Assembly (NCBI GenBank): GCA_017415025.1
Contig: JAFQJH010000004.1
Span: 124,001 to 188,000, forward strand
Direction: 5' to 3'
DNA from: Clostridia bacterium
GTDB taxonomy: Bacteria > Bacillota > Clostridia > Oscillospirales > Acutalibacteraceae
DNA length: 64,000 nucleotides
Part shown: one piece after another, positions 1 to 64,000 of the stretch
How the letters are laid out: every line of letters begins with the position of its first letter
Position numbering within the stretch: the first letter of the stretch is position 1
Translations under genes and position numbers: made by a program
Notes under the pieces: generated by a model
Told to the model about the DNA's origin: nothing
The model's input: only the letters and a program-made list of their open reading frames with translations
Databases searched by the model: none

Positions 1-2
1 CT

Positions 3-329
3 CAGTTCAGCGTGCTTTTCGGTGAAAAGGCAGTTGATGCACAAACAGAGGATGAATTTCTTCCCGTTGCGATTGCCGATGAAACAGGCACAAGCACAAT
101 CAAGCTGTTCAAAGAAAAGCAGGAAAGCGATGAAGAATTTTTCTCCGCCTGCTTTGATAAGATTTTACTTATGCTCTGCGATACAAAGCAGTTCACCAGC
201 GCCGACAATGAGGACGATTGTGACACGAAGGCAGATAAGCTCCTTCGTAAATCGCTGATAAAGCTCACAGCCGCCGTAATCGGAGGCGCAAGCGCAATCA
301 GCCTTATAATTGCTCTTATTATGGGTTAA
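3..329 (+). CDS. C-terminal part of an unknown membrane-anchored protein (5' truncated)
   Basis: The reading frame is open from the first bases of the window to a TAA at 327-329, so the true start probably lies upstream. A GTG at 12 is an in-frame possibility but has no visible ribosome binding site. The visible ~108 residues are acidic and soluble, then a basic stretch (KLLRKSLIK) precedes a C-terminal hydrophobic helix ending in ALIMG. That layout suggests a tail-anchored protein with the soluble part in the cytoplasm. The next gene starts 14 bases downstream on the same strand, so they are likely co-transcribed. I do not recognise the family; no function is proposed. Confidence 0.6.
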   Translation, partial: QFSVLFGEKAVDAQTEDEFLPVAIADETGTSTIKLFKEKQESDEEFFSACFDKILLMLCDTKQFTSADNEDDCDTKADKLLRKSLIKLTAAVIGGASAISLIIALIMG

Positions 330-343
330 GGAGGTATGAAAAT

Positions 344-1228
344 ATGAAAAGATTTTTTGCATTAATGCTCGCGCTCGTTATCGCAGCTTCTGCTTGTCTG
401 ACCGTATCTGCACAGAAGCTCGGCGACGTTACGGGTGACAACAAGGTAAATTCGATAGATGCCCTCGCTGTTTTGCAGTATTCTGTCGGACTTAACAAAA
501 ATATCGACAAAAAAACTGCCGACGTCAGCGGTGACGGCAAGGTCAATTCGACGGATGCTCTTATTATTCTTCAGATTTCCGTCGGACTTTACGACACCTC
601 AAAGTATAAGGCTAATTTCGCACTCAAGGCAACTGTCGGAAGCAAAAATTATGATTATGATGACGTTATTCCCGTCAAGGCGGGCGATACGGTTTACGTA
701 ACTCTTTCACTTTCAAACAATTTCTACACAGGCCCGACAAGCGCACAGCTTTACTACAACAGCAGTATTTTCTCCTCCGCACCTAGCGCAAAGTTCAACA
801 CAAGCGGAAGACTTTACGAGGTTTGCGGCAGACAGACCTGCACCTTTGTTGACTGGGCTAAGGTTGCACAGCAGAACAAAGAGCTCTGCTGGCCCGATTA
901 CAGCGAAGCAAAGCTCAAGGAATTCAAGAAAACTCACAAATTCCTTCGCGTTACGATGACACCCAACGCAATGATGGCAAGCGAGGTACCCAAGTCAATC
1001 AACGAGGATCTTGTCACAATCGAATTCAAGGTAAGCTCAACCGCCAGAAAGGGCACAACGGGTCAGATTACAGTACCCTACGAATCGAGAAGAACAAGAG
1101 ATTACCTCAACGGCCACTTGATGTGCTCGGTTTATGAGAACGCTGATATCACGAGCAAGGTCAGCCCCTACGTTGAAGGTCTTTCCTACAACTGCACGAA
1201 GGCTACTCTCAATTTTAAGGTTGTCTGA
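344..1228 (+). CDS. Secreted protein with N-terminal type I dockerin and a cohesin-like domain
   Basis: 294 residues with a signal peptide (residues 1-23, cleavage after VSA). Residues ~26-82 hold two calcium-loop/helix repeats, GDVTGDNKVNSIDA and ADVSGDGKVNSTDA, each followed by a LQxSVGL helix: a type I dockerin duplication. Dockerins bind cohesins on scaffoldin proteins outside the cell. The remaining ~200 residues look beta-rich and recall cohesin or carbohydrate-binding folds (PVKAGDTVYVTLSLSNN near residue 110; IEFKVSSTARKGTTG near 225); this second assignment is inference. The dockerin is N-terminal, whereas in most cellulosomal enzymes it is C-terminal. A strong site (AAGGAGG) precedes the ATG. 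A 9-bp hairpin at 1233-1260 follows the stop. Confidence 0.75.
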   Translation: MKRFFALMLALVIAASACLTVSAQKLGDVTGDNKVNSIDALAVLQYSVGLNKNIDKKTADVSGDGKVNSTDALIILQISVGLYDTSKYKANFALKATVGSKNYDYDDVIPVKAGDTVYVTLSLSNNFYTGPTSAQLYYNSSIFSSAPSAKFNTSGRLYEVCGRQTCTFVDWAKVAQQNKELCWPDYSEAKLKEFKKTHKFLRVTMTPNAMMASEVPKSINEDLVTIEFKVSSTARKGTTGQITVPYESRRTRDYLNGHLMCSVYENADITSKVSPYVEGLSYNCTKATLNFKVV

Positions 1229-1232
1229 AAAT

Positions 1233-1260
1233 AAAATCATTGACAACAGCAAATGATTTT
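1233..1260 (+). terminator. Probable terminator of the dockerin gene
   Basis: AAAATCATT (1233-1241) and AATGATTTT (1252-1260) form a 9-bp stem followed by GTTT. The stem is AT-rich and the U-run short, so it may be weak. Its loop contains the -35 of the next gene's promoter. Confidence 0.5.
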
Positions 1261-1269
1261 GTTTATAAT
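1240..1269 (+). promoter_or_regulatory. Promoter of the PHP-domain gene
   Basis: TTGACA at 1240-1245, an 18-bp spacer and TATAAT at 1264-1269, 29 bases before the ATG at 1299. The -35 lies inside the preceding terminator hairpin. Confidence 0.65.
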
Positions 1270-1298
1270 TAAACTATAAATTTCAGGAGGTTTTTGTT

Positions 1299-2663
1299 AT
1301 GAAATCATTCAAAAAGCTTATGTGCGTACTCTTAAGCATTATGATGCTCGCACAGTTTGCCGTTATCGGCGCTTCTGCGGCAGAGGATTACACAATCGTT
1401 AACCCCTACAACGAGGTTATCTGGAGCGGTAACGATGCCTGGGGCGCTTACAAGGGCACTCTTCATTCACACACTACATACAGTGATGCTGAAGATACTC
1501 TTCCCGTTATGACAGAGGAGTATTACAATCAGGACTATGATTTCCTCGCACACTCTGACCACGGTATTACAGGTGTTGATTGGGATCAGAAGCCCGATAC
1601 ACAGATTCTTTATACATACCAGTGGATTATCGACAATCCTTACGAGCACCTTACAACAGAGGAATATGAGGCTTACAAAAACGGCACTCATCTCCTTTAC
1701 GACGGAACAGTCAGAAACAAGAAGATAGTTCCTGTCCTCGGTGCAAACGAATTCAACAATCTCTCACTTACAAAGAACCACGTCAACGGCTATTTCCTTC
1801 CCGGCACAACAGGCAGCGGCTTTGCAGGTGCTGAAAATGAAAGAGGCTTTGAGCAGGCTCTTGAGTTTATTGAAGAAAACGGCGGTCTTTCTCACATCAA
1901 CCACCCCGGCGACTGGCTCAACTCCAACGCTAACCCCGATGTTGTTAATGACCCGTATTACATCAGCTTCTTCGGCGACCTTATGCTCAAGTATGACTCC
2001 TGCCTCGGTACGGAAGTTTTCAACGAGAGAAACGGTACAACAGGCTATGACAGAATCCTTTGGGATAACCTTCTTATGTACTGTCTCCCCTACGGCAAGA
2101 ACGTTATCGGTTACAGTAACACAGACGCTCACTGGACATCCTGCGTTGACTCTTCCTTCAGCGTATTTATGATGGAAGAAAACAACATCGACAACATCAA
2201 GAAGACAATGCAGAACGGCGCATTCTTTATGGTTACAAGAAAGATTCGTCCCAACGAGTGGATCGGACCTTCAGAGGAAATCGATGTTATGAACGAGGGT
2301 CTCCCCTATCCGATGTTCACAAACATTGCAGTTGACGGTCACAAGATTTCTGTCAACGCAACAGATGCAGAAACAATCCAGTGGATTGCAAACGGCAAGG
2401 TTATCGCAAAATCCGCAATCGGTGCTGACACAATTACTCTCGACCTTGACGCAATCGAAGGTGCAGAGAACTTCCAGTACGTAAGAGCTGAGCTTTACGG
2501 TGAAGGCGGTCTTACTCTTTCACAGGCATTCGCTATTGATAACGGTGCAGAGCTTCTTGAATACGAAGAGGAAGAAATGACCTTCGGTGAAAAGATTGTA
2601 AATTGGTTCAAGGGCACAAAGCTCTGGGCTATCATCGGCGAAATCATCAAAGCTTTCGAATAA
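1299..2663 (+). CDS. Secreted PHP-domain metallo-phosphoesterase-like protein
   Basis: 454 residues with a signal peptide (1-28, ending GASAA). The PHP-fold metal motifs are visible in order: HSHTTYSD at 56-63, AHSDHG at 84-89, then GANEF, a HINHPGDW block, TEVFNER and a late NTDAH. PHP domains bind two or three metal ions and usually hydrolyse phosphoesters (histidinol phosphatase, polymerase proofreading, nucleotidases). A secreted version probably acts on an extracellular phosphoester or related substrate, which the sequence does not reveal. The C-terminus has a short beta domain and an amphipathic tail (KIVNWFKGTKLW) with no clear anchor. AGGAGG precedes the ATG; the gene has its own promoter and a strong terminator. 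Confidence 0.75.
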   Translation: MKSFKKLMCVLLSIMMLAQFAVIGASAAEDYTIVNPYNEVIWSGNDAWGAYKGTLHSHTTYSDAEDTLPVMTEEYYNQDYDFLAHSDHGITGVDWDQKPDTQILYTYQWIIDNPYEHLTTEEYEAYKNGTHLLYDGTVRNKKIVPVLGANEFNNLSLTKNHVNGYFLPGTTGSGFAGAENERGFEQALEFIEENGGLSHINHPGDWLNSNANPDVVNDPYYISFFGDLMLKYDSCLGTEVFNERNGTTGYDRILWDNLLMYCLPYGKNVIGYSNTDAHWTSCVDSSFSVFMMEENNIDNIKKTMQNGAFFMVTRKIRPNEWIGPSEEIDVMNEGLPYPMFTNIAVDGHKISVNATDAETIQWIANGKVIAKSAIGADTITLDLDAIEGAENFQYVRAELYGEGGLTLSQAFAIDNGAELLEYEEEEMTFGEKIVNWFKGTKLWAIIGEIIKAFE

Positions 2664-2676
2664 TTTAAACAGTAAA

Positions 2677-2706
2677 ACCCCCGACGCGATGTCGGGGGTC
2701 AATTTT
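2677..2706. terminator. Terminator between convergent genes
   Basis: ACCCCCGAC (2677-2685) pairs with GTCGGGGGT (2691-2699), a 9-bp GC-rich stem with a 5-base loop, followed by CAATTTTTT on the + strand. On the minus strand a short TTTT also follows, so it may serve mgtE as well. Confidence 0.85.
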
Positions 2707-2709
2707 TTG

Positions 2710-4092
2710 TCAGGCTACTATCAAGCCTTTATTTATAAAAACTGTTGCTATTGCAAAATAGATGACAAGAGTTAATGCGTCAACGATCGTTGTAATCATC
2801 GGGCCCGCCATAAGTGCGGGGTCAAGCTTAAGGAGCTTTGCCAATATCGGCAGTGAGCATCCGATTGCCTTCGCGACGATAACCGCACACGCCATTGCAA
2901 GAGAAACGACTATAAAAGTACTGCTTTCAATCTCACTGCCTGTTATGAGCTTTGTCAGCCACATTCTGCCGTAATTCGCAACGGCAAGAACAACACCGCA
3001 GAGAAGCGCAACACGGATTTCCTTCCAAAGTACGCGGAAGTAATCGCTGATCTGAATATCACCGAGGGCAAGACCGCGGATGATAAGCGTTGACGTCTGG
3101 TTGCCGCAGTTACCGCCCGTACCCATAATCATCGGGATTGCGGCTGTAAGTCCCACAACAAGCGAGAGCTTACCCTCAAAGCCTTCGATAATCTGACTTG
3201 TAAAGGTTGCAAGAAGCATAAGCACGAGAAGCCAGAGAATACGGTTCTTGAACATAGCGAAAACGCCCGTTTTAAGGTATTCGTCCTCCGACGGCAAAAG
3301 GGATGCCATTTTTTCGAAGTCCTCTGTTGTCTCTTCTTCGATAACGTCCACGATATCGTCAATTGTGATGATACCTACAAGTCGGTTTTCCTTATCAACA
3401 ACGGGTACGGAAAGAAGGTCATATTTCTTTGCTATATTCGCAACCTCTTCCTGGTCATCCATTGTATTGACGAAGATGAGCTGCTCGTCATCGTACATTA
3501 TATCCTTGACGAGAGTGTCCTCGGGTGTAACAATAAGACGCCTCAAGGGCACCGTTCCGACGAGCTTACGCTTGCCGTCCGTACAGTAGCAGGTGTAGAT
3601 AGTCTCCTTGTCAAGCGCAGTTGCGCGGATTTGCGCAATCGCCTGCTTTACGGTGTAGGTTTCGGGGAACGAAACCATTTCGATTGTCATAATACTGCCC
3701 GCGGAATTTTCGGGATACTGCAAAAATCTGTTGATAAGATTTCTCGTTTCGCTGTCCGCCTGTGCAAGCACGCGCGTAACAACGTTTGCAGGTACTTCCT
3801 CAAGGAAGTCAACAGCATCGTCGATGAACATATCCTCAACAAGGCTCGCGAGCTCCTTGTTCGTAATTGCAGAAACGATGTTGCTCTGAATTTCGCTGTC
3901 AAGATAAGAAAAAACATCAGCCGAAGATGACTTTGGTAACAAACGGAACAGACGTACCTGTTGCTCCTCGGACTCAATTTCTTCCATCATAGAAGCAATG
4001 TCAACGACGTTCATTTCGCTGAGCATTTCTTTAATTGCCGAGAATTTGTTGTTAGCCAGCATCCTGCTGATGATTTCAACCATTGTTTCCAT
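2710..4092 (-). CDS. mgtE: Magnesium transporter MgtE
   Basis: MgtE is a homodimeric Mg2+-gated channel of the cytoplasmic membrane. From the chosen start (METMVEI, 460 residues) the order is an alpha-superhelical N domain (~1-125) with the acidic surface that senses cytosolic Mg2+, two CBS domains (~130-255, ending SVPVVDKENRLVGIITIDD), a plug helix and five transmembrane helices (~285-460). The pore signature GTGGNCGNQTST is present. The ATG at 4092 is preferred because AAAGGGGTG sits 9 bases upstream; an upstream in-frame start would swallow that site. The gene has its own promoter at 4288-4316 and a ~190-base structured leader, which fits Mg2+-controlled expression, though I could not match it to the known M-box. 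Confidence 0.93.
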   Translation of the reverse strand: METMVEIISRMLANNKFSAIKEMLSEMNVVDIASMMEEIESEEQQVRLFRLLPKSSSADVFSYLDSEIQSNIVSAITNKELASLVEDMFIDDAVDFLEEVPANVVTRVLAQADSETRNLINRFLQYPENSAGSIMTIEMVSFPETYTVKQAIAQIRATALDKETIYTCYCTDGKRKLVGTVPLRRLIVTPEDTLVKDIMYDDEQLIFVNTMDDQEEVANIAKKYDLLSVPVVDKENRLVGIITIDDIVDVIEEETTEDFEKMASLLPSEDEYLKTGVFAMFKNRILWLLVLMLLATFTSQIIEGFEGKLSLVVGLTAAIPMIMGTGGNCGNQTSTLIIRGLALGDIQISDYFRVLWKEIRVALLCGVVLAVANYGRMWLTKLITGSEIESSTFIVVSLAMACAVIVAKAIGCSLPILAKLLKLDPALMAGPMITTIVDALTLVIYFAIATVFINKGLIVA

Positions 4093-4282
4093 TTGAACAC
4101 ACCCCTTTTCAGCGGCAAAAACCACCGCCCGCAGGTGTGCAAGGTATTATTTCGTAAATACAGACGCACCTACGGCGATAAATCCGCCACTTATTTTCTT
4201 TTGAGTTAAATAAGCTATGAATCGTTGCCCGTAACTACTGTCGCTACTCACGAAAAATTCACCTCTCAAATTAATTATTGAC
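4093..4282 (-). promoter_or_regulatory. Structured 5' leader of mgtE (candidate riboswitch)
   Basis: About 190 bases lie between the promoter and mgtE. Read on the minus strand, successive stems are visible: CTTATTT/AAATAAG, GGCG/CGCC around GATTTAT, AGGTGC pairing with GCACACCT further on, and GCGGTGGTTTTTGCCGC just before the ribosome binding site. The last could control access to the site. The upstream part contains GAGTAGCGACAGTAG and GGGCAACG. I did not find the conserved M-box sequence core, so the class is unassigned. Confidence 0.45.
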
Positions 4283-4287
4283 ACTTT

Positions 4288-4316
4288 ATTTTAAACCCAT
4301 AAAATTTAGTTGTCAA
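4288..4316 (-). promoter_or_regulatory. Promoter of mgtE
   Basis: On the minus strand TTGACA (4311-4316), a 17-bp spacer and TAAAAT (4288-4293). Confidence 0.7.
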
Positions 4317-4340
4317 CCCTTTAGCAATATTTTTATAAAG

Positions 4341-4366
4341 AAAACGCACTCAACCGAGTGCGTTTT
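4341..4366 (-). terminator. Terminator of the 4381-5331 gene
   Basis: AAAACGCACTC (4341-4351) and GAGTGCGTTTT (4356-4366) form an 11-bp stem with a 4-base loop and a U-rich tail on the minus strand. It separates this gene from the mgtE promoter. Confidence 0.85.
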
Positions 4367-4380
4367 AACATCTTTAAAAA

Positions 4381-5331
4381 TCAGAATGACATTGTATTCT
4401 TACAAGTCCACTTACCCTGGATTGCGCCAACCTTAATTGTAATGCCAAGAGCCTTCGCTTGTGCATTTGCAACTGTAAGCGGCATTTCAACAACTGTATT
4501 TGTAACTCTGCCCTGTGAGTCGATTGTTGCCGTAATTGTTGTTCCGGGATAATTGAAGGTACAGCTTTCGATTTTAACCGCTGCGCCGAAATCAATAACG
4601 TTGATATCAAGCGGCCATGCGCAGGATGCGTTATACTTCGCTGTTCCGTTATGTGCACAGGATTCAGGATTGAGGGTATAAACAATCTTGTAGCCGCTAC
4701 CGCTCTTTGAAACGGAGATAGTCTTTACAGCCGCATCGTAGAGGTTTGCGGGAAGAACAAACTGTGTGATATGTGTTCCGTCAGAAGCTGTGGGGCTTGT
4801 GAAGGTCTTTGTCTGAAGCTTGTCGTTTTTCTTTGTATTGTTTTTGATAATCGTGTTTGCAAAATCATCAGCATTAATACCTGCATTACCGATATCAATG
4901 CCCTGAACAGCAACGTCAACGTGCTCTGTCTTTGTTGCATTTATCTTCGGCTGAGAGTAAGACTTGTTAAGGCACTTGTTATAGTAAGCGATAAGCTGTG
5001 ACTTTGAATAGTTGAGGGGATTTTCGGTGTTCTGCTGCACGGGTGTCTGCTGCTGTGCTCCGCCCTGCTGACCCTGTGTCGGCTGATTGGTATCAACAAC
5101 ATCCGAGGGAGTCTGCTGAACGTCGTTACCGCCCTGCTGAGGTACGTTGACATTCGGGTTGCCTACGGGATTGTTCTGCTGGATATTACTTCCCTGCTGA
5201 GTCTCGTTTCTGTCAAGCGGAAGAATATTGCCCGTAATTTTATCGACCGATACATTTATAGCAAGACACACGATCATTACGCACAAAAGTGATGCGATGA
5301 CGGTTACTACTTTTTTCCAAGAACTGTTCAT
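4381..5331 (-). CDS. Membrane-anchored extracytoplasmic protein of unknown function
   Basis: About 316 residues from the ATG at 5331, chosen because AAGGAGTG lies 7 bases upstream. Residues ~6-27 form a single membrane segment (VVTVIASLLCVMIVCLAI) without a lipobox. A low-complexity Gln/Asn/Pro linker follows (~45-115, many QQG and PQQ groups), and then a folded domain of ~200 residues with two cysteines in ESCAHNGTA and NASCAWP and alternating beta-like segments to the C-terminus. The shape suggests an outward-facing domain held off the membrane by a flexible stalk. I do not recognise the domain. It is monocistronic: hairpin downstream, SpoVAF-like gene on the same strand ending 87 bases upstream. 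Confidence 0.7.
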   Translation of the reverse strand: MNSSWKKVVTVIASLLCVMIVCLAINVSVDKITGNILPLDRNETQQGSNIQQNNPVGNPNVNVPQQGGNDVQQTPSDVVDTNQPTQGQQGGAQQQTPVQQNTENPLNYSKSQLIAYYNKCLNKSYSQPKINATKTEHVDVAVQGIDIGNAGINADDFANTIIKNNTKKNDKLQTKTFTSPTASDGTHITQFVLPANLYDAAVKTISVSKSGSGYKIVYTLNPESCAHNGTAKYNASCAWPLDINVIDFGAAVKIESCTFNYPGTTITATIDSQGRVTNTVVEMPLTVANAQAKALGITIKVGAIQGKWTCKNTMSF

Positions 5332-5417
5332 AGTTACACTCCTTAAATATACTGACATATATTTTAGCATATATTGAAGCGTAAATCCATACTTTTTGAA
5401 AAAATTTTATTATTATT

Positions 5418-6839
5418 TCAAGTGTTATCACGGCTTATCGGATGTCTTATCAGAAGACGCGAAAGTGTTTTTGCATTGAACGGCAGAAAAGGATAGAGAT
5501 ATCCCCTGCCCGTAACAGTTTTTGTTAAAAGCATTTCAAGCAGGACTATTACCAAGCCTGCAATATAACCCCACAGACCGAAGGCGGCGGTAAGAACAAG
5601 AACAAAAATGCGTGAGAGCTTGAATGCATACCCCAGCTCGAAGCTCGGCTGTGCAAAATTGGCAATTGCGACAAAGGCCATAAACAGTACCACTTCGGAG
5701 GAAAAAAGCTGTGCCTTCACCGCAAGGTCGCCGAGGACAAGCGCACCGATTACACTAAAAGAATTACTCAACGCGTTCGGAGTGTTGAGCGAAGCCAGCT
5801 TCAGGGTATCAATAACAACCTCGATTATAAGAAGCTGGACAATTACGGGAACTGTATAATGCTCCTTAATTATAATAAAATTCAGCCATTCGGGGATGTA
5901 TTGCGGGTTGCTGATAAGCAAATACCACGTCGGTGAAAGCAAGAGAGCGAGACCAAAAATCAGCATACGGATAAAGCGCAGATACGTGCCGACAATGGGC
6001 GGAAAATAGTAATCGTTCGTGTCCTGCAGAAACTCAAAAAAGCTCGTCGGTACAATCATTGCCGCAGGCGAATTATCAACAATTACAATGATGCTTCCCT
6101 CCGCTATACAAGCGGCTGCAGAATCGGGTCGTTCGGTATAGCGTACCTTTGGAAACGGATTAAAAACCTGCTTTTTTACAAGACATTCAATAAGACTTTC
6201 CTGGCTCATTGAAAGAGTATTGACGTCAATTTTGCTGATTTTATCGCGAAGCTTTTTGACTGTTTTCATATCTGCCTTGCTTTCAAGGTAGCAGAGCGCA
6301 ATGTCAGTGCGCGAGCGCGTCCCTGCCTCGTGCACCTCCATAATAAGGTCACGGTTACGGATTCTTCGGCGGATAAGTGCAGTATTGAACAAAAGTCCTT
6401 CAACAAAGCCGTCGTGTGCACCGCGCAGAACCTTATCGTTATCAGGCTCCTGAACCGAGCGGCGCGGAAAGTTACGAGTTTTAACCAGAAAACCCGTGTT
6501 GAAGCCGTCAACAATAAGCAATATTGCGCCCGAATAAACAACCTTTGCAATCGTGCCGATGTCATCACATATCTGCGTTTCAATGTAAGAAACTGCCTTC
6601 TGTGCAAAATCCTGTGCCGTCATCTCCTGCGGTAAGCTTTCAATGCTCATAAGAAAATTAAGCACACGCTCTGATATCTCGTTGTTGACAAAGCCGTCAA
6701 CGTAATAAATCTTTGCGTTCTTCCCTCCCGTTCGGAAAGGCGTATCCACAACGTCAAAATTTTTATCAACCCGGAAGTATGAATCAAGATTTTTAACATT
6801 TTCAGAAAAAGAATCCGAAAACAACATTTTTTCGTTCAT
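5418..6839 (-). CDS. GerA-family spore germination protein, SpoVAF-like
   Basis: 473 residues. A soluble N-terminal domain (~1-285) carries the GerA-family signatures VDGFNTGFLVKTRNFPRRSV and, further on, EPDNDKVLRGAHDGF. At least five membrane helices follow (~290-450). GerA-family A subunits sit in the inner spore membrane; SpoVAF is linked to the dipicolinate channel and assists germinant response. Assignment to SpoVAF rather than a nutrient receptor A subunit rests on the absence of B and C subunit genes beside it and on the single-gene setting; it is an inference. GAGGTG precedes the ATG. The upstream neighbour on the same strand is the SpoIID/peptidoglycan-binding gene 56 bases away, so the two may share a transcript in sporulating cells. 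Confidence 0.85.
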   Translation of the reverse strand: MNEKMLFSDSFSENVKNLDSYFRVDKNFDVVDTPFRTGGKNAKIYYVDGFVNNEISERVLNFLMSIESLPQEMTAQDFAQKAVSYIETQICDDIGTIAKVVYSGAILLIVDGFNTGFLVKTRNFPRRSVQEPDNDKVLRGAHDGFVEGLLFNTALIRRRIRNRDLIMEVHEAGTRSRTDIALCYLESKADMKTVKKLRDKISKIDVNTLSMSQESLIECLVKKQVFNPFPKVRYTERPDSAAACIAEGSIIVIVDNSPAAMIVPTSFFEFLQDTNDYYFPPIVGTYLRFIRMLIFGLALLLSPTWYLLISNPQYIPEWLNFIIIKEHYTVPVIVQLLIIEVVIDTLKLASLNTPNALSNSFSVIGALVLGDLAVKAQLFSSEVVLFMAFVAIANFAQPSFELGYAFKLSRIFVLVLTAAFGLWGYIAGLVIVLLEMLLTKTVTGRGYLYPFLPFNAKTLSRLLIRHPISRDNT

Positions 6840-6895
6840 TATTGCACCTCAAAGATAAACTAAAAATATTGTTTTCAGATTGATTAAAAATATTC

Positions 6896-8239
6896 TTATG
6901 CGTAGTCGTCGTACAAATCGACAATCGTATTCCAGGTTATCGGGCCGACCTGCCCCGTCGGTTCAAGTCCGTTCAGTCTCTGAACCGCTTCAACAGCCGC
7001 CCTTGTTCGGCTGCCGTACTGACCGTCAACGCTGACTACGGGCACGGAGGGATTGTTTTGTCCGATAACGCGCAGATATCTCTGAAGCTGACGGACGACA
7101 TCGCCCTGTGCGCCCGTGGTGACGAAATAGCCGGGATAGATAAGATTTGAGTAACTCTTGTAGCTCGGCGGCAAGCTGTTAAGAACGCCCTCATAAGCTC
7201 TCTGGATAGCGTTCCACGTGCTTCTGCCGACGATACCGTCAATATCAAGATTATAAAGCCTCTGGAAGGTCAGCACGGCATCATACGTTTCCTGCCCGAA
7301 AATTCCGTCAACGGATATCTGCGGTAATTTAGGGTTAAAAAATCCGAGAAACGCAAGATAATACTGCAACGTACGTACGGGCACGCCCCTGTCTCCGCGA
7401 CGGAGCACCTTTGCAAACTGTCTTTCAACCTCACTTAAAGTCAGACCCTCCGAATAAAGCTCCGACAAGCCCTTGACTGCGTTGTAAATATACTTTATTT
7501 TATACCACGTTTCCTTGCCGACAATGCCGTCCTGTGCAAGATTGAATATGCTTTGAAACTTTCTGACCGCGGCAAGCGTTGACTCCTCGAAAATACCTGA
7601 CGGATTATTAATTTTCGGAATTGATGGGTAGTTACGCGCAATTCGGTTGAGCTGCCGCTGAATATCGCTGACGTCCTCACCTGCACTGCCGAGGCGCAAG
7701 GGTATTCCCGGATAAGACGGTATATTGCTCTTTACGGGTGCATTCTGCACAAGGTTGATATCGTTTCCGTAGTAATTCTGCAAAATTCTGTAAGGTGTAT
7801 AGCCCTGCTGTGCAAGCGGAACCGTACCCCACTGTGAAAGTCCGGGACACGAGCCTGCGCAGTACTGCGCAAAGAAAGGCTGAACCTGCCCCTGCTTTAC
7901 AATATAATCGTTGAAAATCTCGTCAACAATCCGGCTGATATTCGAAAAGATATCCCTGCCGTTTACAAAAGCCTGATCATACTGCGTTGAGCTTGTGATA
8001 TCAAAATCATAGCCTCTTGAGCGGTAATACTCGGTATATACACGGTTAAGAGCATAGCTTATCTGTGCATATATATTCGCACGGATTGCGTTTTCGGGCC
8101 AGGTGGGATAAATCTCGCTCGATGCAACGTTTTTGATGTAATCGGGAAAAGACACTCTGATGTTACGCGCACTAGAATCGGGCGGACCGAGGTGAACTGT
8201 TATAAATTCAGGAATTGTAGGTGTATCAGCAACAGCCAT
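6896..8239 (-). CDS. SpoIID-like domain protein with three peptidoglycan-binding repeats
   Basis: 447 residues without signal peptide. The N-terminal ~180 residues resemble SpoIID/LytB: a block SSEIYPTWPENAIRAN followed by AQISYALN matches the SpoIID region around its catalytic Glu, and GLSQWGT then YRILQNYYG matches the family's C-terminal GMSQYGA and ILxxYY segments. SpoIID is a lytic transglycosylase needed for engulfment. Three PG_binding_1 domains follow (~185-250, 285-345, 375-445), each with a DGxxGxxT core. Together this suggests a wall-binding glycan lyase, possibly of spore cortex or coat; whether it is catalytically competent is unknown. The ATG overlaps the previous gene's stop as TGATG, so translation is coupled. 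GGAGGTG lies upstream. Confidence 0.8.
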   Translation of the reverse strand: MAVADTPTIPEFITVHLGPPDSSARNIRVSFPDYIKNVASSEIYPTWPENAIRANIYAQISYALNRVYTEYYRSRGYDFDITSSTQYDQAFVNGRDIFSNISRIVDEIFNDYIVKQGQVQPFFAQYCAGSCPGLSQWGTVPLAQQGYTPYRILQNYYGNDINLVQNAPVKSNIPSYPGIPLRLGSAGEDVSDIQRQLNRIARNYPSIPKINNPSGIFEESTLAAVRKFQSIFNLAQDGIVGKETWYKIKYIYNAVKGLSELYSEGLTLSEVERQFAKVLRRGDRGVPVRTLQYYLAFLGFFNPKLPQISVDGIFGQETYDAVLTFQRLYNLDIDGIVGRSTWNAIQRAYEGVLNSLPPSYKSYSNLIYPGYFVTTGAQGDVVRQLQRYLRVIGQNNPSVPVVSVDGQYGSRTRAAVEAVQRLNGLEPTGQVGPITWNTIVDLYDDYA

Positions 8240-8856
8240 CAGCGCTCACCTCCGAAAAGATTCATAGGTTCTGTGCTTGTCACCGTCTGCGTCGGCTCAC
8301 TGCCATCCGAGCTCAAGGGTACAAGCTCCACCGGCTGTATCGACTTTACGGAGTCGAAAACGGGAATTCCCTCAAAAACAGCAGACGAATACCCCGGCTT
8401 ATTCACCCTTAAGGAATAAACGGCATAGGGCTCAACAGTACTGTTCTCGTTAAAGGAAATCGAGCTGTCGGGCGCAGGCAGACGGATATTATCCGCAATG
8501 CCGTCAACATCGGTTATACCGCTGTACAGCTCGCGATCACCGTCGGCAAGCCTTATATAAACACGCACCGAAGCATTGGCGGCGGGAAATGCCTGATCAG
8601 CAGTAAAAGCCTGTACACGCATTATTCCCTGCGCAGGGTTGTTACGCACAAATTCATCATAATCCGCAAAAGGAACTCTGCCCGCTATCACAGCCTGAGG
8701 CTCTTCAGGCTCAGACAACGAATCAGGTCCTGCGGCAAAAACCTCCGCCGTCATTCGCTCATCCTCGTGTTCTTCCTGAGTATGTACGGAAGACTGCTTT
8801 GAAAACTCGATAAGCTCCTGACGGTATTTTTCTATCATATCTTCAAAATTATGCAT
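8239..8856 (-). CDS. Protein with a carboxypeptidase-regulatory-like beta-sandwich
   Basis: 205 residues, no signal peptide. Residues 1-70 are charged and probably disordered. Residues ~75-190 look like a CNA-B/carboxypeptidase regulatory-like fold: GIMRVQAFTAD, SVRVYIRLADGDRELYSG then TDVDGIADNIRLP and YSLRVNKPGY. Such folds are structural or glycan/protein-binding modules. The stop overlaps the ATG of the SpoIID-like gene (TGATG), so the two products are probably made in a fixed ratio and may form a complex. Its ribosome binding site (AAGGAGG) lies within the 3' arm of a hairpin at 8861-8897. I cannot name a specific function. Confidence 0.7.
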   Translation of the reverse strand: MHNFEDMIEKYRQELIEFSKQSSVHTQEEHEDERMTAEVFAAGPDSLSEPEEPQAVIAGRVPFADYDEFVRNNPAQGIMRVQAFTADQAFPAANASVRVYIRLADGDRELYSGITDVDGIADNIRLPAPDSSISFNENSTVEPYAVYSLRVNKPGYSSAVFEGIPVFDSVKSIQPVELVPLSSDGSEPTQTVTSTEPMNLFGGER

Positions 8857-8860
8857 TAAA

Positions 8861-8897
8861 AAACCTCCTTCGCTTACATACTATGCGAAAGAGGTTT
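8861..8897 (-). terminator. Terminator-like hairpin containing the next gene's ribosome binding site
   Basis: Read on the minus strand, AAACCTCTTTCGC (8897-8885) pairs over 13 bases, one of them U-G, with GCGAAGGAGGTTT (8873-8861), and six T follow before the ATG at 8856. It has the form of an intrinsic terminator after the Wzc-like gene, but the 3' arm also carries AAGGAGG of the downstream gene. Confidence 0.75.
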
Positions 8898-8903
8898 ATA
8901 TTG

Positions 8904-10397
8904 TTATTTTTCTTTTGATGAGCCGTAGCCGTAACCGTAGCCATAGCCGTAGCTGCCGTAGTTACCGTAGTTACCGTACTTACCGTATCTGCCGTACCTG
9001 CCGTATCTGCCGTATCTGCCGTATTTTCCGCCGTATTTACCCGCCTTGATTGTCGAGTCTGTCTCTACGTTAAAGACACAGCCGACGATCTCCGCACCGT
9101 TAGCATCAATATCCTCGATTGACATACGGATTCTTGAGAACGGAGAGTGGTCTTCTCTGACAACGAAGATAGCTGCATCAGCAAAGCCTGCGATAATAGA
9201 AGCATCAGTAACAACAGACGCGGGAGCAGTATCAATAATAATATAATCAAACTCTTCGCGGATGCTGTGGATAAGCTCTTCCGCATCCTTTGTTGAAAGA
9301 AGCTCTGACGGATTTGAAACAGCCTTACGGTCAGCGAGAACGTAGAGATTGAATGTCTTTACAAGCTTGATAGCCTCGGTAAGAGGAACATCCTGACGGA
9401 TAACGTTTGCAAAGCCGTAGCCCTGCTCGGGAAGTGAAAGAATCTTTGCGATTGACGGCTTTCTAAGGTCAGCATCAATAAGAAGAACTGACTTTCCGTT
9501 TTCTGCAAGTGAAAGAGCGATATTTGTTGAAACAGTCGTTTTACCTTCGTTTTCACAGGCACTTGTAACAAGATATACCTTGTTGCCTGATTTAGCAGAA
9601 TTACTTTCAATCTTTGTACGGATTGCCTTGTAGGTTTCGATAAAGGAGAAGCCTGTTCTTCTGTCCGCAACAAGCAAGCCCTTATCCGTCTTATTCTTAT
9701 TGGTAACAAGCTGAACAGAACCGAGAACAGGGATGTTAAGCTTGCTGTTAAGCTCATCGGAATTCTTGATTGTATCCTTAATGATGAACATTATGAGAGC
9801 CAATACGCAATAAACAATGACACCGAACACTGCACTGATAGTTGCAATAACGAGCGTTGAACGATCCTCTTCGGGCACGGTTGCCTTAACGGGAGTTTCG
9901 CAGACATTGAGCTGTGCGTTGGGATAAATATCCTCAACAACGTCAGCGTAAACATCTACAACAGCCTTTGCAATGTTATAAGAAGTGTCGGGACTTTCCG
10001 TTTGCACATAAAGCTCAATAGCATTAGTTGAATTAACCGTCTGAACAGTAATACTGTTATCGATAAATTCATAAGAAAGATTACCCGGACAAGCCTCACG
10101 GACAGATTCCTTGAGAACACGGCCCGAAAGGATATACTTGAAGGTATTTGTAATGTTGATCTGTGCCGAAACGGCAGAATTCTCAACAGTCTGGTCCTCC
10201 GAAAGTGTATTAACGATAAACGCTACCTCCGAGGTATAGCTTTCCTTGCTGGTAACCTTACCGACAACACCGCCGAGCAAGCCGCAGACAAGTGCGATAA
10301 TAACAATCAACCACATCTTCTTTGAAAGCTCAAGCAGGTAACCGATGATATTCAGCTCAAAGCCCTTTTGCTTTGAGGAGCTGTCAAAATTATTCAT
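8904..10397 (-). CDS. Wzc-like polysaccharide co-polymerase/BY-kinase with Tyr-rich tail
   Basis: 497 residues joining a Wzz domain (membrane helices ~28-47 and ~181-206 around an extracytoplasmic segment) to a cytoplasmic bacterial tyrosine kinase. The kinase shows Walker A ACENEGKTT (~280-288), Walker A' VLLIDADLRKP (304-314) and Walker B YIIIDTAP (395-402). These proteins control chain length of exported polysaccharide by cyclic autophosphorylation of a C-terminal tyrosine cluster. Here the tail (residues 453-492) is a run of KYG, RYG, NYG, SYG and YG units with 14 tyrosines, far more regular than usual. In many Gram-positive bacteria the two domains are separate proteins (CpsC/CpsD); here they are fused. 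The gene follows the polymerase gene by 17 bases; GGAGG precedes the ATG. Confidence 0.9.
   Translation of the reverse strand: MNNFDSSSKQKGFELNIIGYLLELSKKMWLIVIIALVCGLLGGVVGKVTSKESYTSEVAFIVNTLSEDQTVENSAVSAQINITNTFKYILSGRVLKESVREACPGNLSYEFIDNSITVQTVNSTNAIELYVQTESPDTSYNIAKAVVDVYADVVEDIYPNAQLNVCETPVKATVPEEDRSTLVIATISAVFGVIVYCVLALIMFIIKDTIKNSDELNSKLNIPVLGSVQLVTNKNKTDKGLLVADRRTGFSFIETYKAIRTKIESNSAKSGNKVYLVTSACENEGKTTVSTNIALSLAENGKSVLLIDADLRKPSIAKILSLPEQGYGFANVIRQDVPLTEAIKLVKTFNLYVLADRKAVSNPSELLSTKDAEELIHSIREEFDYIIIDTAPASVVTDASIIAGFADAAIFVVREDHSPFSRIRMSIEDIDANGAEIVGCVFNVETDSTIKAGKYGGKYGRYGRYGRYGRYGKYGNYGNYGSYGYGYGYGYGSSKEK
8922..9041 (-). repeat. Tandem 9-base repeat encoding (K/R/N)YG units
   Basis: On the + strand the 9-base unit ccgtatctg and close variants repeat in tandem, then shorten to a 6-base unit encoding YG. 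It encodes residues 453-492 of the Wzc-like kinase. Such an array can gain or lose units by slippage without breaking the frame, which would change the number of phosphorylatable tyrosines. Confidence 0.85.
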
Positions 10398-10414
10398 AGT
10401 GAATCCTCCGTTCT

Positions 10415-11680
10415 TTATCCTTCAGTATGATTTTCAATATAACTGTATTTTCGTCCGTCCGCATCCCCGACATAGGTTGCCGTATATGCAATCGCGATAA
10501 CGATATGCGGCATTTTCGAGTTGTAGGTAACAAAGCCTGTTTCGAGAACAACCAGCAAAATCATAAAAGTCAGGAATAAAAGACTGATTCTGCTTTTGTG
10601 TATTAATGCGTTTCGGATAAGCTTGATTATTATAAAAGCATACATCGAATAGTAAATAAAAAATCCGACGATACCCAATTCACTTAATATCTGCCAGAAG
10701 TTATTATGGCTGTAAACGCCCTGAAGCTCGTAAACCTCATCAATAATTCGTGCAAAATTTCCCATTCCCTTACCGAAAACCGGAGACTCGCCGAACATCT
10801 CCTGCGCAAGCTGGATGTAGTAAGAACGCATATAAAGGCTGTTGTCAACCTTATGAGATCTGTCCTCAAACCAGAATTCGAGCATCGACTCAAAGCGTTT
10901 TCCGATTGAATTATAGGCATTTACGTCATTCATAATAATGAAAACAATCAACGCGGCAAGTGCTGCAATCAGAATGATATGAAACAAGTAGTTGCGCTTA
11001 TAAACCGAGAAGAAAACAAACATCAACGGTCCTGCAACAGCTGCAAACAACGCTTTTCGCGAGCCGGAAAGAATAACGAAAACAACAAAAAGAATAATGA
11101 GAAACACATACCGTTTTCTTCCCCTGGAATAAAACTCATAAAAAGCCATCAGCTCCGCGCAAAAGACGAGGAAGGCTACACTGTTCTGGTTAGCTCCGCT
11201 GAAATGAGAGCCCATAACACCTGATGTCCATTCGTCTGACGGAGTTACCGCAAATTCCATAAAGACGATTATCGTCATTGACAGTATAAAAAGCTTTATC
11301 AGACGTTCAAGATCTTCTGCCGTATCGACGTAAATCGACACGGAGGTTATACTTGCTATAATAACGACCATTCGTAAAAAGTAAGATGCGATATGAGTGT
11401 CAATAAACATCGACCACAGACACGATATCGCAGAAAAAACGGTAAATGCAACATACCAGGCTGTGTTATAAGGAATGACAACTCTTGAATTTTTCCTGCC
11501 TAACCAAAGCAGCATCGCTGCCGCAAGCATCACAATACCCGTAAGCGTACCGATAAACTTGACATCATTGAAGGCAAAAAGAGTGATTGTATTTATAACA
11601 AACGTTAATTCATATATCCAACGTGCGGTATTCTCTTTATTTCCGTCTATGCGGAGAATACCTTTTTTAAAAGAGACCAT
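10415..11680 (-). CDS. O-antigen ligase/polymerase (Wzy-like) membrane protein
   Basis: 421 residues with about ten to twelve membrane helices. The O-antigen ligase/polymerase family region is visible as SGSRKALFAAVAGPL (~208-222) and, after a large extracytoplasmic loop, GKGMGNFARI and YSHNNFWQILSELGIVG (~325-345), which contain the conserved His of the family. Wzy-type proteins polymerise lipid-linked repeat units on the outer face of the membrane. The gene stands between a GT4 glycosyltransferase and the Wzc-like kinase, an order typical of Wzx/Wzy-dependent exopolysaccharide loci, although no flippase, initiating transferase or further glycosyltransferases are present in the window. GGGGTG lies upstream of the ATG. 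Confidence 0.85.
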   Translation of the reverse strand: MVSFKKGILRIDGNKENTARWIYELTFVINTITLFAFNDVKFIGTLTGIVMLAAAMLLWLGRKNSRVVIPYNTAWYVAFTVFSAISCLWSMFIDTHIASYFLRMVVIIASITSVSIYVDTAEDLERLIKLFILSMTIIVFMEFAVTPSDEWTSGVMGSHFSGANQNSVAFLVFCAELMAFYEFYSRGRKRYVFLIILFVVFVILSGSRKALFAAVAGPLMFVFFSVYKRNYLFHIILIAALAALIVFIIMNDVNAYNSIGKRFESMLEFWFEDRSHKVDNSLYMRSYYIQLAQEMFGESPVFGKGMGNFARIIDEVYELQGVYSHNNFWQILSELGIVGFFIYYSMYAFIIIKLIRNALIHKSRISLLFLTFMILLVVLETGFVTYNSKMPHIVIAIAYTATYVGDADGRKYSYIENHTEG

Positions 11681-11712
11681 ATCGCACCCCTTTACTCTTT
11701 AATCAACGGTTA

Positions 11713-12957
11713 TTACGAAATTTCCTTCGCGAATGCGGTAAAATTCTTTTCAGCATCAAAATTTTCTTCCCAGAAGAAACGTGCATTTTTTCTCATCGTT
11801 TCTCTTTCTTCCCTTGAAGAGAGAATGATTTCTTTGATTTTTTGTGCAAGCTCTTCGTCGGTAAAGCTCTCATCAATAAGAACACCGTTAAAGCCGTCCC
11901 TGACGATTTCGCTGACACCGCCGACGTCAGTTGCAAGCACGGGAATTGAAAAGGACATCGCTTCCATCATTGAGACAGGAAGTCCCTCGGTAGTGCTTGT
12001 ATTGATAAGAAGGTCAACACTGCGGGAAAGGTAAAAATCCTTGACCGCATCGTTCGGAATTTCGCCGAGGAAATCAACTTTTATATTTTCAAGACCGCTG
12101 TCGCAGATTCGCCTTACCTTTTCGTATGTTTCTCCTGAGCCGATATGGGTCCACCTGATTTTTCCGAGGTTTTCCTTATCAAGAAGCACAAGTGCGGATG
12201 CAATCCTGTCGAGTCTTTTAAGCTCAATCATACGAGAGCACGATACAAGATGAAATTCATCCTCACTCATACGGGAAATGCCGTTTTCGACCGTACCGAG
12301 ATAGCGGTGCTTTACTTTATCCGCATATTCGGGATAGCTCTCGAGGATGTATTCCTCACCGTTAATTGAGCAGGGATAAAGCGCATCAACCTTATCAAGC
12401 AGGAAACGTCTTTTCGGAATATAGCCGATAAAATTCGCATTCCTGTAAACGTCGTGTCCGTGGGCACGCGAAACAAATTTTACATTTTTACACTCTTTCG
12501 AGAGCTTGTCATAAATTTTGCTTGCGACAAGCGCGGCAACAAAAAACCAATAGCTGTAAACCGTAACGCTGTCGTATTCGCTGAAATCGTATTTCTGAAG
12601 TATCTTTTCGCAAAGGGCAAACTCACGCTCGCCTCTTGCTGTGAAATATTCGTAAAAAGCCCTGTGCGTTATGCCCTTTTGGGCTTCATCTTCAACGTTC
12701 CTTGCAGGGCGGAGAAGATTGACTGCGCCGTTAAAAAGTGATATCGCACGGTTAATTTTCTTCGGAAGTGACGTAATGTTGTAGCAATCGAAATTTTCCG
12801 GAACCTCACGTGTAAGCGGAGCATTTTTCTCAAGTCCGATTGAAAGAGTAATTACCTTATCAAACTGCTTTGCAAGAAAAGGTACTTCCGGCTCAAGAAA
12901 AGCTTCACCGAGAGAATACGGATATAAATTTGTTACAAGAATCAAACAACGCTTCAT
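11713..12957 (-). CDS. GT4-family glycosyltransferase
   Basis: 414 residues, two Rossmann domains (GT-B). The donor-binding C-terminal half shows STTEGLPVSMMEAMSFSIPV then LATDVGGVSEIV (~320-350), the EX7E-type motif of GT4 retaining glycosyltransferases, and the acceptor half has RAHGHDVYR (~190). It should transfer a sugar from a nucleotide donor to a lipid-linked acceptor in exopolysaccharide assembly; donor and acceptor cannot be read from the sequence. It is the first gene of the minus-strand cluster with the Wzy-like and Wzc-like genes (33 and 17 base gaps). AGGTGACGG lies upstream of the ATG and TATAAT stands a few bases further up, without a convincing -35. Confidence 0.88.
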   Translation of the reverse strand: MKRCLILVTNLYPYSLGEAFLEPEVPFLAKQFDKVITLSIGLEKNAPLTREVPENFDCYNITSLPKKINRAISLFNGAVNLLRPARNVEDEAQKGITHRAFYEYFTARGEREFALCEKILQKYDFSEYDSVTVYSYWFFVAALVASKIYDKLSKECKNVKFVSRAHGHDVYRNANFIGYIPKRRFLLDKVDALYPCSINGEEYILESYPEYADKVKHRYLGTVENGISRMSEDEFHLVSCSRMIELKRLDRIASALVLLDKENLGKIRWTHIGSGETYEKVRRICDSGLENIKVDFLGEIPNDAVKDFYLSRSVDLLINTSTTEGLPVSMMEAMSFSIPVLATDVGGVSEIVRDGFNGVLIDESFTDEELAQKIKEIILSSREERETMRKNARFFWEENFDAEKNFTAFAKEIS

Positions 12958-13049
12958 AGTCCGTCACCTATTATACAAATACACTTAATTGTAACATTTT
13001 TTCGTTTAAATGTCTATAATCAAAATAAAAAATTTGTCGATTTTTACAA

Positions 13050-14351
13050 TTATTTTTTACCAAGTTCTCTTACAATTTCCTTGTAATGATTACCCTTATG
13101 CTCAAAATTGCGATAAACATTATAGCTCGGTGCGGCAGGTGAAAGCAGGCAGGTCTTGCCCCTTGCCGTAAATTCATAAGCCGCCGCAACAGCCTCCTCC
13201 ATTGTCTGGACGGGGACAACATTCTTTTTTGAACCCATTTCCAGAAGAGCGTTGCAGATTTTTGTACCCGTTTCGGGCATACCGATAATATTGTTTATCG
13301 GGCAGGCATCAAGATAAGTTATAAAATCCTCATAGGTTATGCCGCGGTCAAGACCGCCGAAAATGAGGGTGTCGATATTTCCGAGAGCATCGACAGCGCA
13401 CTCAACCGCGTGGGGAATTGTTGCTATACTGTCATTATAGAAGGAAATGCCCTTAAATTCGCCGACAGGCTCCATTCTGTGCGGAATACCCGTGAATTTT
13501 TCAACGCCGCGTTTTACAGCCTCGTCATCAGCACCGAAAAGACGTGCGACCGCCTCGGCAAAGAATATATCCTGATGGCAGTGCTTGCCGATAAGCCTCG
13601 GGTTAAGAGAGGTAAGGCTCTGCTGAAAATCATTTTCAGGCTCAGCACTGACGGGGATTTTCTTACTCTTATACTGTGAAAAATCAATAAGTCCGTCAAC
13701 ATTCTGGTCAGCGTTGTAAATGAGATAGTCTTCCTCCGACTGATGCTTGACGATGTTGAGCTTCGCATTGATGTAACCGCGATAGCCGTCGTAATGGTCG
13801 AGGTGCTCCTCGTAAATATTGGTAAAAATTGCAACGTCGGGTGAAGTCCGGCAGAATTCGAGCTGATGACAGGACATCTCGATAACCGCAACCTTGCCGT
13901 CACACTCATCAATGATATCAAAAACAGGAACACCGATATTGCCGACAAGATAAGCATCGTAACCCGCCTCGGAAATGAGGTTATAAGTAAGAGTTGATGT
14001 TGTCGTCTTGCCCTTCGTGCCCGTGATGCCGATTTTCTTGCACGGTGCAAACTCAAGGAACAAATCAACCTGACAGGTTATAAGTACATTTTCGGGAATT
14101 TCGATATTGACAATCGGCACACCCGGAGTTTTGATTACAAGCTCATAATCAAAAACCTTATCCATATATCCCTCGCCCGTGAGAAGCGTGACATATTTAT
14201 CGTCGAGGGAAATTTCCTTCTTATCCGCAATTGCAAGCGGCTTTTCGGGGAAATATTTTCTTATATAATTATAGGTAGAAACGCCTTCCCTGCCGAAGCC
14301 GAGAATGACGATATTCTTATCCCTTAAAAATTCAATCAGATTATGACACAT
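13050..14351 (-). CDS. murD: UDP-N-acetylmuramoyl-L-alanine:D-glutamate ligase MurD
   Basis: 433 residues. MurD adds D-Glu to UDP-MurNAc-L-Ala in the cytoplasm using ATP. Three domains are visible: an N-terminal Rossmann domain (NIVILGFGREGVST), a central ATPase with the P-loop GITGTKGKTTTST (~110-122) and NIYEEHLDHY, and a C-terminal domain starting near GIPHRMEPV with FIFGGxDRG-type residues (LIFGGLDRGI). The ATG at 14351 is preferred over the GTG at 14363 because AGGGTG lies 9 bases before it and the GTG has only an AT-rich sequence upstream. The gene stands apart from a mur/mra cluster, which is unusual for this enzyme. Confidence 0.93.
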   Translation of the reverse strand: MCHNLIEFLRDKNIVILGFGREGVSTYNYIRKYFPEKPLAIADKKEISLDDKYVTLLTGEGYMDKVFDYELVIKTPGVPIVNIEIPENVLITCQVDLFLEFAPCKKIGITGTKGKTTTSTLTYNLISEAGYDAYLVGNIGVPVFDIIDECDGKVAVIEMSCHQLEFCRTSPDVAIFTNIYEEHLDHYDGYRGYINAKLNIVKHQSEEDYLIYNADQNVDGLIDFSQYKSKKIPVSAEPENDFQQSLTSLNPRLIGKHCHQDIFFAEAVARLFGADDEAVKRGVEKFTGIPHRMEPVGEFKGISFYNDSIATIPHAVECAVDALGNIDTLIFGGLDRGITYEDFITYLDACPINNIIGMPETGTKICNALLEMGSKKNVVPVQTMEEAVAAAYEFTARGKTCLLSPAAPSYNVYRNFEHKGNHYKEIVRELGKK

Positions 14352-14371
14352 TATTTCAGTCACCCTAAAAA

Positions 14372-14560
14372 TTAAAATTCACATTCGGCATTACAGCGCT
14401 GAGTGCTGATGAGAGAGCCTTTCTCCACCGCGCCGTTTTCCGCGCCGCACCACGGGCAGTAGATATGATCCATAGGTGCTGTAAGGTCGGTTGAAATCGG
14501 CACGCTCGTATCGCGAACTACCTCAAAACGCTTATAACAGCATTCACATTGTTTTTTCAT
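14372..14560 (-). CDS. Small Cys-rich zinc-ribbon-like protein
   Basis: 62 residues from the ATG at 14560 (MKKQCECCYKRFEV), preferred because GGAG lies nine bases upstream; an ATG at 14575 would place that site inside the gene. CECC near the N-terminus and CPWC in the middle give a CxxC pair arrangement typical of a single zinc ribbon, and two more Cys lie near the end (QRCNAEC). Role unknown. It is 20 bases upstream of murD on the same strand and directly downstream of a terminator hairpin (14576-14600). Confidence 0.65.
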   Translation of the reverse strand: MKKQCECCYKRFEVVRDTSVPISTDLTAPMDHIYCPWCGAENGAVEKGSLISTQRCNAECEF

Positions 14561-14575
14561 TTTATTCAACTCCAA

Positions 14576-14600
14576 AAAAGGACGGTTTTGCCGTCCTTTT
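14576..14600 (-). terminator. Terminator after the coiled-coil gene
   Basis: AAAAGGACGG (14576-14585) and CCGTCCTTTT (14591-14600) form a 10-bp stem with a 5-base loop; on the minus strand a six-T run follows and leads directly into the GGAG of the next gene. Confidence 0.85.
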
Positions 14601-14617
14601 GTGATTTATGTAATATA

Positions 14618-15268
14618 TTATCTGTTTGAGCCGAAAAGACTCTGACGTGCCTTGCGGATTTCTGCAATATTTGAAGAAAGAACCTCGTCGCTGTTCTTGA
14701 GAATATCCTCAACAAATTCTGCGGCACCGCTGCGGATTTCAGTTGCCCACTTATCAGCCTTTGCACGCATATCATTAGCCTGATTTGTAGCATCAACAAG
14801 AATTGAATCTGCTTCCTTTCTTGCGTTGCCGAGCATCTTTTCAACCTCGTTTACAGCCTGTGCTCTTACGCGGTCGGAATACTCGTGTGCAAGACGTGCA
14901 ATCTCGGAGTTTTCAACCATCTGACGCGCCTGCTCCGAAGCCGCCTCAACTGTTGCGTTGGCATTTGTTTCTGCAGTTGCAACGATTGATGCTGCCTTTT
15001 CCTTTGCTTCTGCGATGATTGTATCAGCCTGAGTCTGTGCTGAGGAAACAATAGAAGAAGCCTCATTGTTAGCCTTTGTGATAAGGTTATTGTGATGAGC
15101 AACAACCTCCTGTGCCTTTTCGATTTCAATAGGAAGGTCGTAACGGATATCCTCAACGCACTGCTTGATTACCTCCGCATCAACTGCAATTTTACCGCCT
15201 GAAAGAGGCAATTTGCTGCCCGATTCAATGGTATCTTCAATTTTATCAAGTAAGCCCTGTACGTTCAT
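14618..15268 (-). CDS. Ala/Glu-rich coiled-coil protein (DivIVA-like or ATPase stalk-like)
   Basis: 216 residues. After ~55 residues the protein is almost one long heptad-patterned helix (SSIVSSAQTQADTIIAEAKE, then ASIVATAETNANATVEAA) to ~residue 190, rich in Ala, Glu, Gln and Asn with few Gly or Pro. This composition is shared by DivIVA-like cell-division proteins and by V/F-type ATPase stalk subunits, and searches will report both. Its neighbours are coaD and rsmD, seven bases away, which argues for a chromosomal housekeeping protein rather than an ATPase subunit. A DivIVA-like scaffolding role at the membrane or septum is my inference. AAAGGATG precedes the ATG. Confidence 0.75.
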   Translation of the reverse strand: MNVQGLLDKIEDTIESGSKLPLSGGKIAVDAEVIKQCVEDIRYDLPIEIEKAQEVVAHHNNLITKANNEASSIVSSAQTQADTIIAEAKEKAASIVATAETNANATVEAASEQARQMVENSEIARLAHEYSDRVRAQAVNEVEKMLGNARKEADSILVDATNQANDMRAKADKWATEIRSGAAEFVEDILKNSDEVLSSNIAEIRKARQSLFGSNR

Positions 15269-15275
15269 CTGTCTG

Positions 15276-15764
15276 TCATCCTTTCTTCTTTATACCTTTT
15301 ACAATATCGTCATATACCTCTTCGGGTACGAAATTCCGAACATCTCCGCCAAGCTCGCAGACCTGCTTGACAATGCTGGAGGAAAGATACATATAATCTG
15401 CGCCTGCTGTTACGAAAACTGTCTCCACGTCGGGATTAAGCTCCTTATTGGTGAGTGCCTGCTGAAACTCGTCCTCAAAATCGGACACGGCACGCAAGCC
15501 CTTTACAATGGCATTCGCGTTATGAATTCTTGCATATTCCGCGAGAAGACCGTCGTAATAATCCACACGGACGTTCGGCAAATCCTTCACACAACGGTTG
15601 ATAAGCTCAACCCGTTCCTTATGAGTAAAGCAGCCGACAGGCTTTTTATGGTTAATCATTACAACCACAATCACCTCGTCGAAAAGCTTTGCCGCTCTCC
15701 TGATAACGCTCAGGTGTCCGTTGGTTATCGGGTCAAAGCTTCCGGGATAAATAACTCTCGTCAT
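15276..15764 (-). CDS. coaD: Phosphopantetheine adenylyltransferase CoaD
   Basis: 162 residues, the usual length. CoaD transfers AMP from ATP to 4'-phosphopantetheine, the penultimate step of coenzyme A synthesis. The nucleotidyltransferase signature YPGSFDPITNGHL at 6-18 includes the (T/H)xGH motif, and SSSIVKQVCELGGDV near residue 130 is the C-terminal nucleotide-binding segment. The start overlaps the end of rsmD by four bases, so the pair is translationally coupled, and GGAGG lies upstream of the ATG. Confidence 0.97.
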   Translation of the reverse strand: MTRVIYPGSFDPITNGHLSVIRRAAKLFDEVIVVVMINHKKPVGCFTHKERVELINRCVKDLPNVRVDYYDGLLAEYARIHNANAIVKGLRAVSDFEDEFQQALTNKELNPDVETVFVTAGADYMYLSSSIVKQVCELGGDVRNFVPEEVYDDIVKGIKKKG

Positions 15765-16315
15765 TCCTGAGCCCCTCCTTCGTTCAGCCTGTATACCGTC
15801 ACGCCGAGCTTGCCGTATTTATAACTGCGGTAAAGTGCAAATTTTCCGACAGTCTCGGGCAATTCCTCGCCGTACGGATGCTCGCAGACGATAACGCCGC
15901 CGTCATTGACGACCTCTGCCGCAAGCGGAAGAGCCTTTTGCAGAATCCCCTTTGAATAGGGCGGATCCATAAAGATGATATCAAATTTCTTTCTGCTGTT
16001 TCTCAGAAAAGTCATTGCATCGCTCTGCAAAACGGCAGAATTTTTGTGAAGTCCCGTCGAGAGAAGATTGGATTTGATAACACTCACTGCATCCTTACTC
16101 AAATCCGTAAACGTAGCATAAGCCGCGCCTCGGCTGAGTGCCTCAATACCTAGCTGTCCCGAACCTGCAAAAAGGTCAAGGACTTCCCTGCCCTCGATTT
16201 CAAACTGTATTATACTGAATATTGCTTCCTTAACTCTGTCAGTTGTCGGACGTACGTCCTCGCCCTCGAGAGTTTTAAGAACCCGACCTCTTGCCGAACC
16301 TGTTATTACTCGCAC
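15761..16315 (-). CDS. rsmD: 16S rRNA (guanine966-N2)-methyltransferase RsmD
   Basis: 184 residues. RsmD methylates G966 of 16S rRNA with S-adenosylmethionine. The sequence shows the N-terminal ITGSARGR and RPTTDRVKEAIFSI motifs, the SAM motif VLDLFAGSGQLGIEALSRGA and the catalytic DPPY (in IIFMDPPYSKG). The GTG at 16315 is chosen because AGGAG lies eight bases before it; an in-frame TTG two codons earlier is too close to that site. It forms the rsmD-coaD pair common in Firmicutes and has a promoter overlapping the end of uvrC. Confidence 0.95.
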   Translation of the reverse strand: MRVITGSARGRVLKTLEGEDVRPTTDRVKEAIFSIIQFEIEGREVLDLFAGSGQLGIEALSRGAAYATFTDLSKDAVSVIKSNLLSTGLHKNSAVLQSDAMTFLRNSRKKFDIIFMDPPYSKGILQKALPLAAEVVNDGGVIVCEHPYGEELPETVGKFALYRSYKYGKLGVTVYRLNEGGAQE

Positions 16316-16360
16316 AGTCAAAGCTCCTATCCTTAAAATTTACTTTTACATACACTGTTA

Positions 16361-16389
16361 TTATCACATTTTTGACGGTATGTTGTCAA
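16361..16389 (-). promoter_or_regulatory. Promoter of rsmD-coaD
   Basis: On the minus strand TTGACA (16384-16389), 17-bp spacer, GATAAT (16361-16366). It overlaps the last codons of uvrC. Confidence 0.65.
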
Positions 16390-18229
16390 CATTTTTTCTA
16401 AAATAATCATAAACTTTTTGCGCCGTTGAGCGATTTATTCCCTCAGCCTTGCAAAGTTCGTCAACGCTCGCTGTTTTTATCGCGGAAATTGTCTTAAAAT
16501 GCTTTAAAAGCGCCTTGCTCTTTTTCTCGCCGACACCCTCAATTTTCGTCAGTGTTGCGTTGAACATTGACTTTTTATGCTTCTGATGGTGGTAGGCAAC
16601 CGAATAGCGGTGAACCTCCTCCTGAATTGTGGAAATAAGCGTAAAAGCCTGACGCTTGGAGTTGATTGCAATCTCTCCGCCGTCAAACGCAACCGCGCGC
16701 GTGCGGTGCTTGTTATCCTTGACCATACCGTATACGGGGATATCAAAGCCGAATGCTCTGACAATAGGGAGGACGGCATTGACCTGTCCGATACCGCCGT
16801 CAAGCAGAATCAAGTCAGGAAGAATACCGAAGCCCTCCTCCGTGTCCTTTTCCTCAACGTAACGGTTAAGACGGCGCGAAATGACCTCTGCCATTGAAGC
16901 GTAGTCATCCTGACCCGAAAAGCCTTTAATAGAGAAACGACGGTAATTTTTCTTGTAAGGAAGTCCGTTCTTGAAAACGACCATACCTGCAACGTTGTCA
17001 CTGCCTGCAGTATGTGAGATATCGTAGGATTCAATAAAAACGGGCGGTTTCTGCAAATTCAGAAGTCTTGCCAGCTCATCGAGTGCGGCTGTCGCCTTTC
17101 CGTTTCTGCCCATTGAGAGTGCAAGCTTCTGCGAAGCGTTGTTACGGCACATCGTAACAAGCTCGAGCTGTCTTCCCCGTTGAGGAATATTGATTTCCAC
17201 CTTTTTGCCTGCAAGCTGTGAAAGCCAAGCGTTAAGAAGCTCTGCATCGCTGACCTCACCGTCAACCGTAACATACTTCGGCACGGTACGTCCCATTGAA
17301 TAAAAGCGTGTGATAAGCTCGTGTCTCGTTTCGGGAAGAGAGTCGATTTCATCGAAAATGAACCATTCGTTGTCCCTCAATCTGCCGTCAAAAAAACGCA
17401 GAACGGACAGGCAGAATTTATCCTCTGACTGTGCGATTGCAAAGACATCCTGCTCCTTGACGGACGAGCCTGCAACCTTTTGTTTTTCGTTGACTTTTTT
17501 GATTGAATTTATCCTGTCGCGAAGCTTTGCCGCCTTTTCAAATTCAAGATTTTCTGCCGCTTCTTCCATTTCGGCGGTCAGCTCGGCAACAATTTTCGAG
17601 CTGTCACCCTGCAGGAATTTTACTGCGGATTCAACCGCCTCGTTATATTCCTCACAAGTAACCTTACCCGCACACGGCGCAGAGCACTGCTTGATAAAAT
17701 AATTAAGGCACGGTCTGCCCTTGCCGATTTCACGCGGAAAGCTCTTGTTACAATGCGGAAGCATAAAAATTTTCAAAGCCTCATCAACGGAGGACGAAAC
17801 GCTGAACGAGCTTGTGTAAGGTCCGATATAGCGTGCTCCGTCGTTCAGCTTCTGCTTGACTGCGCTGATTTTCGGCCATTCGCCTTTTGTGATTCTGATA
17901 TAGGAATAGCCTTTATCATCCTTTAAAAGAATGTTGTATTTCGGGGAATACTGCTTAATGAGTGAGCATTCAAGCACAAGCGCCTCGAACTCGCTGTCGG
18001 TTAAGATATAGTCAAAATCGTTGACATTTTCGACCATTCTGCGCACCTTGACGGAATGGTTATTCTGCGAGCCGAAATATTGGCTGACACGGTTTTTTAG
18101 TGCCTTCGCCTTGCCGACGTAGATAATCTTGCCCTTATCGTTTTTCATAAGATAAACACCGGGCGTTTTCGGCAAAGCCATTGCTTTTTTTCTTAAATCT
18201 GCGAGCTCCGTAGCAATTCCCCCTTTCAT
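16364..18229 (-). CDS. uvrC: Excinuclease ABC subunit C (UvrC)
   Basis: About 621 residues. UvrC makes both incisions in nucleotide-excision repair after UvrAB marks the lesion. Order: GIY-YIG nuclease at the N-terminus (PGVYLMKNDKGKIIYVGKAK), a UVR helix pair (LEFEKAAKLRDRI, ~230), the RNase H-like nuclease (ESYDISHTAGSDNVAGMVVF), and two helix-hairpin-helix units (IEGVGEKKSKALLKHF). The start is uncertain: the ATG at 18229 directly follows a U-run and has no Shine-Dalgarno, and a TTG further upstream lies inside the terminator hairpin. The sequence AAAGGGGG just after this ATG could serve a non-ATG start. The C-terminus is normal. Confidence 0.95.
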   Translation of the reverse strand: MKGGIATELADLRKKAMALPKTPGVYLMKNDKGKIIYVGKAKALKNRVSQYFGSQNNHSVKVRRMVENVNDFDYILTDSEFEALVLECSLIKQYSPKYNILLKDDKGYSYIRITKGEWPKISAVKQKLNDGARYIGPYTSSFSVSSSVDEALKIFMLPHCNKSFPREIGKGRPCLNYFIKQCSAPCAGKVTCEEYNEAVESAVKFLQGDSSKIVAELTAEMEEAAENLEFEKAAKLRDRINSIKKVNEKQKVAGSSVKEQDVFAIAQSEDKFCLSVLRFFDGRLRDNEWFIFDEIDSLPETRHELITRFYSMGRTVPKYVTVDGEVSDAELLNAWLSQLAGKKVEINIPQRGRQLELVTMCRNNASQKLALSMGRNGKATAALDELARLLNLQKPPVFIESYDISHTAGSDNVAGMVVFKNGLPYKKNYRRFSIKGFSGQDDYASMAEVISRRLNRYVEEKDTEEGFGILPDLILLDGGIGQVNAVLPIVRAFGFDIPVYGMVKDNKHRTRAVAFDGGEIAINSKRQAFTLISTIQEEVHRYSVAYHHQKHKKSMFNATLTKIEGVGEKKSKALLKHFKTISAIKTASVDELCKAEGINRSTAQKVYDYFRKNVDNIPSKM

Positions 18230-18262
18230 AAAAAAGAAAAAGGTCGCCAACGCGTGGCAACC
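18230..18262 (-). terminator. Terminator of the Crh-like gene
   Basis: On the minus strand GGTTGCC (18262-18256) pairs with GGCGACC (18248-18242, one G-U), followed by TTTTTTCTTTTTT ending at the proposed uvrC ATG. Confidence 0.75.
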
Positions 18263-18287
18263 CTTCAAAAGTTAAATCGAAATAAAA

Positions 18288-18551
18288 TTATACAGCAAAG
18301 CCTGAATTAACAAGCTTAACAAGCTCCTCAACAGCCTGCTCCTCGTCGGGACCTGCAGCGATAACCTTGATTGTTGTACCGCCGTCAATACCGAGTGAAA
18401 GTACGCCGAGAAGACTCTTTGCATTAGCGCGGCGCTCCTCTTTCTCAATCCAGATAGATGACTTGAAGCAGTTAGCCTTCTGGATAAAGAATGTAGCAGG
18501 ACGAGCACTCAAACCAACCTGATTCTGTACTGTAACTTCTTTCTCAAACAT
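18288..18551 (-). CDS. HPr-family protein lacking the phosphorylatable His (Crh-like)
   Basis: 87 residues, the HPr length and fold. HPr carries phosphate from enzyme I to PTS sugar permeases on His15 and acts in carbon-catabolite control when Ser46 is phosphorylated by HPr kinase. Here the active-site block reads GLSARPAT, so position 15 is Ser (AGT codon), while the regulatory site KSLLGVLSLGI keeps Ser46. This matches the logic of Bacillus Crh, which has Gln at 15 and Ser at 46. The protein is therefore unlikely to carry phosphate to the PTS and more likely a regulator or CcpA cofactor. It has its own promoter (18607-18634) and terminator and stands alone between trmD and uvrC. Confidence 0.88.
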   Translation of the reverse strand: MFEKEVTVQNQVGLSARPATFFIQKANCFKSSIWIEKEERRANAKSLLGVLSLGIDGGTTIKVIAAGPDEEQAVEELVKLVNSGFAV

Positions 18552-18606
18552 AACTTATATCTCCCAATCAATTAAATTCAAAGTATCAGTTTACCACTTG
18601 TTAATT

Positions 18607-18634
18607 ATTATATCACAAAACTTTTCATCGTCAA
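18607..18634 (-). promoter_or_regulatory. Promoter of the Crh-like gene
   Basis: On the minus strand TTGACG (18629-18634), 16-bp spacer, TATAAT (18607-18612), about 56 bases before the ATG. Confidence 0.65.
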
Positions 18635-18755
18635 CAAATAAACTTCACTTTAAAAATAATTCGTATTGTAGTCCAAACTTGCACTTTTTTAATACCTTTT
18701 GTTTGTGCAGATTTACTATGGGGTATGCTACATTTTAATGCAGAATGACTATTAT

Positions 18756-19490
18756 TTACTCGCAGTTTTTAAGAGTTTCCAAAAATTGCTTGTCTTTTTT
18801 GTCTAATTCTGCCGACTCAAGCAGGTCGGGACGACGCTCATAAGTACGCTTTAACTGCTGCTCCCTGCGCCATTTGCAGATATTGGCGTGATGCCCCGAT
18901 AAAAGAACGTCGGGCACCTTTTTGCCGTGCCATTCGTAAGGTCTTGTATATTGGGGATATTCGAGCAGAGAGTTGTAATGACTCTCCTCCTCAAAGGCAA
19001 TATCCTCGGCAAGCACACCGGGAAGCATACGGGAAATGCTGTCCGCAAGCACAAGTGCAGGCAGTTCACCGCCGGTGAGCACATAATCACCGATTGAGAT
19101 TTCCTCATCAACGATTTCTTCAATAACGCGCTCGTCAACGCCCTCGTAATGACCGCAGAGAATTGCGATATTCTCAAGCTTTGAAAGCTCCTTGACTCGC
19201 TCCTGCGTAAGGGTTTTGCCCTGAGGCGACATATAGATAAGATGCGGGCGCTTGCCGATTTCCTCACTCAGCGCGCAGAAGCAATCGTAAATCGGGTCAA
19301 CCTGCATCAGCATACCGACACCGCCGCCGTAGGTTGCATCATCAACACGGCGATGCTTGTCCTTTGAATAATCCCTAATATTTGTGCAGTTGATTTCCAC
19401 AAGTCCGTTTTCTCGCGAACGGCCGATTATGCTTTCGCTAAGCACTCGCTCACACATTTCGGGAAAAAGTGTCAAAATATCAATTCTCAT
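18756..19490 (-). CDS. trmD: tRNA (guanine37-N1)-methyltransferase TrmD
   Basis: 244 residues. TrmD methylates G37 of tRNAs that read CNN codons, preventing frameshifts; it is a SPOUT enzyme binding SAM in a trefoil knot. Seen: RIDILTLFPEM at the start, YGGGVGMLMQ, CGHYEGVDERV, GDYVLTGGELPALV and the C-terminal RRPDLL. The ATG at 19490 is preferred (GAGAGG upstream); it overlaps rimM by 11 bases. It is the last gene of the ylxM-ffh-rpsP-khpA-rimM-trmD series. rplS, which usually comes next in this operon, is not present here. Confidence 0.97.
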   Translation of the reverse strand: MRIDILTLFPEMCERVLSESIIGRSRENGLVEINCTNIRDYSKDKHRRVDDATYGGGVGMLMQVDPIYDCFCALSEEIGKRPHLIYMSPQGKTLTQERVKELSKLENIAILCGHYEGVDERVIEEIVDEEISIGDYVLTGGELPALVLADSISRMLPGVLAEDIAFEEESHYNSLLEYPQYTRPYEWHGKKVPDVLLSGHHANICKWRREQQLKRTYERRPDLLESAELDKKDKQFLETLKNCE

Positions 19491-19998
19491 CGTCAAAAAT
19501 TCCTCTCAGGGGCTTGATTTCAACACGGTTTTCGGCAACGTCAACGCTGATAACGACATCAGGAATTGCAGGAATAAGGTATTCTTTGCCATCCTTCGTG
19601 ATATGCCAGACGTCATTCGCGCCCGTTTCGCTGACATCGGACAGCGTGCCGTAGCAAATGCTGTCATCCTCGGCATCAAAAACATCACAGCCGATAAGCT
19701 CGGAAATAAAATATGAATCCTTTGCAATCTTTGCATCAGCACGCTTTATAAAAAGCACACGGTTGCGCATTGCGGAAGCGGACTCAACGGTGTCGATACC
19801 CTCGAGCTTGAGAATTACAACATTTCCGTGAGGTCTTGCAGAAATCACCTTTACGCTCTTTTCCCCACGGTTATCATAGTACAAAGTCTTAAATTGTTTC
19901 ATAAATTCGGGACCGTCCGCCCACGGATTGACGCGCATTTCTCCGCGAACACCGTGAGTGCCGACAATCTGACCGACCTCGAGATATTCTTTAATCAT
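19480..19998 (-). CDS. rimM: Ribosome maturation factor RimM
   Basis: 172 residues, normal length. RimM binds S19 and assists folding of the 30S head. The N-terminal RimM beta-barrel begins EYLEVGQIVGTHGVRGEMRV and the C-terminal PRC-barrel includes ELIGCDVF, then IPAIPDVVISVDV with the EIKPLRGI ending. The gene overlaps trmD by 11 bases and follows khpA after a GC-rich hairpin (20020-20044). AGGTG lies six bases before the ATG. Confidence 0.95.
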   Translation of the reverse strand: MIKEYLEVGQIVGTHGVRGEMRVNPWADGPEFMKQFKTLYYDNRGEKSVKVISARPHGNVVILKLEGIDTVESASAMRNRVLFIKRADAKIAKDSYFISELIGCDVFDAEDDSICYGTLSDVSETGANDVWHITKDGKEYLIPAIPDVVISVDVAENRVEIKPLRGIFDDEN

Positions 19999-20019
19999 AA
20001 AAACACCTGAAAAGCTTTA

Positions 20020-20044
20020 CCGGAGTTCCCAGCGGAAACCCCGG
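20020..20044 (-). other. Strong hairpin between khpA and rimM
   Basis: CCGGAGTTCCC (20020-20030) and GGAAACCCCGG (20034-20044) pair over 11 bases with two wobbles and a 3-base loop. No U-run follows on the minus strand, so it is not a standard terminator; it could be an mRNA processing or stability element that separates the rpsP-khpA and rimM-trmD parts of the transcript. Confidence 0.6.
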
Positions 20045-20051
20045 CAATTAA

Positions 20052-20285
20052 TTAGTCAATTTCAACAGAAATCTTCTGCTCACTGCGGTTAGCGGCGGAA
20101 CGCATAACAATACGGATTGCCTTTGCAATTCTGCCCTGCTTACCGATGACGCGACCCATATCGTCGGGAGCAACGTGAAGATGATAAACGATTACGCCAT
20201 CCTCATCGGGCTCGTCAACAACAACGGAAACTGCGTCGGGATCGTTTACAAGACCCTGAGCGATCTGTGTCAATAACTCTTTCAT
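20052..20285 (-). CDS. khpA: KH-domain RNA-binding protein KhpA
   Basis: 77 residues with a single KH domain: VVVDEPDEDGVIVYHLHVAP then the RNA-binding GxxG loop in GRVIGKQGRIAKAIR. KhpA (YlqC family) binds RNA, often with KhpB/Jag, and affects cell-size control in streptococci. Its position between rpsP and rimM is the normal Firmicutes order. It lies 25 bases after rpsP on the same transcript. Confidence 0.93.
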   Translation of the reverse strand: MKELLTQIAQGLVNDPDAVSVVVDEPDEDGVIVYHLHVAPDDMGRVIGKQGRIAKAIRIVMRSAANRSEQKISVEID

Positions 20286-20310
20286 CGTTTTTTAACTCTC
20301 CTTCGAGCAA

Positions 20311-20553
20311 TTATTTGATGATGCCGTTTTTCTTGAAGAGATCCTTAACTGTGTCTGTGGGCTGAGCGCCGTTTGCAAGCCACTTTGCAGCCTTTTCAGC
20401 ATCAATTTTAACCTCTGCGGGCTCTGTCATCGGGTTGTAAGTACCGATTTCTTCGATGAATCTGCCGTCACGGGGATACTTTGAATCTGCTACAACTACA
20501 CGATAGAAAGGAGCTCTCTTTGCACCCATACGACGAAGTCTGATTTTAACCAT
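20311..20553 (-). CDS. rpsP: 30S ribosomal protein S16
   Basis: 80 residues from [20 protein letters not shown], the invariant S16 N-terminus, with [13 protein letters not shown] following. S16 binds 16S rRNA in the body of the 30S subunit. An in-frame ATG five codons earlier lacks a good site, while GGAGG lies just upstream of 20553. It is the third gene in the SRP operon. Confidence 0.97.
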
Positions 20554-20629
20554 GATAAATTCCTCCAAAATAAAAATAAATTAAATTTTATATATCAATC
20601 ACGCAAAGTGAATTGTGCGTGTTGAAAGC

Positions 20630-21976
20630 TTAAATGTTAAAGCCCTTCAATGCTGAAAGGTCGGGTCTGCCGCGTCTGCGCTTTTTACCCTTGCCGTTGA
20701 ACTGCTTGAACATCTTCTGCATCTGCTTATGCTGTGAGAGAAGTCTGTTGACAGCCTCAACATCCTGACCGCAACCCTGTGCGATACGGCGTTTTCTTGA
20801 CGGATTGAGAATCTCCGGCTTTTCACGCTCCTGCGGGGTCATTGACTGGATGATTGCCTTGATTTTATCGAACTGGCGCTCATCTATATCAACGTCCTTA
20901 ATCTGCTTTTCCATACCGGGAATCATTGAAAGCATATCCTTGATTGAGCCCATTTTGCGAACCTGGTCAAGCTGATCCATAAGGTCGTTGAGGTCAAATT
21001 TATTCTGACGGAGCTTCTTTTCAAGCTCTATCGCCTTTTTCTCGTCAAGTGCGATTTCCGCCTTTTCGATAAGAGAAAGCATATCGCCCATTCCGAGAAT
21101 TCTCGATGCCATACGGTCGGGGTGGAAAACATCAAGATCGGTAAGCTTTTCGCCGATACCGACAAACTTAATCGGCTTTCCTGTTACAGCTCTTGTTGAA
21201 AGAGCCGCACCGCCTCTTGTATCACCGTCGAGCTTTGTAAGCACGATACCGTCGATACCGAGAGCATCATTGAAGGATGTTGCTACGTTTACCGCGTCCT
21301 GACCTGTCATTGAGTCAACAACAAGAAGGATTTCGTGAGGCTTGACCTCAGCCTTGACGTTTTTAAGCTCGGTCATAAGCTCCTCGTCAATATGAAGACG
21401 ACCTGCCGTATCAAGGAAAACGTAGTCATAACCCTGGTCTTTTGCGAGCTTGATTGCCTCACGTGCGATTTCAACAGGATTTATCTGTCCCATTTCAAAA
21501 ACGGGAACTCCGATGCTTTCACCGACAACCTGCAACTGTTTGATAGCAGCAGGACGGTAAATATCGCAGGCTACAAGCAAAGGTCTGTGACCCTCGTTCT
21601 TGAGTCTTAATGCGATTTTTGCACTGTGAGTTGTTTTACCTGAACCCTGAAGACCGCACATCATAACGACTGTCGGCGGATGATTTGCAATCGCAAGACG
21701 GGATTTTGTTCCGCCCATAAGCTCGGTAAGCTCTTCTTTAACTATTTTAATAACCATCTGTGCAGGTGTAAGACTTTCCATAACCTGCTCACCGACGGCT
21801 CTCTGACTGACCTTTTCGGTAAAGTCCTTGGCTACCTTGTAGTTAACGTCAGCCTCGAGCAACGCAAGACGAACCTCTCGCATAGCACTCTTAACATCGG
21901 CTTCTGTCAAGGCACCCTTGCTTCTTAACCTTTGAAAGGCGGCTTCGAGTCTGTCTGAAAGGCCCTCAAATGCCAT
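20630..21976 (-). CDS. ffh: Signal recognition particle GTPase Ffh
   Basis: 448 residues. Ffh binds the 4.5S/6S SRP RNA and emerging signal sequences and docks at FtsY. Visible: N domain (1-85), G domain with P-loop GLQGSGKTTHSAK (~108), DTAGRLHIDEE, TKLDGDTRGGAAL, then the Met-rich M domain from ~300 with RKRRIAQGCGQDVEAVNRLL-type RNA-binding helix and a basic tail (GKGKKRRRGRP). Cotranscribed with ylxM 17 bases upstream. The operon leader (22377-22421) may control both. Confidence 0.98.
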   Translation of the reverse strand: MAFEGLSDRLEAAFQRLRSKGALTEADVKSAMREVRLALLEADVNYKVAKDFTEKVSQRAVGEQVMESLTPAQMVIKIVKEELTELMGGTKSRLAIANHPPTVVMMCGLQGSGKTTHSAKIALRLKNEGHRPLLVACDIYRPAAIKQLQVVGESIGVPVFEMGQINPVEIAREAIKLAKDQGYDYVFLDTAGRLHIDEELMTELKNVKAEVKPHEILLVVDSMTGQDAVNVATSFNDALGIDGIVLTKLDGDTRGGAALSTRAVTGKPIKFVGIGEKLTDLDVFHPDRMASRILGMGDMLSLIEKAEIALDEKKAIELEKKLRQNKFDLNDLMDQLDQVRKMGSIKDMLSMIPGMEKQIKDVDIDERQFDKIKAIIQSMTPQEREKPEILNPSRKRRIAQGCGQDVEAVNRLLSQHKQMQKMFKQFNGKGKKRRRGRPDLSALKGFNI

Positions 21977-21993
21977 AAGTAGGTACCACCTTT

Positions 21994-22368
21994 TTAACTG
22001 TAATTCTCTGCTAACAGAGTCTGGGCAATGGCTTTGATCTTCGCCGTGCCGTCATTAATCTCCATTGAGAGAGCGCTTTTTCGGTTGTGTATCGCAATTT
22101 CCTCTGCGTGTTCGATGATTTCGCTCAAACCGATTTTCATATTCTCGAATCGGGCAACAAGTCCGAGACGCTCCTCCATAGCGATAAGCTGGGTTTCAGC
22201 CCTCTTGATAGCATCGCGAACACCCTGACGGGTGATGCCCTCATCGGCGGCAATTTCCGAAAGGGAAAGGTCATCGTTGTAGTAGTAGCTGATAAAACTG
22301 CGTTGCTTGTCCGTAAGCATATCGCCGTAAAAATCAAGCAAGAGAGTTATATCAAGATTCTTACTCAC
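21994..22368 (-). CDS. ylxM: YlxM-family SRP-associated DNA-binding-like protein
   Basis: 124 residues from the GTG at 22368, chosen because AAAGGAG is eight bases upstream; longer in-frame starts lie inside the leader hairpin. The core is the sigma-70 region 4-like helix-turn-helix: LLLDFYGDMLTDKQRSFISY, then DLSLSEIAADEGITRQGVRD and a helical tail. YlxM is found next to ffh across Firmicutes and stimulates SRP function in streptococci. It is the first gene of the operon here. Confidence 0.92.
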   Translation of the reverse strand: MSKNLDITLLLDFYGDMLTDKQRSFISYYYNDDLSLSEIAADEGITRQGVRDAIKRAETQLIAMEERLGLVARFENMKIGLSEIIEHAEEIAIHNRKSALSMEINDGTAKIKAIAQTLLAENYS

Positions 22369-22376
22369 AACCAAAG

Positions 22377-22421
22377 CTCCTTTACAAAAAATTGCCTGTA
22401 AAGTTTTTTTCTTTACAGGCA
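22377..22421 (-). promoter_or_regulatory. 5' leader hairpin of ylxM-ffh with possible Shine-Dalgarno switching
   Basis: The transcript should begin around 22418-22421. The first bases TGCCTGTAAAG (22421-22411) pair perfectly with CTTTACAGGCA (22403-22393), then ATTTTTTG follows, the form of a terminator. The next bases, TGTAAAGGAG (22386-22377), include the Shine-Dalgarno and repeat the 5' arm, so the 3' arm (CTTTACA) could pair with either. This gives two exclusive structures. Confidence 0.65.
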
Positions 22422-22424
22422 CAG

Positions 22425-22453
22425 ATTATACATTATAGAGAGGCTCTTGTCAA
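22425..22453 (-). promoter_or_regulatory. Promoter of the SRP operon
   Basis: On the minus strand a perfect TTGACA (22448-22453), 17-bp spacer and perfect TATAAT (22425-22430), just upstream of the leader hairpin. Confidence 0.85.
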
Positions 22454-22481
22454 GCCTTTTTTGAATATATTTTAAGGTTAT

Positions 22482-22588
22482 TTTTCCACATCTTTTTGTG
22501 GAAACCGCCGTTGAAAAAGGAAATATTATCCATATATTGTAGCATATCCCATTTTTCGACGCTGTATGTGCGCAAGGGGTGTGGAAAA
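22482..22588. other. Intergenic region with three DnaA-box-like 9-mers
   Basis: TTTTCCACA at 22482-22490, TGTGGAAAC at 22497-22505 and TGTGGAAAA at 22580-22588. Each differs from TTATCCACA or its complement at one or two positions. The first two form an 8-bp inverted repeat (TTTCCACA-6-TGTGGAAA). No gene is seen here; the region lies between glycerate kinase and the SRP promoter. Confidence 0.35.
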
Positions 22589-22603
22589 CTATGTTGAAAG
22601 TGT

Positions 22604-23716
22604 TTAAAATTTATTTTTAAGATAATCCTCAGCCATTTCTTTTGCAGTTGCTCTCAGGTCATCAAAGCACTCTTTTTTGAGCGTTTCAAAGTCTTTTCCG
22701 ACCTTATCGGTGACGTAAACCCTGCGGATTGGCGAATTTTCGGGCAAATCAAGCTTACTTCTGCCTGCAACTGCGATGACAGGAGTTCCGCCTGCCAGCT
22801 CGGCTACACTTGACGGCGCTTTGCCGAGAAGTGACTGCTCATCGAAGCAGCCCTCACCCGTTATGATAAGGTCAGCATCAGCCGCAATAGTGTCAAGTCC
22901 CATAATGCGGAGCAATGTCGGTGCTCCCTTAACAAGTCTTGCGCCGAAGAAGCTGACAAGACCGAAGCCGAGCCCGCCTGCTGCGCCTGCGCCCTCAAGC
23001 AGAGCATTGTCCCTGCCGATTGCATCCATTGTAACCCTTGCTAGATTACGCAGTCCGTCATCAAGGATTTTTACCGTTTCAGCATCCGCGCCCTTCTGCG
23101 GAGCAAAAACGTAAGTCGCGCCCGTTTCGCCGTAAAGCGGACTTGTAACGTCACAAAGGACCTGTATATCCGTTTCTTTAATTCGGCTGTCGAGTGCCGA
23201 AAGGTCGATTTTTCGTATTTCCGCAAGTCCCGCCCCGTTGAGAGAAACCGATTTTCCTTCGCAGTCAAGAAAGCGCGCACCGAGTGCCGACGCACAGCCG
23301 ATGCCGCCGTCATTGGTCGCACTTCCGCCGATTCCGAGGAGGATTTTTCTGCATCCTCGGTCGAGCGCGGATTTAATCAGCTCGCCCGTGCCGTAGGTCG
23401 AGGCAAGCAAGGGATTTTTATTATCTCCGACAAGAGGCAGACCGCTCGCCGCCGCCATTTCGATAACAGCGGTGCCGTCTGGCAGAATGCCGTAAAAGGA
23501 ATCAATCTCCTTGCCGTAGGGATTTTTCGCGTTCACGCTGACACGCTCACCGCCGAGAGACAAAAGTGCATCAACAGTACCCTCACCTCCGTCGGCAATA
23601 GGCATACAGCGAATGTCGAGAGCCGCATCCGCTTTTAAAAATTCTTCCTTTATTATTCTGCAAACCTCGGTTGCAGTCATTGTTCCCTTAAAGGAATCGG
23701 GTGCAATTATAATCAT
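22604..23716 (-). CDS. Glycerate kinase (GarK/GlxK family)
   Basis: 370 residues. The enzyme phosphorylates D-glycerate, mostly to 2-phosphoglycerate in this family. Signatures: IAPDSFKGTMTATEVC at the N-terminus, PIADGGEGTVDALL, KNPYGKEIDSFYG, IGGSATNDGGIG (~130) and the LITGEGCFDEQSLLGKAP block near 285. It begins 4 bases after the threonine aldolase stop, with AGGATG overlapping that gene's end, so the two form an operon. Together they may channel serine/threonine or glycine-derived carbon, but no hydroxypyruvate reductase is nearby. Confidence 0.92.
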   Translation of the reverse strand: MIIIAPDSFKGTMTATEVCRIIKEEFLKADAALDIRCMPIADGGEGTVDALLSLGGERVSVNAKNPYGKEIDSFYGILPDGTAVIEMAAASGLPLVGDNKNPLLASTYGTGELIKSALDRGCRKILLGIGGSATNDGGIGCASALGARFLDCEGKSVSLNGAGLAEIRKIDLSALDSRIKETDIQVLCDVTSPLYGETGATYVFAPQKGADAETVKILDDGLRNLARVTMDAIGRDNALLEGAGAAGGLGFGLVSFFGARLVKGAPTLLRIMGLDTIAADADLIITGEGCFDEQSLLGKAPSSVAELAGGTPVIAVAGRSKLDLPENSPIRRVYVTDKVGKDFETLKKECFDDLRATAKEMAEDYLKNKF

Positions 23717-23720
23717 AAAA

Positions 23721-24749
23721 TCATCCTAACAAAGTAAGAAGCTCATCCACCTGTGATTTTTCGGTTGCCCAGCTTGTCGCAAAACGGATAACCGTATGCT
23801 CGCCGTCAATATTTTCCCAAAAGCTGTAGCCGACCTTATCCTTGATTTTTTCGAGCTTTTCGTTTTCGATCACAATAAACTGCTGATTGGTGGGAGAATC
23901 GAGGTAAAGCTCATAGCCGAGAGCGCACAATCCGTCACGCAGATACATCGCATTATCAACGGCATTTTTTGAAATATCAAAATAGAGGTTATCATAAAAA
24001 AGCATATCAAACTGCACGCCCGCAACCCAGCCCTTTGCGAGCAGAGCACCGTGGCGCTTGACCTGAACAAAAAGCTTTTTCACGCTGTCAGGCTTCGGAA
24101 CAACAAGCGCCTCACCTATCATTGCGCCCACCTTTGTTCCGCCGATGTAAAATGCATCCGTCAGACTTGCAAGGTCACGAAGCGTAACATCACAGCACCG
24201 AGCGGCAAGTCCGTAGCCGAGTCTTGCGCCGTCAACGTAGAGTCGGAGCGAATATTCGTCGCAGATTTTTCGAAGTTGCATCAGCTCATCCTTTGAATAA
24301 ACCGTGCCGTATTCCGTCGGAAAAGAAATGTAGACAAGTCCCGGCTGAGCCGCGTGCTCGTGGTTTTCGTCGGAATAAAAATCCTTCATATATTTTCCGA
24401 GAGCTTCGGGCAGCAGCTTTCCGTATTCACCTTCAAGGGTAATCACCTTATGACCGCAAGCCTCGATTGCACCCGTTTCGTGAGTTGCAATATGCCCTGT
24501 CGAGGCACAGACAACCGCCTCGTAGCTTTCGGCAAGCGCATCAATGGCAACCTTGTTTGTCTGCGTACCGCCTGTGAGAAAATGTACGAGTGCATCGGGG
24601 CATCCGCAGGCTTTTCTTATTTTTTCACGCGCACTTTCCGAATAGCTGTCAAAGCCGTAGCTCGTATTTTTATCAAAATTTATCTCAACAAGCTTTTCAA
24701 GAATTTTCGGGTGTGCGGTTTCCATATAGTCGCTGTCAAAACGCAACAT
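23721..24749 (-). CDS. Low-specificity L-threonine aldolase (PLP-dependent)
   Basis: 342 residues, fold-type I PLP enzyme. It should cleave L-threonine or allo-threonine to glycine and acetaldehyde. Seen: FLTGGTQTNKVAIDAL (~58), HIATHETGAIE, YVDGARLGYGLAA with the cofactor-binding Asp, and the Schiff-base lysine in YIGGTKVGAM (~200). A fine point: other beta-eliminating lyases share this pattern, so substrate is inferred. GGAGG precedes the ATG and follows directly on a terminator of the previous gene. Confidence 0.88.
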   Translation of the reverse strand: MLRFDSDYMETAHPKILEKLVEINFDKNTSYGFDSYSESAREKIRKACGCPDALVHFLTGGTQTNKVAIDALAESYEAVVCASTGHIATHETGAIEACGHKVITLEGEYGKLLPEALGKYMKDFYSDENHEHAAQPGLVYISFPTEYGTVYSKDELMQLRKICDEYSLRLYVDGARLGYGLAARCCDVTLRDLASLTDAFYIGGTKVGAMIGEALVVPKPDSVKKLFVQVKRHGALLAKGWVAGVQFDMLFYDNLYFDISKNAVDNAMYLRDGLCALGYELYLDSPTNQQFIVIENEKLEKIKDKVGYSFWENIDGEHTVIRFATSWATEKSQVDELLTLLG

Positions 24750-24769
24750 AAATCTTCCTCCAAAACAAA

Positions 24770-24792
24770 AAGGGACGAATTGCTCATCCCTT
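24770..24792 (-). terminator. Terminator of the small Cys-rich gene
   Basis: On the minus strand AAGGGA (24792-24787) pairs with TCCCTT (24775-24770) around an 11-base loop, followed by TTTGTTTT and then the GGAGG of the aldolase gene. The stem overlaps the gene's stop codon. Confidence 0.55.
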
Positions 24793-25009
24793 ACAGTTCA
24801 AAATCTTCCTTTGTAAATTCTCCCATACCTCTTTTGCGCATAGGTACGCGCTTGAGCGGGTCGTATTTAAAGCTGCGACAGCTCGAATCAAGCTGGCGGA
24901 TACCCGTCTTTACACAAAGCACGCTTTCACCGTCAGCGGAAAGTATGCCGTGAGAACAGATACGGCAAGCGGGAGCAGTTTCTTTTTTATTAAGAACGGA
25001 TTTTCTCAT
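24791..25009 (-). CDS. Small Cys-containing protein of unknown function
   Basis: 72 residues from the ATG at 25009 (MRKSVLNKKETAP); in-frame ATGs lie up to ten codons earlier, and AAAGG best fits this one. Four cysteines occur in CRICSHG, VLCVKTG and SSCRSFKYDPLKRVP, a spacing that could hold one metal ion. The ending YDPLKR-x-P is characteristic of a small conserved Clostridia family I have seen only as hypothetical. It stands between ylbJ and the aldolase on the same strand. Confidence 0.65.
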   Translation of the reverse strand: MRKSVLNKKETAPACRICSHGILSADGESVLCVKTGIRQLDSSCRSFKYDPLKRVPMRKRGMGEFTKEDFEL

Positions 25010-25062
25010 TTTCATCATCCTTTGTTTTACTTTTCTCATTATAGCATATTACTTAATTTGTT

Positions 25063-26109
25063 TCAAGTAAGGCTTTTGACTTTGTTTTCAACAATAACAA
25101 ACGCACTTAAGACAAGCATCGCTACGGCAGCAGGCACTGAAACCGAAAAGAGTGACGGTGTAACGTCCGTAAAGGTTGAAAACACACTGACCTCGCACGG
25201 AAAAATCCTGAAAAGAAGCTCGGCAATCACGGTTGAAATTCCGCCGTGAATCAACCTCGATAAACAGAAGTGTGAATATTTAAGCCCCGTTTGTCTTATA
25301 AACGGATAAAGCTGACAATGCACCGACAGTCCCGACCAACCGAGCACGAGTGCCGTTACGCAAAGAGGAAAAGCCTTTGTCGATTGTGCGCAACCGCCCG
25401 TAACCTCCGTTATGATATTGACCCACATCATAACACGCTGCGATAACGGCAGACAGCGTACAAGAGCATTAACGCAAGAAAACAGCAGTATCCACGCACA
25501 CATCATCAGCATTGAATTTGTTGCGTTCAGTACACTTTGGGAAATTATATCGGGCGCAAACTGCTTTTCGGTATGTATTTTTTCATCCGCCTGCTTTTCG
25601 CAGAAAAAACGGAGAAAAACGCCCATAAACAACGACGATATCACCGCTGAAGCGTAGAGGACAATCCCTGCTCGCGGACTTGAGAGCATCACCGTACCGA
25701 CAGTACCGATAACAAAAGCAGGCCCTGCATTAACGCAGAAAACAAGCATCCGCTTTCCCTGTGACCGGGTGATACTGCCGTCTTCGATAAGCTGGGATAT
25801 CATTTTTGCGCCGACGGGATAACCGCCGACAAGGCTCATAAGCACTGCACAGCCTGCACTGCCGGGCAGACGGAAAATAAAATTCACGGCAGGTGCAATA
25901 CTTTTTCCGACAATATCGCAAAGTCCCGAGCGGATGAGAAAATCTGACAGAAAAATAAAAGGAAACAACGACGGAATCACCGCCGTTGAGCAAAGTGTAA
26001 GTCCCTCGCTGACACCCTTAACCGCTGATGACGGTTCGGCAAAAAAGCCGACAATAAAAACAAGCGTTGCTGAGAGCGCAAAAATAATCTTCAAGCTGTA
26101 ATTATTCAA
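25063..26109 (-). CDS. ylbJ: Sporulation integral membrane protein YlbJ
   Basis: About 348 residues with eight or more membrane helices and the nucleoside-recognition/Gate domain pattern: TLCSTAVIPSLFPFIFLSDF (~45), then SLVGGYPVGAKMISQL and VFCVNAGPAFVIGTVG. YlbJ is made in the mother cell under sigma E and is needed for spore cortex and heat resistance in Bacillus. The TTG at 26109 is preferred: GGGTGA lies just upstream, and an ATG-like start at 26142 has no site. It is divergent from yqfC, so the 58-base gap must hold both promoters. Confidence 0.85.
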   Translation of the reverse strand: MNNYSLKIIFALSATLVFIVGFFAEPSSAVKGVSEGLTLCSTAVIPSLFPFIFLSDFLIRSGLCDIVGKSIAPAVNFIFRLPGSAGCAVLMSLVGGYPVGAKMISQLIEDGSITRSQGKRMLVFCVNAGPAFVIGTVGTVMLSSPRAGIVLYASAVISSLFMGVFLRFFCEKQADEKIHTEKQFAPDIISQSVLNATNSMLMMCAWILLFSCVNALVRCLPLSQRVMMWVNIITEVTGGCAQSTKAFPLCVTALVLGWSGLSVHCQLYPFIRQTGLKYSHFCLSRLIHGGISTVIAELLFRIFPCEVSVFSTFTDVTPSLFSVSVPAAVAMLVLSAFVIVENKVKSLT

Positions 26110-26167
26110 GTAAATCACCCGTAAATATATATGAGAACGCACTATATTGTTATGATAGGAGAATTTT

Positions 26168-26461
26168 ATGGCATTATCGGATTATCAGCAATTCATAACT
26201 CCCCTTTCACACCGAATCTGCGACAAGCTGGAGCTGCCCGAGGACATCTGCAGTAACTGCGGTTACATCGAAATTGTCTCCAACACCTGCGCCCTGATTG
26301 ACGGCTGTAAGGGTGTTCTCGAATATGATGACAGCACAATAAAACTCAGCCTCGGGAAGAAATCCGTCTGCTTTTGCGGAAGCGGTCTTTCGATAAAATC
26401 ACTCTCAATGGAGCAGGCAATGGTTGAAGGATATATAGTCAGTATGGAGTTTTGTAACTGA
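26168..26461 (+). CDS. yqfC: Sporulation protein YqfC
   Basis: 97 residues of the YabP/YqfC family. A small beta-rich domain: LELPEDICSN, YIEIVSNTCALIDGCKGVLE, IKLSLGK and the final SMEQAMVEGYIVSMEF. YqfC is a sigma-E-dependent coat-assembly protein. The TGATG overlap with yqfD shows translational coupling. AGGAG precedes the ATG. The promoter region contains no good sigma-A match, consistent with sporulation-specific expression. Confidence 0.88.
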   Translation: MALSDYQQFITPLSHRICDKLELPEDICSNCGYIEIVSNTCALIDGCKGVLEYDDSTIKLSLGKKSVCFCGSGLSIKSLSMEQAMVEGYIVSMEFCN

Positions 26462-27654
26462 TGGTAACGCGTGATTTTATCAACCTTATTTTCGGCTGTG
26501 TTTCACTCAGGGCGGAAAACGGCTTTGCGGAAAGATTTATCAATTCCTGCACGGCTGAAGGTATTCCGCTGTGGGACATCAGCAAAACCGCAACGGGACT
26601 GACAGCCAAAACGACAATCAAGGGTTATCTGCAAATCCGCTCGCCCGCACGCAAAAGCTCGATGCGCGTCCGTCTGACCAAGAAAACGGGAATTCCTTTT
26701 CTGATTAACCGTCATATTCACCGAACAGGTCTTATAGCAGGCTTTTTAATTCTCGCTACGGTACTCAATCTTCTTTCGGGTCACATCTGGATTGTCGAGG
26801 TTACGGGCAACAGCACCATTCCCGATACCGAAATTATTGAGGCTTTTGAACAGGCAGGTCTGACGATAGGTAAGAAGGTCAAAAAAATCAAGCGTTCGGA
26901 AATTGAAAGCAAGGCTATGCTTCTTCTTAATAATGCAACGTGGGCGGCGATTAACATCAAGGGTTGTACAGCAGAAATAAACGTCCGTGAGCTAGAAAAA
27001 ATCCCTGACATTGAAACACATCAGGGCACATCAAATATTGTTGCAAGCAAGGACGGGCAGATTGAGCTTTTAGAGGTTTACCGCGGTTCTGCCGCCGTAA
27101 AATGCGGCGAAGCCGTTACGAAGGGTGACCTGCTGATAAGCGGAATTTCCGAGAAGAAAAACCAGCAGAATCTTTTTACGGATGCAGACGGACTTGTGGT
27201 TGCGCGGACGAACACCGACATCGAAACACAAACACCATATAAGATGATCGTGCTCGTTCCAAAAACAAAGAAAATACACTCGTTGTATTTTCTCGGCATT
27301 GAAATTCTGCCGAAGCGTAACCTTGAAGGCACCTGCTACGAGCACCGCTCACGGTTGGTGATTAAGGGCAAAGCTCTGCCCTTCGGTATCAACTACCGCC
27401 TTTACACGGTCTACGAGGAAAAAGAAATAACCATAAGCAAGGCGCAGGCCCGACTTATGGCTATGAGCGACTATTCACTTGAATACTACAAAAAAACAAA
27501 TCACGCGCAGATAATCACACATCAGGCGGAAATACGTGAAGACAAGGAAGGCATACGCGTTGAAGGAAAATGCGCCTGTCTTGAAAGCATCGGCGAAAGC
27601 CGACCGTTTGAAACAGAGGAAATTCCTGATGATACCAACTCAGAACAGCCCTGA
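26461..27654 (+). CDS. yqfD: Sporulation protein YqfD
   Basis: 397 residues. An N-terminal domain (1-85), a membrane helix at ~91-107 (GLIAGFLILATVLNLLSGHI) and an extracytoplasmic region with POTRA/FtsQ-like start (VEVTGNSTIPDTEII) and a beta-rich body ending near residue 385. YqfD with YqfC is conserved in spore formers and acts in coat or engulfment steps of unclear mechanism. In most genomes phoH follows; here the next gene is convergent radC, which overlaps its last 15 bases. Confidence 0.9.
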   Translation: MVTRDFINLIFGCVSLRAENGFAERFINSCTAEGIPLWDISKTATGLTAKTTIKGYLQIRSPARKSSMRVRLTKKTGIPFLINRHIHRTGLIAGFLILATVLNLLSGHIWIVEVTGNSTIPDTEIIEAFEQAGLTIGKKVKKIKRSEIESKAMLLLNNATWAAINIKGCTAEINVRELEKIPDIETHQGTSNIVASKDGQIELLEVYRGSAAVKCGEAVTKGDLLISGISEKKNQQNLFTDADGLVVARTNTDIETQTPYKMIVLVPKTKKIHSLYFLGIEILPKRNLEGTCYEHRSRLVIKGKALPFGINYRLYTVYEEKEITISKAQARLMAMSDYSLEYYKKTNHAQIITHQAEIREDKEGIRVEGKCACLESIGESRPFETEEIPDDTNSEQP

Positions 27655-28329
27655 AAACTTGCGATTCTTTGCCATTGAAAAAACATCGTCACGGGAAACG
27701 ATAACGTGGTCAACAAGATTGACTCCTATTGAGCTGAGCAAATCCTTGAGCTGTGCCGTAGCTTCAATATCTGCGGCTGACGGCGCGGCAAAGCCGTGGG
27801 GATGATTGTGAGCAATTATCACGTTTTTCGAATTAAAACGAATCACCGATTCCACAACCGTACGGTTATCAATCGATGCTCGGTCGATCGTGCCCTCACA
27901 GATTTTTGTGCAGTGTTCAGCCCTGCCGTGAGCATCCACCGCTATTAAATAAACAATCTCTCTTGTTTCTGCTATATACTTTGAACGTATAAAATCCGTT
28001 ATGTCGGTATACTCTTTTTCTGCAAGTCCGGGAGCTTTTGCGTCCGAATATTTCAGCGCAATATCCCTTGTCAGCTTTAAAAGCGTTGCGGCATTCTCGC
28101 CGATTCCGTCAATTTTCATCAGCTCCTCAACGGGTGCATCAAGGATGCCGTTAAGACTGCCGAAGGTTTCGATAAGCTCGTGTGCAATCGGGTTGGTATC
28201 CTTGTAAGGAATCCCGAAAAACAGCAGAAGCTCAACGATATTATGCTCTGCCATTGAGCCGAAACCCTCACTTAAATATCGGGCACGGACGCGCTGTCTG
28301 TGATCCTTGTGGATGTTTTTCTTTTCCAT
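27640..28329 (-). CDS. radC: DNA-repair-associated JAB-domain protein RadC
   Basis: 229 residues from the ATG at 28329, chosen for AGGAAG upstream. A UPF0758 N-terminal helix-hairpin-helix part (MKIDGIGENAATLLKL) is followed by the JAB/MPN metallo-domain with VVESVIRFNSKNVIIAHNHP, then GFAAPSAADIEAT: His-x-His plus downstream Asp, so the metal site is intact. The molecular role of RadC is unsettled. It overlaps the 3' end of yqfD on the opposite strand by 15 bases and no terminator is visible between them. Confidence 0.9.
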   Translation of the reverse strand: MEKKNIHKDHRQRVRARYLSEGFGSMAEHNIVELLLFFGIPYKDTNPIAHELIETFGSLNGILDAPVEELMKIDGIGENAATLLKLTRDIALKYSDAKAPGLAEKEYTDITDFIRSKYIAETREIVYLIAVDAHGRAEHCTKICEGTIDRASIDNRTVVESVIRFNSKNVIIAHNHPHGFAAPSAADIEATAQLKDLLSSIGVNLVDHVIVSRDDVFSMAKNRKFSGLF

Positions 28330-28348
28330 AAAACTGACTTCCTTTTTA

Positions 28349-28377
28349 TTGACGATAAAGAAACGATGTGATAAAAT
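28349..28377 (+). promoter_or_regulatory. Promoter of the alpha-galactosidase gene
   Basis: TTGACG (28349-28354), 17-bp spacer, TAAAAT (28372-28377), 33 bases before the ATG. No obvious operator palindrome is seen. Confidence 0.65.
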
Positions 28378-28409
28378 TACCCTGTACATACTCGGAAAGG
28401 ATGATAAAT

Positions 28410-30596
28410 ATGCCGATTTCTTTTGACAAAGAACGAAGAATTTTTAAAATTGATTCGTTGGGCTCTACCTATGCGATAGGTGTTTTCCGCGGTGAATATC
28501 TTGTTCACCTTTATTACGGCAAAAAGCTGCCCGACAATAATCTTATATCAACCGCTTTCAGAGGCGGATTTGCTTCCATTTCTCCCCTTACGGCCTCCAC
28601 CGCTGACGACGGATTTTTCTCCCTCGATATTCAGCCGATGGAATATTCCTGCAACGCGGGCGGTGATTTCCGCCTTGCCGCTCTTTCAATCAGAGACAGC
28701 GAGGGCAGAAGCACAACGGATATAAGATACGTTGACCATAAGATATACAGCGGTAAGCCGAAGCTCAAGGGCTTGCCCCATACATACTGTAACTCTGACG
28801 ACGAGGCTGACACTCTTGAAATTTATGCCATTGATAAATTCACGGGCGCAAAGGTTACTCTTTGCTACACCGCCTTTAAAAATCATAGCATAATTACGCA
28901 AAGTGTCAAGATAGAAAACACGGGAACCGAGGCTTTTGAGATAGAAAAGGTTGCAAGCTGTTGCGTGAACTTCCCTTCAATGAGCTACAATATGGTCAAT
29001 CTTTATGGTACCTGGCTTCGTGAAAGAACCGTTCAGACACGCCACCTTGCTCACGGAATACAGTCCGTTGCAAGTAAGCGCGGCTCGTCAAGTCACAACC
29101 ACAATCCGTTCGTTGCTCTTGTTGACGACAACGGCGGTGAGGACTACGGCGATGCATTCGGCTTCAATTTTGTTTACAGCGGTAACTTCGCAATCGACAT
29201 TGAAACCGATTATATGGATTGTACCCGTCTCGTAATGGGCATTAACCCGATTGACTTCACGTGGTTGCTCGAGCCCGGTGAAGAGTTTCAGGCACCCGAG
29301 GCTGTTATGGCTTATTCTTCAAACGGACTTGGCGGAATGAGCCGTACCTTCCACGATTTTTATGCGAACAATCTTATCCGCGGAACGTGGAAAAAGAAAA
29401 AGCGTCCGCTTCTTATCAATAGCTGGGAGGGCTCAGGCTTCGACTTTGACGACGAGACACTCGTCCGTTATGCAAAGCAGGCAAAAGAGCTCGGCTGTGA
29501 GCTTCTCGTTATGGACGACGGCTGGTTCGGCGTCCGCAACAGCGACAACTGCTCACTCGGTGACTGGTATGTAAACGAGGATAAGCTCAACGGACCTCTT
29601 TCAAAGCTTATTGAAAGAGTAAACGCGGAGGGTATGGAATTCGGCATCTGGTTTGAGCCCGAAATGATTTCTCCCGATTCTGATATTTACAGAGCTCATC
29701 CCGATTGGTGCGTTCACGTTGAGGGCAGAGAAATTTCTCCCGGCAGACAGCAGTACGTTATTGATATGACACGTCAGGACGTTCGCGACCACATCTTCAA
29801 TCAGATGTATGAGGTTCTTTCGAAGAATAATATCGCTTACCTCAAATGGGACTACAACCGTCCTATTTCCGAGCCTTCTTCAATGCTTCTTGACAAAAAG
29901 CATCAGAAGGAATTTTTCCACCGCTTTATACTCGGCACTTACGAGCTTATGGACAGAATCACATCCGCTTTCCCCGACATTCTTTTTGAAAGCTGTGCAG
30001 GCGGCGGCGGACGTTACGACCCCGGTATGCTCTACTATATGCCGCAGACCTGGTGCTCGGATAACACCGATCCGATCGAGCGTCTGCGTATTCAGTTCGG
30101 CACATCAATGTGCTACCCCGCATCAAGTATGGGTGCTCACGTTTCTGCCTGTGACCGCACGGGGCTTGAAACAAGAGCCGCCGTTGCTCTCTGGGGCACA
30201 TTCGGCTACGAGCTCGACCCGAAGCATCTGACCGAGGAGGATAAGGCAACCGTAAGAGAAACCTCCGAGCTTTATCACAAGTATTATGACCTGACTCATT
30301 ACGGCGACCTTTACAGGATTATCGCCCCGACGGACGATGAATTCAAGTGCGCATGGTCATTCGTTGCCAAGGACAAGAGTGAAGCTCTCCTTACGGTTGT
30401 TATCAAGACGAGAACACAGCACACCTTCCTCAATGTCCGCTTCAAGGGTCTTGACGAAAACAAACTCTACCGCAACGAGGCTGACGGTGAAATCTATTCA
30501 GGTGCACTGCTTATGAATGCAGGCATCAACCTTTCCTACGGCGGAGATTTCAGCGGCGGAACAAGTATAATGGTTCACATTCAAGAGGTTAAATAA
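28410..30596 (+). CDS. Alpha-galactosidase, glycoside hydrolase family 36
   Basis: 728 residues from the ATG at 28410 (GGAAAGG nine bases upstream). GH36 enzymes remove terminal alpha-galactosides (melibiose, raffinose family). An N-terminal beta-supersandwich (~1-320), the TIM barrel (~330-620) and a C-terminal beta domain are recognisable. The nucleophile is Asp481 in LKWDYNRP and the acid/base Asp551 in WCSDNTD; ESCAGGGGRYDPG and LMDDGWFG are further family blocks. No signal peptide, so substrate is imported first; no transporter gene is adjacent. A strong terminator follows. Confidence 0.94.
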   Translation: MPISFDKERRIFKIDSLGSTYAIGVFRGEYLVHLYYGKKLPDNNLISTAFRGGFASISPLTASTADDGFFSLDIQPMEYSCNAGGDFRLAALSIRDSEGRSTTDIRYVDHKIYSGKPKLKGLPHTYCNSDDEADTLEIYAIDKFTGAKVTLCYTAFKNHSIITQSVKIENTGTEAFEIEKVASCCVNFPSMSYNMVNLYGTWLRERTVQTRHLAHGIQSVASKRGSSSHNHNPFVALVDDNGGEDYGDAFGFNFVYSGNFAIDIETDYMDCTRLVMGINPIDFTWLLEPGEEFQAPEAVMAYSSNGLGGMSRTFHDFYANNLIRGTWKKKKRPLLINSWEGSGFDFDDETLVRYAKQAKELGCELLVMDDGWFGVRNSDNCSLGDWYVNEDKLNGPLSKLIERVNAEGMEFGIWFEPEMISPDSDIYRAHPDWCVHVEGREISPGRQQYVIDMTRQDVRDHIFNQMYEVLSKNNIAYLKWDYNRPISEPSSMLLDKKHQKEFFHRFILGTYELMDRITSAFPDILFESCAGGGGRYDPGMLYYMPQTWCSDNTDPIERLRIQFGTSMCYPASSMGAHVSACDRTGLETRAAVALWGTFGYELDPKHLTEEDKATVRETSELYHKYYDLTHYGDLYRIIAPTDDEFKCAWSFVAKDKSEALLTVVIKTRTQHTFLNVRFKGLDENKLYRNEADGEIYSGALLMNAGINLSYGGDFSGGTSIMVHIQEVK

Positions 30597-30608
30597 ACTT
30601 AAAATGAG

Positions 30609-30648
30609 CGGAGCAGTAAGAACGATTGTTTTACTGCTCCGTTTTTTT
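30609..30648 (+). terminator. Terminator of the alpha-galactosidase gene
   Basis: CGGAGCAGTAA (30609-30619) pairs with TTACTGCTCCG (30631-30641), followed by seven T. Confidence 0.9.
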
Positions 30649-30658
30649 ACATAAAACA

Positions 30659-30684
30659 GCGCTGTGTCCGCGGGGACACAGCGC
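30659..30684 (-). terminator. Terminator of the foldase gene
   Basis: GCGCTGTGTCC (30659-30669) and GGACACAGCGC (30674-30684) form a perfect 11-bp stem with a 4-base loop; TGTTTTAT follows on the minus strand. Confidence 0.8.
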
Positions 30685-30704
30685 CTAAATTTTTATCTGT
30701 TCAA

Positions 30705-32390
30705 TTATGCTGCTGACTGTGAGAGAAGCATCATAATCTTATCAACCATCTTGTTCTCTGCATACTCAAGACGGCGCGGACCGAAGCCTACATCATAAGT
30801 GCCTGATTCGAGAAGCTCTGTTGCTGTCTCCTCAAACTCTGCGCTTGCAAGCTCTGAACGGATTGTAGCATCGTAGTACTTGCCATCCTTGCTTACGAAG
30901 TACATTACGTGGTAACCGTATTCTGTCTCAACGATTGCAGTGTCGCCCTCTGCACGAGCCGGATCGAAAATCCAAGCATCGAACTCGGGTACCATCTGAC
31001 CGGGAAGAACGTTCTCATAGAGACCGCCTGTTGACTGTGAGCCTGTATCCTCTGTCTTCTCTGCTGCGATTTCGCCGAAGCTCTCGGATGTCTTGTCGCC
31101 CTTCTCCCATTCCTTGAGAGCTGCTTCAGCATCCTTCTTCTTCTGTGCGATTTCTTCTTCTGTAAGAGCATTTCCTTCAGCATCCTTGTTTGCAAAAAGG
31201 ATATGACGGACAGAAACTGTATCCTCCTGATGACCTGCTGCTGTAAGAAGAACAACGTTGAAGGTCTTTTGGTCAGATGATTCGAACATCTTTACAGAGC
31301 CTACTGCTGTCTTTGAATCGAAGAGCCACTTTGCAACATCCTCTGAAAGACTGCTCTGAACGTCTGCCTTAAGCTGGCTTGTCATCTTTGTGCTCTTATC
31401 AGCATCGTAGTCCTTTGTATCCTTGTTGAGCTCCTTTGCCTTTGCAAGGAATGAAGCCTCATCCTTTGCTGCTGCAGCAAAATCCTGAGCATCCTTCTTA
31501 ACCTTTGCATCTGCTTCAGCCTGACGCTTCTTGAGAGCATCGCTTGACTCGCCCTCATCTGCTGTAAGAGTTGTTGTTGTGAACTGATATACGCGGAAAT
31601 CAACAACGTCATAAGCTGATTTGTCGCTGTTGTACTTCTTATCTACCTCTGCCTGGTCATAGGATGACTCAAGGTCAGCAATCTTGTCAGTATAGTACTT
31701 TGAAACGATAGTCTCTGCCTTAAGAATCTTCTTGAGGAAGCTTGAGTTCATAAATGAACCGTAGTTCATACGAAGGAAAGCGTTAAGAGAATATCTCGGC
31801 TTTTCTGTACCCGTAGATGTAGTTGTGGACTGAGCCTGCTCACGAATCTGGTCGAGCTGAGCTTCGATTGCCTCTTCCTCTGCATCTGTAAGCTCGCCGT
31901 AGCCTGCCTTGATTGCCTCGTTGTAATATGCCTTCTGAACCTTGATGTTGTCGATTGTCATATTACGGAGATAATCCTCCCAGGAAATCTCGTTGCCGTC
32001 AGCATCCTTTGTAGTTGTTGTCTGCTCGGACGGACGGAGAGATGTATCAAAGCCGTAGTCAACACCCATTGAGCTGTACTGTGAAATGAGGCTGAGGAAC
32101 TGGCTGTATGTCTGCATATAATAATACTCATACTCAGCAGCAGAAACCTTCTGCTCCTCACCTACGCCGCCGATTTTGATCATTCTTTCAAACGTGCCGT
32201 AGTAGTTGAACACGATACCAACCGCACCGAGTGCAATTGCAGCAGCAAGAACGATTGAGATAACCTTGCTTGCAGCTTTTTTAGCTGTGTTCTTCTTTTC
32301 CATATTTTTGGCGTTCTTTTTAGCAGCCTCCGCAATTCGAGCCTTTCGCTCATCGCGGTACTGTTCCGCCTTTGACTTTTCGTTAGCCAT
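30705..32390 (-). CDS. Membrane-anchored parvulin-type (PpiC) foldase
   Basis: 561 residues from the ATG at 32390 (AAGGAATG upstream). A Lys/Ala-rich cytoplasmic segment (1-42) precedes one membrane helix (SKVISIVLAAAIALGAVGIV) and a large extracytoplasmic region. A SurA/PrsA-like helical part holds residues ~70-380; the PPIase domain is near 400-520, with VSVRHILFANK, EIAAEKTEDTGS, STGGLYENVLPGQMVPEFD and EYGYHVMYFV. PrsA-like foldases help exported proteins fold at the membrane-wall interface. Bacillus PrsA is a lipoprotein, while this one uses a transmembrane anchor and has no lipobox. Its own promoter and terminator make it monocistronic. Confidence 0.88.
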   Translation of the reverse strand: MANEKSKAEQYRDERKARIAEAAKKNAKNMEKKNTAKKAASKVISIVLAAAIALGAVGIVFNYYGTFERMIKIGGVGEEQKVSAAEYEYYYMQTYSQFLSLISQYSSMGVDYGFDTSLRPSEQTTTTKDADGNEISWEDYLRNMTIDNIKVQKAYYNEAIKAGYGELTDAEEEAIEAQLDQIREQAQSTTTSTGTEKPRYSLNAFLRMNYGSFMNSSFLKKILKAETIVSKYYTDKIADLESSYDQAEVDKKYNSDKSAYDVVDFRVYQFTTTTLTADEGESSDALKKRQAEADAKVKKDAQDFAAAAKDEASFLAKAKELNKDTKDYDADKSTKMTSQLKADVQSSLSEDVAKWLFDSKTAVGSVKMFESSDQKTFNVVLLTAAGHQEDTVSVRHILFANKDAEGNALTEEEIAQKKKDAEAALKEWEKGDKTSESFGEIAAEKTEDTGSQSTGGLYENVLPGQMVPEFDAWIFDPARAEGDTAIVETEYGYHVMYFVSKDGKYYDATIRSELASAEFEETATELLESGTYDVGFGPRRLEYAENKMVDKIMMLLSQSAA

Positions 32391-32457
32391 TACATTCATT
32401 CCTTTTCTTATGTTTTGCCGTTCGGCATTCTCCATTATAATGAAGAATAATATATGT

Positions 32458-32486
32458 ATTTTAAACTATTTATCAGATTTTTACAA
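32458..32486 (-). promoter_or_regulatory. Candidate promoter of the foldase gene
   Basis: On the minus strand TTGTAA (32481-32486), 17-bp spacer, TAAAAT (32458-32463). Confidence 0.45.
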
Positions 32487-32575
32487 GAGCAAAAGCACAA
32501 ATTTTTCGTCGATATTTATCATTTTACAAATTGTTTAAATTTTGCATTTTGCGGTTTTTGTCAAAATTATACAAA

Positions 32576-32606
32576 AAAGGCCCTGACTTTTTGTGTCAGA
32601 GCCTTT
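32576..32606 (-). terminator. Terminator of the nhaC-like gene
   Basis: AAAGGCCCTGAC (32576-32587) pairs with GTCAGAGCCTTT (32595-32606), 12 bases with one wobble, and TTTTTTG follows on the minus strand. Confidence 0.85.
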
Positions 32607-32621
32607 CGGGTTTTAAAACAA

Positions 32622-34298
32622 TCAGATATTGTCCTTGCCGTATTTCTTTGTCATAATGCCCTTCATTACGAAGAGGAAGCCGATTGTTACAACAATACCA
32701 ACGGGAAGTACAATTGCTGCACTCTTTACAAAGCCTGCAAGAACGTACATTACAAAGGAGATTGCTGCAACTGAAATTGCATACGGAAGCTGTGTTGAAA
32801 CGTGGTTGAGGTGGTTGCACTGACCGCCTGCAGATGACATAATTGTTGTATCTGAAATCGGTGAGCAGTGGTCGCCGCAGACTGAACCTGCAAGACAAGC
32901 TGACATAGCAACGATCTGAAGCGGGTCGCCTGTTTCGAAAATTGTGATAACGATCGGAATAAGAATACCGAAAGTACCCCATGATGTACCTGTTGCGAAG
33001 GAAATGAAGCAAGCAACAAGGAATACGATTGCAGGAATGAAGCTTGCAAGGCTGTCGGGAACGTTGCTCATTACGTCATTGACGAACGGCTTTGCGCCGA
33101 GAACGCCTGTCATATTCTTAAGAGCTGTTGCAAATGTAAGAATAAGGATAGCGGGAACCATTGCGATGAAGCCCTTGGGAATGCACTCCATAGCCTCTTT
33201 GAAGGTAACAACCTTACGGATGCAGAAATATGCAATTGCAAAAACAAGAGCAATAACACTACCCCACGGAAGACCTACTGTTGCATCTGTATTTGAGAAA
33301 GCATCAATGAAGTTTGCACCGTCAAGGATGCCGCCGTTGTAAACAAGAGCGAATATACAAACAACGATAAGAACAAGAATGGGAAGAACAAGGTCGATAA
33401 CCTTACCCTTTGCAGAGTGACCTTCATCGGCAACCTCTGCCTTATCACCTGCTGTATAAAGGTCGCCCTTGAGCTTTGCGTTAACCTCGTGAATTCTCAT
33501 CGGGCCGTAATCAAACTTCATAAGGCTCAATACAACGATGAAAACGAGTGTAAGAAGTGAATAGAAGTTATAGGGAATTGCACGGATAAAGAGTGAAAGT
33601 CCCTCTCCCTCGGGAGCGTAGGAAGCAACTGCTGCAGCCCATGATGAGATGGGAGCGATCATACAGATAGGAGCTGCTGTTGCGTCGATGAGGTATGAAA
33701 GCTTCGCTCTTGAAACCTTCTTGCTGTCCGTAACGGGACGCATAACAGAGCCGACTGTAAGGCAGTTGAAATAGTCGTCAATAAAGATAAGTACGCCGAG
33801 AACAAAAGTAGCGAGCATTGCGCCGACTCTTGACTTGATGTGCTTTTCAGCCCATGCGCCGAAGGCTGCAGAGCCGCCGGACTTGTTGATAAGAGCAACA
33901 ATAACACCAAGAACAACAAGGAAAATGAAGATACCTGCAGTTCCTGAAACAGCGTCAATCAGGGCGTTACCTGTAATAAGGTCCATTGTGCCCGTGAAGC
34001 TGAAGTTTGAGCCGAGGATTGCACCGGCTACAATACCGATAAAGAGTGAAGAATAAACTTCCTTTGTGATAAGTGCGAGTCCGATAGCGATAACCGGGGG
34101 AACAAGTGCCCACCAGGATGCTGTTACATTGCCTTCGCCTGCGCAGGTTTCGCAAGCAGCGTCATCAACAAGACCTGCACCGCCGCAATCAACACAGGGT
34201 GCTGTTGCAAGGTGACCGCCGTTGACAGCAGCAAATGCAAGAAGTGCCACGATAGCAACTGCGACTACAGCCAAGACAATTTTCTTAGTTTTTGTCAT
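32622..34298 (-). CDS. NhaC-family Na+/H+ antiporter with N-terminal CxxCxGxG motifs
   Basis: 558 residues. The NhaC core (~62-555, some twelve helices) carries ATGTSWGTFGI, then SVCGDHCSPISDTTIMSSAG and HVSTQLPYA, the family signature. NhaC antiporters exchange Na+ with H+ across the membrane; related members move malate/lactate, so substrate is not certain. The unusual part is the N-terminus: a first hydrophobic helix (~6-25), then CVDCGGAG (35-42) and CETCAGEG (49-56), two CxxCxGxG motifs like half of the DnaJ zinc-finger region. By the usual topology this lies on the outside or in an interhelix loop. It has its own promoter and terminator. Confidence 0.88.
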   Translation of the reverse strand: MTKTKKIVLAVVAVAIVALLAFAAVNGGHLATAPCVDCGGAGLVDDAACETCAGEGNVTASWWALVPPVIAIGLALITKEVYSSLFIGIVAGAILGSNFSFTGTMDLITGNALIDAVSGTAGIFIFLVVLGVIVALINKSGGSAAFGAWAEKHIKSRVGAMLATFVLGVLIFIDDYFNCLTVGSVMRPVTDSKKVSRAKLSYLIDATAAPICMIAPISSWAAAVASYAPEGEGLSLFIRAIPYNFYSLLTLVFIVVLSLMKFDYGPMRIHEVNAKLKGDLYTAGDKAEVADEGHSAKGKVIDLVLPILVLIVVCIFALVYNGGILDGANFIDAFSNTDATVGLPWGSVIALVFAIAYFCIRKVVTFKEAMECIPKGFIAMVPAILILTFATALKNMTGVLGAKPFVNDVMSNVPDSLASFIPAIVFLVACFISFATGTSWGTFGILIPIVITIFETGDPLQIVAMSACLAGSVCGDHCSPISDTTIMSSAGGQCNHLNHVSTQLPYAISVAAISFVMYVLAGFVKSAAIVLPVGIVVTIGFLFVMKGIMTKKYGKDNI

Positions 34299-34330
34299 AC
34301 TAAAAACCCTCCATAATTTTTACAGAAAAC

Positions 34331-34348
34331 GATACCGAAAGCAGTATC
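34331..34348 (-). other. Small leader hairpin before the nhaC-like gene
   Basis: GATACCG (34331-34337), AAAG loop, CAGTATC (34342-34348): a 7-bp stem with one wobble, about 35-50 bases before the ATG, followed by GTTTTC on the minus strand. Function unknown. Confidence 0.35.
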
Positions 34349-34364
34349 AATTTCTATTTAGAAA

Positions 34365-34393
34365 ATTTTATCATTGTGAAGAATAAAAGTCAA
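34365..34393 (-). promoter_or_regulatory. Promoter of the nhaC-like gene
   Basis: On the minus strand TTGACT (34388-34393), 17-bp spacer, TAAAAT (34365-34370). Confidence 0.65.
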
Positions 34394-34416
34394 CGATTTT
34401 TGACTAAAAAGCAAAA

Positions 34417-34911
34417 TTAGTCACTATTATCGACCCTGATTTCCCCCTTACTGTTCCACTTGATTTCACTTGCGGGATAATATTCGTTCCCGTCAGAATC
34501 AACGAAAACATACTCTCTGTCGGTTTTCTGAAGTCGGTTTTCTTTATCATATATAATAAATCCGTCCTCATCAACATAGACACGCTCGGCAGTATACATA
34601 TATTTACCATCCTTGGAAACAAAATGCCAACGGTCAACCTTTGTCTGATAAAGTATATATTCTTTGCCGTCACGGTCGTAGTAAAGAACATCCCCCTGCG
34701 AGGTATAAACATTACCCTCGCGGTCGTAGAATTGATTTACGTTGATGTAAAACACCGAGAACGCAACCTCAACCGCTATAAACACAGCAAGGAAAGCCGT
34801 AATAACAGCTCCCTTTTTTCTGATATCCTTTTTTAATATTGAGCGGATAAAAAGCGGAACCGAGATAAGGTCAACCGCAATCATAATTGCGATAATAATA
34901 TAGGGACTCAT
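34417..34911 (-). CDS. Small membrane protein with acidic DG-type beta repeats
   Basis: 164 residues. Two membrane helices (~3-23 and ~36-55) are followed by an outward or cytoplasmic tail built of short repeats with a D-x-(E/D/K)-G core: YDREGNVY, YYDRDGKEY, VSKDGKYMY, VDEDGFIIYD, VDSDGNEYYP. The repeats resemble short beta-hairpin units of the type that occurs in WG/YD-like or calcium-binding surface proteins; no family name fits. GAGGTG precedes the ATG. It is divergent from the membrane protein at 35030. Confidence 0.7.
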   Translation of the reverse strand: MSPYIIIAIMIAVDLISVPLFIRSILKKDIRKKGAVITAFLAVFIAVEVAFSVFYINVNQFYDREGNVYTSQGDVLYYDRDGKEYILYQTKVDRWHFVSKDGKYMYTAERVYVDEDGFIIYDKENRLQKTDREYVFVDSDGNEYYPASEIKWNSKGEIRVDNSD

Positions 34912-34981
34912 ATAATCACCTCAAAAGTATACTTAAATTATAATATCACAGACTCCGGCAAAAGGCAATTTCAAAATTTCG

Positions 34982-35010
34982 TTGCAATCCGCAGATATTC
35001 GTACTATAAT
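34982..35010 (+). promoter_or_regulatory. Promoter of the 35030 gene
   Basis: TTGCAA (34982-34987), 17-bp spacer, TATAAT (35005-35010). Confidence 0.6.
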
Positions 35011-35029
35011 GACAGCAAGAGGTGATAAT

Positions 35030-35941
35030 ATGGGTAACAAAAAAATGATGAAAGCTTATATGGGACTCTGGGGCGTAATCGCAGTTGTGTACGGCTTATG
35101 GATGTCTCTGTTTATGGGTTGGGACAAGTATCCTTACATAATTCCTACCGAGGCGGATATGGCTTTGCCTGCTGAAGAATTTATTGCAAAATTCGACGGT
35201 ATGCTGTATGAGCCGTTATTCTCAAGTCCCGTAGTTTATTGGATTTGGGTAGCCGCATCAACGGCATTGCTTCTCCTTTATGCAGTGTTTATCAGAAAGA
35301 TACTCTTTGCAGACAAGCTGACAAAGGCTACAACCGTTTTCTGTGCCGTAAATCTTATTGCAGGCTTCGCGTTCATCACGTGGTACGGCTTTTTGAGTTT
35401 CCCCGAGCAGTTCGGCAACATACTGACGGACGTTACGGCAAGTATGCTCGGTCTGCGCTATCCTTGGTATTTCAGAATCTGGGGTGTGCTTGCATCGCTC
35501 TCGATTTTCACCAATACATTATATATGTACCGCAAGAACAACTATGAAGGCAAGGCAGGCGTTATCGTAACGTCGCTCGGCTGTGCGGCAATCTTCGTAA
35601 CAGTCAACGTTCCCTCGGCAGGTCTTGACCTCGTTATGACAGCACGCTGTCTTTCACACTGGGCAACGGCTCTCATCTTCGCATTCCTCGGCGCGGCAGG
35701 CGTTATCATCTTCCTTCTCCACAAATTCAAGCAGAAGGATAAAAAATATATGATAGCGACAATCGTTTTCGTTGCAGTTCTCGTTCTGATGCTCGTCCTT
35801 CTCGTAACAGTCGGCAAGAGCGCATTCATCGAAAACCTTCCAATGTGGGTTGCTTATGCACTCCTGTTCATCATCAACTTCACATCCTTCTTCGATAAAA
35901 AGGGAATTAAAGCAAAAGCTAAAGAAACAGTTAAAGTATAA
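35030..35941 (+). CDS. Polytopic membrane protein of unknown function
   Basis: 303 residues from the ATG at 35030 (AGAGGTG upstream). Eight or nine membrane helices. After helix 1 an outer loop (~28-65) has aromatic and acidic residues (YPYIIPTEADMALPAEEFI). No catalytic or transporter motif is recognised. The C-terminus is basic (KKGIKAKAKETVKV), consistent with a cytoplasmic end. It is monocistronic: own promoter, own terminator at 35945-35970. Confidence 0.7.
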   Translation: MGNKKMMKAYMGLWGVIAVVYGLWMSLFMGWDKYPYIIPTEADMALPAEEFIAKFDGMLYEPLFSSPVVYWIWVAASTALLLLYAVFIRKILFADKLTKATTVFCAVNLIAGFAFITWYGFLSFPEQFGNILTDVTASMLGLRYPWYFRIWGVLASLSIFTNTLYMYRKNNYEGKAGVIVTSLGCAAIFVTVNVPSAGLDLVMTARCLSHWATALIFAFLGAAGVIIFLLHKFKQKDKKYMIATIVFVAVLVLMLVLLVTVGKSAFIENLPMWVAYALLFIINFTSFFDKKGIKAKAKETVKV

Positions 35942-35944
35942 AGT

Positions 35945-35970
35945 AAAGCCACCCTCATCGGGTGGCTTTT
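35945..35970 (+). terminator. Terminator of the 35030 gene
   Basis: AAAGCCACCC (35945-35954) pairs with GGGTGGCTTT (35960-35969) around TCATC, followed by T. It lies just before the stop of the convergent gene. Confidence 0.85.
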
Positions 35971-35987
35971 GCTATATACATTATACA

Positions 35988-36776
35988 TCATATAACTTTG
36001 TAAAAATGCACGATATTCATATCCTCGGGCATCATCAGGCCGTGGCTGCCGGCTTCGCCGTCAATTTCGTGGCATCCGTGGTCGGGCGCAAAGCCGAGGA
36101 GAGTCTTATGGTTTGTCCAATTCTCGCGGATAGCCTTTGCGAAGGTTTCGTAAGCCTTGACGTTATGCTTCAGCGCTTCAATCGCTTCCCCGCCCTCGGG
36201 TCCGACACGGTGCATTCTGCCGTCATAGTTTCCGTTGTATACACAGATTAAATCATATTTATCCTCTTTGATAAGCTCGAGTGCTTTTTCATTCGCTTCG
36301 TCGGGTGTTTCGACAATAAAATAGTCCATATCACGCTCGAGGAAAATCTTTGACATACTGTCGTTACCCGTTGATACGATGCACGGCTTTTTGCCCGCAC
36401 GGATAAGCGCATCAAATACGCTGTCCGTCTTTACAACAGGCTTTGTATAGGACTGTATTCCGTGAATCTCGGGTGCCGCGCCCGTATACATCGTCGCAAA
36501 GCACACGGGTGTGACAGACGGCATTACGCTCTGAAGCGGCAGAGTAACATCCGCATTGAGCATTACGGGTGCGAAAAGGTCGGTATATTTTTCAAAAATC
36601 CACAGCGCAACCGCATCAGGATTATACATAAACACGCGGTCAATCCCCTTGCCCTCGGTCAGCTTTGTTAAAATATCAATGGGCTTATCCGCACTTTCAG
36701 GCGCTTCAACTCCAAGTGCTCCGCAAAGTGACGCGGCAACTCCTGTCAGTTTTAAAGGACAGAATAAATCTAACAT
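35988..36776 (-). CDS. Alkaline-phosphatase-superfamily phosphodiesterase-like protein
   Basis: 262 residues from the ATG at 36776 (GAGGTG six bases upstream), cytoplasmic. The type I phosphodiesterase/nucleotide pyrophosphatase pattern is visible: VMPSVTPVCFATMYTGAAPE with the presumed nucleophile Thr, GIQSYTKPVV, and the C-terminal PDHGCHEIDGEAGSHG with Asp-His and His metal ligands. It is much shorter than the usual ~400 residues and starts with only a partial first metal site, so activity is uncertain. Substrate unknown; neighbours give no clue. Confidence 0.7.
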   Translation of the reverse strand: MLDLFCPLKLTGVAASLCGALGVEAPESADKPIDILTKLTEGKGIDRVFMYNPDAVALWIFEKYTDLFAPVMLNADVTLPLQSVMPSVTPVCFATMYTGAAPEIHGIQSYTKPVVKTDSVFDALIRAGKKPCIVSTGNDSMSKIFLERDMDYFIVETPDEANEKALELIKEDKYDLICVYNGNYDGRMHRVGPEGGEAIEALKHNVKAYETFAKAIRENWTNHKTLLGFAPDHGCHEIDGEAGSHGLMMPEDMNIVHFYKVI

Positions 36777-36903
36777 CAAAATCACCTCAAAAAAATTATA
36801 TTACATTTTAATTGTGTGTCAATAAATTATTTACAAATATTTCACTTGATTTTATCGCGCGAATAATGTAATCTATATGTATAAAACCTTTGGAGGTATT
36901 ACA

Positions 36904-37866
36904 ATGAAAAAAGGCTTATGCATCGCTCTTTCCGCTTTAATGCTGCTCGTTTCCTTTGCGGCTTGCAGTAAGGACGACAATTATGACGGTTCACAGACAA
37001 CCCAGCTCAACGCGAACGGTGACGCTTACATAAACGTTACAAATAAAAACGGTGAGAATATGACGGACACTGACGGTAATACCGTAACATCCGTGCTCTC
37101 TGACAAGGATAAGAGCAAGCTCGACAAGACAAACAAGAACGACAAGACGGATAAAAACGATAAGACTGACGGCACATCTTCCACAACACCGTCCTCGACA
37201 GTTCCGAGCGTTCCGCTTGACGATATTCTCAACGGCGGAGATTTCAACATCAACGCTTCTCCCGACGACCTTCGCGAAGAGGGCACAACCGTCGCAAAGA
37301 AAACTACCCTTCGTGAGGACATCATCGGCAATTCGCTCGAAAAGAGAAAGTTTACACTCACTACCGTAATGGTCGGAGAAAGCGGCAAGATTCCCGTTAC
37401 AATCTCTATGAACAAGGATGAGCTTGCAATGTACCTTCAGGTACCCGGTATGCCGATGAAGGTAATTACCAAAGACTCTATGACCTATATCGCTTTTGAC
37501 TATATGGGCAAATTCTACATTGAAAGCCCCGGTGAGTCGTTCGACTTCAGCCAGATGACTCCCACCACGGAAGCACAGAAGTACGTCGGCACTTCGACAG
37601 TCAAGGAAGGCAACAAGACTTACACCTGTGAGGAATACACCGACGAATCAGGCGCAAGATACAAGTTCTACTTTGACGGTAAGAAGTGGGAACGCTACGA
37701 GTTGATCAACGGCGAAGAGGTATTCATTCTTGAGATTCAGGAATTCAAGACAACCGTTGACTCAGATCTCTTCAGCCTCAAGGGTTACAAGAAGTTCGAC
37801 CCGAATACTTTTTCAAGCGGTAATCTCGGCGGACTCGGCAACCTCAGCGGTCTTGGCAGCAACTGA
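36904..37866 (+). CDS. Lipoprotein of unknown function
   Basis: 320 residues from the ATG at 36904 (GGAGG upstream). A type II signal peptide ends in the lipobox SFAAC, so Cys20 would be lipid-modified. Residues ~60-110 form a charged Lys/Asp/Asn/Thr stalk (DKTNKNDKTDKNDKTDG). The outer domain (~130-305) is beta-rich (FTLTTVMVGESGKIPVTI, LAMYLQVPGMPMKVI), of the sort seen in LolA/LppX-like or outer lipoprotein domains, then a Gly/Leu tail (GGLGNLSGLGSN). Its stop overlaps the next gene's ATG as TGATG, so it is translationally coupled to an SDR enzyme, an odd partner. Confidence 0.75.
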   Translation: MKKGLCIALSALMLLVSFAACSKDDNYDGSQTTQLNANGDAYINVTNKNGENMTDTDGNTVTSVLSDKDKSKLDKTNKNDKTDKNDKTDGTSSTTPSSTVPSVPLDDILNGGDFNINASPDDLREEGTTVAKKTTLREDIIGNSLEKRKFTLTTVMVGESGKIPVTISMNKDELAMYLQVPGMPMKVITKDSMTYIAFDYMGKFYIESPGESFDFSQMTPTTEAQKYVGTSTVKEGNKTYTCEEYTDESGARYKFYFDGKKWERYELINGEEVFILEIQEFKTTVDSDLFSLKGYKKFDPNTFSSGNLGGLGNLSGLGSN

Positions 37867-38594
37867 TGGGTACGGTAATTGTTACAGGTTCAGCAAGAGG
37901 AATAGGCGCAGCAACCGCTGCGCTTTTTGCTGATATAGGATATAACGTTGTAATCAATTACAACACAAGCGAAGCCGAGGCTCTCGCCCTTTGCGAAAAA
38001 ATCACGGCAAACGGCGGAAGGGCAATCGCAGTTCAGGCAGACGTTTCAAAAATGAGCGAGGCAAAGCATCTTTTTGTTGAGGCAAAAAAAGCTTTCGGTG
38101 CGGTTGACGTGCTCGTCAACAATGCAGGCATCGCACAGCAGAAGCTTTTTACCGATATCACCGAAGATGACTATGACAGAATGTTCGATTGCAACGTAAA
38201 AAGCGTTTTTAACTGCTGTCAGTGCGCTCTGCCCGATATGATACATAACAAATACGGCAGAATAATCAACGTTTCTTCAATGTGGGGCGTTGTCGGCGCA
38301 TCGTGCGAGGTTCACTATTCCGCGTCAAAAGCGGCGGTTATCGGTATGACAAAGGCTCTTGCGCGTGAGGTTGCGCCTTCGGGCATCACGGTCAACTGTA
38401 TCGCTCCCGGCGTTATCGACACCCCGATGAATAAGGGCTTTGACGAAGAGACAATCACCGCACTCAAGGAGGAAACACCCGTCGGCAGACTCGGAACTCC
38501 CGAGGATATCGCCCGTGCAATCGCTTTCCTCGCGGATAAAAACAGCGGTTTCATCACCGGTCAGACGCTTGGAATTGACGGCGGCTTTATATAA
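37866..38594 (+). CDS. Short-chain dehydrogenase/reductase, FabG-like
   Basis: 242 residues, classical SDR. Cofactor motif TGSARGIGAA (7-16), NNAG (~86), catalytic Ser in NVSSMWG, Tyr-x3-Lys in YSASKAA, and the C-terminal GQTLGIDGG. Closest to 3-oxoacyl-ACP reductases (FabG), NADPH-dependent reductants of fatty-acid synthesis, but isolated from other fab genes, so it may act on another carbonyl. The ATG overlaps the lipoprotein stop and has a weak ribosome binding site, so its translation probably depends on the lipoprotein. Confidence 0.85.
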   Translation: MGTVIVTGSARGIGAATAALFADIGYNVVINYNTSEAEALALCEKITANGGRAIAVQADVSKMSEAKHLFVEAKKAFGAVDVLVNNAGIAQQKLFTDITEDDYDRMFDCNVKSVFNCCQCALPDMIHNKYGRIINVSSMWGVVGASCEVHYSASKAAVIGMTKALAREVAPSGITVNCIAPGVIDTPMNKGFDEETITALKEETPVGRLGTPEDIARAIAFLADKNSGFITGQTLGIDGGFI

Positions 38595-38630
38595 ATTTTG
38601 CTTTAATATGCATTTTGCTTAAAAAGTTGC

Positions 38631-38659
38631 TTGATTTCTATAAATTTATGTGTTAAAAT
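38631..38659 (+). promoter_or_regulatory. Promoter of the zinc-ribbon membrane protein
   Basis: TTGATT (38631-38636), 17-bp spacer, TAAAAT (38654-38659), 31 bases before the ATG. Confidence 0.55.
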
Positions 38660-38690
38660 ATGTGTATTAACTAACAGGAGGAGTACCGTT

Positions 38691-39536
38691 ATGGCAAATT
38701 GTCCCAAATGTGGTAAGAAGCTCGGTTTGTTTAATTTCAAGCCCGAGTGTCCGAATTGCGGAGTAAACCTTTTATATTATAAAATTGAAGAAAGACTTGA
38801 GGTCGATGCTATCAACGCGGAGCTTGAGCACGCTAAGACACAGCAGAGAATCGACAGAGTTAAGAACGCTATTTTCGGCTCACCGCTCTCAATCGTCCGT
38901 CTTGTTCTTATTCTTCTCGTTGTAGGAACGTTTTTCCTTCCGCTTGCAACGTTACATACAGTCGGCCCGCTCTTTGACGACAGCGTTACATTCAACGCTC
39001 TTGAGATTTACAACAAGGTCTCGGCTATGGATTTTGACGGCTTGTTCGCAATGTTCGGCTCACCCCTTCTCGGTAAGGCATTCATCTTCCTTGCTGTTTC
39101 AATGGTGACAATCGTTCTTGCTGTTCTTATGGCTCTTCTCAGCCTTATCCTAAGCATCCTTTCAAGCTCACCGAAGGGCTTTGTAAGAAATATGTTCTTC
39201 GCAATCTTCGGCATTGTTTCAACAGTTGCTTCAATCGTTTGCTACAACCTCTTCATCAGCAACATCACTCCCGTTTTCCCGGGACTTGTTGAAGGCGGTG
39301 TAGGCTTCGGTGCTTACTGCATCATCGCTGCTTTTGCACTTGTTGTTGCTATCAACGTAATCATCAAGGTTAAGGGCATCAACGTTAAGTACAAGCAGAG
39401 CTACATTGATTCAATCCCCTATGAGGTATTCGTTGAAAAGTTCGGCATTAAGAAATACGACCTTCAGGCTGTTGAAGACATCAAGGATGAGTTCATCAAG
39501 CTCAACGACGAGTACAAGGCTGAAAAGACAGCTTAA
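38691..39536 (+). CDS. Zinc-ribbon membrane protein of unknown function
   Basis: 281 residues from the ATG at 38691 (AGGAGGAG upstream). A zinc ribbon at the N-terminus (MANCPKCGKK then CPNCGVN), a helical linker (~30-60) and four membrane helices (~70-90, 130-165, 180-200, 210-235). The C-terminal ~45 residues are cytoplasmic and helical. Such proteins are common in Firmicutes with no known role. Strong promoter and two terminators downstream show it is an independently expressed gene. Confidence 0.75.
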   Translation: MANCPKCGKKLGLFNFKPECPNCGVNLLYYKIEERLEVDAINAELEHAKTQQRIDRVKNAIFGSPLSIVRLVLILLVVGTFFLPLATLHTVGPLFDDSVTFNALEIYNKVSAMDFDGLFAMFGSPLLGKAFIFLAVSMVTIVLAVLMALLSLILSILSSSPKGFVRNMFFAIFGIVSTVASIVCYNLFISNITPVFPGLVEGGVGFGAYCIIAAFALVVAINVIIKVKGINVKYKQSYIDSIPYEVFVEKFGIKKYDLQAVEDIKDEFIKLNDEYKAEKTA

Positions 39537-39552
39537 ATCAATCTGATAATTA

Positions 39553-39585
39553 AAATCGGTTTGCTGATGCAGACCGATTTTTTTT
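39553..39585 (+). terminator. Terminator of the zinc-ribbon gene
   Basis: AAATCGGT (39553-39560) pairs with ACCGATTT (39573-39580), extended by TGC/GCA, with TTTTT following. Confidence 0.75.
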
Positions 39586-39593
39586 GCACAAAA

Positions 39594-39633
39594 AAGTCAA
39601 GGCTTACGGTATTGACCGTAAGCCTTGACTTTT
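39594..39633. terminator. Bidirectional terminator between convergent genes
   Basis: A perfect 17-bp stem: arms 39594-39610 and 39617-39633 with a 6-base loop; A-run on one side and T-run on the other, so it serves both strands. Confidence 0.92.
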
Positions 39634-39641
39634 TATTAAAC

Positions 39642-40796
39642 TCAGATTTCGGGAATAACAACTTCAACCTCTTTGCCGAGCTCTGCTGACTTGACAATGT
39701 GGTCAATGATTGCCTGGTTGTAGAGAATTTCACTTGTCGGGATGGGAGCCGGATCGCCGTTTGCAACTGCATCAAGGAATGAACGGCACTTCTTATAGAA
39801 GAGACCCTTGCCCTTGTTCTCGAGAAGAGGAACAACAGTTTCAACCTGCTCGCCTGCAACATCGTGATAGATTGTCATCGGGCCTGACATTGAGCCGTTC
39901 CAGCAGTCTGTTGACGGAATTCTCAAAGCACCTTCCTTACCGAAGATGATTGTGTCACCCGGAGTGTCGGGATGCATTGCCCATGAAATACGGAAATCGA
40001 GGATGATGCCGCCCTCAAGACGAACAAATGCTGCCGCAAAGTCTTCAACGTTGAATCGTGCTGCATCTGCAGGGTTGTTGTACTTCGGATTTGAGCCGAA
40101 GAAGCCTGATGTATAACCTGTAACTGTCAACGGCTTCGGATAACCGATAGCGTTGAGAACAACGTCGAGTGAGTAACAGCCGATATCGCCCATTGCGCCG
40201 ATACCTGCAGTTGACTTTTCAATAAATGTGCTGTTAGGCACACCGCGTCTTCTGCCGCCGCCTGTCTGGATGTAATAAATCTCGCCAAGCTCGCCTGACT
40301 GAACGATTTTCTTAACCATCTTCATATTCTCATCGCCGCGGGGCTGGAAGCCGACGGAACAGATTTTTCCGCTTTCCTTTTCAGCCTTCATAATTTCAAC
40401 TGCTTCTTCAGTTGTAACGCACATCGGCTTTTCGAGAAGAACATTAACGCCCTTCTTGAGTGCATAAATCGTACATTCTGCGTGAGTCATATTGTATGTA
40501 CAAACGCTGACTGCATCGAGGTCTGTCTCTGCATCAAGAAGCTCCTTATGGCTCGGATAGAAACGAACATTATCAAGCTTGCCGTCCTTATTGAACTTCT
40601 TTGCAAACTTTTCAGCCTTACCGGGGATAAGGTCAGCCATAGCAACGATATCAACGTCATCCATATCGAGATAGCTTTCAAGGTGAGATTCTGCAATCCA
40701 GCCTGTACCGATGATACCGACCTTAAAGCGTCTGCCTGTATCTACAACCTCTTCTTCAACTGCCTGTGTAAATTGATTCAATACTGCATCTGACAT
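39642..40796 (-). CDS. Gfo/Idh/MocA-family oxidoreductase
   Basis: 384 residues. An N-terminal Rossmann fold with VGIIGTGWIAESHL (~26), then KPMCVTTEEAVEI with the EKP motif Lys, and a C-terminal alpha/beta domain (GDIGCYSLDVVLNAIGYP) with the family's DxGxxxxD/H-type residues. These enzymes oxidise or reduce sugars and inositols with NAD(P). It is paired with a sugar isomerase-like gene 12 bases upstream, so together they probably process a sugar or cyclitol derivative; the substrate cannot be read. AAGGAG precedes the ATG. Confidence 0.9.
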   Translation of the reverse strand: MSDAVLNQFTQAVEEEVVDTGRRFKVGIIGTGWIAESHLESYLDMDDVDIVAMADLIPGKAEKFAKKFNKDGKLDNVRFYPSHKELLDAETDLDAVSVCTYNMTHAECTIYALKKGVNVLLEKPMCVTTEEAVEIMKAEKESGKICSVGFQPRGDENMKMVKKIVQSGELGEIYYIQTGGGRRRGVPNSTFIEKSTAGIGAMGDIGCYSLDVVLNAIGYPKPLTVTGYTSGFFGSNPKYNNPADAARFNVEDFAAAFVRLEGGIILDFRISWAMHPDTPGDTIIFGKEGALRIPSTDCWNGSMSGPMTIYHDVAGEQVETVVPLLENKGKGLFYKKCRSFLDAVANGDPAPIPTSEILYNQAIIDHIVKSAELGKEVEVVIPEI

Positions 40797-40808
40797 ATTA
40801 AAAACTCC

Positions 40809-41642
40809 TTATTTATTAATCTCTTTGATATAATCAATGCTCATCTGAGCACATTCAACGGGTGTCTTATCGAGTGCGGGATTATCCTGTTCAACAACGA
40901 CCCAGGATGTACCTGCCTTTTTGCAAGCCTCAAGGATTGCGGGGAAATCCTGCACGCCGTAGCCGCAGGGACGGAAGCCGAATGCCTCTTCTTCGTTCTG
41001 CTCCTCCTGTGCACCGTCATCAATACCGATAAGCTGATAAAGCTTTGCGGGCTTACCCTTGCCGCTCATATAGAAATCCTTGAGATGAACAACGGGTGCT
41101 CTGCCCGAATACTTTTCGATATATTTTGCAGGCTCTTCACCGCCGACGTTAACCCAGCAGGTGTCAAGCTCTGTCTGCAGCTCGTCTGCCGACAAGGTGC
41201 TGTAAAGAAGATCAAGACCGTAAACGTCGCCGACCTTTTTGAACTCGAAATCGTGGTTGTGATAAAGCATCACAATGCCGTACTTCTTTGCGATTTCTGC
41301 AAATTTGCGGATACCCTCGACAGTATCGTCAAAAAGCTCTGCTCCCGGGCGGCGCTCTTCAACAGCGTAGGGAATTGCAATATACTTACAGCCGATTTCA
41401 GCGTAATCTGCAATCACCTTTTCGGGGTCTGCGATAAGCTCGTCGTAAGCAACGTGAGCAGAAATCGGAGTAAGTCCGACCTCTTCAAGAAGAGCCTTGA
41501 CGTCAGCGTGCTTGTTGTCAAAAAGACCTGCAAACTCAACGCCGTCATAGCCCATTTCTTTTACTTTTTTGATTGTGCCTGCAAAATCCTCACCCATAGC
41601 GTCACGCACCGAGTAAAGCTGCAATGCAACAGGAAAACTCAT
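40809..41642 (-). CDS. Sugar phosphate isomerase/epimerase-like TIM-barrel protein
   Basis: 277 residues, xylose-isomerase-like (AP endonuclease 2) barrel, as in IolE and hydroxypyruvate isomerase. Seen: ALQLYSVRDAM (6-16), GYDGVEFAGL, LYHNHDFEF with metal ligands, LDTCWVNVGG, VVHLKDF and VVEQDN near the end. It likely isomerises or dehydrates a keto-sugar made by its oxidoreductase partner. It leads the two-gene operon, with promoter at 41671-41699 and GGAGG before the ATG. Confidence 0.85.
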   Translation of the reverse strand: MSFPVALQLYSVRDAMGEDFAGTIKKVKEMGYDGVEFAGLFDNKHADVKALLEEVGLTPISAHVAYDELIADPEKVIADYAEIGCKYIAIPYAVEERRPGAELFDDTVEGIRKFAEIAKKYGIVMLYHNHDFEFKKVGDVYGLDLLYSTLSADELQTELDTCWVNVGGEEPAKYIEKYSGRAPVVHLKDFYMSGKGKPAKLYQLIGIDDGAQEEQNEEEAFGFRPCGYGVQDFPAILEACKKAGTSWVVVEQDNPALDKTPVECAQMSIDYIKEINK

Positions 41643-41670
41643 AAAAAAACCTCCCTAGGTAGTTTGGTTT

Positions 41671-41699
41671 ATTCTACCATAAGAGGTTTAAAAAAACAA
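41671..41699 (-). promoter_or_regulatory. Promoter of the isomerase/oxidoreductase operon
   Basis: On the minus strand TTGTTT (41694-41699), 17-bp spacer, TAGAAT (41671-41676). Confidence 0.55.
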
Positions 41700-41724
41700 T
41701 ATAAAACTGTTATCTTTGTGCAAT

Positions 41725-42825
41725 TTATCCGTAAATTAAGCTTGAAATTATGGTATTTGACAATAGAAAACCTTTGCGCGTAAGGCTTAATGATTCTTCG
41801 GATATTTCAACCAAGCCGTGTTTCTCAAATTCTCTTGCTTTTTCGAGAATTTTTGCAGAAAAGCTCTGCCCGAAGCGTGCTCTGAAGTCATCAAACACAA
41901 CACCTTCAGCGAGGCGCAGGCGAAGCATAATATACTCCTCCTCACCACCGCCGTCACCGTCGGGTACAGGCTCACAGCCGAGACGGAAGGCATCAATATC
42001 GCGCGGATAAAAAAAGCGTTTGCCGTTGATAAAGGAATGAGCCGAGGGCCCGATGCCGAGGTATTCTTCACAGTTCCAATATTTCAGATTATGCTTACCT
42101 TCAAAGCCCGGCTTTGCAAAATTTGAAATCTCGTAATTGCGATATCCGTTTTCCTCGAGAATATCGCCGAGAAAAGTATACATATCCGCCGTCGCATCCT
42201 CATCGGGAAGGTTCAGCTTTTCGGCATTATTATAATAGTATGTACCTTCCTCCAATTTGAGCATATATGCGCTGATGTGAGGCACATCATTCTTAAGGCA
42301 GAAATCAATCGTTTTTTTGAGACTTTCCGCGGTCTGGTCGGGCACACCGAGCATAACGTCGAGGGTGATGTTACTGATGCCTACACCGCGTGCAGCTTTG
42401 ATACATTCCTCTACCCTTTTGCTGTCAGCTACTCTGCCGAGCTTTCGTCTTTCGCTGTCCACCGCGGACTGCATACCGAGTGAAATTCTGTTCACGCCCG
42501 CCTTTGCAACAGTATCAAAAAAATCATCCTCTGTTGCGGACGGATTGCACTCAACCGTGATTTCGCCGTCAACACCGAAAAGTGCCTTTGCTCTGCGGGT
42601 TATAAGAGCAATGTTGCTTCCACCGAGAAGCGACGGTGTTCCGCCGCCGAAGTAGAGAGTATCCGCCTTCCTGCCGAGCCTATCCGCCCAATGCTCAAGA
42701 CTTTCAAGCACGCAGGCGGTGTAATCGTCAGCCTGTCCGCCGCACATACGCATAGAGTAAAAATCGCAGTAGGGACATTTCGATTTGCAAAACGGAACGT
42801 GAATGTATAAACCGATGTTTTTCAT
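41725..42825 (-). CDS. hemW: HemW-like radical SAM protein
   Basis: 366 residues from the ATG at 42825 (MKNIGLYIHVPFC); AGGTG lies just upstream. The open frame continues another 105 codons, but that stretch overlaps lepA and reads as nonsense. The radical SAM cluster CKSKCPYC gives CxxxCxxC, followed by YFGGGTPSLL and EVNP-like ECNPSA. HemW is a haem chaperone, formerly called oxygen-independent coproporphyrinogen oxidase-like. It follows lepA in the same direction by 55 bases, the usual Firmicutes pair. Confidence 0.93.
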   Translation of the reverse strand: MKNIGLYIHVPFCKSKCPYCDFYSMRMCGGQADDYTACVLESLEHWADRLGRKADTLYFGGGTPSLLGGSNIALITRRAKALFGVDGEITVECNPSATEDDFFDTVAKAGVNRISLGMQSAVDSERRKLGRVADSKRVEECIKAARGVGISNITLDVMLGVPDQTAESLKKTIDFCLKNDVPHISAYMLKLEEGTYYYNNAEKLNLPDEDATADMYTFLGDILEENGYRNYEISNFAKPGFEGKHNLKYWNCEEYLGIGPSAHSFINGKRFFYPRDIDAFRLGCEPVPDGDGGGEEEYIMLRLRLAEGVVFDDFRARFGQSFSAKILEKAREFEKHGLVEISEESLSLTRKGFLLSNTIISSLIYG

Positions 42826-42880
42826 AATATCAGCACCTATTAACAGACGGCAAGTGTCGCCACCCGCCGTCCGTAAAATA

Positions 42881-44692
42881 TTATTCGTCAAGCTTGAGTA
42901 CAGCCATAAACGCTTCCTGCGGAACCTCAACGGTACCGAAGTGGCGCATACGCTTTTTACCCTCTTTCTGCTTTTCGAGAAGCTTCTTCTTTCGAGTGAT
43001 GTCACCGCCGTAACACTTTGCAAGAACGTCCTTACGCATTGCCTTGATTGTCTCACGTGCAATAACCTTGCCGCCGATTGCAATCTGAACGGGAATTTCG
43101 AACATCTGTCTCGGAATATTCTCCTTGAGCTTTTCGGCAATCTTTCTTGCTCTGCCGTAAGCCTTGTCCGAATGGATTATAAATGAAAGCGCATCAACGC
43201 CGTCGCCGTTGAGAAGAACGTCAAGCTTTACAAGATTTGAACGCTCATAGCCCTTTATTTCATAGTCAAAGGAAGCGTATCCCTTTGTTCTGGATTTGAG
43301 AACGTCGAAGAAGTCATAGATAATCTCGTTGAGCGGAAGCTCATAAGCAATGTCAACACGGTCGGGTGTAACATAGGTCATATTCTTGAACACACCGCGG
43401 CGCTCCTGACACAAATCCATAATCGCACCGACATATTCGTTGGGCGCATAGATATTAGCATTCGTAATCGGCTCTTCGCAGAAGTCGATATATGCAGGGT
43501 CGGGATAGTTGGTCGGGTTATCAATTTCCATTACCGTGCCGTCGGTAAGGTGAATACGGTAAACAACGCTCGGAATTGTGGTAACAAGGTCGAGGTCGTA
43601 TTCACGCTCGAGACGCTCCTGAATAATCTCAAGGTGAAGAAGTCCGAGGAAACCGCAACGGAAGCCGAAGCCGAGTGCACCCGAGGTTTCGGGCTCGAAT
43701 GAAAGTGCGGCATCGTTGAGCTGAAGCTTTTCGAGCGCTTCACGCAGATTCTCGTAATCCGCACCGTCTGCAGGATAAACACCACAGAATACCATCGGAT
43801 TTACCTTTCTGTAACCCGGAAGAGGCTCTGTTGCCGGATATTCGGCAGTTGTGACGGTATCGCCGACGCGTGCATCGCCTACGGTTTTGATTGAAGCTGT
43901 GATATAACCAACCTCACCCGAGGTAAGCTCCTTTGCAGATTCCATCGAGGTTGCGCGCATATAGCCGACGTCAACAACCGTAAATTCCGCGCCCGTTGCC
44001 ATCATACGCATTGTGTCGCCCGCCTTGATTTTACCGTCAACAACACGGACATAAACAATAACGCCCTTATAATTATCGTATACAGAGTCGAAAACAAGCG
44101 CACGAAGCGGCTTTGAATCGTCAGAATCAAGCGGTGCGGGAATATCGGAAACAATTTTTTCAAGCACCTGCTCAATGTTCTCGCCCGTTTTTGCGGAAAC
44201 GCGCGGAGCGTTCATACATTCAAGACCGATAACCTCTTCTACCTCGTTCGCAACTCTTTCGGGGTCAGCCGCAGGGAGGTCAATTTTGTTGATTACGGGA
44301 ACGATTTCAAGGTCGTGGTCAAGTGCAAGGTATGTATTTGCAAGAGTCTGCGCCTCGATACCCTGAGATGCATCGACAATCAGCACCGCACCCTCACAGG
44401 CCGCAAGCGAACGCGACACCTCGTAGTTAAAGTCAACGTGACCCGGAGTGTCGATGAGATTGAGCTCATACTCCTCACCGTCCTGCGCCTTATAGTTGAG
44501 CTTAACCGCGTGCGCCTTGATTGTGATACCTCTTTCTCTTTCGAGGTCCATATCGTCAAGAAGCTGTTCTGTCATATCGCGCACAGCGACGGACTGCGTC
44601 TTTTCAAGAAGGCGGTCGGCAAGTGTTGACTTGCCGTGGTCAATATGCGCAATGATAGAAAAGTTTCTTATGTTTTCTTTTTTAGCTGCCAA
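42881..44692 (-). CDS. lepA: Elongation factor 4 (LepA)
   Basis: 603 residues from a TTG start (GAGGTG-ATAAC-TTG). LepA is a ribosome-binding GTPase that affects initiation and back-translocation. All GTPase motifs are canonical: [14 protein letters not shown] (~16), DTPGHVDF with the catalytic His, NKIDLP; then domains II, III and V and the LepA-specific C-terminal domain ([31 protein letters not shown]). It has its own promoter and is cotranscribed with hemW. The 385-base gap upstream also holds the divergent G5/3D gene's promoter. Confidence 0.97.
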
Positions 44693-44724
44693 GTTATCAC
44701 CTCAGTAGTATATATAACTGATGT

Positions 44725-44753
44725 ATTATACCATAAAAAATATAATTCTTCAA
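44725..44753 (-). promoter_or_regulatory. Promoter of lepA-hemW
   Basis: On the minus strand TTGAAG (44748-44753), 17-bp spacer, TATAAT (44725-44730). Confidence 0.65.
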
Positions 44754-44791
44754 TCCAATTATCATAAATAATAGGTAAAATGAGTATGATA

Positions 44792-44838
44792 TTACAAAAG
44801 TTACAATTTGGTTATCGTTTGTAACTTTTTGTAACTTT
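44792..44838. promoter_or_regulatory. Symmetric array of four TTACAA half-sites
   Basis: TTACAA at 44792 and 44801, then its complement TTGTAA at 44819 and 44829. The central pair forms a 10-bp inverted repeat (AAAGTTACAA-12-TTGTAACTTT). It lies between the divergent lepA and G5/3D promoters and is a candidate protein binding site. No hairpin terminator tail fits. No gene is seen in this 385-base gap. Confidence 0.45.
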
Positions 44839-44956
44839 TTATGTTTTGCACAAACAAAACAGCATTTTTGTTCCGAAATAGAATTATTTTTAAAGTAAAT
44901 CCGCTTTTTCGCACAGAAAATGAAGCAAAATGAACAAAATTAATCGTTTTTTCAAT

Positions 44957-44985
44957 TTGACAAACACCCACACTCTACATATAAT
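44957..44985 (+). promoter_or_regulatory. Promoter of the G5/3D gene
   Basis: Perfect TTGACA (44957-44962), 17-bp spacer and perfect TATAAT (44980-44985). Confidence 0.85.
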
Positions 44986-44991
44986 GGGGAG

Positions 44992-45062
44992 GCTGTCGGC
45001 GATGTATTATATCGTTTTCCCATTATTTTGTTTTCCGCCGACGCAGGGCGAACAGCCCTGAT
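44992..45062 (+). promoter_or_regulatory. Structured leader of the G5/3D gene
   Basis: GTCGGCG (44995-45001) can pair with CGCCGAC (45036-45042), then CAGGGC-GAACA-GCCCTG forms a second perfect stem (45044-45060) directly before AAAGGAG. Genes of this kind are often controlled by the c-di-AMP riboswitch (ydaO type), but this ~85-base leader is too short for it and lacks its core. Confidence 0.45.
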
Positions 45063-45077
45063 AAAGGAGTTAATTTT

Positions 45078-46340
45078 ATGGATACTATTAAAAAGATTGG
45101 CAAGGCGATTGCTAAATCCAAGGTAAAAATTATTATGCTGACGATTATCGCAATCTTCTGTGCAGCTACAATCTATGCCGCTGCTGCTAATTCGGTAACG
45201 GTTACACTTGACATTGACGGTCAGGTTACACGAGTAACAACAATGCGTGAGGATGCACACGAAATCCTCGCTCAGGCAGGTGTTACACTCGCTGAAAACG
45301 ACCTTCTTGACCTTGACGGCTTTACGGGCGGCGACAATTCCGTCATCAAAATCTACAAGGCTTATAACATCAAGGTTTCCGTCAACGGCGGTGAGGCTGT
45401 AAGCTGTGTCGGTAACGGCTCGGTCGGCTTTGCGCTTATTGAAAACGGATTTAAGCTCAATGACGGTGACGACATCAATTACGATAAGAATGACAGACTC
45501 TTCGAGGGTATGGAAATTGAAATCAAGCGTGCTTTCCCCGTTCACATTGTTGCTGACGGTGAGACCGTAACGGTAAACCTTGCAAGCGGTACGGTAAGCG
45601 ATGCACTTGATAAGGCTGTTATCACAATCGACGATGACGATATCATCTCAAAGCCTCTTGATACACCTCTTGAAAAAGACCTTACGGTAAGAATTACGCG
45701 CGTTGCCTTCGTTGACAGAACAGAAACGGTTGAAATCCCCTTCAAGACAGTCAAGAAGGAATCAGCTTCAATGTATACTGACCAGTACAAGGTTGAAAAG
45801 AAGGGCGTTAAGGGTCAGAAGACTATCACTTACAGCGAAAAATTCGTTGACGGTGTTCTCACCGAGTCAACTGCAGTAAACACTGTTGTTGAAAAAGAAC
45901 CCGTTGACGAAATCAGAACAGTAGGCACAAAGAAGCGCAAGGCGGCAGTTTCGGGCGTTACGCTCGCAAACGGTAAGAAAACAATCTCAACTCTTACACC
46001 TCCCGCAAGCCTTCAGCTTGATGCAAACTACGTTCCCGTTTCATATAAGAAAAAGATTGTCGGCACTGCATCCGCTTATTCGGGCGGCGGAAGAACTGCA
46101 ACAGGTAAGGGTGTAAGACCCGGCTACATCGCTGTTAACCCCAAGCAGATTCCCTACGGCACAAAGATGTGGATTGTTTCCAACGATAAGAAATACGTCT
46201 ACGGCTACGCTTCAGCCGAGGATACAGGCGGCTTCACAAAATGGACAGGCAGCCGTGCTACACTTTGCGACCTTTACTTCCCGAACTCGTCTTCAATGTA
46301 CGCTTTCGGCAGAAGAACAGTTACAATTTATATTCTCTGA
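45078..46340 (+). CDS. G5/3D-domain cell-wall protein (YabE/YuiC-like)
   Basis: 420 residues. A membrane helix at ~18-38 (KIIMLTIIAIFCAATIYAAA), three DUF348 repeats (~40-85, 95-140, 154-200), a G5 domain (~205-290) and a C-terminal 3D domain (~330-420). 3D domains are double-psi barrels of the MltA/RlpA lytic transglycosylase type; similar proteins act as resuscitation-promoting factors or spore-cortex enzymes. Of the three Asp that name the domain, one is Asn here (AVNPK at ~354), while EDTGG (Asp382) and CDLYF (Asp398) are kept. AAAGGAG lies upstream of the ATG, and a strong terminator follows. Confidence 0.9.
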   Translation: MDTIKKIGKAIAKSKVKIIMLTIIAIFCAATIYAAAANSVTVTLDIDGQVTRVTTMREDAHEILAQAGVTLAENDLLDLDGFTGGDNSVIKIYKAYNIKVSVNGGEAVSCVGNGSVGFALIENGFKLNDGDDINYDKNDRLFEGMEIEIKRAFPVHIVADGETVTVNLASGTVSDALDKAVITIDDDDIISKPLDTPLEKDLTVRITRVAFVDRTETVEIPFKTVKKESASMYTDQYKVEKKGVKGQKTITYSEKFVDGVLTESTAVNTVVEKEPVDEIRTVGTKKRKAAVSGVTLANGKKTISTLTPPASLQLDANYVPVSYKKKIVGTASAYSGGGRTATGKGVRPGYIAVNPKQIPYGTKMWIVSNDKKYVYGYASAEDTGGFTKWTGSRATLCDLYFPNSSSMYAFGRRTVTIYIL

Positions 46341-46345
46341 TTATG

Positions 46346-46373
46346 ACGGAGTGCAGGAATGCACTCCGTTTTG
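46346..46373 (+). terminator. Terminator of the G5/3D gene
   Basis: ACGGAGTGC (46346-46354) pairs with GCACTCCGT (46361-46369), followed by TTTG. Confidence 0.85.
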
Positions 46374-46428
46374 ACTTTTATGCGCTTATATAGTATAATC
46401 TACAAAAAAACGAGGGCAGGTGAAACGG

Positions 46429-47628
46429 ATGAAGCTGACCGAAAAAGCCAAGGAAAATATAATATTTTTCGTCACGTTCATTTTGCTGTGCCTTACTGCG
46501 CTTAATTTTATTTTGCAAAGGGATTTCACCCAACTCGTTGACAATGAATACTATCCTCTCTACGTTGTAAATTACGATTGCGGTTTCAGCTCGCGATTGC
46601 TTGTCGGCGCGGTGTTTTCGCTTTTCTTCGGAGAAACGCTCAGCGTAGAAGCCCTTACAACGGTGCTGTTTGCAGTTTATCTGCTGTTGTGTCTGTGTCT
46701 GAGTCTTTTCATCAACAATTATCTGAAAAACACGGAAATTGAAGCAATCGGCATCTACGCGGCATTTATTATTGTCAGTCCCGCCTTCGTCAGCGTGCTC
46801 AACTATTTCGGCATACTTGATATTTTCTGGTTTTTCTGCGCTATGGGTGCACTTGCAGCCGTTGACAAAAAAGGTTGGCGGTGGCTCGTACCCGTGTTCT
46901 GTATAATCGGTCTTGCAATTCACGAGGTTTTCCTCACGACCTACCTCCCCGTGATTGCGATTGCGGTGCTTTATCAGTTCATCAAAAAGCCTTGCGCAAA
47001 TAATTTTGTTTTTATTGCCGTATGCGCGGTTGTTGTCGGCGCAGCTTCAGTTTATTTTCTTTTCCTCGGTGACGGAACAATGAAAATGACGGCTGACGAG
47101 ATGGTAGCTTTTGCTCGCAACCGACTTGATTCAAGCGGCAGTAACTTCGACGATTGGTATATGCGCTCGGTTTTCTTCTGGGAAATTCCCAACGTTGAAG
47201 AATACGAGGGCTTTTCAGGATATCTGCAGTATAACCTTGTCGAATGGCTGAAGACAAACCCCTCTGCTATTCAGACTATCGTGTTTTTCGCCGTTTCGAA
47301 TATTATCAGCAGTATCCCGTTTATATATCTGATTTCAAAAGCTTTCAGAAAAGCGGAAAAGCCCGCGATAAAGTTCATTTATTTCTGTTCGATGATGACT
47401 GTACCTCTTCTGCTCACGCAGATATTCTTCTCAACGGACACGGAAAGATTTTCAATGCATTGGCTGACGGTTATGCTCTTTGTTCTGCTGTTTTTCATCA
47501 GAGAAAAGGACAGCGCATTCCGCCTTGCCTTTGAGGAAGCAAAGCAGAAGCTTTCCGAAAACAAAATCTCACTTGCCCTTTTCGGCATCGCCGCGGCAAG
47601 AATTATTCTTTCGGGGGTGAGATTTTGA
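46429..47628 (+). CDS. Polytopic membrane protein of unknown function (first of a pair)
   Basis: 399 residues from the ATG at 46429 (AGGTGA upstream; an in-frame GTG at 46420 would bury that site). About ten membrane helices. After helix 1 an outer loop has DNEYYPLYVVNYDCGFSSRL, with the pattern GFSSRLLVG seen in several glycan-related membrane families with GT-C-like layout. A large loop (~205-245) is rich in Asp, Asn and Trp. The evidence for a glycosyltransferase is thin. Its stop overlaps the next gene's TTG start (TTGA), so the two are coupled. Confidence 0.65.
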   Translation: MKLTEKAKENIIFFVTFILLCLTALNFILQRDFTQLVDNEYYPLYVVNYDCGFSSRLLVGAVFSLFFGETLSVEALTTVLFAVYLLLCLCLSLFINNYLKNTEIEAIGIYAAFIIVSPAFVSVLNYFGILDIFWFFCAMGALAAVDKKGWRWLVPVFCIIGLAIHEVFLTTYLPVIAIAVLYQFIKKPCANNFVFIAVCAVVVGAASVYFLFLGDGTMKMTADEMVAFARNRLDSSGSNFDDWYMRSVFFWEIPNVEEYEGFSGYLQYNLVEWLKTNPSAIQTIVFFAVSNIISSIPFIYLISKAFRKAEKPAIKFIYFCSMMTVPLLLTQIFFSTDTERFSMHWLTVMLFVLLFFIREKDSAFRLAFEEAKQKLSENKISLALFGIAAARIILSGVRF

Positions 47629-48473
47629 CAGACCTTAACAAGAGGGAAAAATTAATTGCCGTTATCTGTTATCTTGCCTATTCCGCCGTGCTCACCCTTC
47701 AGCGGCACGAACCGTTTGCACTGATTTATTTTGCTTTTGTTGCACTTACTGTTTTCTTCGCTGACAAGCTGATAAAAAGTGATACGATAAAATGCAAAAC
47801 TCTTACCGCATTCTTTATAACCGCTGTCGGATATCAGACAACGTTTGAAATTTTTTATTCCATACACAACGATTTCAAGCAGATTTTATCTGCGGTTGCC
47901 GTTGCCGTTTTTTACGGCTGTGTTTTTATGCTGACGGATAAAAGCAGGCTGCCGTGGTGCATCGGCGCAGTGCCCGTGCTATGCGCACTGAACGTCAGAA
48001 TCGCAATCGGATTTTGCGTTCTTTTGCTTTGCCTGTCGGTGATGTCACTCGGCAAGAAAGCGGAGAAAATCAACCTTATCTCAACGGCAATCAGCGCGGC
48101 AGGTCTTATTGCCTGCATTATTATTGCGCTGACAGCGGACGGATATTTTCTCGAAAACAGCCGTTATCTTCTTGAAAGATTCAAAAATCCCGTTTTTCTT
48201 ATTATAATTGCAGCTTACCTTGCTGTGAAGCTGATTCAGAACAAGGCCGTGAGTACCGCAAAAATCTGCATCTGCCTTGCGCTGACGGTTGCCGTGACGG
48301 TTTTTGCAACTCTCACGCTCGGCTGGACGGTATTCGCACTGATGAGCCTGTGTTTGCCTTTATTGCTCGGTCTTGTCTGCCTTAATGACAGCCGCACAGC
48401 AAGCGCAATCAGGTCGGATTTTGAGAAAAACAAGCTCATATTTATTGCAGTAATCATCTGCTCCTTACAATAA
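47625..48473 (+). CDS. Polytopic membrane protein of unknown function (second of a pair)
   Basis: 282 residues from a TTG start; GGGGGTGAG lies just upstream. Eight or nine membrane helices with very short loops, little charge and no motif that I recognise. Overlap with the preceding gene suggests a two-protein membrane complex. A hairpin terminator follows at 48475-48498. Confidence 0.65.
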   Translation: MTDLNKREKLIAVICYLAYSAVLTLQRHEPFALIYFAFVALTVFFADKLIKSDTIKCKTLTAFFITAVGYQTTFEIFYSIHNDFKQILSAVAVAVFYGCVFMLTDKSRLPWCIGAVPVLCALNVRIAIGFCVLLLCLSVMSLGKKAEKINLISTAISAAGLIACIIIALTADGYFLENSRYLLERFKNPVFLIIIAAYLAVKLIQNKAVSTAKICICLALTVAVTVFATLTLGWTVFALMSLCLPLLLGLVCLNDSRTASAIRSDFEKNKLIFIAVIICSLQ

Positions 48474-48474
48474 C

Positions 48475-48503
48475 AAGCATCTTCTGCGGAAGGTGCTTTT
48501 TGT
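48475..48503 (+). terminator. Terminator of the membrane-protein pair
   Basis: AAGCATCTTC (48475-48484), TGCG loop, GAAGGTGCTT (48489-48498) with one wobble, then TTTGTTTT. Confidence 0.8.
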
Positions 48504-48584
48504 TTTGCTGTTATTTTGACAAAACAATAACAAAATAACCACATTTTGCGTTTTGTCAAAGCCGTTATTCATATACTTTGATTA

Positions 48585-48613
48585 TTGACAGTTTTTGCAT
48601 ATTGGACTATAAT
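48585..48613 (+). promoter_or_regulatory. Promoter of glyQS
   Basis: Perfect TTGACA (48585-48590), 17-bp spacer, perfect TATAAT (48608-48613). It leaves a leader of only ~43 bases, too short for a T-box. Confidence 0.85.
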
Positions 48614-48662
48614 TTACGATAGCATATTATGAATTTTATATAATGAGGGAGAATTGGTTTTT

Positions 48663-50045
48663 ATGCTTTCCAACACAGAAAAGACAATGGAAAAAATCGT
48701 CGCTCTCTGCAAGGGCAGAGGCTTTGTCTACCCCGGCAGTGAGATTTACGGCGGACTTTCAAACTCTTGGGATTTCGGCCCTCTCGGCGTTGAATTCAAG
48801 AACAACGTTAAACGCGCATGGTGGCAGAAATTCGTTCAGGAAAACCCGTATAATGTAGGTCTTGACTCTGCAATCATTATGAATCCGCAGATCTGGGTTG
48901 CTTCAGGTCACGTCGGCGGCTTCTCTGACCCGCTTATGGACTGTAAGGACTGTAAGACACGTCACAGAGCAGACAAGCTTATTGAGGATACAGGCGTTAA
49001 TCCCGCAGGCTGGAGCTTTGAGGAGATGAGCAAGTACATCGCTGATAACGGTATTGTATGTCCCGATTGCGGCGGTCAGAACTTTACGGACATCCGTAAG
49101 TTCAACCTTATGTTCAAAACCTTCCAGGGCGTTACGGAGGATGCAAAGAACGAGCTTTACCTTCGTCCCGAAACTGCACAGGGTATCTTCGTAAACTTCC
49201 AGAACGTTCAGCGTACAACCCGCCGCAAGGTTCCCTTCGGTGTTTGTCAGATAGGTAAATCCTTCAGAAACGAAATCACTCCGGGTAACTTCATTTTCCG
49301 TACACGTGAGTTTGAGCAGATGGAGCTTGAATTCTTCTGCAAGCCCGGCACGGAGCTTGAGTGGTTCTCATATTGGAAGGACTATTGCCACAAGTGGCTT
49401 CTTTCACTCGGCATCAGAGAGGAAAATCTCCGTCTTCGCGACCACGAGCAGGAAGAGCTTTCACACTATTCAAACGCAACAACAGACTTCGAGTTCCTCT
49501 TCCCCTTCGGCTGGGGCGAGCTCTGGGGCGTTGCTTCAAGAACAGACTTTGACCTTACACAGCATCAGAACACATCGGGCAAGGGTCTTGAATACTTCGA
49601 CCAGACAACAAACGAGAAGTATCTTCCCTACGTTATCGAGCCGTCACTCGGTGCTGACCGTGTAACACTCGCATTCCTTTGCGACGCTTACGACGAAGAG
49701 GTTGTTGATGCAGAAAAGGGCGACACAAGAGTTGTTCTCCGCTTCCACCCTGCTCTTGCTCCCATTAAGGCGGCAGTTCTTCCCCTTTCAAAGAAGCTCA
49801 ACGATAAGGCTGAGGAAGTTTACGCTATGCTTTCAAAGAACTTTATGGTTGAATTTGACGATGCAGGCTCAATCGGTAAGCGTTACCGCCGTCAGGACGA
49901 AATCGGCACACCGTTCTGCATCACCTACGACTTTGACTCGATTGAAGACGGCTGTGTAACAATCCGTGACCGTGACACAATGGCTCAGGAGCGTATCGCA
50001 ATTGACAAGCTTTGTGAATATATCAGGGAAAAAATCACATTTTAA
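48663..50045 (+). CDS. glyQS: Glycyl-tRNA synthetase, single-chain alpha2 type
   Basis: 460 residues. The enzyme charges tRNA-Gly using ATP. Class II motifs: [20 protein letters not shown] at the N-terminus with GPLG, motif 2 in [20 protein letters not shown] and motif 3 [10 protein letters not shown] (~345), then the anticodon-binding domain. It is the dimeric type. [13 protein letters not shown] and CPDCGGQN form a zinc-like insertion. The ATG at 48663 is preferred (GGGAG upstream); a TTG three codons earlier is too near. The oxaloacetate decarboxylase series begins 37 bases downstream without a terminator, so read-through is possible. Confidence 0.96.
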
Positions 50046-50082
50046 TTAGTATAAAGAAATCAGATACAGAAAGGCAGTCGTT

Positions 50083-51459
50083 ATGAACAAGATTAAATTT
50101 ACAGAAACCGTGCTTCGTGACGCTCAGCAGTCACTTATCGCAACAAGAATGTCCTTTGATGACTTTGAGCCCGTTCTTGCAGAGCTTGACAAGGCAGGCT
50201 ACTACTCACTCGAGTGCTGGGGCGGTGCAACATTTGACTCCTGCCTTCGTTACCTTAACGAGGATCCGTGGGAGAGACTCCGCAAAATCCGTAAGGCTTG
50301 CCCGAACACAAAGCTCCAGATGCTTCTTCGCGGTCAGAATCTTCTCGGCTATAAGCACTATCCCGACGACGTTGTAAGAAAGTTCGTTGAGAAGAGCGTT
50401 GAAAACGGAATTGACATCATCAGAATTTTTGATGCTCTCAATGACGTCCGTAATATCGAGGTTGCAGTTAAGGAGGCTATCCGTTGCGGCGCACACGCAT
50501 CAGGTACAATCTGCTACACACTCAGCCCCGTACACGACATTGATTCATACATCAAGCTTGCCAAGGATATGGAAGCTATGGGTGTTCACTCAATCTGCAT
50601 CAAGGATATGGCAGGTATCATCAGCCCGAAGGAAGCTTACGACCTTATCAAGGCTCTCAAGGCTAACACAAAGCTTCCCATCATCCTTCACACACACTCA
50701 ACAACAGGTCTTGCCGCAATGACTCTTCAGAAGGCTGCAGAAGCAGGCGTTGACGTTATCGACACAGCGATCTCCTGTATGTCAGGCGGTACATCACAGG
50801 CGGCAACCGAAACAATGAACTATGTTCTTACACAGAACGGCTTTGAGACAGGTCTTGACACAAAGGTGCTCAAGAACATCAACGATTTCTTCAAGCCCGT
50901 ACGTGCAAAGGCTCTCGAATCAGGTCTTCTCAACCCCGTTGTTCTTGCAACAGATACAGACGCTCTGAGCTATCAGGTTCCCGGCGGTATGCTTTCAAAC
51001 CTTGTTGCACAGCTTACAGCACAGAACAAGATGGATAAGTTCGAGGAAGTTCTTCAGGAAGTTCCGAAGGTACGTGCTGACCTCGGTTATCCGCCGCTCG
51101 TTACTCCTATGAGCCAGATGGTCGGTGTTCAGGCTACGCAGAACGTTCTTCTCGGCAAGTACAAGAACGTTTCAAAGGAAGTCAAGAACTACGTCCGCGG
51201 TGAATACGGTAAGGCTCCCGGCGAAATCGACAAGGATCTTATCACAAAGGTTCTCGGCGACGAGAAGCCCATCGAAGGCAGATTCGCAGACTCTCTTCCT
51301 GCAGGCTTCGAGGCTGCAAAGGCAGAAATCGGTGCAAAGGCAAAGAGCGAAGAGGACGTGCTTTCTTACATTGCTTTCCCCGCACAGGCAGAGGCTTTCT
51401 TCGACAAGAGAGACGAGCTTGAGAGAAACACCTTCAGATACACCATCAGAGAAGTATAA
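50083..51459 (+). CDS. oadA: Oxaloacetate decarboxylase alpha-type carboxyltransferase
   Basis: 458 residues, DRE-TIM barrel family of OadA/pyruvate carboxylase subunit B. It moves CO2 from oxaloacetate to biotin. Seen: ETVLRDAQQSLIATR, ECWGGATFDSCL, MLLRGQNLLGY, RIFDALND, CIKDMAGIISP with the metal-binding Lys, and LHTHSTTG with two His ligands. It ends without a biotin domain; biotin is carried by the separate small proteins downstream. Malonyl- or methylmalonyl-CoA decarboxylase alpha subunits belong to another family, so oxaloacetate (or a similar 2-keto acid) is the best substrate guess. It heads the set of membrane subunits. Confidence 0.9.
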   Translation: MNKIKFTETVLRDAQQSLIATRMSFDDFEPVLAELDKAGYYSLECWGGATFDSCLRYLNEDPWERLRKIRKACPNTKLQMLLRGQNLLGYKHYPDDVVRKFVEKSVENGIDIIRIFDALNDVRNIEVAVKEAIRCGAHASGTICYTLSPVHDIDSYIKLAKDMEAMGVHSICIKDMAGIISPKEAYDLIKALKANTKLPIILHTHSTTGLAAMTLQKAAEAGVDVIDTAISCMSGGTSQAATETMNYVLTQNGFETGLDTKVLKNINDFFKPVRAKALESGLLNPVVLATDTDALSYQVPGGMLSNLVAQLTAQNKMDKFEEVLQEVPKVRADLGYPPLVTPMSQMVGVQATQNVLLGKYKNVSKEVKNYVRGEYGKAPGEIDKDLITKVLGDEKPIEGRFADSLPAGFEAAKAEIGAKAKSEEDVLSYIAFPAQAEAFFDKRDELERNTFRYTIREV

Positions 51460-51470
51460 GGAGGCCAAAA

Positions 51471-51794
51471 ATGGATTTTTCAATTTTGACTCAGCCTCCC
51501 GTTCCTGCGTTTGTAGTTGCAGGATTTATGGTTGCATTCATCCTTTACGTCTATATAGCAAAAGCAATCAATGCTAAGAAAGCTCCCGTTGAGCCGAAAA
51601 AAACTGCTCCCGTGACCCCTGCAAAGGCTCCTGCCACGGCAACAAACGCACCGGGTACATCCTCGGGCGACCTTGAGCTTGTCGGCGTTGACGAAAAGAC
51701 GGCAGCAGTTATTATGGCAATCGTATCTGACAAGAGCGGCATTCCGCTCAACAGACTTCAGTTTAAATCAATCGCTCTGATGGAGGACAAATAA
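51471..51794 (+). CDS. Small membrane subunit of Na+-pumping decarboxylase, copy 1 (OadG-like)
   Basis: 107 residues. One membrane helix (~10-33, PAFVVAGFMVAFILYVYIAK), an Ala/Pro/Thr linker (~38-65) and a short C-terminal domain ending LVGVDEKTAAVIMAIVSD then GIPLNRLQFKSI. Such subunits hold the alpha and beta subunits together and bind Zn or Na site elements in the gamma/delta family. AGGAGG before the ATG, 11 bases after oadA. The C-terminal domain is nearly the same as in copy 2 at 53539. Confidence 0.8.
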   Translation: MDFSILTQPPVPAFVVAGFMVAFILYVYIAKAINAKKAPVEPKKTAPVTPAKAPATATNAPGTSSGDLELVGVDEKTAAVIMAIVSDKSGIPLNRLQFKSIALMEDK

Positions 51795-51795
51795 A

Positions 51796-52182
51796 ATGAA
51801 ATACGTAGTTACATTAAACGGAAAAAATTATGAGGTAGAGGTAAACGAGACAGAAGCTGTTGTAACAAACGTTTCTGACGCAGTTTACGCTCCCGCTCCC
51901 GTTGCAGCTCCTGCTCCCGCCGCAGCACCCGCTCCCGAGGCAGCACCTGCACCGCAGGCTGTTTCGGCACAGGGCACACAGATTGTTGCTCCGATGCCCG
52001 GTTCAATCATCAACATCAACGTTTCTGCAGGTCAGGCTGTCAAGGCAGGCGATGTACTTATCGTTCTTGAGGCTATGAAGATGGAAAACGACATCACTGC
52101 TCCCTGTGACGGTGTTGTCAAGCAGGTCGTTACCGTGAAGGGCGCAACAGTCAACACAGACGACGTTCTTCTCGTTATCTGA
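51796..52182 (+). CDS. Biotin carboxyl carrier protein, copy 1
   Basis: 128 residues. A short N-terminal part (MKYVVTLNGKNYEVEVNE), a flexible Ala/Pro linker (~36-60) and a biotinyl domain with the EAMKMEND site, Lys (~residue 93) being the biotinylation residue. It shuttles CO2 between the carboxyltransferase and the membrane beta subunit. It starts one base after the stop of the previous gene. Confidence 0.93.
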   Translation: MKYVVTLNGKNYEVEVNETEAVVTNVSDAVYAPAPVAAPAPAAAPAPEAAPAPQAVSAQGTQIVAPMPGSIININVSAGQAVKAGDVLIVLEAMKMENDITAPCDGVVKQVVTVKGATVNTDDVLLVI

Positions 52183-52197
52183 GCGGAGGTATAGTAT

Positions 52198-53301
52198 ATG
52201 GACGTTTTACTCGAAAACTTTTCCACCGTTACCTTTCCGCAGGTAGCGATGTGGATTATCGGTGCAGTTCTCATTTTCCTTGCTATCAAGAAGGAAATGG
52301 AGCCGTCACTTCTTCTCCCGATGGGCTTCGGTGCAATCCTTATCAACCTCCCCAACTCGGGTGCACAGCACATTATCGACGTTATGTTCCGTGTAGGTAT
52401 TGACAATGAGTTCGGTGAGCTTATGCCCCTTATACTCTTTATCGGTATCGGTGCGATGATCGACTTTACACCTCTTCTTACAAATCCGAAGCTTATGCTT
52501 TTCGGTGCGGCGGCACAGTTCGGTATCTTCTTTACACTCTGTCTCGCTTCACTTCTCGGCTTTGATATCAAGGATGCCGCTTCAATCGGTATTATCGGTG
52601 CGGCAGACGGCCCGACAGCTATCGCAGTTGCAATGGAGCTCGGCTCAAAGTACATCGGTGCTATTATGGTTGCCGCTTACTCCTATATGGCTCTCGTTCC
52701 CCTTGTTCAGCCGCCTATCATCAAGCTTTGCACAACAAAGAAAGAGCGTCTTATCCGTATGGATAACACAGCAGGCAAGGCTCCCTCAAAGCTTACAAAG
52801 ATTCTCTTCCCGATTGTTGTTACAATCATCGTTGGTCTTGTAGCTCCCGATGCGGTTGCTCTTATCGGTTTCCTTATGTTCGGTAACCTTATCCGTGAGT
52901 GCGGTGTTCTTAACTCACTTTCGGAAACTGCACAGAAGGTTCTTGCAAACCTCATCACAATCTTCCTCGGAATCACAATTGCCGCTCGTATGCGCGCTGA
53001 AGAATTCCTTACAGTTGATACACTTATCATCATCGGTCTCGGTCTTTTCGCATTCATCTTCGACACATTCGCAGGTGTTATGCTTGCAAAGTTTATGAAC
53101 CTCTTCTCAAAGAAGAAGATAAATCCGATGATCGGTGCTGCGGGTATTTCTGCTTTCCCGATGTCCGCACGTGTTGTTCACAAGCTTGGACTTGAGGAGG
53201 ATAACCAGAACTTCCTTCTTATGCATTCAATCGGTGTTAACGTTTCGGGTCAGATTGCTTCCGTTATCGCGGGCGGTCTTATCCTCACATTCTTCAGATA
53301 A
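52198..53301 (+). CDS. oadB: Na+-translocating decarboxylase beta subunit, copy 1
   Basis: 367 residues, 9-10 membrane helices of the OadB/GcdB/MmdB family. It decarboxylates carboxybiotin and drives Na+ outward. Key blocks: AADGPTAIAVA (~138) with the Na+-binding Asp, a conserved Tyr/Ser face near AYSYMALVPLVQPPI, and GVNVSGQIASVIAGG near the end with Asn and Ser ligands. Compared with copy 2 at 54335 it is shorter by 28 residues, which in copy 2 form an extra N-terminal loop. GGAGG lies upstream of the ATG. Confidence 0.92.
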   Translation: MDVLLENFSTVTFPQVAMWIIGAVLIFLAIKKEMEPSLLLPMGFGAILINLPNSGAQHIIDVMFRVGIDNEFGELMPLILFIGIGAMIDFTPLLTNPKLMLFGAAAQFGIFFTLCLASLLGFDIKDAASIGIIGAADGPTAIAVAMELGSKYIGAIMVAAYSYMALVPLVQPPIIKLCTTKKERLIRMDNTAGKAPSKLTKILFPIVVTIIVGLVAPDAVALIGFLMFGNLIRECGVLNSLSETAQKVLANLITIFLGITIAARMRAEEFLTVDTLIIIGLGLFAFIFDTFAGVMLAKFMNLFSKKKINPMIGAAGISAFPMSARVVHKLGLEEDNQNFLLMHSIGVNVSGQIASVIAGGLILTFFR

Positions 53302-53319
53302 ACGGGAGGTAAAAAAACT

Positions 53320-53469
53320 ATGACTATTGATTTTAACGCTTTCCTCAATTCCCTCCCCTATATGGGCAAGGGTATGCTCGGCATTTTCGTTGTTACAATC
53401 GTTATCGTCCTTGTCGTTAACGCACTCAACAACATTCCCGAGAAAAAAGAAAAGAAGAATAAGGATTAA
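53320..53469 (+). CDS. 49-residue membrane peptide, epsilon-like subunit
   Basis: Starts MTIDFNAFLNSLPYMGKGML and ends with a basic tail (EKKEKKNKD). One membrane helix (GIFVVTIVIVLVVNAL) follows a GKGMxGIF-type turn that recalls the N-terminus of OadG-like subunits. Methylmalonyl-CoA decarboxylase of Veillonella has a similarly small epsilon subunit. GGGAGG lies seven bases before the ATG, 18 bases after oadB copy 1, so it is a real gene in this operon. A terminator hairpin follows. Confidence 0.75.
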   Translation: MTIDFNAFLNSLPYMGKGMLGIFVVTIVIVLVVNALNNIPEKKEKKNKD

Positions 53470-53480
53470 TTCATCAGTAG

Positions 53481-53515
53481 CCTGTTTTTGCGAAGTGAAA
53501 ACAGGTTGCTTTTTT
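53481..53515 (+). terminator. Terminator between the two decarboxylase modules
   Basis: CCTGTTTT (53481-53488) pairs with AAAACAGG (53498-53505), followed by TTGCTTTTTT. The next gene's GGAGG is at 53527; no promoter fits between, so it acts as an internal attenuator. Confidence 0.75.
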
Positions 53516-53538
53516 AAAAAACACAAGGAGGTTACAGT

Positions 53539-53946
53539 ATGAAAATTACTCCTCAATTGCTTGGTATTTTCACTAACATTTACGGCTCTTACGAAGCGAT
53601 GACAATTTCGCGAGCACTTATGATTGCCCTCGTTGGCTTTATGACGGTACTTGTAATTCTCGCAATCATTGCCCTTTTCATCAAGCTGATTGCTTTTATC
53701 TTCTCTGCGATTGAAAAGAAAAACGAGAAAAAAATCGAAACAATTATCACGCCTGTTGAGCACAGCAATGCTACCGCACCTTCCGTCGGAGTTACCTTGC
53801 CCGAGACAGAATCACAGGGTGAGCTCGAGCTTATCGGTGTTGACGAGCCGACAGCGGCAATGCTTATGGCTCTCGTAAGCTATAAAACAGAAATCCCGCT
53901 CAACAGACTTGCTTTCAGGTCAATTAAACTTGTGGAGGACGAATAA
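53539..53946 (+). CDS. Small membrane subunit of Na+-pumping decarboxylase, copy 2 (OadG-like)
   Basis: 135 residues. One membrane helix (~26-50, ALMIALVGFMTVLVILAI), charged linker (EKKNEKKIE), and a C-terminal domain LIGVDEPTAAMLMALVSY, EIPLNRLAFRSIKL, alike to copy 1 but with a longer N-terminal part. It probably replaces or joins copy 1 in a second complex. AGGAGG precedes the ATG; its stop abuts the next ATG (one base apart at most). Confidence 0.8.
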   Translation: MKITPQLLGIFTNIYGSYEAMTISRALMIALVGFMTVLVILAIIALFIKLIAFIFSAIEKKNEKKIETIITPVEHSNATAPSVGVTLPETESQGELELIGVDEPTAAMLMALVSYKTEIPLNRLAFRSIKLVEDE

Positions 53947-54321
53947 ATGAAATACGAAGTATTTTTGAACAATAAAAAATATGAAATTGAGGTTGACGAG
54001 TGCTCCGTTGCACTCAAGGGTGTAAGCGAGGTTGCCGCTCCTGCGGTCAGCGCTCCCGTTGCATCCGCCCCCGCTCCTGCTCCTGCGGCTGCCCCGACAG
54101 CTTCTGCATCGGGCACAAGCGTTGTCTCCCCGATGCCCGGCACAATCCTTGCCGTCAACATCACAAACGGACAGACCGTCCGTGCAGGCGAAGTACTCTT
54201 TATCCTTGAGGCTATGAAAATGGAAAACGACATCGTTGCTCCCTGCGACGGTATCGTAAAGCAGGTTCTCGTTACAAAGGGCACAACAGTTGAGACCGAC
54301 CAGGTTCTTGCAATAATCTGA
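53947..54321 (+). CDS. Biotin carboxyl carrier protein, copy 2
   Basis: 124 residues with the same plan as copy 1: [18 protein letters not shown], an Ala/Pro linker, and EAMKMEND with the biotinylation Lys. The N- and C-terminal parts are clearly paralogous to copy 1, the linker is not. It starts at the base after the previous stop. Confidence 0.93.
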
Positions 54322-54334
54322 CGGAGGGCTGACT

Positions 54335-55522
54335 ATGGAATTGATTACTAACCTGCTCGCAGGTTTATGGGAATCATCGGGTTTTGCACTCCTGACGTGG
54401 CAGAACCTTGTTATGATTGGCGTTGCAATCGTGTTCCTTATCCTTGCGATTGTTAAAAAATTCGAGCCTCTGCTGCTCGTACCGATTGCTTTCGGTATTC
54501 TTCTTGCAAACCTTCCCGGCTCGGGTGTTATGGATGACGTTACACTCTCGCAGGCATTCGGCGGTGACGGCTCACTCGCAGGCACGGGCAGCTGGTACGA
54601 ATCGGGCGTTCTGCGTATACTTTACGCAGGCGTTAAGTCGAGTATCTTCCCCTGCCTTATCTTCCTCGGTGTCGGTGCGATGACGGACTTCGGCCCGCTT
54701 CTTTCAAACCCGATCAGCCTTCTTCTCGGCGCGGCGGCACAGCTCGGCATCTACGTTGCATTCATCATTGCAATTCTCCTCGGCTTTACTCCGCAGGAGG
54801 CTGCTGCAATTTCAATCATCGGCGGTGCTGACGGCCCGACGGCTATCTGGCTGACAGGTAAATTGGCTTCTCACCTTCTTGCTCCGATTGCGCTCGCCGC
54901 ATATTCATATATGGCGCTCATTCCGCTTATTCAGCCGCCGATTATGAAGCTTCTTACAACAAAAAAAGAGCGTGAAGTCAAAATGACTCAGCTCCGTAAG
55001 GTTTCAAAGACAGAGAAGATTGTTTTCCCCGTTGTTGTTCTGGTTCTTATCGCACTTATTCTCCCGTCCGTTGTGCCTCTTCTCGGTATGCTTATGCTCG
55101 GCAACCTCTTCCGCGAATGCGGTGTTGTTGAAAGACTTTCCGACACGGCGCAGAACGCAATGAACAACATCGTCGTTATCCTGCTCGGTGTTACGGTCGG
55201 TGCTACGGCTAACGGCGAGAGCTTCCTTAAGGTACAGACTCTCGGCATTGTTGCCCTCGGTCTTACGGCATTCGCCTTCTCAACGGTCGGCGGTGTGCTC
55301 CTCGGTAAGCTTCTCTACGTTGTAACAAAGGGTAAAATTAATCCGCTCATCGGTGCGGCAGGCGTTTCCGCTGTTCCTATGGCGGCACGTGTTGCACAGA
55401 ATGAAGGCAGAAAATATAACCCCACAAACTTCCTTCTTATGCACGCTATGGGCCCGAACGTTGCAGGTGTTATCGGCTCGGCTGTTGCCGCAGGCTTCCT
55501 GCTCCTGATGTTCAGTAACTAA
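54335..55522 (+). CDS. oadB: Na+-translocating decarboxylase beta subunit, copy 2
   Basis: 395 residues, OadB family. Blocks: GGADGPTAIWL with the Na+-binding Asp, AAYSYMALIPLIQPPIM and GPNVAGVIGSAVAAG. An extra loop after helix 2 (FGGDGSLAGTGSWYESG) is not in copy 1. Both copies keep all ion-site residues, so both should pump. A 16-bp perfect hairpin follows (55533-55575). Confidence 0.92.
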   Translation: MELITNLLAGLWESSGFALLTWQNLVMIGVAIVFLILAIVKKFEPLLLVPIAFGILLANLPGSGVMDDVTLSQAFGGDGSLAGTGSWYESGVLRILYAGVKSSIFPCLIFLGVGAMTDFGPLLSNPISLLLGAAAQLGIYVAFIIAILLGFTPQEAAAISIIGGADGPTAIWLTGKLASHLLAPIALAAYSYMALIPLIQPPIMKLLTTKKEREVKMTQLRKVSKTEKIVFPVVVLVLIALILPSVVPLLGMLMLGNLFRECGVVERLSDTAQNAMNNIVVILLGVTVGATANGESFLKVQTLGIVALGLTAFAFSTVGGVLLGKLLYVVTKGKINPLIGAAGVSAVPMAARVAQNEGRKYNPTNFLLMHAMGPNVAGVIGSAVAAGFLLLMFSN

Positions 55523-55532
55523 AATAAGATAA

Positions 55533-55575
55533 AATAAACAGTATTGAGTTTTAATCAAGCTCAATACTGTTTATT
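55533..55575. terminator. Bidirectional terminator between the pump locus and the XRE gene
   Basis: Perfect 16-bp inverted repeat: arms 55533-55548 and 55560-55575 with an 11-base loop, then CTTTT. The stop of the convergent XRE gene lies in the second arm. Confidence 0.88.
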
Positions 55576-55771
55576 CTTTTATGTGCTTTATAATTTCTTC
55601 TACTTCGCAATCAAGAGTATAACACAGCGCATCAAGGGTTTTTGTACTGATTGCTTCACCATGCTTAATACGGTGAATTGTGTTTGCCGAGAATCCCTCT
55701 TTATAAATCAAATGATACTCCGTGATGCCCTTTTTGAACAGCGTTTTATAGAACGGCTCATAACTAATCAT
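55571..55771 (-). CDS. XRE-family helix-turn-helix regulator
   Basis: 66 residues from the ATG at 55771 (GGTGA upstream). Helix-turn-helix: YHLIYKEGFSANTIHRIKHG then STKTLDALCYTLDCEVEEII, the small YozG/Cro-like type. It would bind DNA as a dimer. Divergent from the secreted protein gene at 55892, it shares a 120-base gap that carries three copies of ATACTCAA. Regulation of that gene and of itself is inferred. Its coding sequence is AT-rich compared with the genes before it. Confidence 0.85.
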   Translation of the reverse strand: MISYEPFYKTLFKKGITEYHLIYKEGFSANTIHRIKHGEAISTKTLDALCYTLDCEVEEIIKHIKE

Positions 55772-55795
55772 ATCTATCACCATTCAAATTTTATC

Positions 55796-55848
55796 ATACT
55801 CAAACCCTTGACAATACTCAAATTATTGACTATAATTATTATACTCAA
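55796..55848. promoter_or_regulatory. Three ATACTCAA direct repeats around the promoter
   Basis: ATACTCAA at 55796-55803, 55814-55821 and 55841-55848. The -35 (55808-55813) and -10 (55831-55836) of the secreted-protein gene lie between them, as expected for repressor operators. Confidence 0.5.
55808..55836 (+). promoter_or_regulatory. Promoter of the secreted repeat protein
   Basis: TTGACA (55808-55813), 17-bp spacer, TATAAT (55831-55836), 55 bases before the ATG. Confidence 0.75.
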
Positions 55849-55891
55849 TAATTTAACTATAATATAGTTAAAATCTGAAAGGGGTAGTATT

Positions 55892-57802
55892 ATGAAAAAA
55901 TGCAAAAAACTATTAGCAACAATTCTCGCTGTTATGGTTGTGTTATCTTCTTTGTCTATAACAGCCTTCGCCGCCGGAGACACAATGGGTACTGCAACGA
56001 GTATGACGTTAGGCTCAAGTTATAGTGGAACAATATCCAACAATAGTACAACAGAATTCTATAAATTTACACTTTCATCATCAGGAAGAATAAACATAAA
56101 ACTAACAGCATATTTAGCTTATCTCAGTTTTTATGTATATGATTCTAATGGCACCGAAGTTTGGAAAAAAACAGGACAATATTGGAATAGTACCACTCAA
56201 CAGCTTAGTTTTAATGAAAACGTAGATTTAACATCAGGAACTTATTATTTTGTCATACAACAAAGTTATGGATATGAAGGTTCATACAATGTCAAAATTA
56301 CTTTTACAAGTGCAAATGAAAACTACAAAGAAACCTTTGGTGGAAGCAACAACAAAATTTCTGCTGCAAGCACACTCAGTTTGAACACAACCACATACGG
56401 ACAAATTGCAAGTAACGATGATAGAGATATCTATAAATTCACAATGCCAACCTCAGGCAGACTCCATATTAACCTTTCCGGTAATTTGAATTATCTTAGT
56501 TTCTATATATACGATTTTGAAGGAAACGAAATATGGAAAAATACTGGCAAATATTGGGATTCTACAGCCGAAAAACTTACATTTGAAAAAAATTGTGATT
56601 TATCATCTGGTGTCTTTTATTTCGCGATACAGCAAAGCTACGATTATACTGGAAATTATTATTTTACAACTAACTACACATCAGCAAACGAAAGTTTTAA
56701 GGAAACAGACACAAAAACTGACAATAATATAAATTCTGCTAATTCAATTTCATTAAATACACAGTATAACGGAAATATCGGAATAAATGATGAAAAAGAC
56801 TTTTACAAATTTTATTCATCTGCTGGAAAACAAAAGCTAACACTTAGTTCCAATTCAACATATCTTAGTTTTTATCTCTATGATACAAACGGTAACGAAG
56901 TTTGGAAAAGTACAGGAAACTATTGGAACAGCACAACACAAAAACTTCAATATGAAAAGGAAATTGAAATAAAAACTTCTGGCACATATTATTTTGCTGT
57001 TACAAGAAGTTATGACTATACTGGTTCATATACTTTTAACATTGGTAACGGAACAACACAACCACAAACATATAAGATTACCTATAACGCCAATGGTGGT
57101 AGTGTTTCACCGTCCAATGCAAGTGTTATATCCGGAAGTTACGTTACACTTCCCACTCCAACCAAAAGCTACACATTGTATTATAATGCAAATGGTGGTA
57201 ACGGAGCACCTTCATCACAAAAAATAAATGTATATTGTAAAGGTTGGTCCTCAAGCAGTTCTGCAACAAACGCAAGCTACTCTTGTGGCTCATCTTACAA
57301 ACCAACATCGAACACCACTTTATATGCCGTATGGAATTCCTCTGCTGACACCTATTTGTCAGGTAGCAAGCCTACACGTGCCGGTTACACTTTCCTTGGG
57401 TGGTCTACCGAAAGTAATGCAACAAGTGCCTCATTTTCCTCGGGTGCCAACGTAACTGTTTATAATAATGTTACTATATACGCCGTATGGCAAAAAAATT
57501 CATCTTCAGAACCCGAACAGCCTTCTTCTCCCTCAATTGAATATAAAACAATTTTTTTGAATTATAAAGATACTTACAAAATTAACGTTAACAATTTTGC
57601 TGTGCTTGAATATGTTGCCGAAAACGATTCAATCGTATCTGTAGATTCAGAAGGCACAGTAAAAGCAAATTCTACCGGCATATCAAGCGTATATGTTTAT
57701 GACAAGAATTACGATATTAGAGAGGTTTATACCTTTGAAGTTGATTACACTTGGTGGCAGTGGATTATTGTAATCGTTCTCTTCGGTTGGATTTGGTATT
57801 GA
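55892..57802 (+). CDS. Secreted, membrane-tailed protein with three PPC-like repeats and InlB-type repeats
   Basis: 636 residues. Signal peptide (1-28, ending AFAA). Three ~110-residue repeats (~30-140, 150-260, 275-385) share YDxxGxExWKxTGxYW and SGxYYFxIQQSYxYxG, close to bacterial pre-peptidase C-terminal (PPC) beta-sandwiches. Then InlB B-repeat-like units (~394-530, ITYNANGG, FLGWSTES, LYAVW) and a bacterial Ig-like domain (~550-618). The end is a Trp-rich hydrophobic tail (WWQWIIVIVLFGWIWY) with no cell-wall sorting motif, so it may be membrane-anchored. The gene is AT-rich, with AAT/AAA/ATA codons, unlike its neighbours, which suggests recent acquisition. Surface adhesion is an inference. 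Confidence 0.8.
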   Translation: MKKCKKLLATILAVMVVLSSLSITAFAAGDTMGTATSMTLGSSYSGTISNNSTTEFYKFTLSSSGRINIKLTAYLAYLSFYVYDSNGTEVWKKTGQYWNSTTQQLSFNENVDLTSGTYYFVIQQSYGYEGSYNVKITFTSANENYKETFGGSNNKISAASTLSLNTTTYGQIASNDDRDIYKFTMPTSGRLHINLSGNLNYLSFYIYDFEGNEIWKNTGKYWDSTAEKLTFEKNCDLSSGVFYFAIQQSYDYTGNYYFTTNYTSANESFKETDTKTDNNINSANSISLNTQYNGNIGINDEKDFYKFYSSAGKQKLTLSSNSTYLSFYLYDTNGNEVWKSTGNYWNSTTQKLQYEKEIEIKTSGTYYFAVTRSYDYTGSYTFNIGNGTTQPQTYKITYNANGGSVSPSNASVISGSYVTLPTPTKSYTLYYNANGGNGAPSSQKINVYCKGWSSSSSATNASYSCGSSYKPTSNTTLYAVWNSSADTYLSGSKPTRAGYTFLGWSTESNATSASFSSGANVTVYNNVTIYAVWQKNSSSEPEQPSSPSIEYKTIFLNYKDTYKINVNNFAVLEYVAENDSIVSVDSEGTVKANSTGISSVYVYDKNYDIREVYTFEVDYTWWQWIIVIVLFGWIWY

Positions 57803-57826
57803 TAATTTGTTTTTTAGCATATAACG

Positions 57827-57859
57827 AACCACCGCAGTTTTTTAAACTGCGGTGGTTTT
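57827..57859. terminator. Bidirectional terminator
   Basis: AACCACCGCAGTTT (57827-57840) pairs with AAACTGCGGTGGTT (57844-57857) around TTT. It serves the secreted protein and the convergent acyltransferase gene. Confidence 0.88.
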
Positions 57860-57865
57860 CATCTC

Positions 57866-59161
57866 TTATGCTCTTGTTTTCTCTTGTGCTATCTTGAACA
57901 TTTCCTCCGTTGCAAAGCAAAGCTTTGTTATAACGTTCGGCTTTGACGGATAGCAGAAGAAGGAATCGTGCTGGGTTGAGATATCGAAGCAGTCAATCGG
58001 CTCGATATGGCAGTAGTCATATTCAACGTGGAGGCTGTAAAGGCTCTTTACGCTCCGCTGAACACGGTAAGGCTCGCCGTTATAGCTGCCCTCCAAAACG
58101 AAGCCCTCCTCGGGATTATGGCGCACCTTCGCGTCGCCCATATAATAATACTTCATAGCACCGGGCAAGGTATAAACGCGGACGTCATCCTCGAAGGAGT
58201 AGCTTCCGCTTTCGATTTCCTTGCGGACATTCGCCCTCTCCCACTCAAACCAATCGGGAATGTGCGCAAACTCCGTTTCTCCCTCGAGCGCTTTAAGCTC
58301 GCCGAGCTCCGTCAGCTCCCATTTCTTTCCGCATTCCTCACAGAAAAGGTGGATACCCTTTGAATTCATCTTTGATTCCGTCATACAGTGCGGACACTGA
58401 TAGAGAACCTTGTGAAGTCCCTCTGCGCGGTAATCCTCCGTGATACGGATGTTGTTATCCTTCTGCCACTTGTATTCGTTATACTGCATTTCTTCGCGGA
58501 TTTTAGCGTTGATTTCATCAGCACTCATCTGCTCCACCTGCTCGGCAGTTAAAATCTGCTTGACGGTCGTATAAAGCGGTACAGCCTTTTTACGGCGGAA
58601 ATCCCAGAACGGCGCGCGCAGATAATTTCCGTGGTGGATAATTACAACAACGGGAACCTTATTTTTCTTCGCAAGCTTGCCGATAACCTCGGGAATTTCC
58701 GAGCACGTGCCGATGGGCGTATACCTCGCCTCGGGATAGATGCAAAGCACATCCTTGTACTCGCGCAGAACCTTTGCACAGGAGCGGATAAGGCTGATAT
58801 CCGTTGTGAATTTACGCTTACAGATTGAGCCTATCTGTTCAACAAGCCACGGCTTTTTGTAATATCCCTCAAGGGTTGCAACCGTATGCACACGGTGCGG
58901 AAATGTCGCCTTATATTTAAGAAGGAAATCCGTAAACTGCATATGATTGCTCAAGAGCAGATACGGCGGTTTGAGACCCTCCATATTGATTTTTTCTATT
59001 TTATAACCCTTTTTTACCGTAAGACGAAGAGCAGCACGCGATGCTAAATTAAGAAGCACGGTGAAGAAAAATTTCTGTCTTATCGGCAGCTTTGAGGTGT
59101 CATATTTTTTGACATCCGCAGGGTAATCTATATAATCTTTGATTTCTTTATTTTCGTTCAT
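57866..59161 (-). CDS. PlsC-type acyltransferase with a zinc-ribbon insert
   Basis: 431 residues. The acyltransferase HX4D motif is NHMQFTD (~92-98), with YPEARYTPIGT (~156) as the second block. These enzymes esterify glycerol-phosphate lipids or related acceptors. After ~residue 240 there is CPHC...CEEC (two CxxC pairs about 14 residues apart), a zinc ribbon not found in short PlsC proteins, and then a beta-rich domain. A role in lipid or glycolipid synthesis is probable; the acceptor is unknown. The start has no strong Shine-Dalgarno in view. Confidence 0.82.
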   Translation of the reverse strand: MNENKEIKDYIDYPADVKKYDTSKLPIRQKFFFTVLLNLASRAALRLTVKKGYKIEKINMEGLKPPYLLLSNHMQFTDFLLKYKATFPHRVHTVATLEGYYKKPWLVEQIGSICKRKFTTDISLIRSCAKVLREYKDVLCIYPEARYTPIGTCSEIPEVIGKLAKKNKVPVVVIIHHGNYLRAPFWDFRRKKAVPLYTTVKQILTAEQVEQMSADEINAKIREEMQYNEYKWQKDNNIRITEDYRAEGLHKVLYQCPHCMTESKMNSKGIHLFCEECGKKWELTELGELKALEGETEFAHIPDWFEWERANVRKEIESGSYSFEDDVRVYTLPGAMKYYYMGDAKVRHNPEEGFVLEGSYNGEPYRVQRSVKSLYSLHVEYDYCHIEPIDCFDISTQHDSFFCYPSKPNVITKLCFATEEMFKIAQEKTRA

Positions 59162-59242
59162 TACATCACTTCACAAATCAGATTTCACATCATTTTATCA
59201 TAATTTGTTGAGTTAAGCAATAGAAATATTTAAGCAAAAAGG

Positions 59243-59275
59243 AAAGGCTTGCACAGGTAATCTGTACAAGCCTTT
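59243..59275 (-). terminator. Terminator of the EF-G paralogue
   Basis: AAAGGCTTG (59243-59251) pairs with CAAGCCTTT (59267-59275), extended by ACA/TGT, with CCTTTTT following on the minus strand. Confidence 0.8.
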
Positions 59276-59312
59276 ATATTTTTAGGTCTTCGCTATGTGA
59301 AGAAGTACGCTC

Positions 59313-61352
59313 TTATTCGTCTTCGTCAACCTTTGCCTCAGCAATAACCTTCTCTGCAACTGCTGCAGGAGCGTCCTCATAGCGTGCAAATTCGAATGTA
59401 TAGTAGCCTCTGCCTGCCGTTACGGAACGGAGAACTGTTGAGAAGTTGTTCATCTCTGCCATCGGAACCTCGGCAACGAGCTCCTGATACTTCGGCTCTT
59501 CTTCAGATGCACCCATACCAAGCACACGGCCGCGGCGCTTTGTAACGTCACCCATAATATCGCCGAGGAAAGCTTCGGGCATAACAGCCTTCAATGTTCC
59601 TACGGGCTCAAGGATTGACGGGCTTGCCTGCGGAATACCTGCCTTGAATGCGATTGAAGCAGCCATCTTGAATGCCATTTCGGAAGAGTCAACGGGATGG
59701 TAAGAACCGTCATAAAGAACAGCCTTAAGACCAACCATCGGATAGCCTGCCATAACACCCTTCTTCATACACTCGAGAAGTCCCTTTTCAACTGCAGGGA
59801 AGAAGTTCTTCGGAACTGAACCGCCGACAACCTCTGACTCGAAGATAAGTCCCTCTTCCTCTGTCGGCTCAAAGCGGATCCAAACGTCACCGAACTGACC
59901 GTGACCGCCTGACTGCTTCTTATGTCTGCCCTGTACCTTAACGGACTTGCGGATAGCTTCTCTGTATGCTACGCGGGGAACTGTAAGCTCAATGTCAAGA
60001 CCGAACTTGCTCTTGATTTTTGAAACGATGATATCAAGATGCTGTTCGCCGAGACCTGAAAGAACCTGCTCCTTTGTTTCCTTATTGATTTCAAACTTGA
60101 TTGTCGGATCTTCTTCAAGAAGACGGTTGATAGCGGAAACAATCTTCTCTTCCTCGCCCTTCTTGCAAGCCTTGACAGCCATTGAAAGGCACGGAGTCGG
60201 GAACTTGACGCCGCTGAGCTCAATAACGTTATTAGCGGCACAGATTGTATCACCTGTCTTTACGCAGTTGAGCTTTGTAACAACGCCGATGTCACCTGCG
60301 GGGATGCACTTGCAATCCTCCGACTTATTGCCGCGGACGGTAATAATCTTACCCATACGCTCTGTTTCGCCCGTACGTGCATTATAAACGGGAGTTTCGG
60401 GAGTAATCTTACCGCTGCTTACCTTGAAGTATGACATCTTACCTACGAACGGGTCAGCAACCGTCTTGAAGCAAAGTGCTGCAAGCGGGCCGTTCTCGTC
60501 ACAGTCAACATCCTTACCGCCGGCGTAAGAAGCAGCATCGGGAGCTGAATATGCAAGCTCATCCATAAGAAGGTCAACACCGTCCATTGTGTAGCCTGAG
60601 CAAGCGTATACGGGATAAACTGATGAAGCATTAACGCCCTCGTTGAGAGCTGTAATAATCTCTTTACGTGTGAACTCTTCGCCTGCGAAGAATTTTTCCA
60701 TAAGGTCATCGCTTGCAGTTGCAACAGCCTCTGTAAGGATGTCGAGCATTTCCATAATCTTCGGGTCATTGGGCATCGGAATTTCCGTAGCCTTGCCGTC
60801 CTTGTATTCAAAGCCCTTACGTGATGCAAGGTTAACGTAAGCCTTAACCTCACCGTCAACTACGTAAGGTACGATAACGGGGCAGACTGCACCGCCGTGA
60901 ACAGCTTTAATCTCTTCAAAAGTCTTATAGAAATCGGCGTGCTCCTTATCACAGCGTGTGATAGCGAACATCTTACCTCTTTTTCTTGCAGCCTTGAAAG
61001 CCTTTTCTGCGCCGACGTCATACTTGTGGCCTGCGCCGAGAACGATAAGTACACATTCAGAAGCTGTGATACCTTCTGCCATTTCACCCTCAAAGTCGAA
61101 GAGACCCGGAGTGTCAATTATGTTAAGCTTGCAGTCCTTCCATTCAATCGGAGCAATTGCAGCGGAAACGGAAACGTGGCGGCGCTTCTCTTCGGGATCG
61201 AAATCGAGAGTAGCATTGCCTTCGTCAACTCTGCCGAGTCTGTCCGTAAGTCCTGCGATATAAAGCATAGCTTCTGCAAGAGTTGTCTTACCTCTGCCTG
61301 CATGACCTGCAAGTGTGATATTTCTGATATCCTTCGCGTTATAGTATTTCAA
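59313..61352 (-). CDS. EF-G paralogue with altered GTPase motifs (EF-G2-like)
   Basis: 679 residues from a TTG start (AAAGGAGG eight bases before). All five EF-G domains are visible, with RHKKQSGGHGQFGDVWI in domain IV and AGRGYYTFEFARYE at the end. The G domain departs from normal EF-G: G1 is GHAGRGKTTL (AHIDAGKTT in EF-G), G3 is DTPGLFDF where the catalytic His of DTPGHVDF is Leu84, G4 reads ITRCDK in place of NKxD, and switch I is RRHVSVS. These changes mark the EF-G2 group, whose role (translocation under stress, ribosome rescue or other) is not settled. Own promoter and terminator. Confidence 0.9.
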   Translation of the reverse strand: MKYYNAKDIRNITLAGHAGRGKTTLAEAMLYIAGLTDRLGRVDEGNATLDFDPEEKRRHVSVSAAIAPIEWKDCKLNIIDTPGLFDFEGEMAEGITASECVLIVLGAGHKYDVGAEKAFKAARKRGKMFAITRCDKEHADFYKTFEEIKAVHGGAVCPVIVPYVVDGEVKAYVNLASRKGFEYKDGKATEIPMPNDPKIMEMLDILTEAVATASDDLMEKFFAGEEFTRKEIITALNEGVNASSVYPVYACSGYTMDGVDLLMDELAYSAPDAASYAGGKDVDCDENGPLAALCFKTVADPFVGKMSYFKVSSGKITPETPVYNARTGETERMGKIITVRGNKSEDCKCIPAGDIGVVTKLNCVKTGDTICAANNVIELSGVKFPTPCLSMAVKACKKGEEEKIVSAINRLLEEDPTIKFEINKETKEQVLSGLGEQHLDIIVSKIKSKFGLDIELTVPRVAYREAIRKSVKVQGRHKKQSGGHGQFGDVWIRFEPTEEEGLIFESEVVGGSVPKNFFPAVEKGLLECMKKGVMAGYPMVGLKAVLYDGSYHPVDSSEMAFKMAASIAFKAGIPQASPSILEPVGTLKAVMPEAFLGDIMGDVTKRRGRVLGMGASEEEPKYQELVAEVPMAEMNNFSTVLRSVTAGRGYYTFEFARYEDAPAAVAEKVIAEAKVDEDE

Positions 61353-61448
61353 AACAAATTCCTCCTTTGTTTCCAGAGCGTCAGATTAAATTTGCGGGTG
61401 CTTTTTTAATATAAAAAATCATCTTGCTTACCAACGCATCATAGCGAT

Positions 61449-61477
61449 ACTATATCACATATTAACATAAAAAACAA
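61449..61477 (-). promoter_or_regulatory. Candidate promoter of the EF-G paralogue
   Basis: On the minus strand TTGTTT (61472-61477), 17-bp spacer, TATAGT (61449-61454), with a ~90-base leader before the TTG. Confidence 0.5.
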
Positions 61478-61527
61478 TAGATACTGAAGAAATATGTGAA
61501 TATTACTAAAAAAATAACCAAAAAATT

Positions 61528-61562
61528 ATGACTTTGGACCTCGTAAGGAAGTCCAAAGTCAT
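61528..61562 (-). terminator. Terminator of the LRR-dockerin gene
   Basis: ATGACTTTGGAC (61528-61539) pairs with GTCCAAAGTCAT (61551-61562), 12 bases, with AATTTTTT following on the minus strand. Confidence 0.88.
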
Positions 61563-61616
61563 CAGTTGTAAAAATTATCGGTCTCAATTTGTATAAAGTG
61601 CTGTCTTTTCGGGCTT

Positions 61617-63941
61617 TTATCTCATCAGACCGGGATTATAGTAATCCTCAATATGTGCAGCTTCAACGTTGAGCTGGAGGATAATAAGGGCATCAATCGA
61701 GTTGACTCTGCCGTCGTGATTGATATCGGATGCAATTGCCTGACACTCGTTTTCGAACTCGATAAGATTAACGGAATTCATAAGAACCGTCAGAGCATCG
61801 ACAGAATTTGTTCTGCCGTCGAGGTTGGTGTCGCCGTAAATAACGAGACTGTAATCAACCGTGCCGATTTCATCCGTAAGCGAAAGAACTGAACCTGTTG
61901 CAATAAGCTCGGGCAAGGTTGCCTCGAACTTCTCCGTATCAATTGTACCGAAGAGTGTCTCTGCTTCGGGCTCATTGACATAGAGGTAGATGTACTTGTT
62001 AACGTGGTCAACAGTTGACGGTGCGCCGAGGAAGAAGTCCTGGCAGATTTCAGCATCAAGCGGAAGGAAAGCAAAGCCAAACGTTCTTGAATACTCATCC
62101 GCAGGAGTTGCAAGATAGCCTGTAACCTCAAACTCTGCGTTAGGAACGAATTTGAACTCGCCCGTCGGATTCATTTCTTCATCAAGGATTTCTGTCTTAA
62201 CAAAGCCGAACGACTTTTCGCCGATAGCCGTTATATCCTTACCGAGGCTGATTTTGTTATACGGTGCCGTTGTATAAAGAGCATAGTCACCGATAGCGGT
62301 AACACCGTCTTCGACTACAACGCTTTCGATTTCATAATCCTCAAACTCTGCGGGTGTTTCTGCAGTATAATCATCAGTTGTGCCCGTACCGCTGACAGTA
62401 AGAGTCTTTGTCTCCCCGTCATAATTCCAGGTAACATTTTCGCCGAGAGCACCTTCTGTTATAAGCTTCTTGCCGAGAGAAACGAACGCAATTCCGTTTT
62501 CCGTCGCATAAGCCTGAGCCGCAGTATCCTCGTAAGCAGTGATTGAAACAACGATATCAACAGCATCCTCGCCGTTCTCATCAGCGTAATAACCGATAGC
62601 CTTTTCGCCGATTTCGGTGATATTCTCACTCAACGCAAAGTCCGTTACAATAGAATTATAGAATGCATAAGCGCCGATTCTTGTAACCGTATCTGCAATT
62701 TCAACGCTTTCATAAGGAATAGTGGCAAAGCGTGCAGGAGCTTCCTTTGAGAAATCCTCCATAGCACCCGTTCCGTTAATTGAAAGAACCTTTGTTTCCT
62801 CGTTATATTCCCAGGTTACGCCCTCACCGCAGACACCGCTTGTAATAAAGCCGAGAGAAACGAATGCAAAGCCGTTGGCATCCGCATAATCCTTGGCGGG
62901 AGAATTTTCATAACCTGTGATTGTAAAGCCCTCAACCGGAACGTTCCATTTGCCGTAGCCGACAGCCTTTTCGCCGATAACGTTAACAGATGCCGGAATA
63001 GTGATTGCAGAAAGCACATCGCAGAGAGCAAAAGCACCGTTTTCAATCACTCTGACACCTGACGGAAGCGTTACGCTCTCAAGTGCACGGCATCCGTTGC
63101 AAAGGTCGGTGGGAATTGTCGTTATAAGCTCGGGAATCACAATAGACTTGAGTGCGCGGCAGGCGTCGAACGTGCTTGCACCGATTGCTTCAAGTGTTGA
63201 GGGAAGAGTAATCTCCGCAAGCTTCTCACAGCGGAAGAATGCACGCTCGTTGATTGCCGTAACACCCTCGGGAACAATAACAGACCTGAGCGATGTGCAA
63301 TATTCGAATGCGGATTCTCCGATTGTCTTAAGAGTTGCAGGAAGAGTGATTGCTTCAAGAGAGATACATCTGTAAAATGCATCCTTGCCGATTGACTCGA
63401 CACCGTCACTTAAGGTAACGTTCTCTAACGCATCGCAAAGTGAGAACATACTCTCGGGAATTTCCGTTGCAGGAACCGTCACGGTTGTAAGCGCCGCACA
63501 GCTGTAGAAAATACCCTTACCCAAAGCAGTAACAGTTGCAGGAATTTCTACGCTGACAAGCGACGGGCTGTAACAGAAGGCGTAATTGCCTATGCCCGTA
63601 ATTCCCTCGCCGAAGACGATGCTAGTATATGCAACGTCGCTCCAGGGGTACACGGTATCAATTTCATCAAGCTCGTTTTTGTATGTATCATAATCGGGAA
63701 TTGAGCCTACACCGTCAAAAGTAAGCTCGCCTGTTTCTTCGTTAAAGCTCCATGTCACCTCCGTGCCCTCGATAGGAGTACCTTCAGCAGGGGTATCCTC
63801 CTCGGGGGTGTCCCCTTCGGGTGTATCCACAACAGGAGTGTCCGTAACGGGAGGTTCTTCGGCAAAAGCCGTAACGATACCCGTGGAAAGCATTGTAAAC
63901 GCAAGACATAAGCAAAGAAATACAGAGACAAATCTTTTCAT
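61617..63941 (-). CDS. Secreted BspA-like leucine-rich-repeat protein with C-terminal dockerin
   Basis: 774 residues. Signal peptide (1-27), an acidic Thr/Pro/Glu linker (~30-60; VDTPEGDTPEEDTPAEGTP), then LRR_5/BspA-type repeats (~90-330) with I-P-xx-V-xx-I and AF-x-C patterns, and further SGxGxxDD-type beta repeats (~355-600). Residues ~702-764 form a dockerin: GDTNLDGRTNSVDA and SDINHDGRVNSIDA with LQLN helices. LRR_5 proteins bind host or bacterial surfaces; the dockerin would attach it to a scaffoldin. The dockerin is near the C-terminus, as in classical cellulosomal proteins. AAAGGAG lies upstream of the ATG. Confidence 0.88.
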   Translation of the reverse strand: MKRFVSVFLCLCLAFTMLSTGIVTAFAEEPPVTDTPVVDTPEGDTPEEDTPAEGTPIEGTEVTWSFNEETGELTFDGVGSIPDYDTYKNELDEIDTVYPWSDVAYTSIVFGEGITGIGNYAFCYSPSLVSVEIPATVTALGKGIFYSCAALTTVTVPATEIPESMFSLCDALENVTLSDGVESIGKDAFYRCISLEAITLPATLKTIGESAFEYCTSLRSVIVPEGVTAINERAFFRCEKLAEITLPSTLEAIGASTFDACRALKSIVIPELITTIPTDLCNGCRALESVTLPSGVRVIENGAFALCDVLSAITIPASVNVIGEKAVGYGKWNVPVEGFTITGYENSPAKDYADANGFAFVSLGFITSGVCGEGVTWEYNEETKVLSINGTGAMEDFSKEAPARFATIPYESVEIADTVTRIGAYAFYNSIVTDFALSENITEIGEKAIGYYADENGEDAVDIVVSITAYEDTAAQAYATENGIAFVSLGKKLITEGALGENVTWNYDGETKTLTVSGTGTTDDYTAETPAEFEDYEIESVVVEDGVTAIGDYALYTTAPYNKISLGKDITAIGEKSFGFVKTEILDEEMNPTGEFKFVPNAEFEVTGYLATPADEYSRTFGFAFLPLDAEICQDFFLGAPSTVDHVNKYIYLYVNEPEAETLFGTIDTEKFEATLPELIATGSVLSLTDEIGTVDYSLVIYGDTNLDGRTNSVDALTVLMNSVNLIEFENECQAIASDINHDGRVNSIDALIILQLNVEAAHIEDYYNPGLMR

Positions 63942-64000
63942 TTTTTAATCTCCTTTACCATTTTATAATTATTTACATTATATTTTATTTTCAAGCTTAT

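Follow-up and report, generated by a model that had tools for sequence, protein, structure and literature searches.

A single carboxyltransferase gene is followed by two sets of membrane-pump genes in the window, the 64,000-nucleotide stretch of Clostridia bacterium DNA analyzed here. The reading we favor, and hold to be probable, is that one alpha subunit of a Na+-translocating oxaloacetate decarboxylase works with two alternative membrane halves, giving two pump isoforms that share OadA. The locus lies entirely on the plus strand in the order oadA-G1-BC1-B1-miniG-hairpin-G2-BC2-B2. The order and coordinates of one oadA and two gamma/carrier/beta sets given in the preliminary description hold, and the parts are identified by Pfam and NCBIfam domain matches. 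Its list of seven genes stands, but it overlooked a 49-aa OadG-like gene (mini-gamma, 53320..53469) and a terminator-like hairpin with a T-run between the sets (53476..53515; dG -19.3, z -3.4). An assembly chimera is ruled out by several independent genomes with the same order.

The alpha subunit encoded by oadA (50083..51459) combines an HMGL-like carboxyltransferase domain with the PYC_OADA association domain and has no biotin domain. It scores as an OadA-type carboxyltransferase with PYC_OADA (PRK09282, 695 bits against a cut-off of 402) and stays under the equivalog cut-offs of PRK12331 (705 against 718) and oadA TIGR01108 (653 against 756.5), the latter model including a fused biotin domain. 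Both separate carriers, BC1 (51796..52182) and BC2 (53947..54321), are Biotin_lipoyl proteins with the biotin lysine in EAMKMEN and are 52% identical to each other. The oadA product is the only OadA detected in its genome, an 83.6% complete draft that gave one biotin-protein-ligase-family match and no match to the PF01039 carboxyltransferase or the PF02785 biotin carboxylase. Across the genus, exactly one OadA was found in each of the 15 genomes (of 18) having any, PF01039 was matched in 0 of 18, and PF02785 in 0 of 18 and in 0 of the 23 genomes searched; the genus absences are soft because these genomes are drafts, 61-97% complete. With no other carboxyltransferase or biotin carboxylase detected in the genus, one alpha must serve both betas. 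It had been suggested that two donor acids may be served. Each half would then work with a different carboxyltransferase reaction, and related betas are used by Mmd-type operons elsewhere. We regard this as highly improbable, because only one carboxyltransferase type was detected in the genus, once per genome, and B2 nests with the betas of OadA operons. The missing PF01039-type alpha is what we take to be the defining feature of methylmalonyl- and glutaconyl-CoA decarboxylases, and is presumably the alpha type of the C. symbiosum glutaconyl-CoA decarboxylase (Gcd).

The two beta subunits, B1 (52198..53301) and B2 (54335..55522), match OAD_beta with 493 and 528 bits and are 46% identical. In the beta tree they are separated by a branch whose SH-aLRT support is 100%, and B2 nests among the betas of ordinary oadA-G-BC-B operons. 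A module therefore joined an existing operon and was not duplicated in place: the tree rules out tandem duplication, and the sets, previously described as paralogous, are so only in a deep sense. Judged from the sequences, set 2 is the native half of the operon and B1 a guest from a different, old beta clade. The beta scores had hinted at two types, with set 2 an orphan of an Mmd or Gcd pump; this is ruled out by the placement of B2 as a native, OadA-type beta, which also leaves nothing in the tree to tie set 2 to another carboxyltransferase, the outcome that the preliminary description had named as fatal to it.

As had been supposed, neither set is decayed: the motifs ADGPTAI, GVNVSG/GPNVAG and EAMKMEN are present, and median dN/dS runs from 0.037 to 0.176 over the eight genes (B1 0.037, B2 0.041, mini-gamma 0.085). 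Both sets are under purifying selection. Mapped to Salmonella OadB, the Na+-site residues D203, S382 and N412 are intact in B1 and B2, as is E40, which is critical for carboxybiotin decarboxylation in Salmonella. The two betas differ on the cytoplasmic face, where B2 keeps R304 and N311 and B1 has S at 304 and K at 311; B1 also has I at 148 and K at 258. R304 and N311 of the Salmonella enzyme are described as important and not essential: R304A and N311A raised the Na+ concentration for half activity threefold with no strong effect on Na+ binding, and N311A also lowered the maximum by over 40% (PMC7274780). By analogy with these mutants, which were alanines in another enzyme, B1 probably requires more Na+ for half-maximal speed.

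The gamma function of set 1 appears to be split between two proteins. G2 (53539..53946) is a canonical gamma with membrane helix and tail (OAD_gamma, 39.2 bits) and resembles the gamma of plain same-genus operons. G1 (51471..51794) matches at 27.0 bits, just reaching the cut-off of 27; its C-terminal tail is conserved, its N-terminal membrane helix is non-canonical, and its 46% identity to G2 over 101 columns is mostly in the tail. The mini-gamma, which has its own GGGAGG, resembles the N-terminal half of OadG as a membrane helix and gives only a partial, sub-threshold match to OAD_gamma over positions 3-40 of 76 (E 0.0015). A gamma helix model scored 24.4-70.1 bits in 11 of 11 G2 sequences and 0.7-15.6 bits in 13 of 14 G1 sequences, the fourteenth (L109, from an operon with a B2-type beta first) reaching 48.2 bits. 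A tail model gave 67.3-84.4 bits in all 25 G1 and G2 sequences and at most 2.5 bits in 16 mini-gammas. Hence G1 looks like a tail without the usual helix and the mini-gamma like a helix without the tail, so that set 1 spreads over two genes what G2 holds in one. The gamma tail is reported to be required for binding alpha and not for binding beta (PMC7274780).

Most relatives of B1 live apart from a carboxyltransferase. Of the 84 B1 genes in the family sample, 78 lie away from any oadA-G-BC-B operon, nearly all with a mini-gamma (among the matches listed), so that B1 is not linked to OadA as a rule. We compiled 96 B1 loci (those 84, drawn from at least 132 B1-scale family matches, with nine others from the genus plus L034, L060 and L109). 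In 79 of the 96, the matches listed include no OadA, MmdA, carrier or B2 on the B1 strand up to a distance of 5 kb, and 59 of these isolated loci are flanked by 5 kb or more of sequence on each side. The 17 adjacent loci are 16 distinct ones, a goat locus being counted twice (L034 = L197), and one of them, L265, is only loosely adjacent, with other genes intervening. A profile placed a mini-gamma within 700 nt downstream of B1 in 94 of 96 loci (among the matches listed, L258 and L294 have none), 48 of the 94 being the regex hits from which the profile was built.

It is conceivable that B1 and the mini-gamma form an auxiliary Na+ transporter, or act as a brake, and are merely carried along in the operon, with B2 the only beta that works with OadA. 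The mini-gamma does lack the alpha-binding tail, 79 of the 96 B1 loci are isolated as described above, R304, N311 and T148 are mostly lost among B1 sequences (N311 is retained in 39 of 104), and no OadA was matched in four of 16 B1-bearing genomes chosen for one beta match (G134, G218, G120 and G039). We think this unlikely, since all 104 B1 sequences have E40, D203, S382 and N412, BC1 and G1 accompany B1, and B1 occurs without B2 in the set-1-only locus of G157 and in an oadA-G-BC-B1-miniG operon in G192 (L261, a 13-kb locus that lacks B2). Other beta-type matches exist in G192 beyond those placed. It is tempting to speculate, although we consider it doubtful, that B1 and the mini-gamma make up the membrane half of a biotin Na+ pump that is exchangeable, spreads laterally, is usually kept apart from any carboxyltransferase, and docks in trans on whatever biotin carrier is present. 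Where OadA is unmatched, such a half could decarboxylate carboxybiotin made by acetyl-CoA carboxylase, as an ATP-fed Na+ pump working via biotin, and the locus in the window would be one of the cases of its capture by an OadA operon.

The distribution of the two sets within the genus fits the earlier proposal of two pumps sharing an alpha. Among 18 genomes, both sets occur with one OadA in nine (seven with BC2, two without), set 2 alone in four, and set 1 alone in one (G157, 72% complete, with set 2 not found elsewhere in the draft), where the DNA past the mini-gamma matches the window DNA after B2 at 81.5% over 373 bp. The remaining four comprise G151, with an ordinary operon and a distant solo B1; G154, with a 143-aa fragment; and G155 and G165, with no match. 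The order seen in the window, which the preliminary description proposed seeking in relatives, is found in six other same-genus genomes; another two genomes of the genus, and two loci from elsewhere, have a version that lacks BC2. The expectation that known loci usually carry one set agrees with the relatives compared.

The composite operon may have arisen more than once. In the OadA tree, composites sit on four backbones, each beside plain operons, and L184 carries a B1 of the window type (95%) on another backbone (OadA 80%, B2 78%). The OadA backbone rejects a single origin (AU p 8e-67; 6.5e-05 without L034; the outgroup L261 coded plain though B1-bearing). A single origin is only marginally rejected on B1 (p 0.043) and is not rejected on BC1 (p 0.148, with L261 and L109 likewise coded plain). 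Among the B2 sequences of the beta tree, L171, L172 and L184 group with the plain L190 (88-95 SH-aLRT), as they do not in the OadA tree. This conflict, with the marginal rejection on B1 and none on BC1, makes fewer origins with swapping of parts possible. The tree does not favor a recent origin of BC2 by copying of BC1, and does not reject it (p 0.089). Such patchiness would suit a horizontally acquired second half that has no separate role and has simply not yet been lost. We judge this very unlikely, as the same order recurs and purifying selection has held on both halves across many substitutions (median dS 0.59 for B1 and 0.89 for B2).

We return to two isoforms with a common OadA. The native half would be G2-BC2-B2, and the second half (B1 and mini-gamma, with G1 and BC1) would derive from an old, mobile beta lineage and have been inserted between oadA and the native half. 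OadA would transfer the carboxyl group of oxaloacetate, the substrate suggested by the family name, to biotin on BC1 or BC2, and B1 or B2 would then decarboxylate the carboxybiotin and export Na+. In half 2, the helix of the single gamma would bind beta and its tail alpha; in half 1, the mini-gamma would sit on B1 while the G1 tail anchors alpha, and the G1 helix, at a guess, lies near B1. The hairpin between the halves may set their expression ratio by partial termination. In nine of ten composite intervals tested, the hairpin site folds better than nearly all shuffles even though the sequences differ; the L175 interval has no stable hairpin, and T-tails are weak in several others. Alternatively, B1 and B2 may share one beta trimer round one alpha assembly, with both gammas and both carriers in different places of a single mixed complex. 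Consistent with this, everything lies in one operon, one carrier accompanies both betas in L171, L172, L184 and L034, and the C. symbiosum Gcd complex is reported to hold two different biotin carriers (PMC7145394). We find it improbable, given the deep divergence of the betas, the pairing of each with its own gamma type, and the occurrence of each without the other in some genus genomes.

In Oscillospiraceae and related Clostridia, plain oadA-G-BC-B operons (L035-L043, L173, L180-L182, L189, L190) have the same kinds of alpha, G2, carrier and B2, and are without G1, B1 and mini-gamma. The opening lines of open-access abstracts yielded no report of OadB, paired or standing alone, alongside an OadG that lacks its tail, which is not proof of absence. 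The locus makes it possible to ask, in a natural setting, whether a single enzyme feeds two distinct pumps. With its one alpha beside beta 1, beta 2 or both, the genus also offers a natural series on the Na+ affinity and coupling of beta, and on whether gamma must join alpha to beta in one chain. The stand-alone beta and mini-gamma pair raises the question of how carboxybiotin would get to a pump when the gene for its carboxyltransferase lies somewhere else.

The cited papers describe pumps in which each complex contains a single type of alpha, of beta and of gamma (PMC7274780, PMC7145394). The Salmonella (beta-gamma structure PDB 6iva/6iww) and Klebsiella OadGAB enzymes share with the locus in the window an alpha of OadA type, a beta of OadB type whose Na+ residues are the same, and a gamma of helix plus tail (PMC7274780). 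They differ in having one beta and one gamma gene per alpha and a biotin domain within alpha, where the window has two betas, three gamma-type genes and two separate carriers. K. pneumoniae MGH 78578, with three oad clusters, also has more than one decarboxylase beta per genome, but there the copies are spread over several places in the genome, near different pathways (PMC2735749), whereas the window places two betas behind one alpha in one operon. The C. symbiosum Gcd (GcdA, B, C1, C2, D) likewise uses two separate biotin carriers, but within one pump that has another alpha, one beta and one small linker subunit (PMC7145394).

We interpret the locus at 50083-55522, which runs on the + strand in the order oadA, G1, BC1, B1, G2, BC2, B2 (alpha, then gamma, biotin carrier and beta of sets 1 and 2), as one alpha subunit with two predicted membrane halves, of which set 2 would be the native half and set 1 a guest. 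The paired subunits share 46% (B1/B2), 52% (BC1/BC2) and, over 101 columns, 46% (G1/G2) identity. Behind B1 lie a gene for a 49-aa mini-gamma (53320-53469, +), with a visible start and GGGAGG, and a hairpin with a T-run (53476-53515, +). The product may be two pumps, one mixed pump, or one pump plus one accessory transporter. Directly before oadA is a gene that we take to be of the glycyl-tRNA synthetase type (48654-50045); a similar ORF also precedes oadA in locus L034 (L034:2744-4144). Just behind B2, a small ORF (55571-55783, -) presumably resembles a helix-turn-helix regulator, and DNA from this stretch is also found after mini-gamma in genome G157. The 636-aa protein encoded at 55892-57802 looks secreted and contains PPC and Listeria-Bacteroides repeat domains.

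The window's genome (2.09 Mb, 83.6% complete) has two OAD_beta matches, one PYC_OADA match, one biotin-ligase family match and two biotin-carrier matches, both inside the locus, with no match to PF01039 (the other carboxyltransferase type) or to biotin carboxylase. Among the best 80 matches of a longer list, the closest named B2 matches are Clostridia and Oscillospiraceae MAGs, several top ones from ruminant gut, and the window's host is probably similar. Both sets occur in 9 of 18 genus genomes searched, with BC2 (G000, the window's own, G152, G153, G158, G159, G161, G162) or without it (G156, G160). G157 has set 1 only; G063, G150, G163 and G164 carry a plain oadA-G-BC-B2 operon; in G151 (61% complete), a plain operon is truncated where its contig ends, and a separate contig holds a distant B1 (61%) and mini-gamma; G154 has a 143-aa fragment; and G155 and G165 gave no match in this search. 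OadA is present in 15 of the 18, one copy each, PF01039 in none, and PF02785 (biotin carboxylase) in none of the 18 or of five relatives outside the genus, with 13 of 14 control genomes positive. The pump is therefore the only biotin enzyme that these searches detected in the genus, and the lack of both families across the 18 genomes would imply that standard acetyl-CoA carboxylase is absent.

Our sample of B1 with flanks comprised 96 loci: 84 family rows, taken from at least 132 B1-scale rows (300 family genomes), 9 additional loci from the genus, and L034, L060 and L109. At 79 of these (78 of the 84 family rows), OadA, MmdA, carrier and B2 are all absent within 5 kb on the same strand; each flank extends to 5 kb or more at 59 of these solo loci, and 77 of them carry mini-gamma, which follows B1 within 700 nt at 94 of the 96. 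Neighbours of 20 solo pairs, inspected by eye, vary between loci, save for near relatives (L193/L194, L195/L201/L203, L202/L208). The 17 adjoining loci (16 distinct) are 12 rows of composite operons (oadA with both B1 and B2) or of the G157 type, one locus counted twice, together with L060 (mmdA-BC-B2-B1-miniG), L109 (oadA-G-BC-B2-B1-miniG), L188 (B1-gamma-BC-B2-oadA), L261 (oadA-G-BC-B1-miniG, B2 absent) and, loosely, L265.

In a beta tree of 115 rows from chosen loci (67 B1, 48 B2; quick method, LG+G4), B1 and B2 fall on opposite sides of one branch (SH-aLRT 100%). The window's B2 belongs to a 24-row set (support 99), every row beside an OadA; its B1 belongs to an 11-row set (support 99) together with the solo genes L191 and L192. 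On a 28-row OadA tree (careful method; several long end branches; outgroup L261, itself a B1 operon, counted as plain), composites occupy four backbones, with plain operons beside each. A single clade of composites was rejected on OadA (p 8e-67; without L034, p 6.5e-05). Counting against four separate backbones, L171, L172 and L184 cluster with plain L190 in the B2 part of the beta tree. In B1, the composites split into {L034, L171, L172} and {window type, L184}, and a single clade was marginally rejected (p 0.043). Since L184, from another genus, is 95% identical to the window in B1, 80% in OadA and 78% in B2, the B1 cassette seems to have moved separately from the other genes. The carrier tree is weakly resolved: composite BC1 minus L184 group at 88/68, and neither a common BC1 clade (p 0.148) nor a BC1-BC2 duplication (p 0.089) was rejected.

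Of the 16 genomes with B1 that were selected because they had one beta match, four lack an OadA match (G134, G218, G120 and G039, with B1 and mini-gamma at L253, L256, L304 and L281, respectively). This leaves room for a more radical reading, which we consider improbable, in which B1 plus mini-gamma is a mobile membrane half, usually encoded away from any carboxyltransferase, that docks in trans on any biotin carrier. Judged by length, the PF01039 matches in G134, G120 and G039 are acetyl-CoA-carboxylase-like; G218 has none. Draft assemblies may explain the missing OadA. G039 is 72% complete, and G134, although it contains parts of acetyl-CoA carboxylase, has no biotin carrier match, suggesting that its assembly has gaps.

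The gamma subunit of set 1 appears, from profile comparisons, to be split between G1 and mini-gamma. Against a profile trained on residues 1-70 of 32 plain gammas (L173 and L235 are one locus), the N-termini of 11 of 11 G2 scored 24.4-70.1 bits, a group that the same-genus sequences in the training set favour. On this profile, 13 of 14 G1 reached 0.7-15.6 bits and 15 mini-gammas (the goat one counted twice) 0.3-13.5 bits; the remaining G1, from L109, an operon in which a B2-type beta comes first, scored 48.2 bits. With the tail profile, each of the 25 G1 and G2 scored 67.3-84.4 bits, and none of 16 mini-gammas exceeded 2.5 bits; these 16 include that of L188, a longer gamma that matches OAD_gamma over 2-75 of 76 despite its low tail score. 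The window's mini-gamma gave a partial match to OAD_gamma, covering positions 3-40 of 76 at E 0.0015, which falls short of the cut-off. In Salmonella, according to PMC7274780, alpha binding requires the gamma tail and beta binding does not.

We accept the hairpin between the sets on its fold (2 of 200 shuffles fold equally well, z -3.4) and its recurrence, not on overall scan totals, which showed no excess of terminators (8 sites, 6.7 in shuffles) or promoters (6, 7.3 in shuffles). After mini-gamma, 9 of 10 intervals fold better than dinucleotide shuffles (0-13 of 300 as low), the L175 interval folding no better (199 of 300); the same nine carry a hairpin with 5 or more T among the 8 nucleotides behind it, several of the T-tails being weak. 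By eye, the L176 interval holds a similar hairpin, and the L183 interval holds another terminator-like one. Because the window leaves little promoter room between the hairpin and the G2 ribosome site, we infer that attenuation, rather than a second promoter, would operate between the sets.

Median dN/dS between the window and six same-genus loci (simple Nei-Gojobori) was 0.094 for oadA, 0.074 for BC1, 0.037 for B1, 0.092 for BC2 (5 pairs) and 0.041 for B2; comparisons were near saturation for G1 (0.176), G2 (0.144) and mini-gamma (0.085, from 4 usable pairs). The Na+-hairpin peptide of beta (approximately IGIIGGADGPTAIF) also has copies outside any beta subunit, in three small gamma-type proteins (L184:5456-5809; L273:5089-5277, -; L279:7388-7591) and a 512-aa protein (L139:1381-2916, -).

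Across 104 unique B1 and 129 unique B2 sequences (Salmonella OadB numbering), E40, D203, N373, G377, S382 and N412 are invariant, save for one B2 row gapped at three of them. Position 304 in B1 is S in 78, N in 9, A in 5, Q in 4 and R in 4, the remaining 4 not itemised, and R304 is kept in 115 of 129 B2; position 311 is K in 43, N in 39 and G in 17 B1, and N in 127 of 129 B2. According to PMC7274780, Salmonella E40A has a severe effect and R258A little, and R304A and N311A are moderate, with half-activity Na+ threefold higher and, for N311A, a maximum also lowered by over 40%. Position 148 is I in 104 of 104 B1 and T in 128 of 129 B2, and in the same paper substitutions of the Klebsiella equivalent of T148 are described as not severe.
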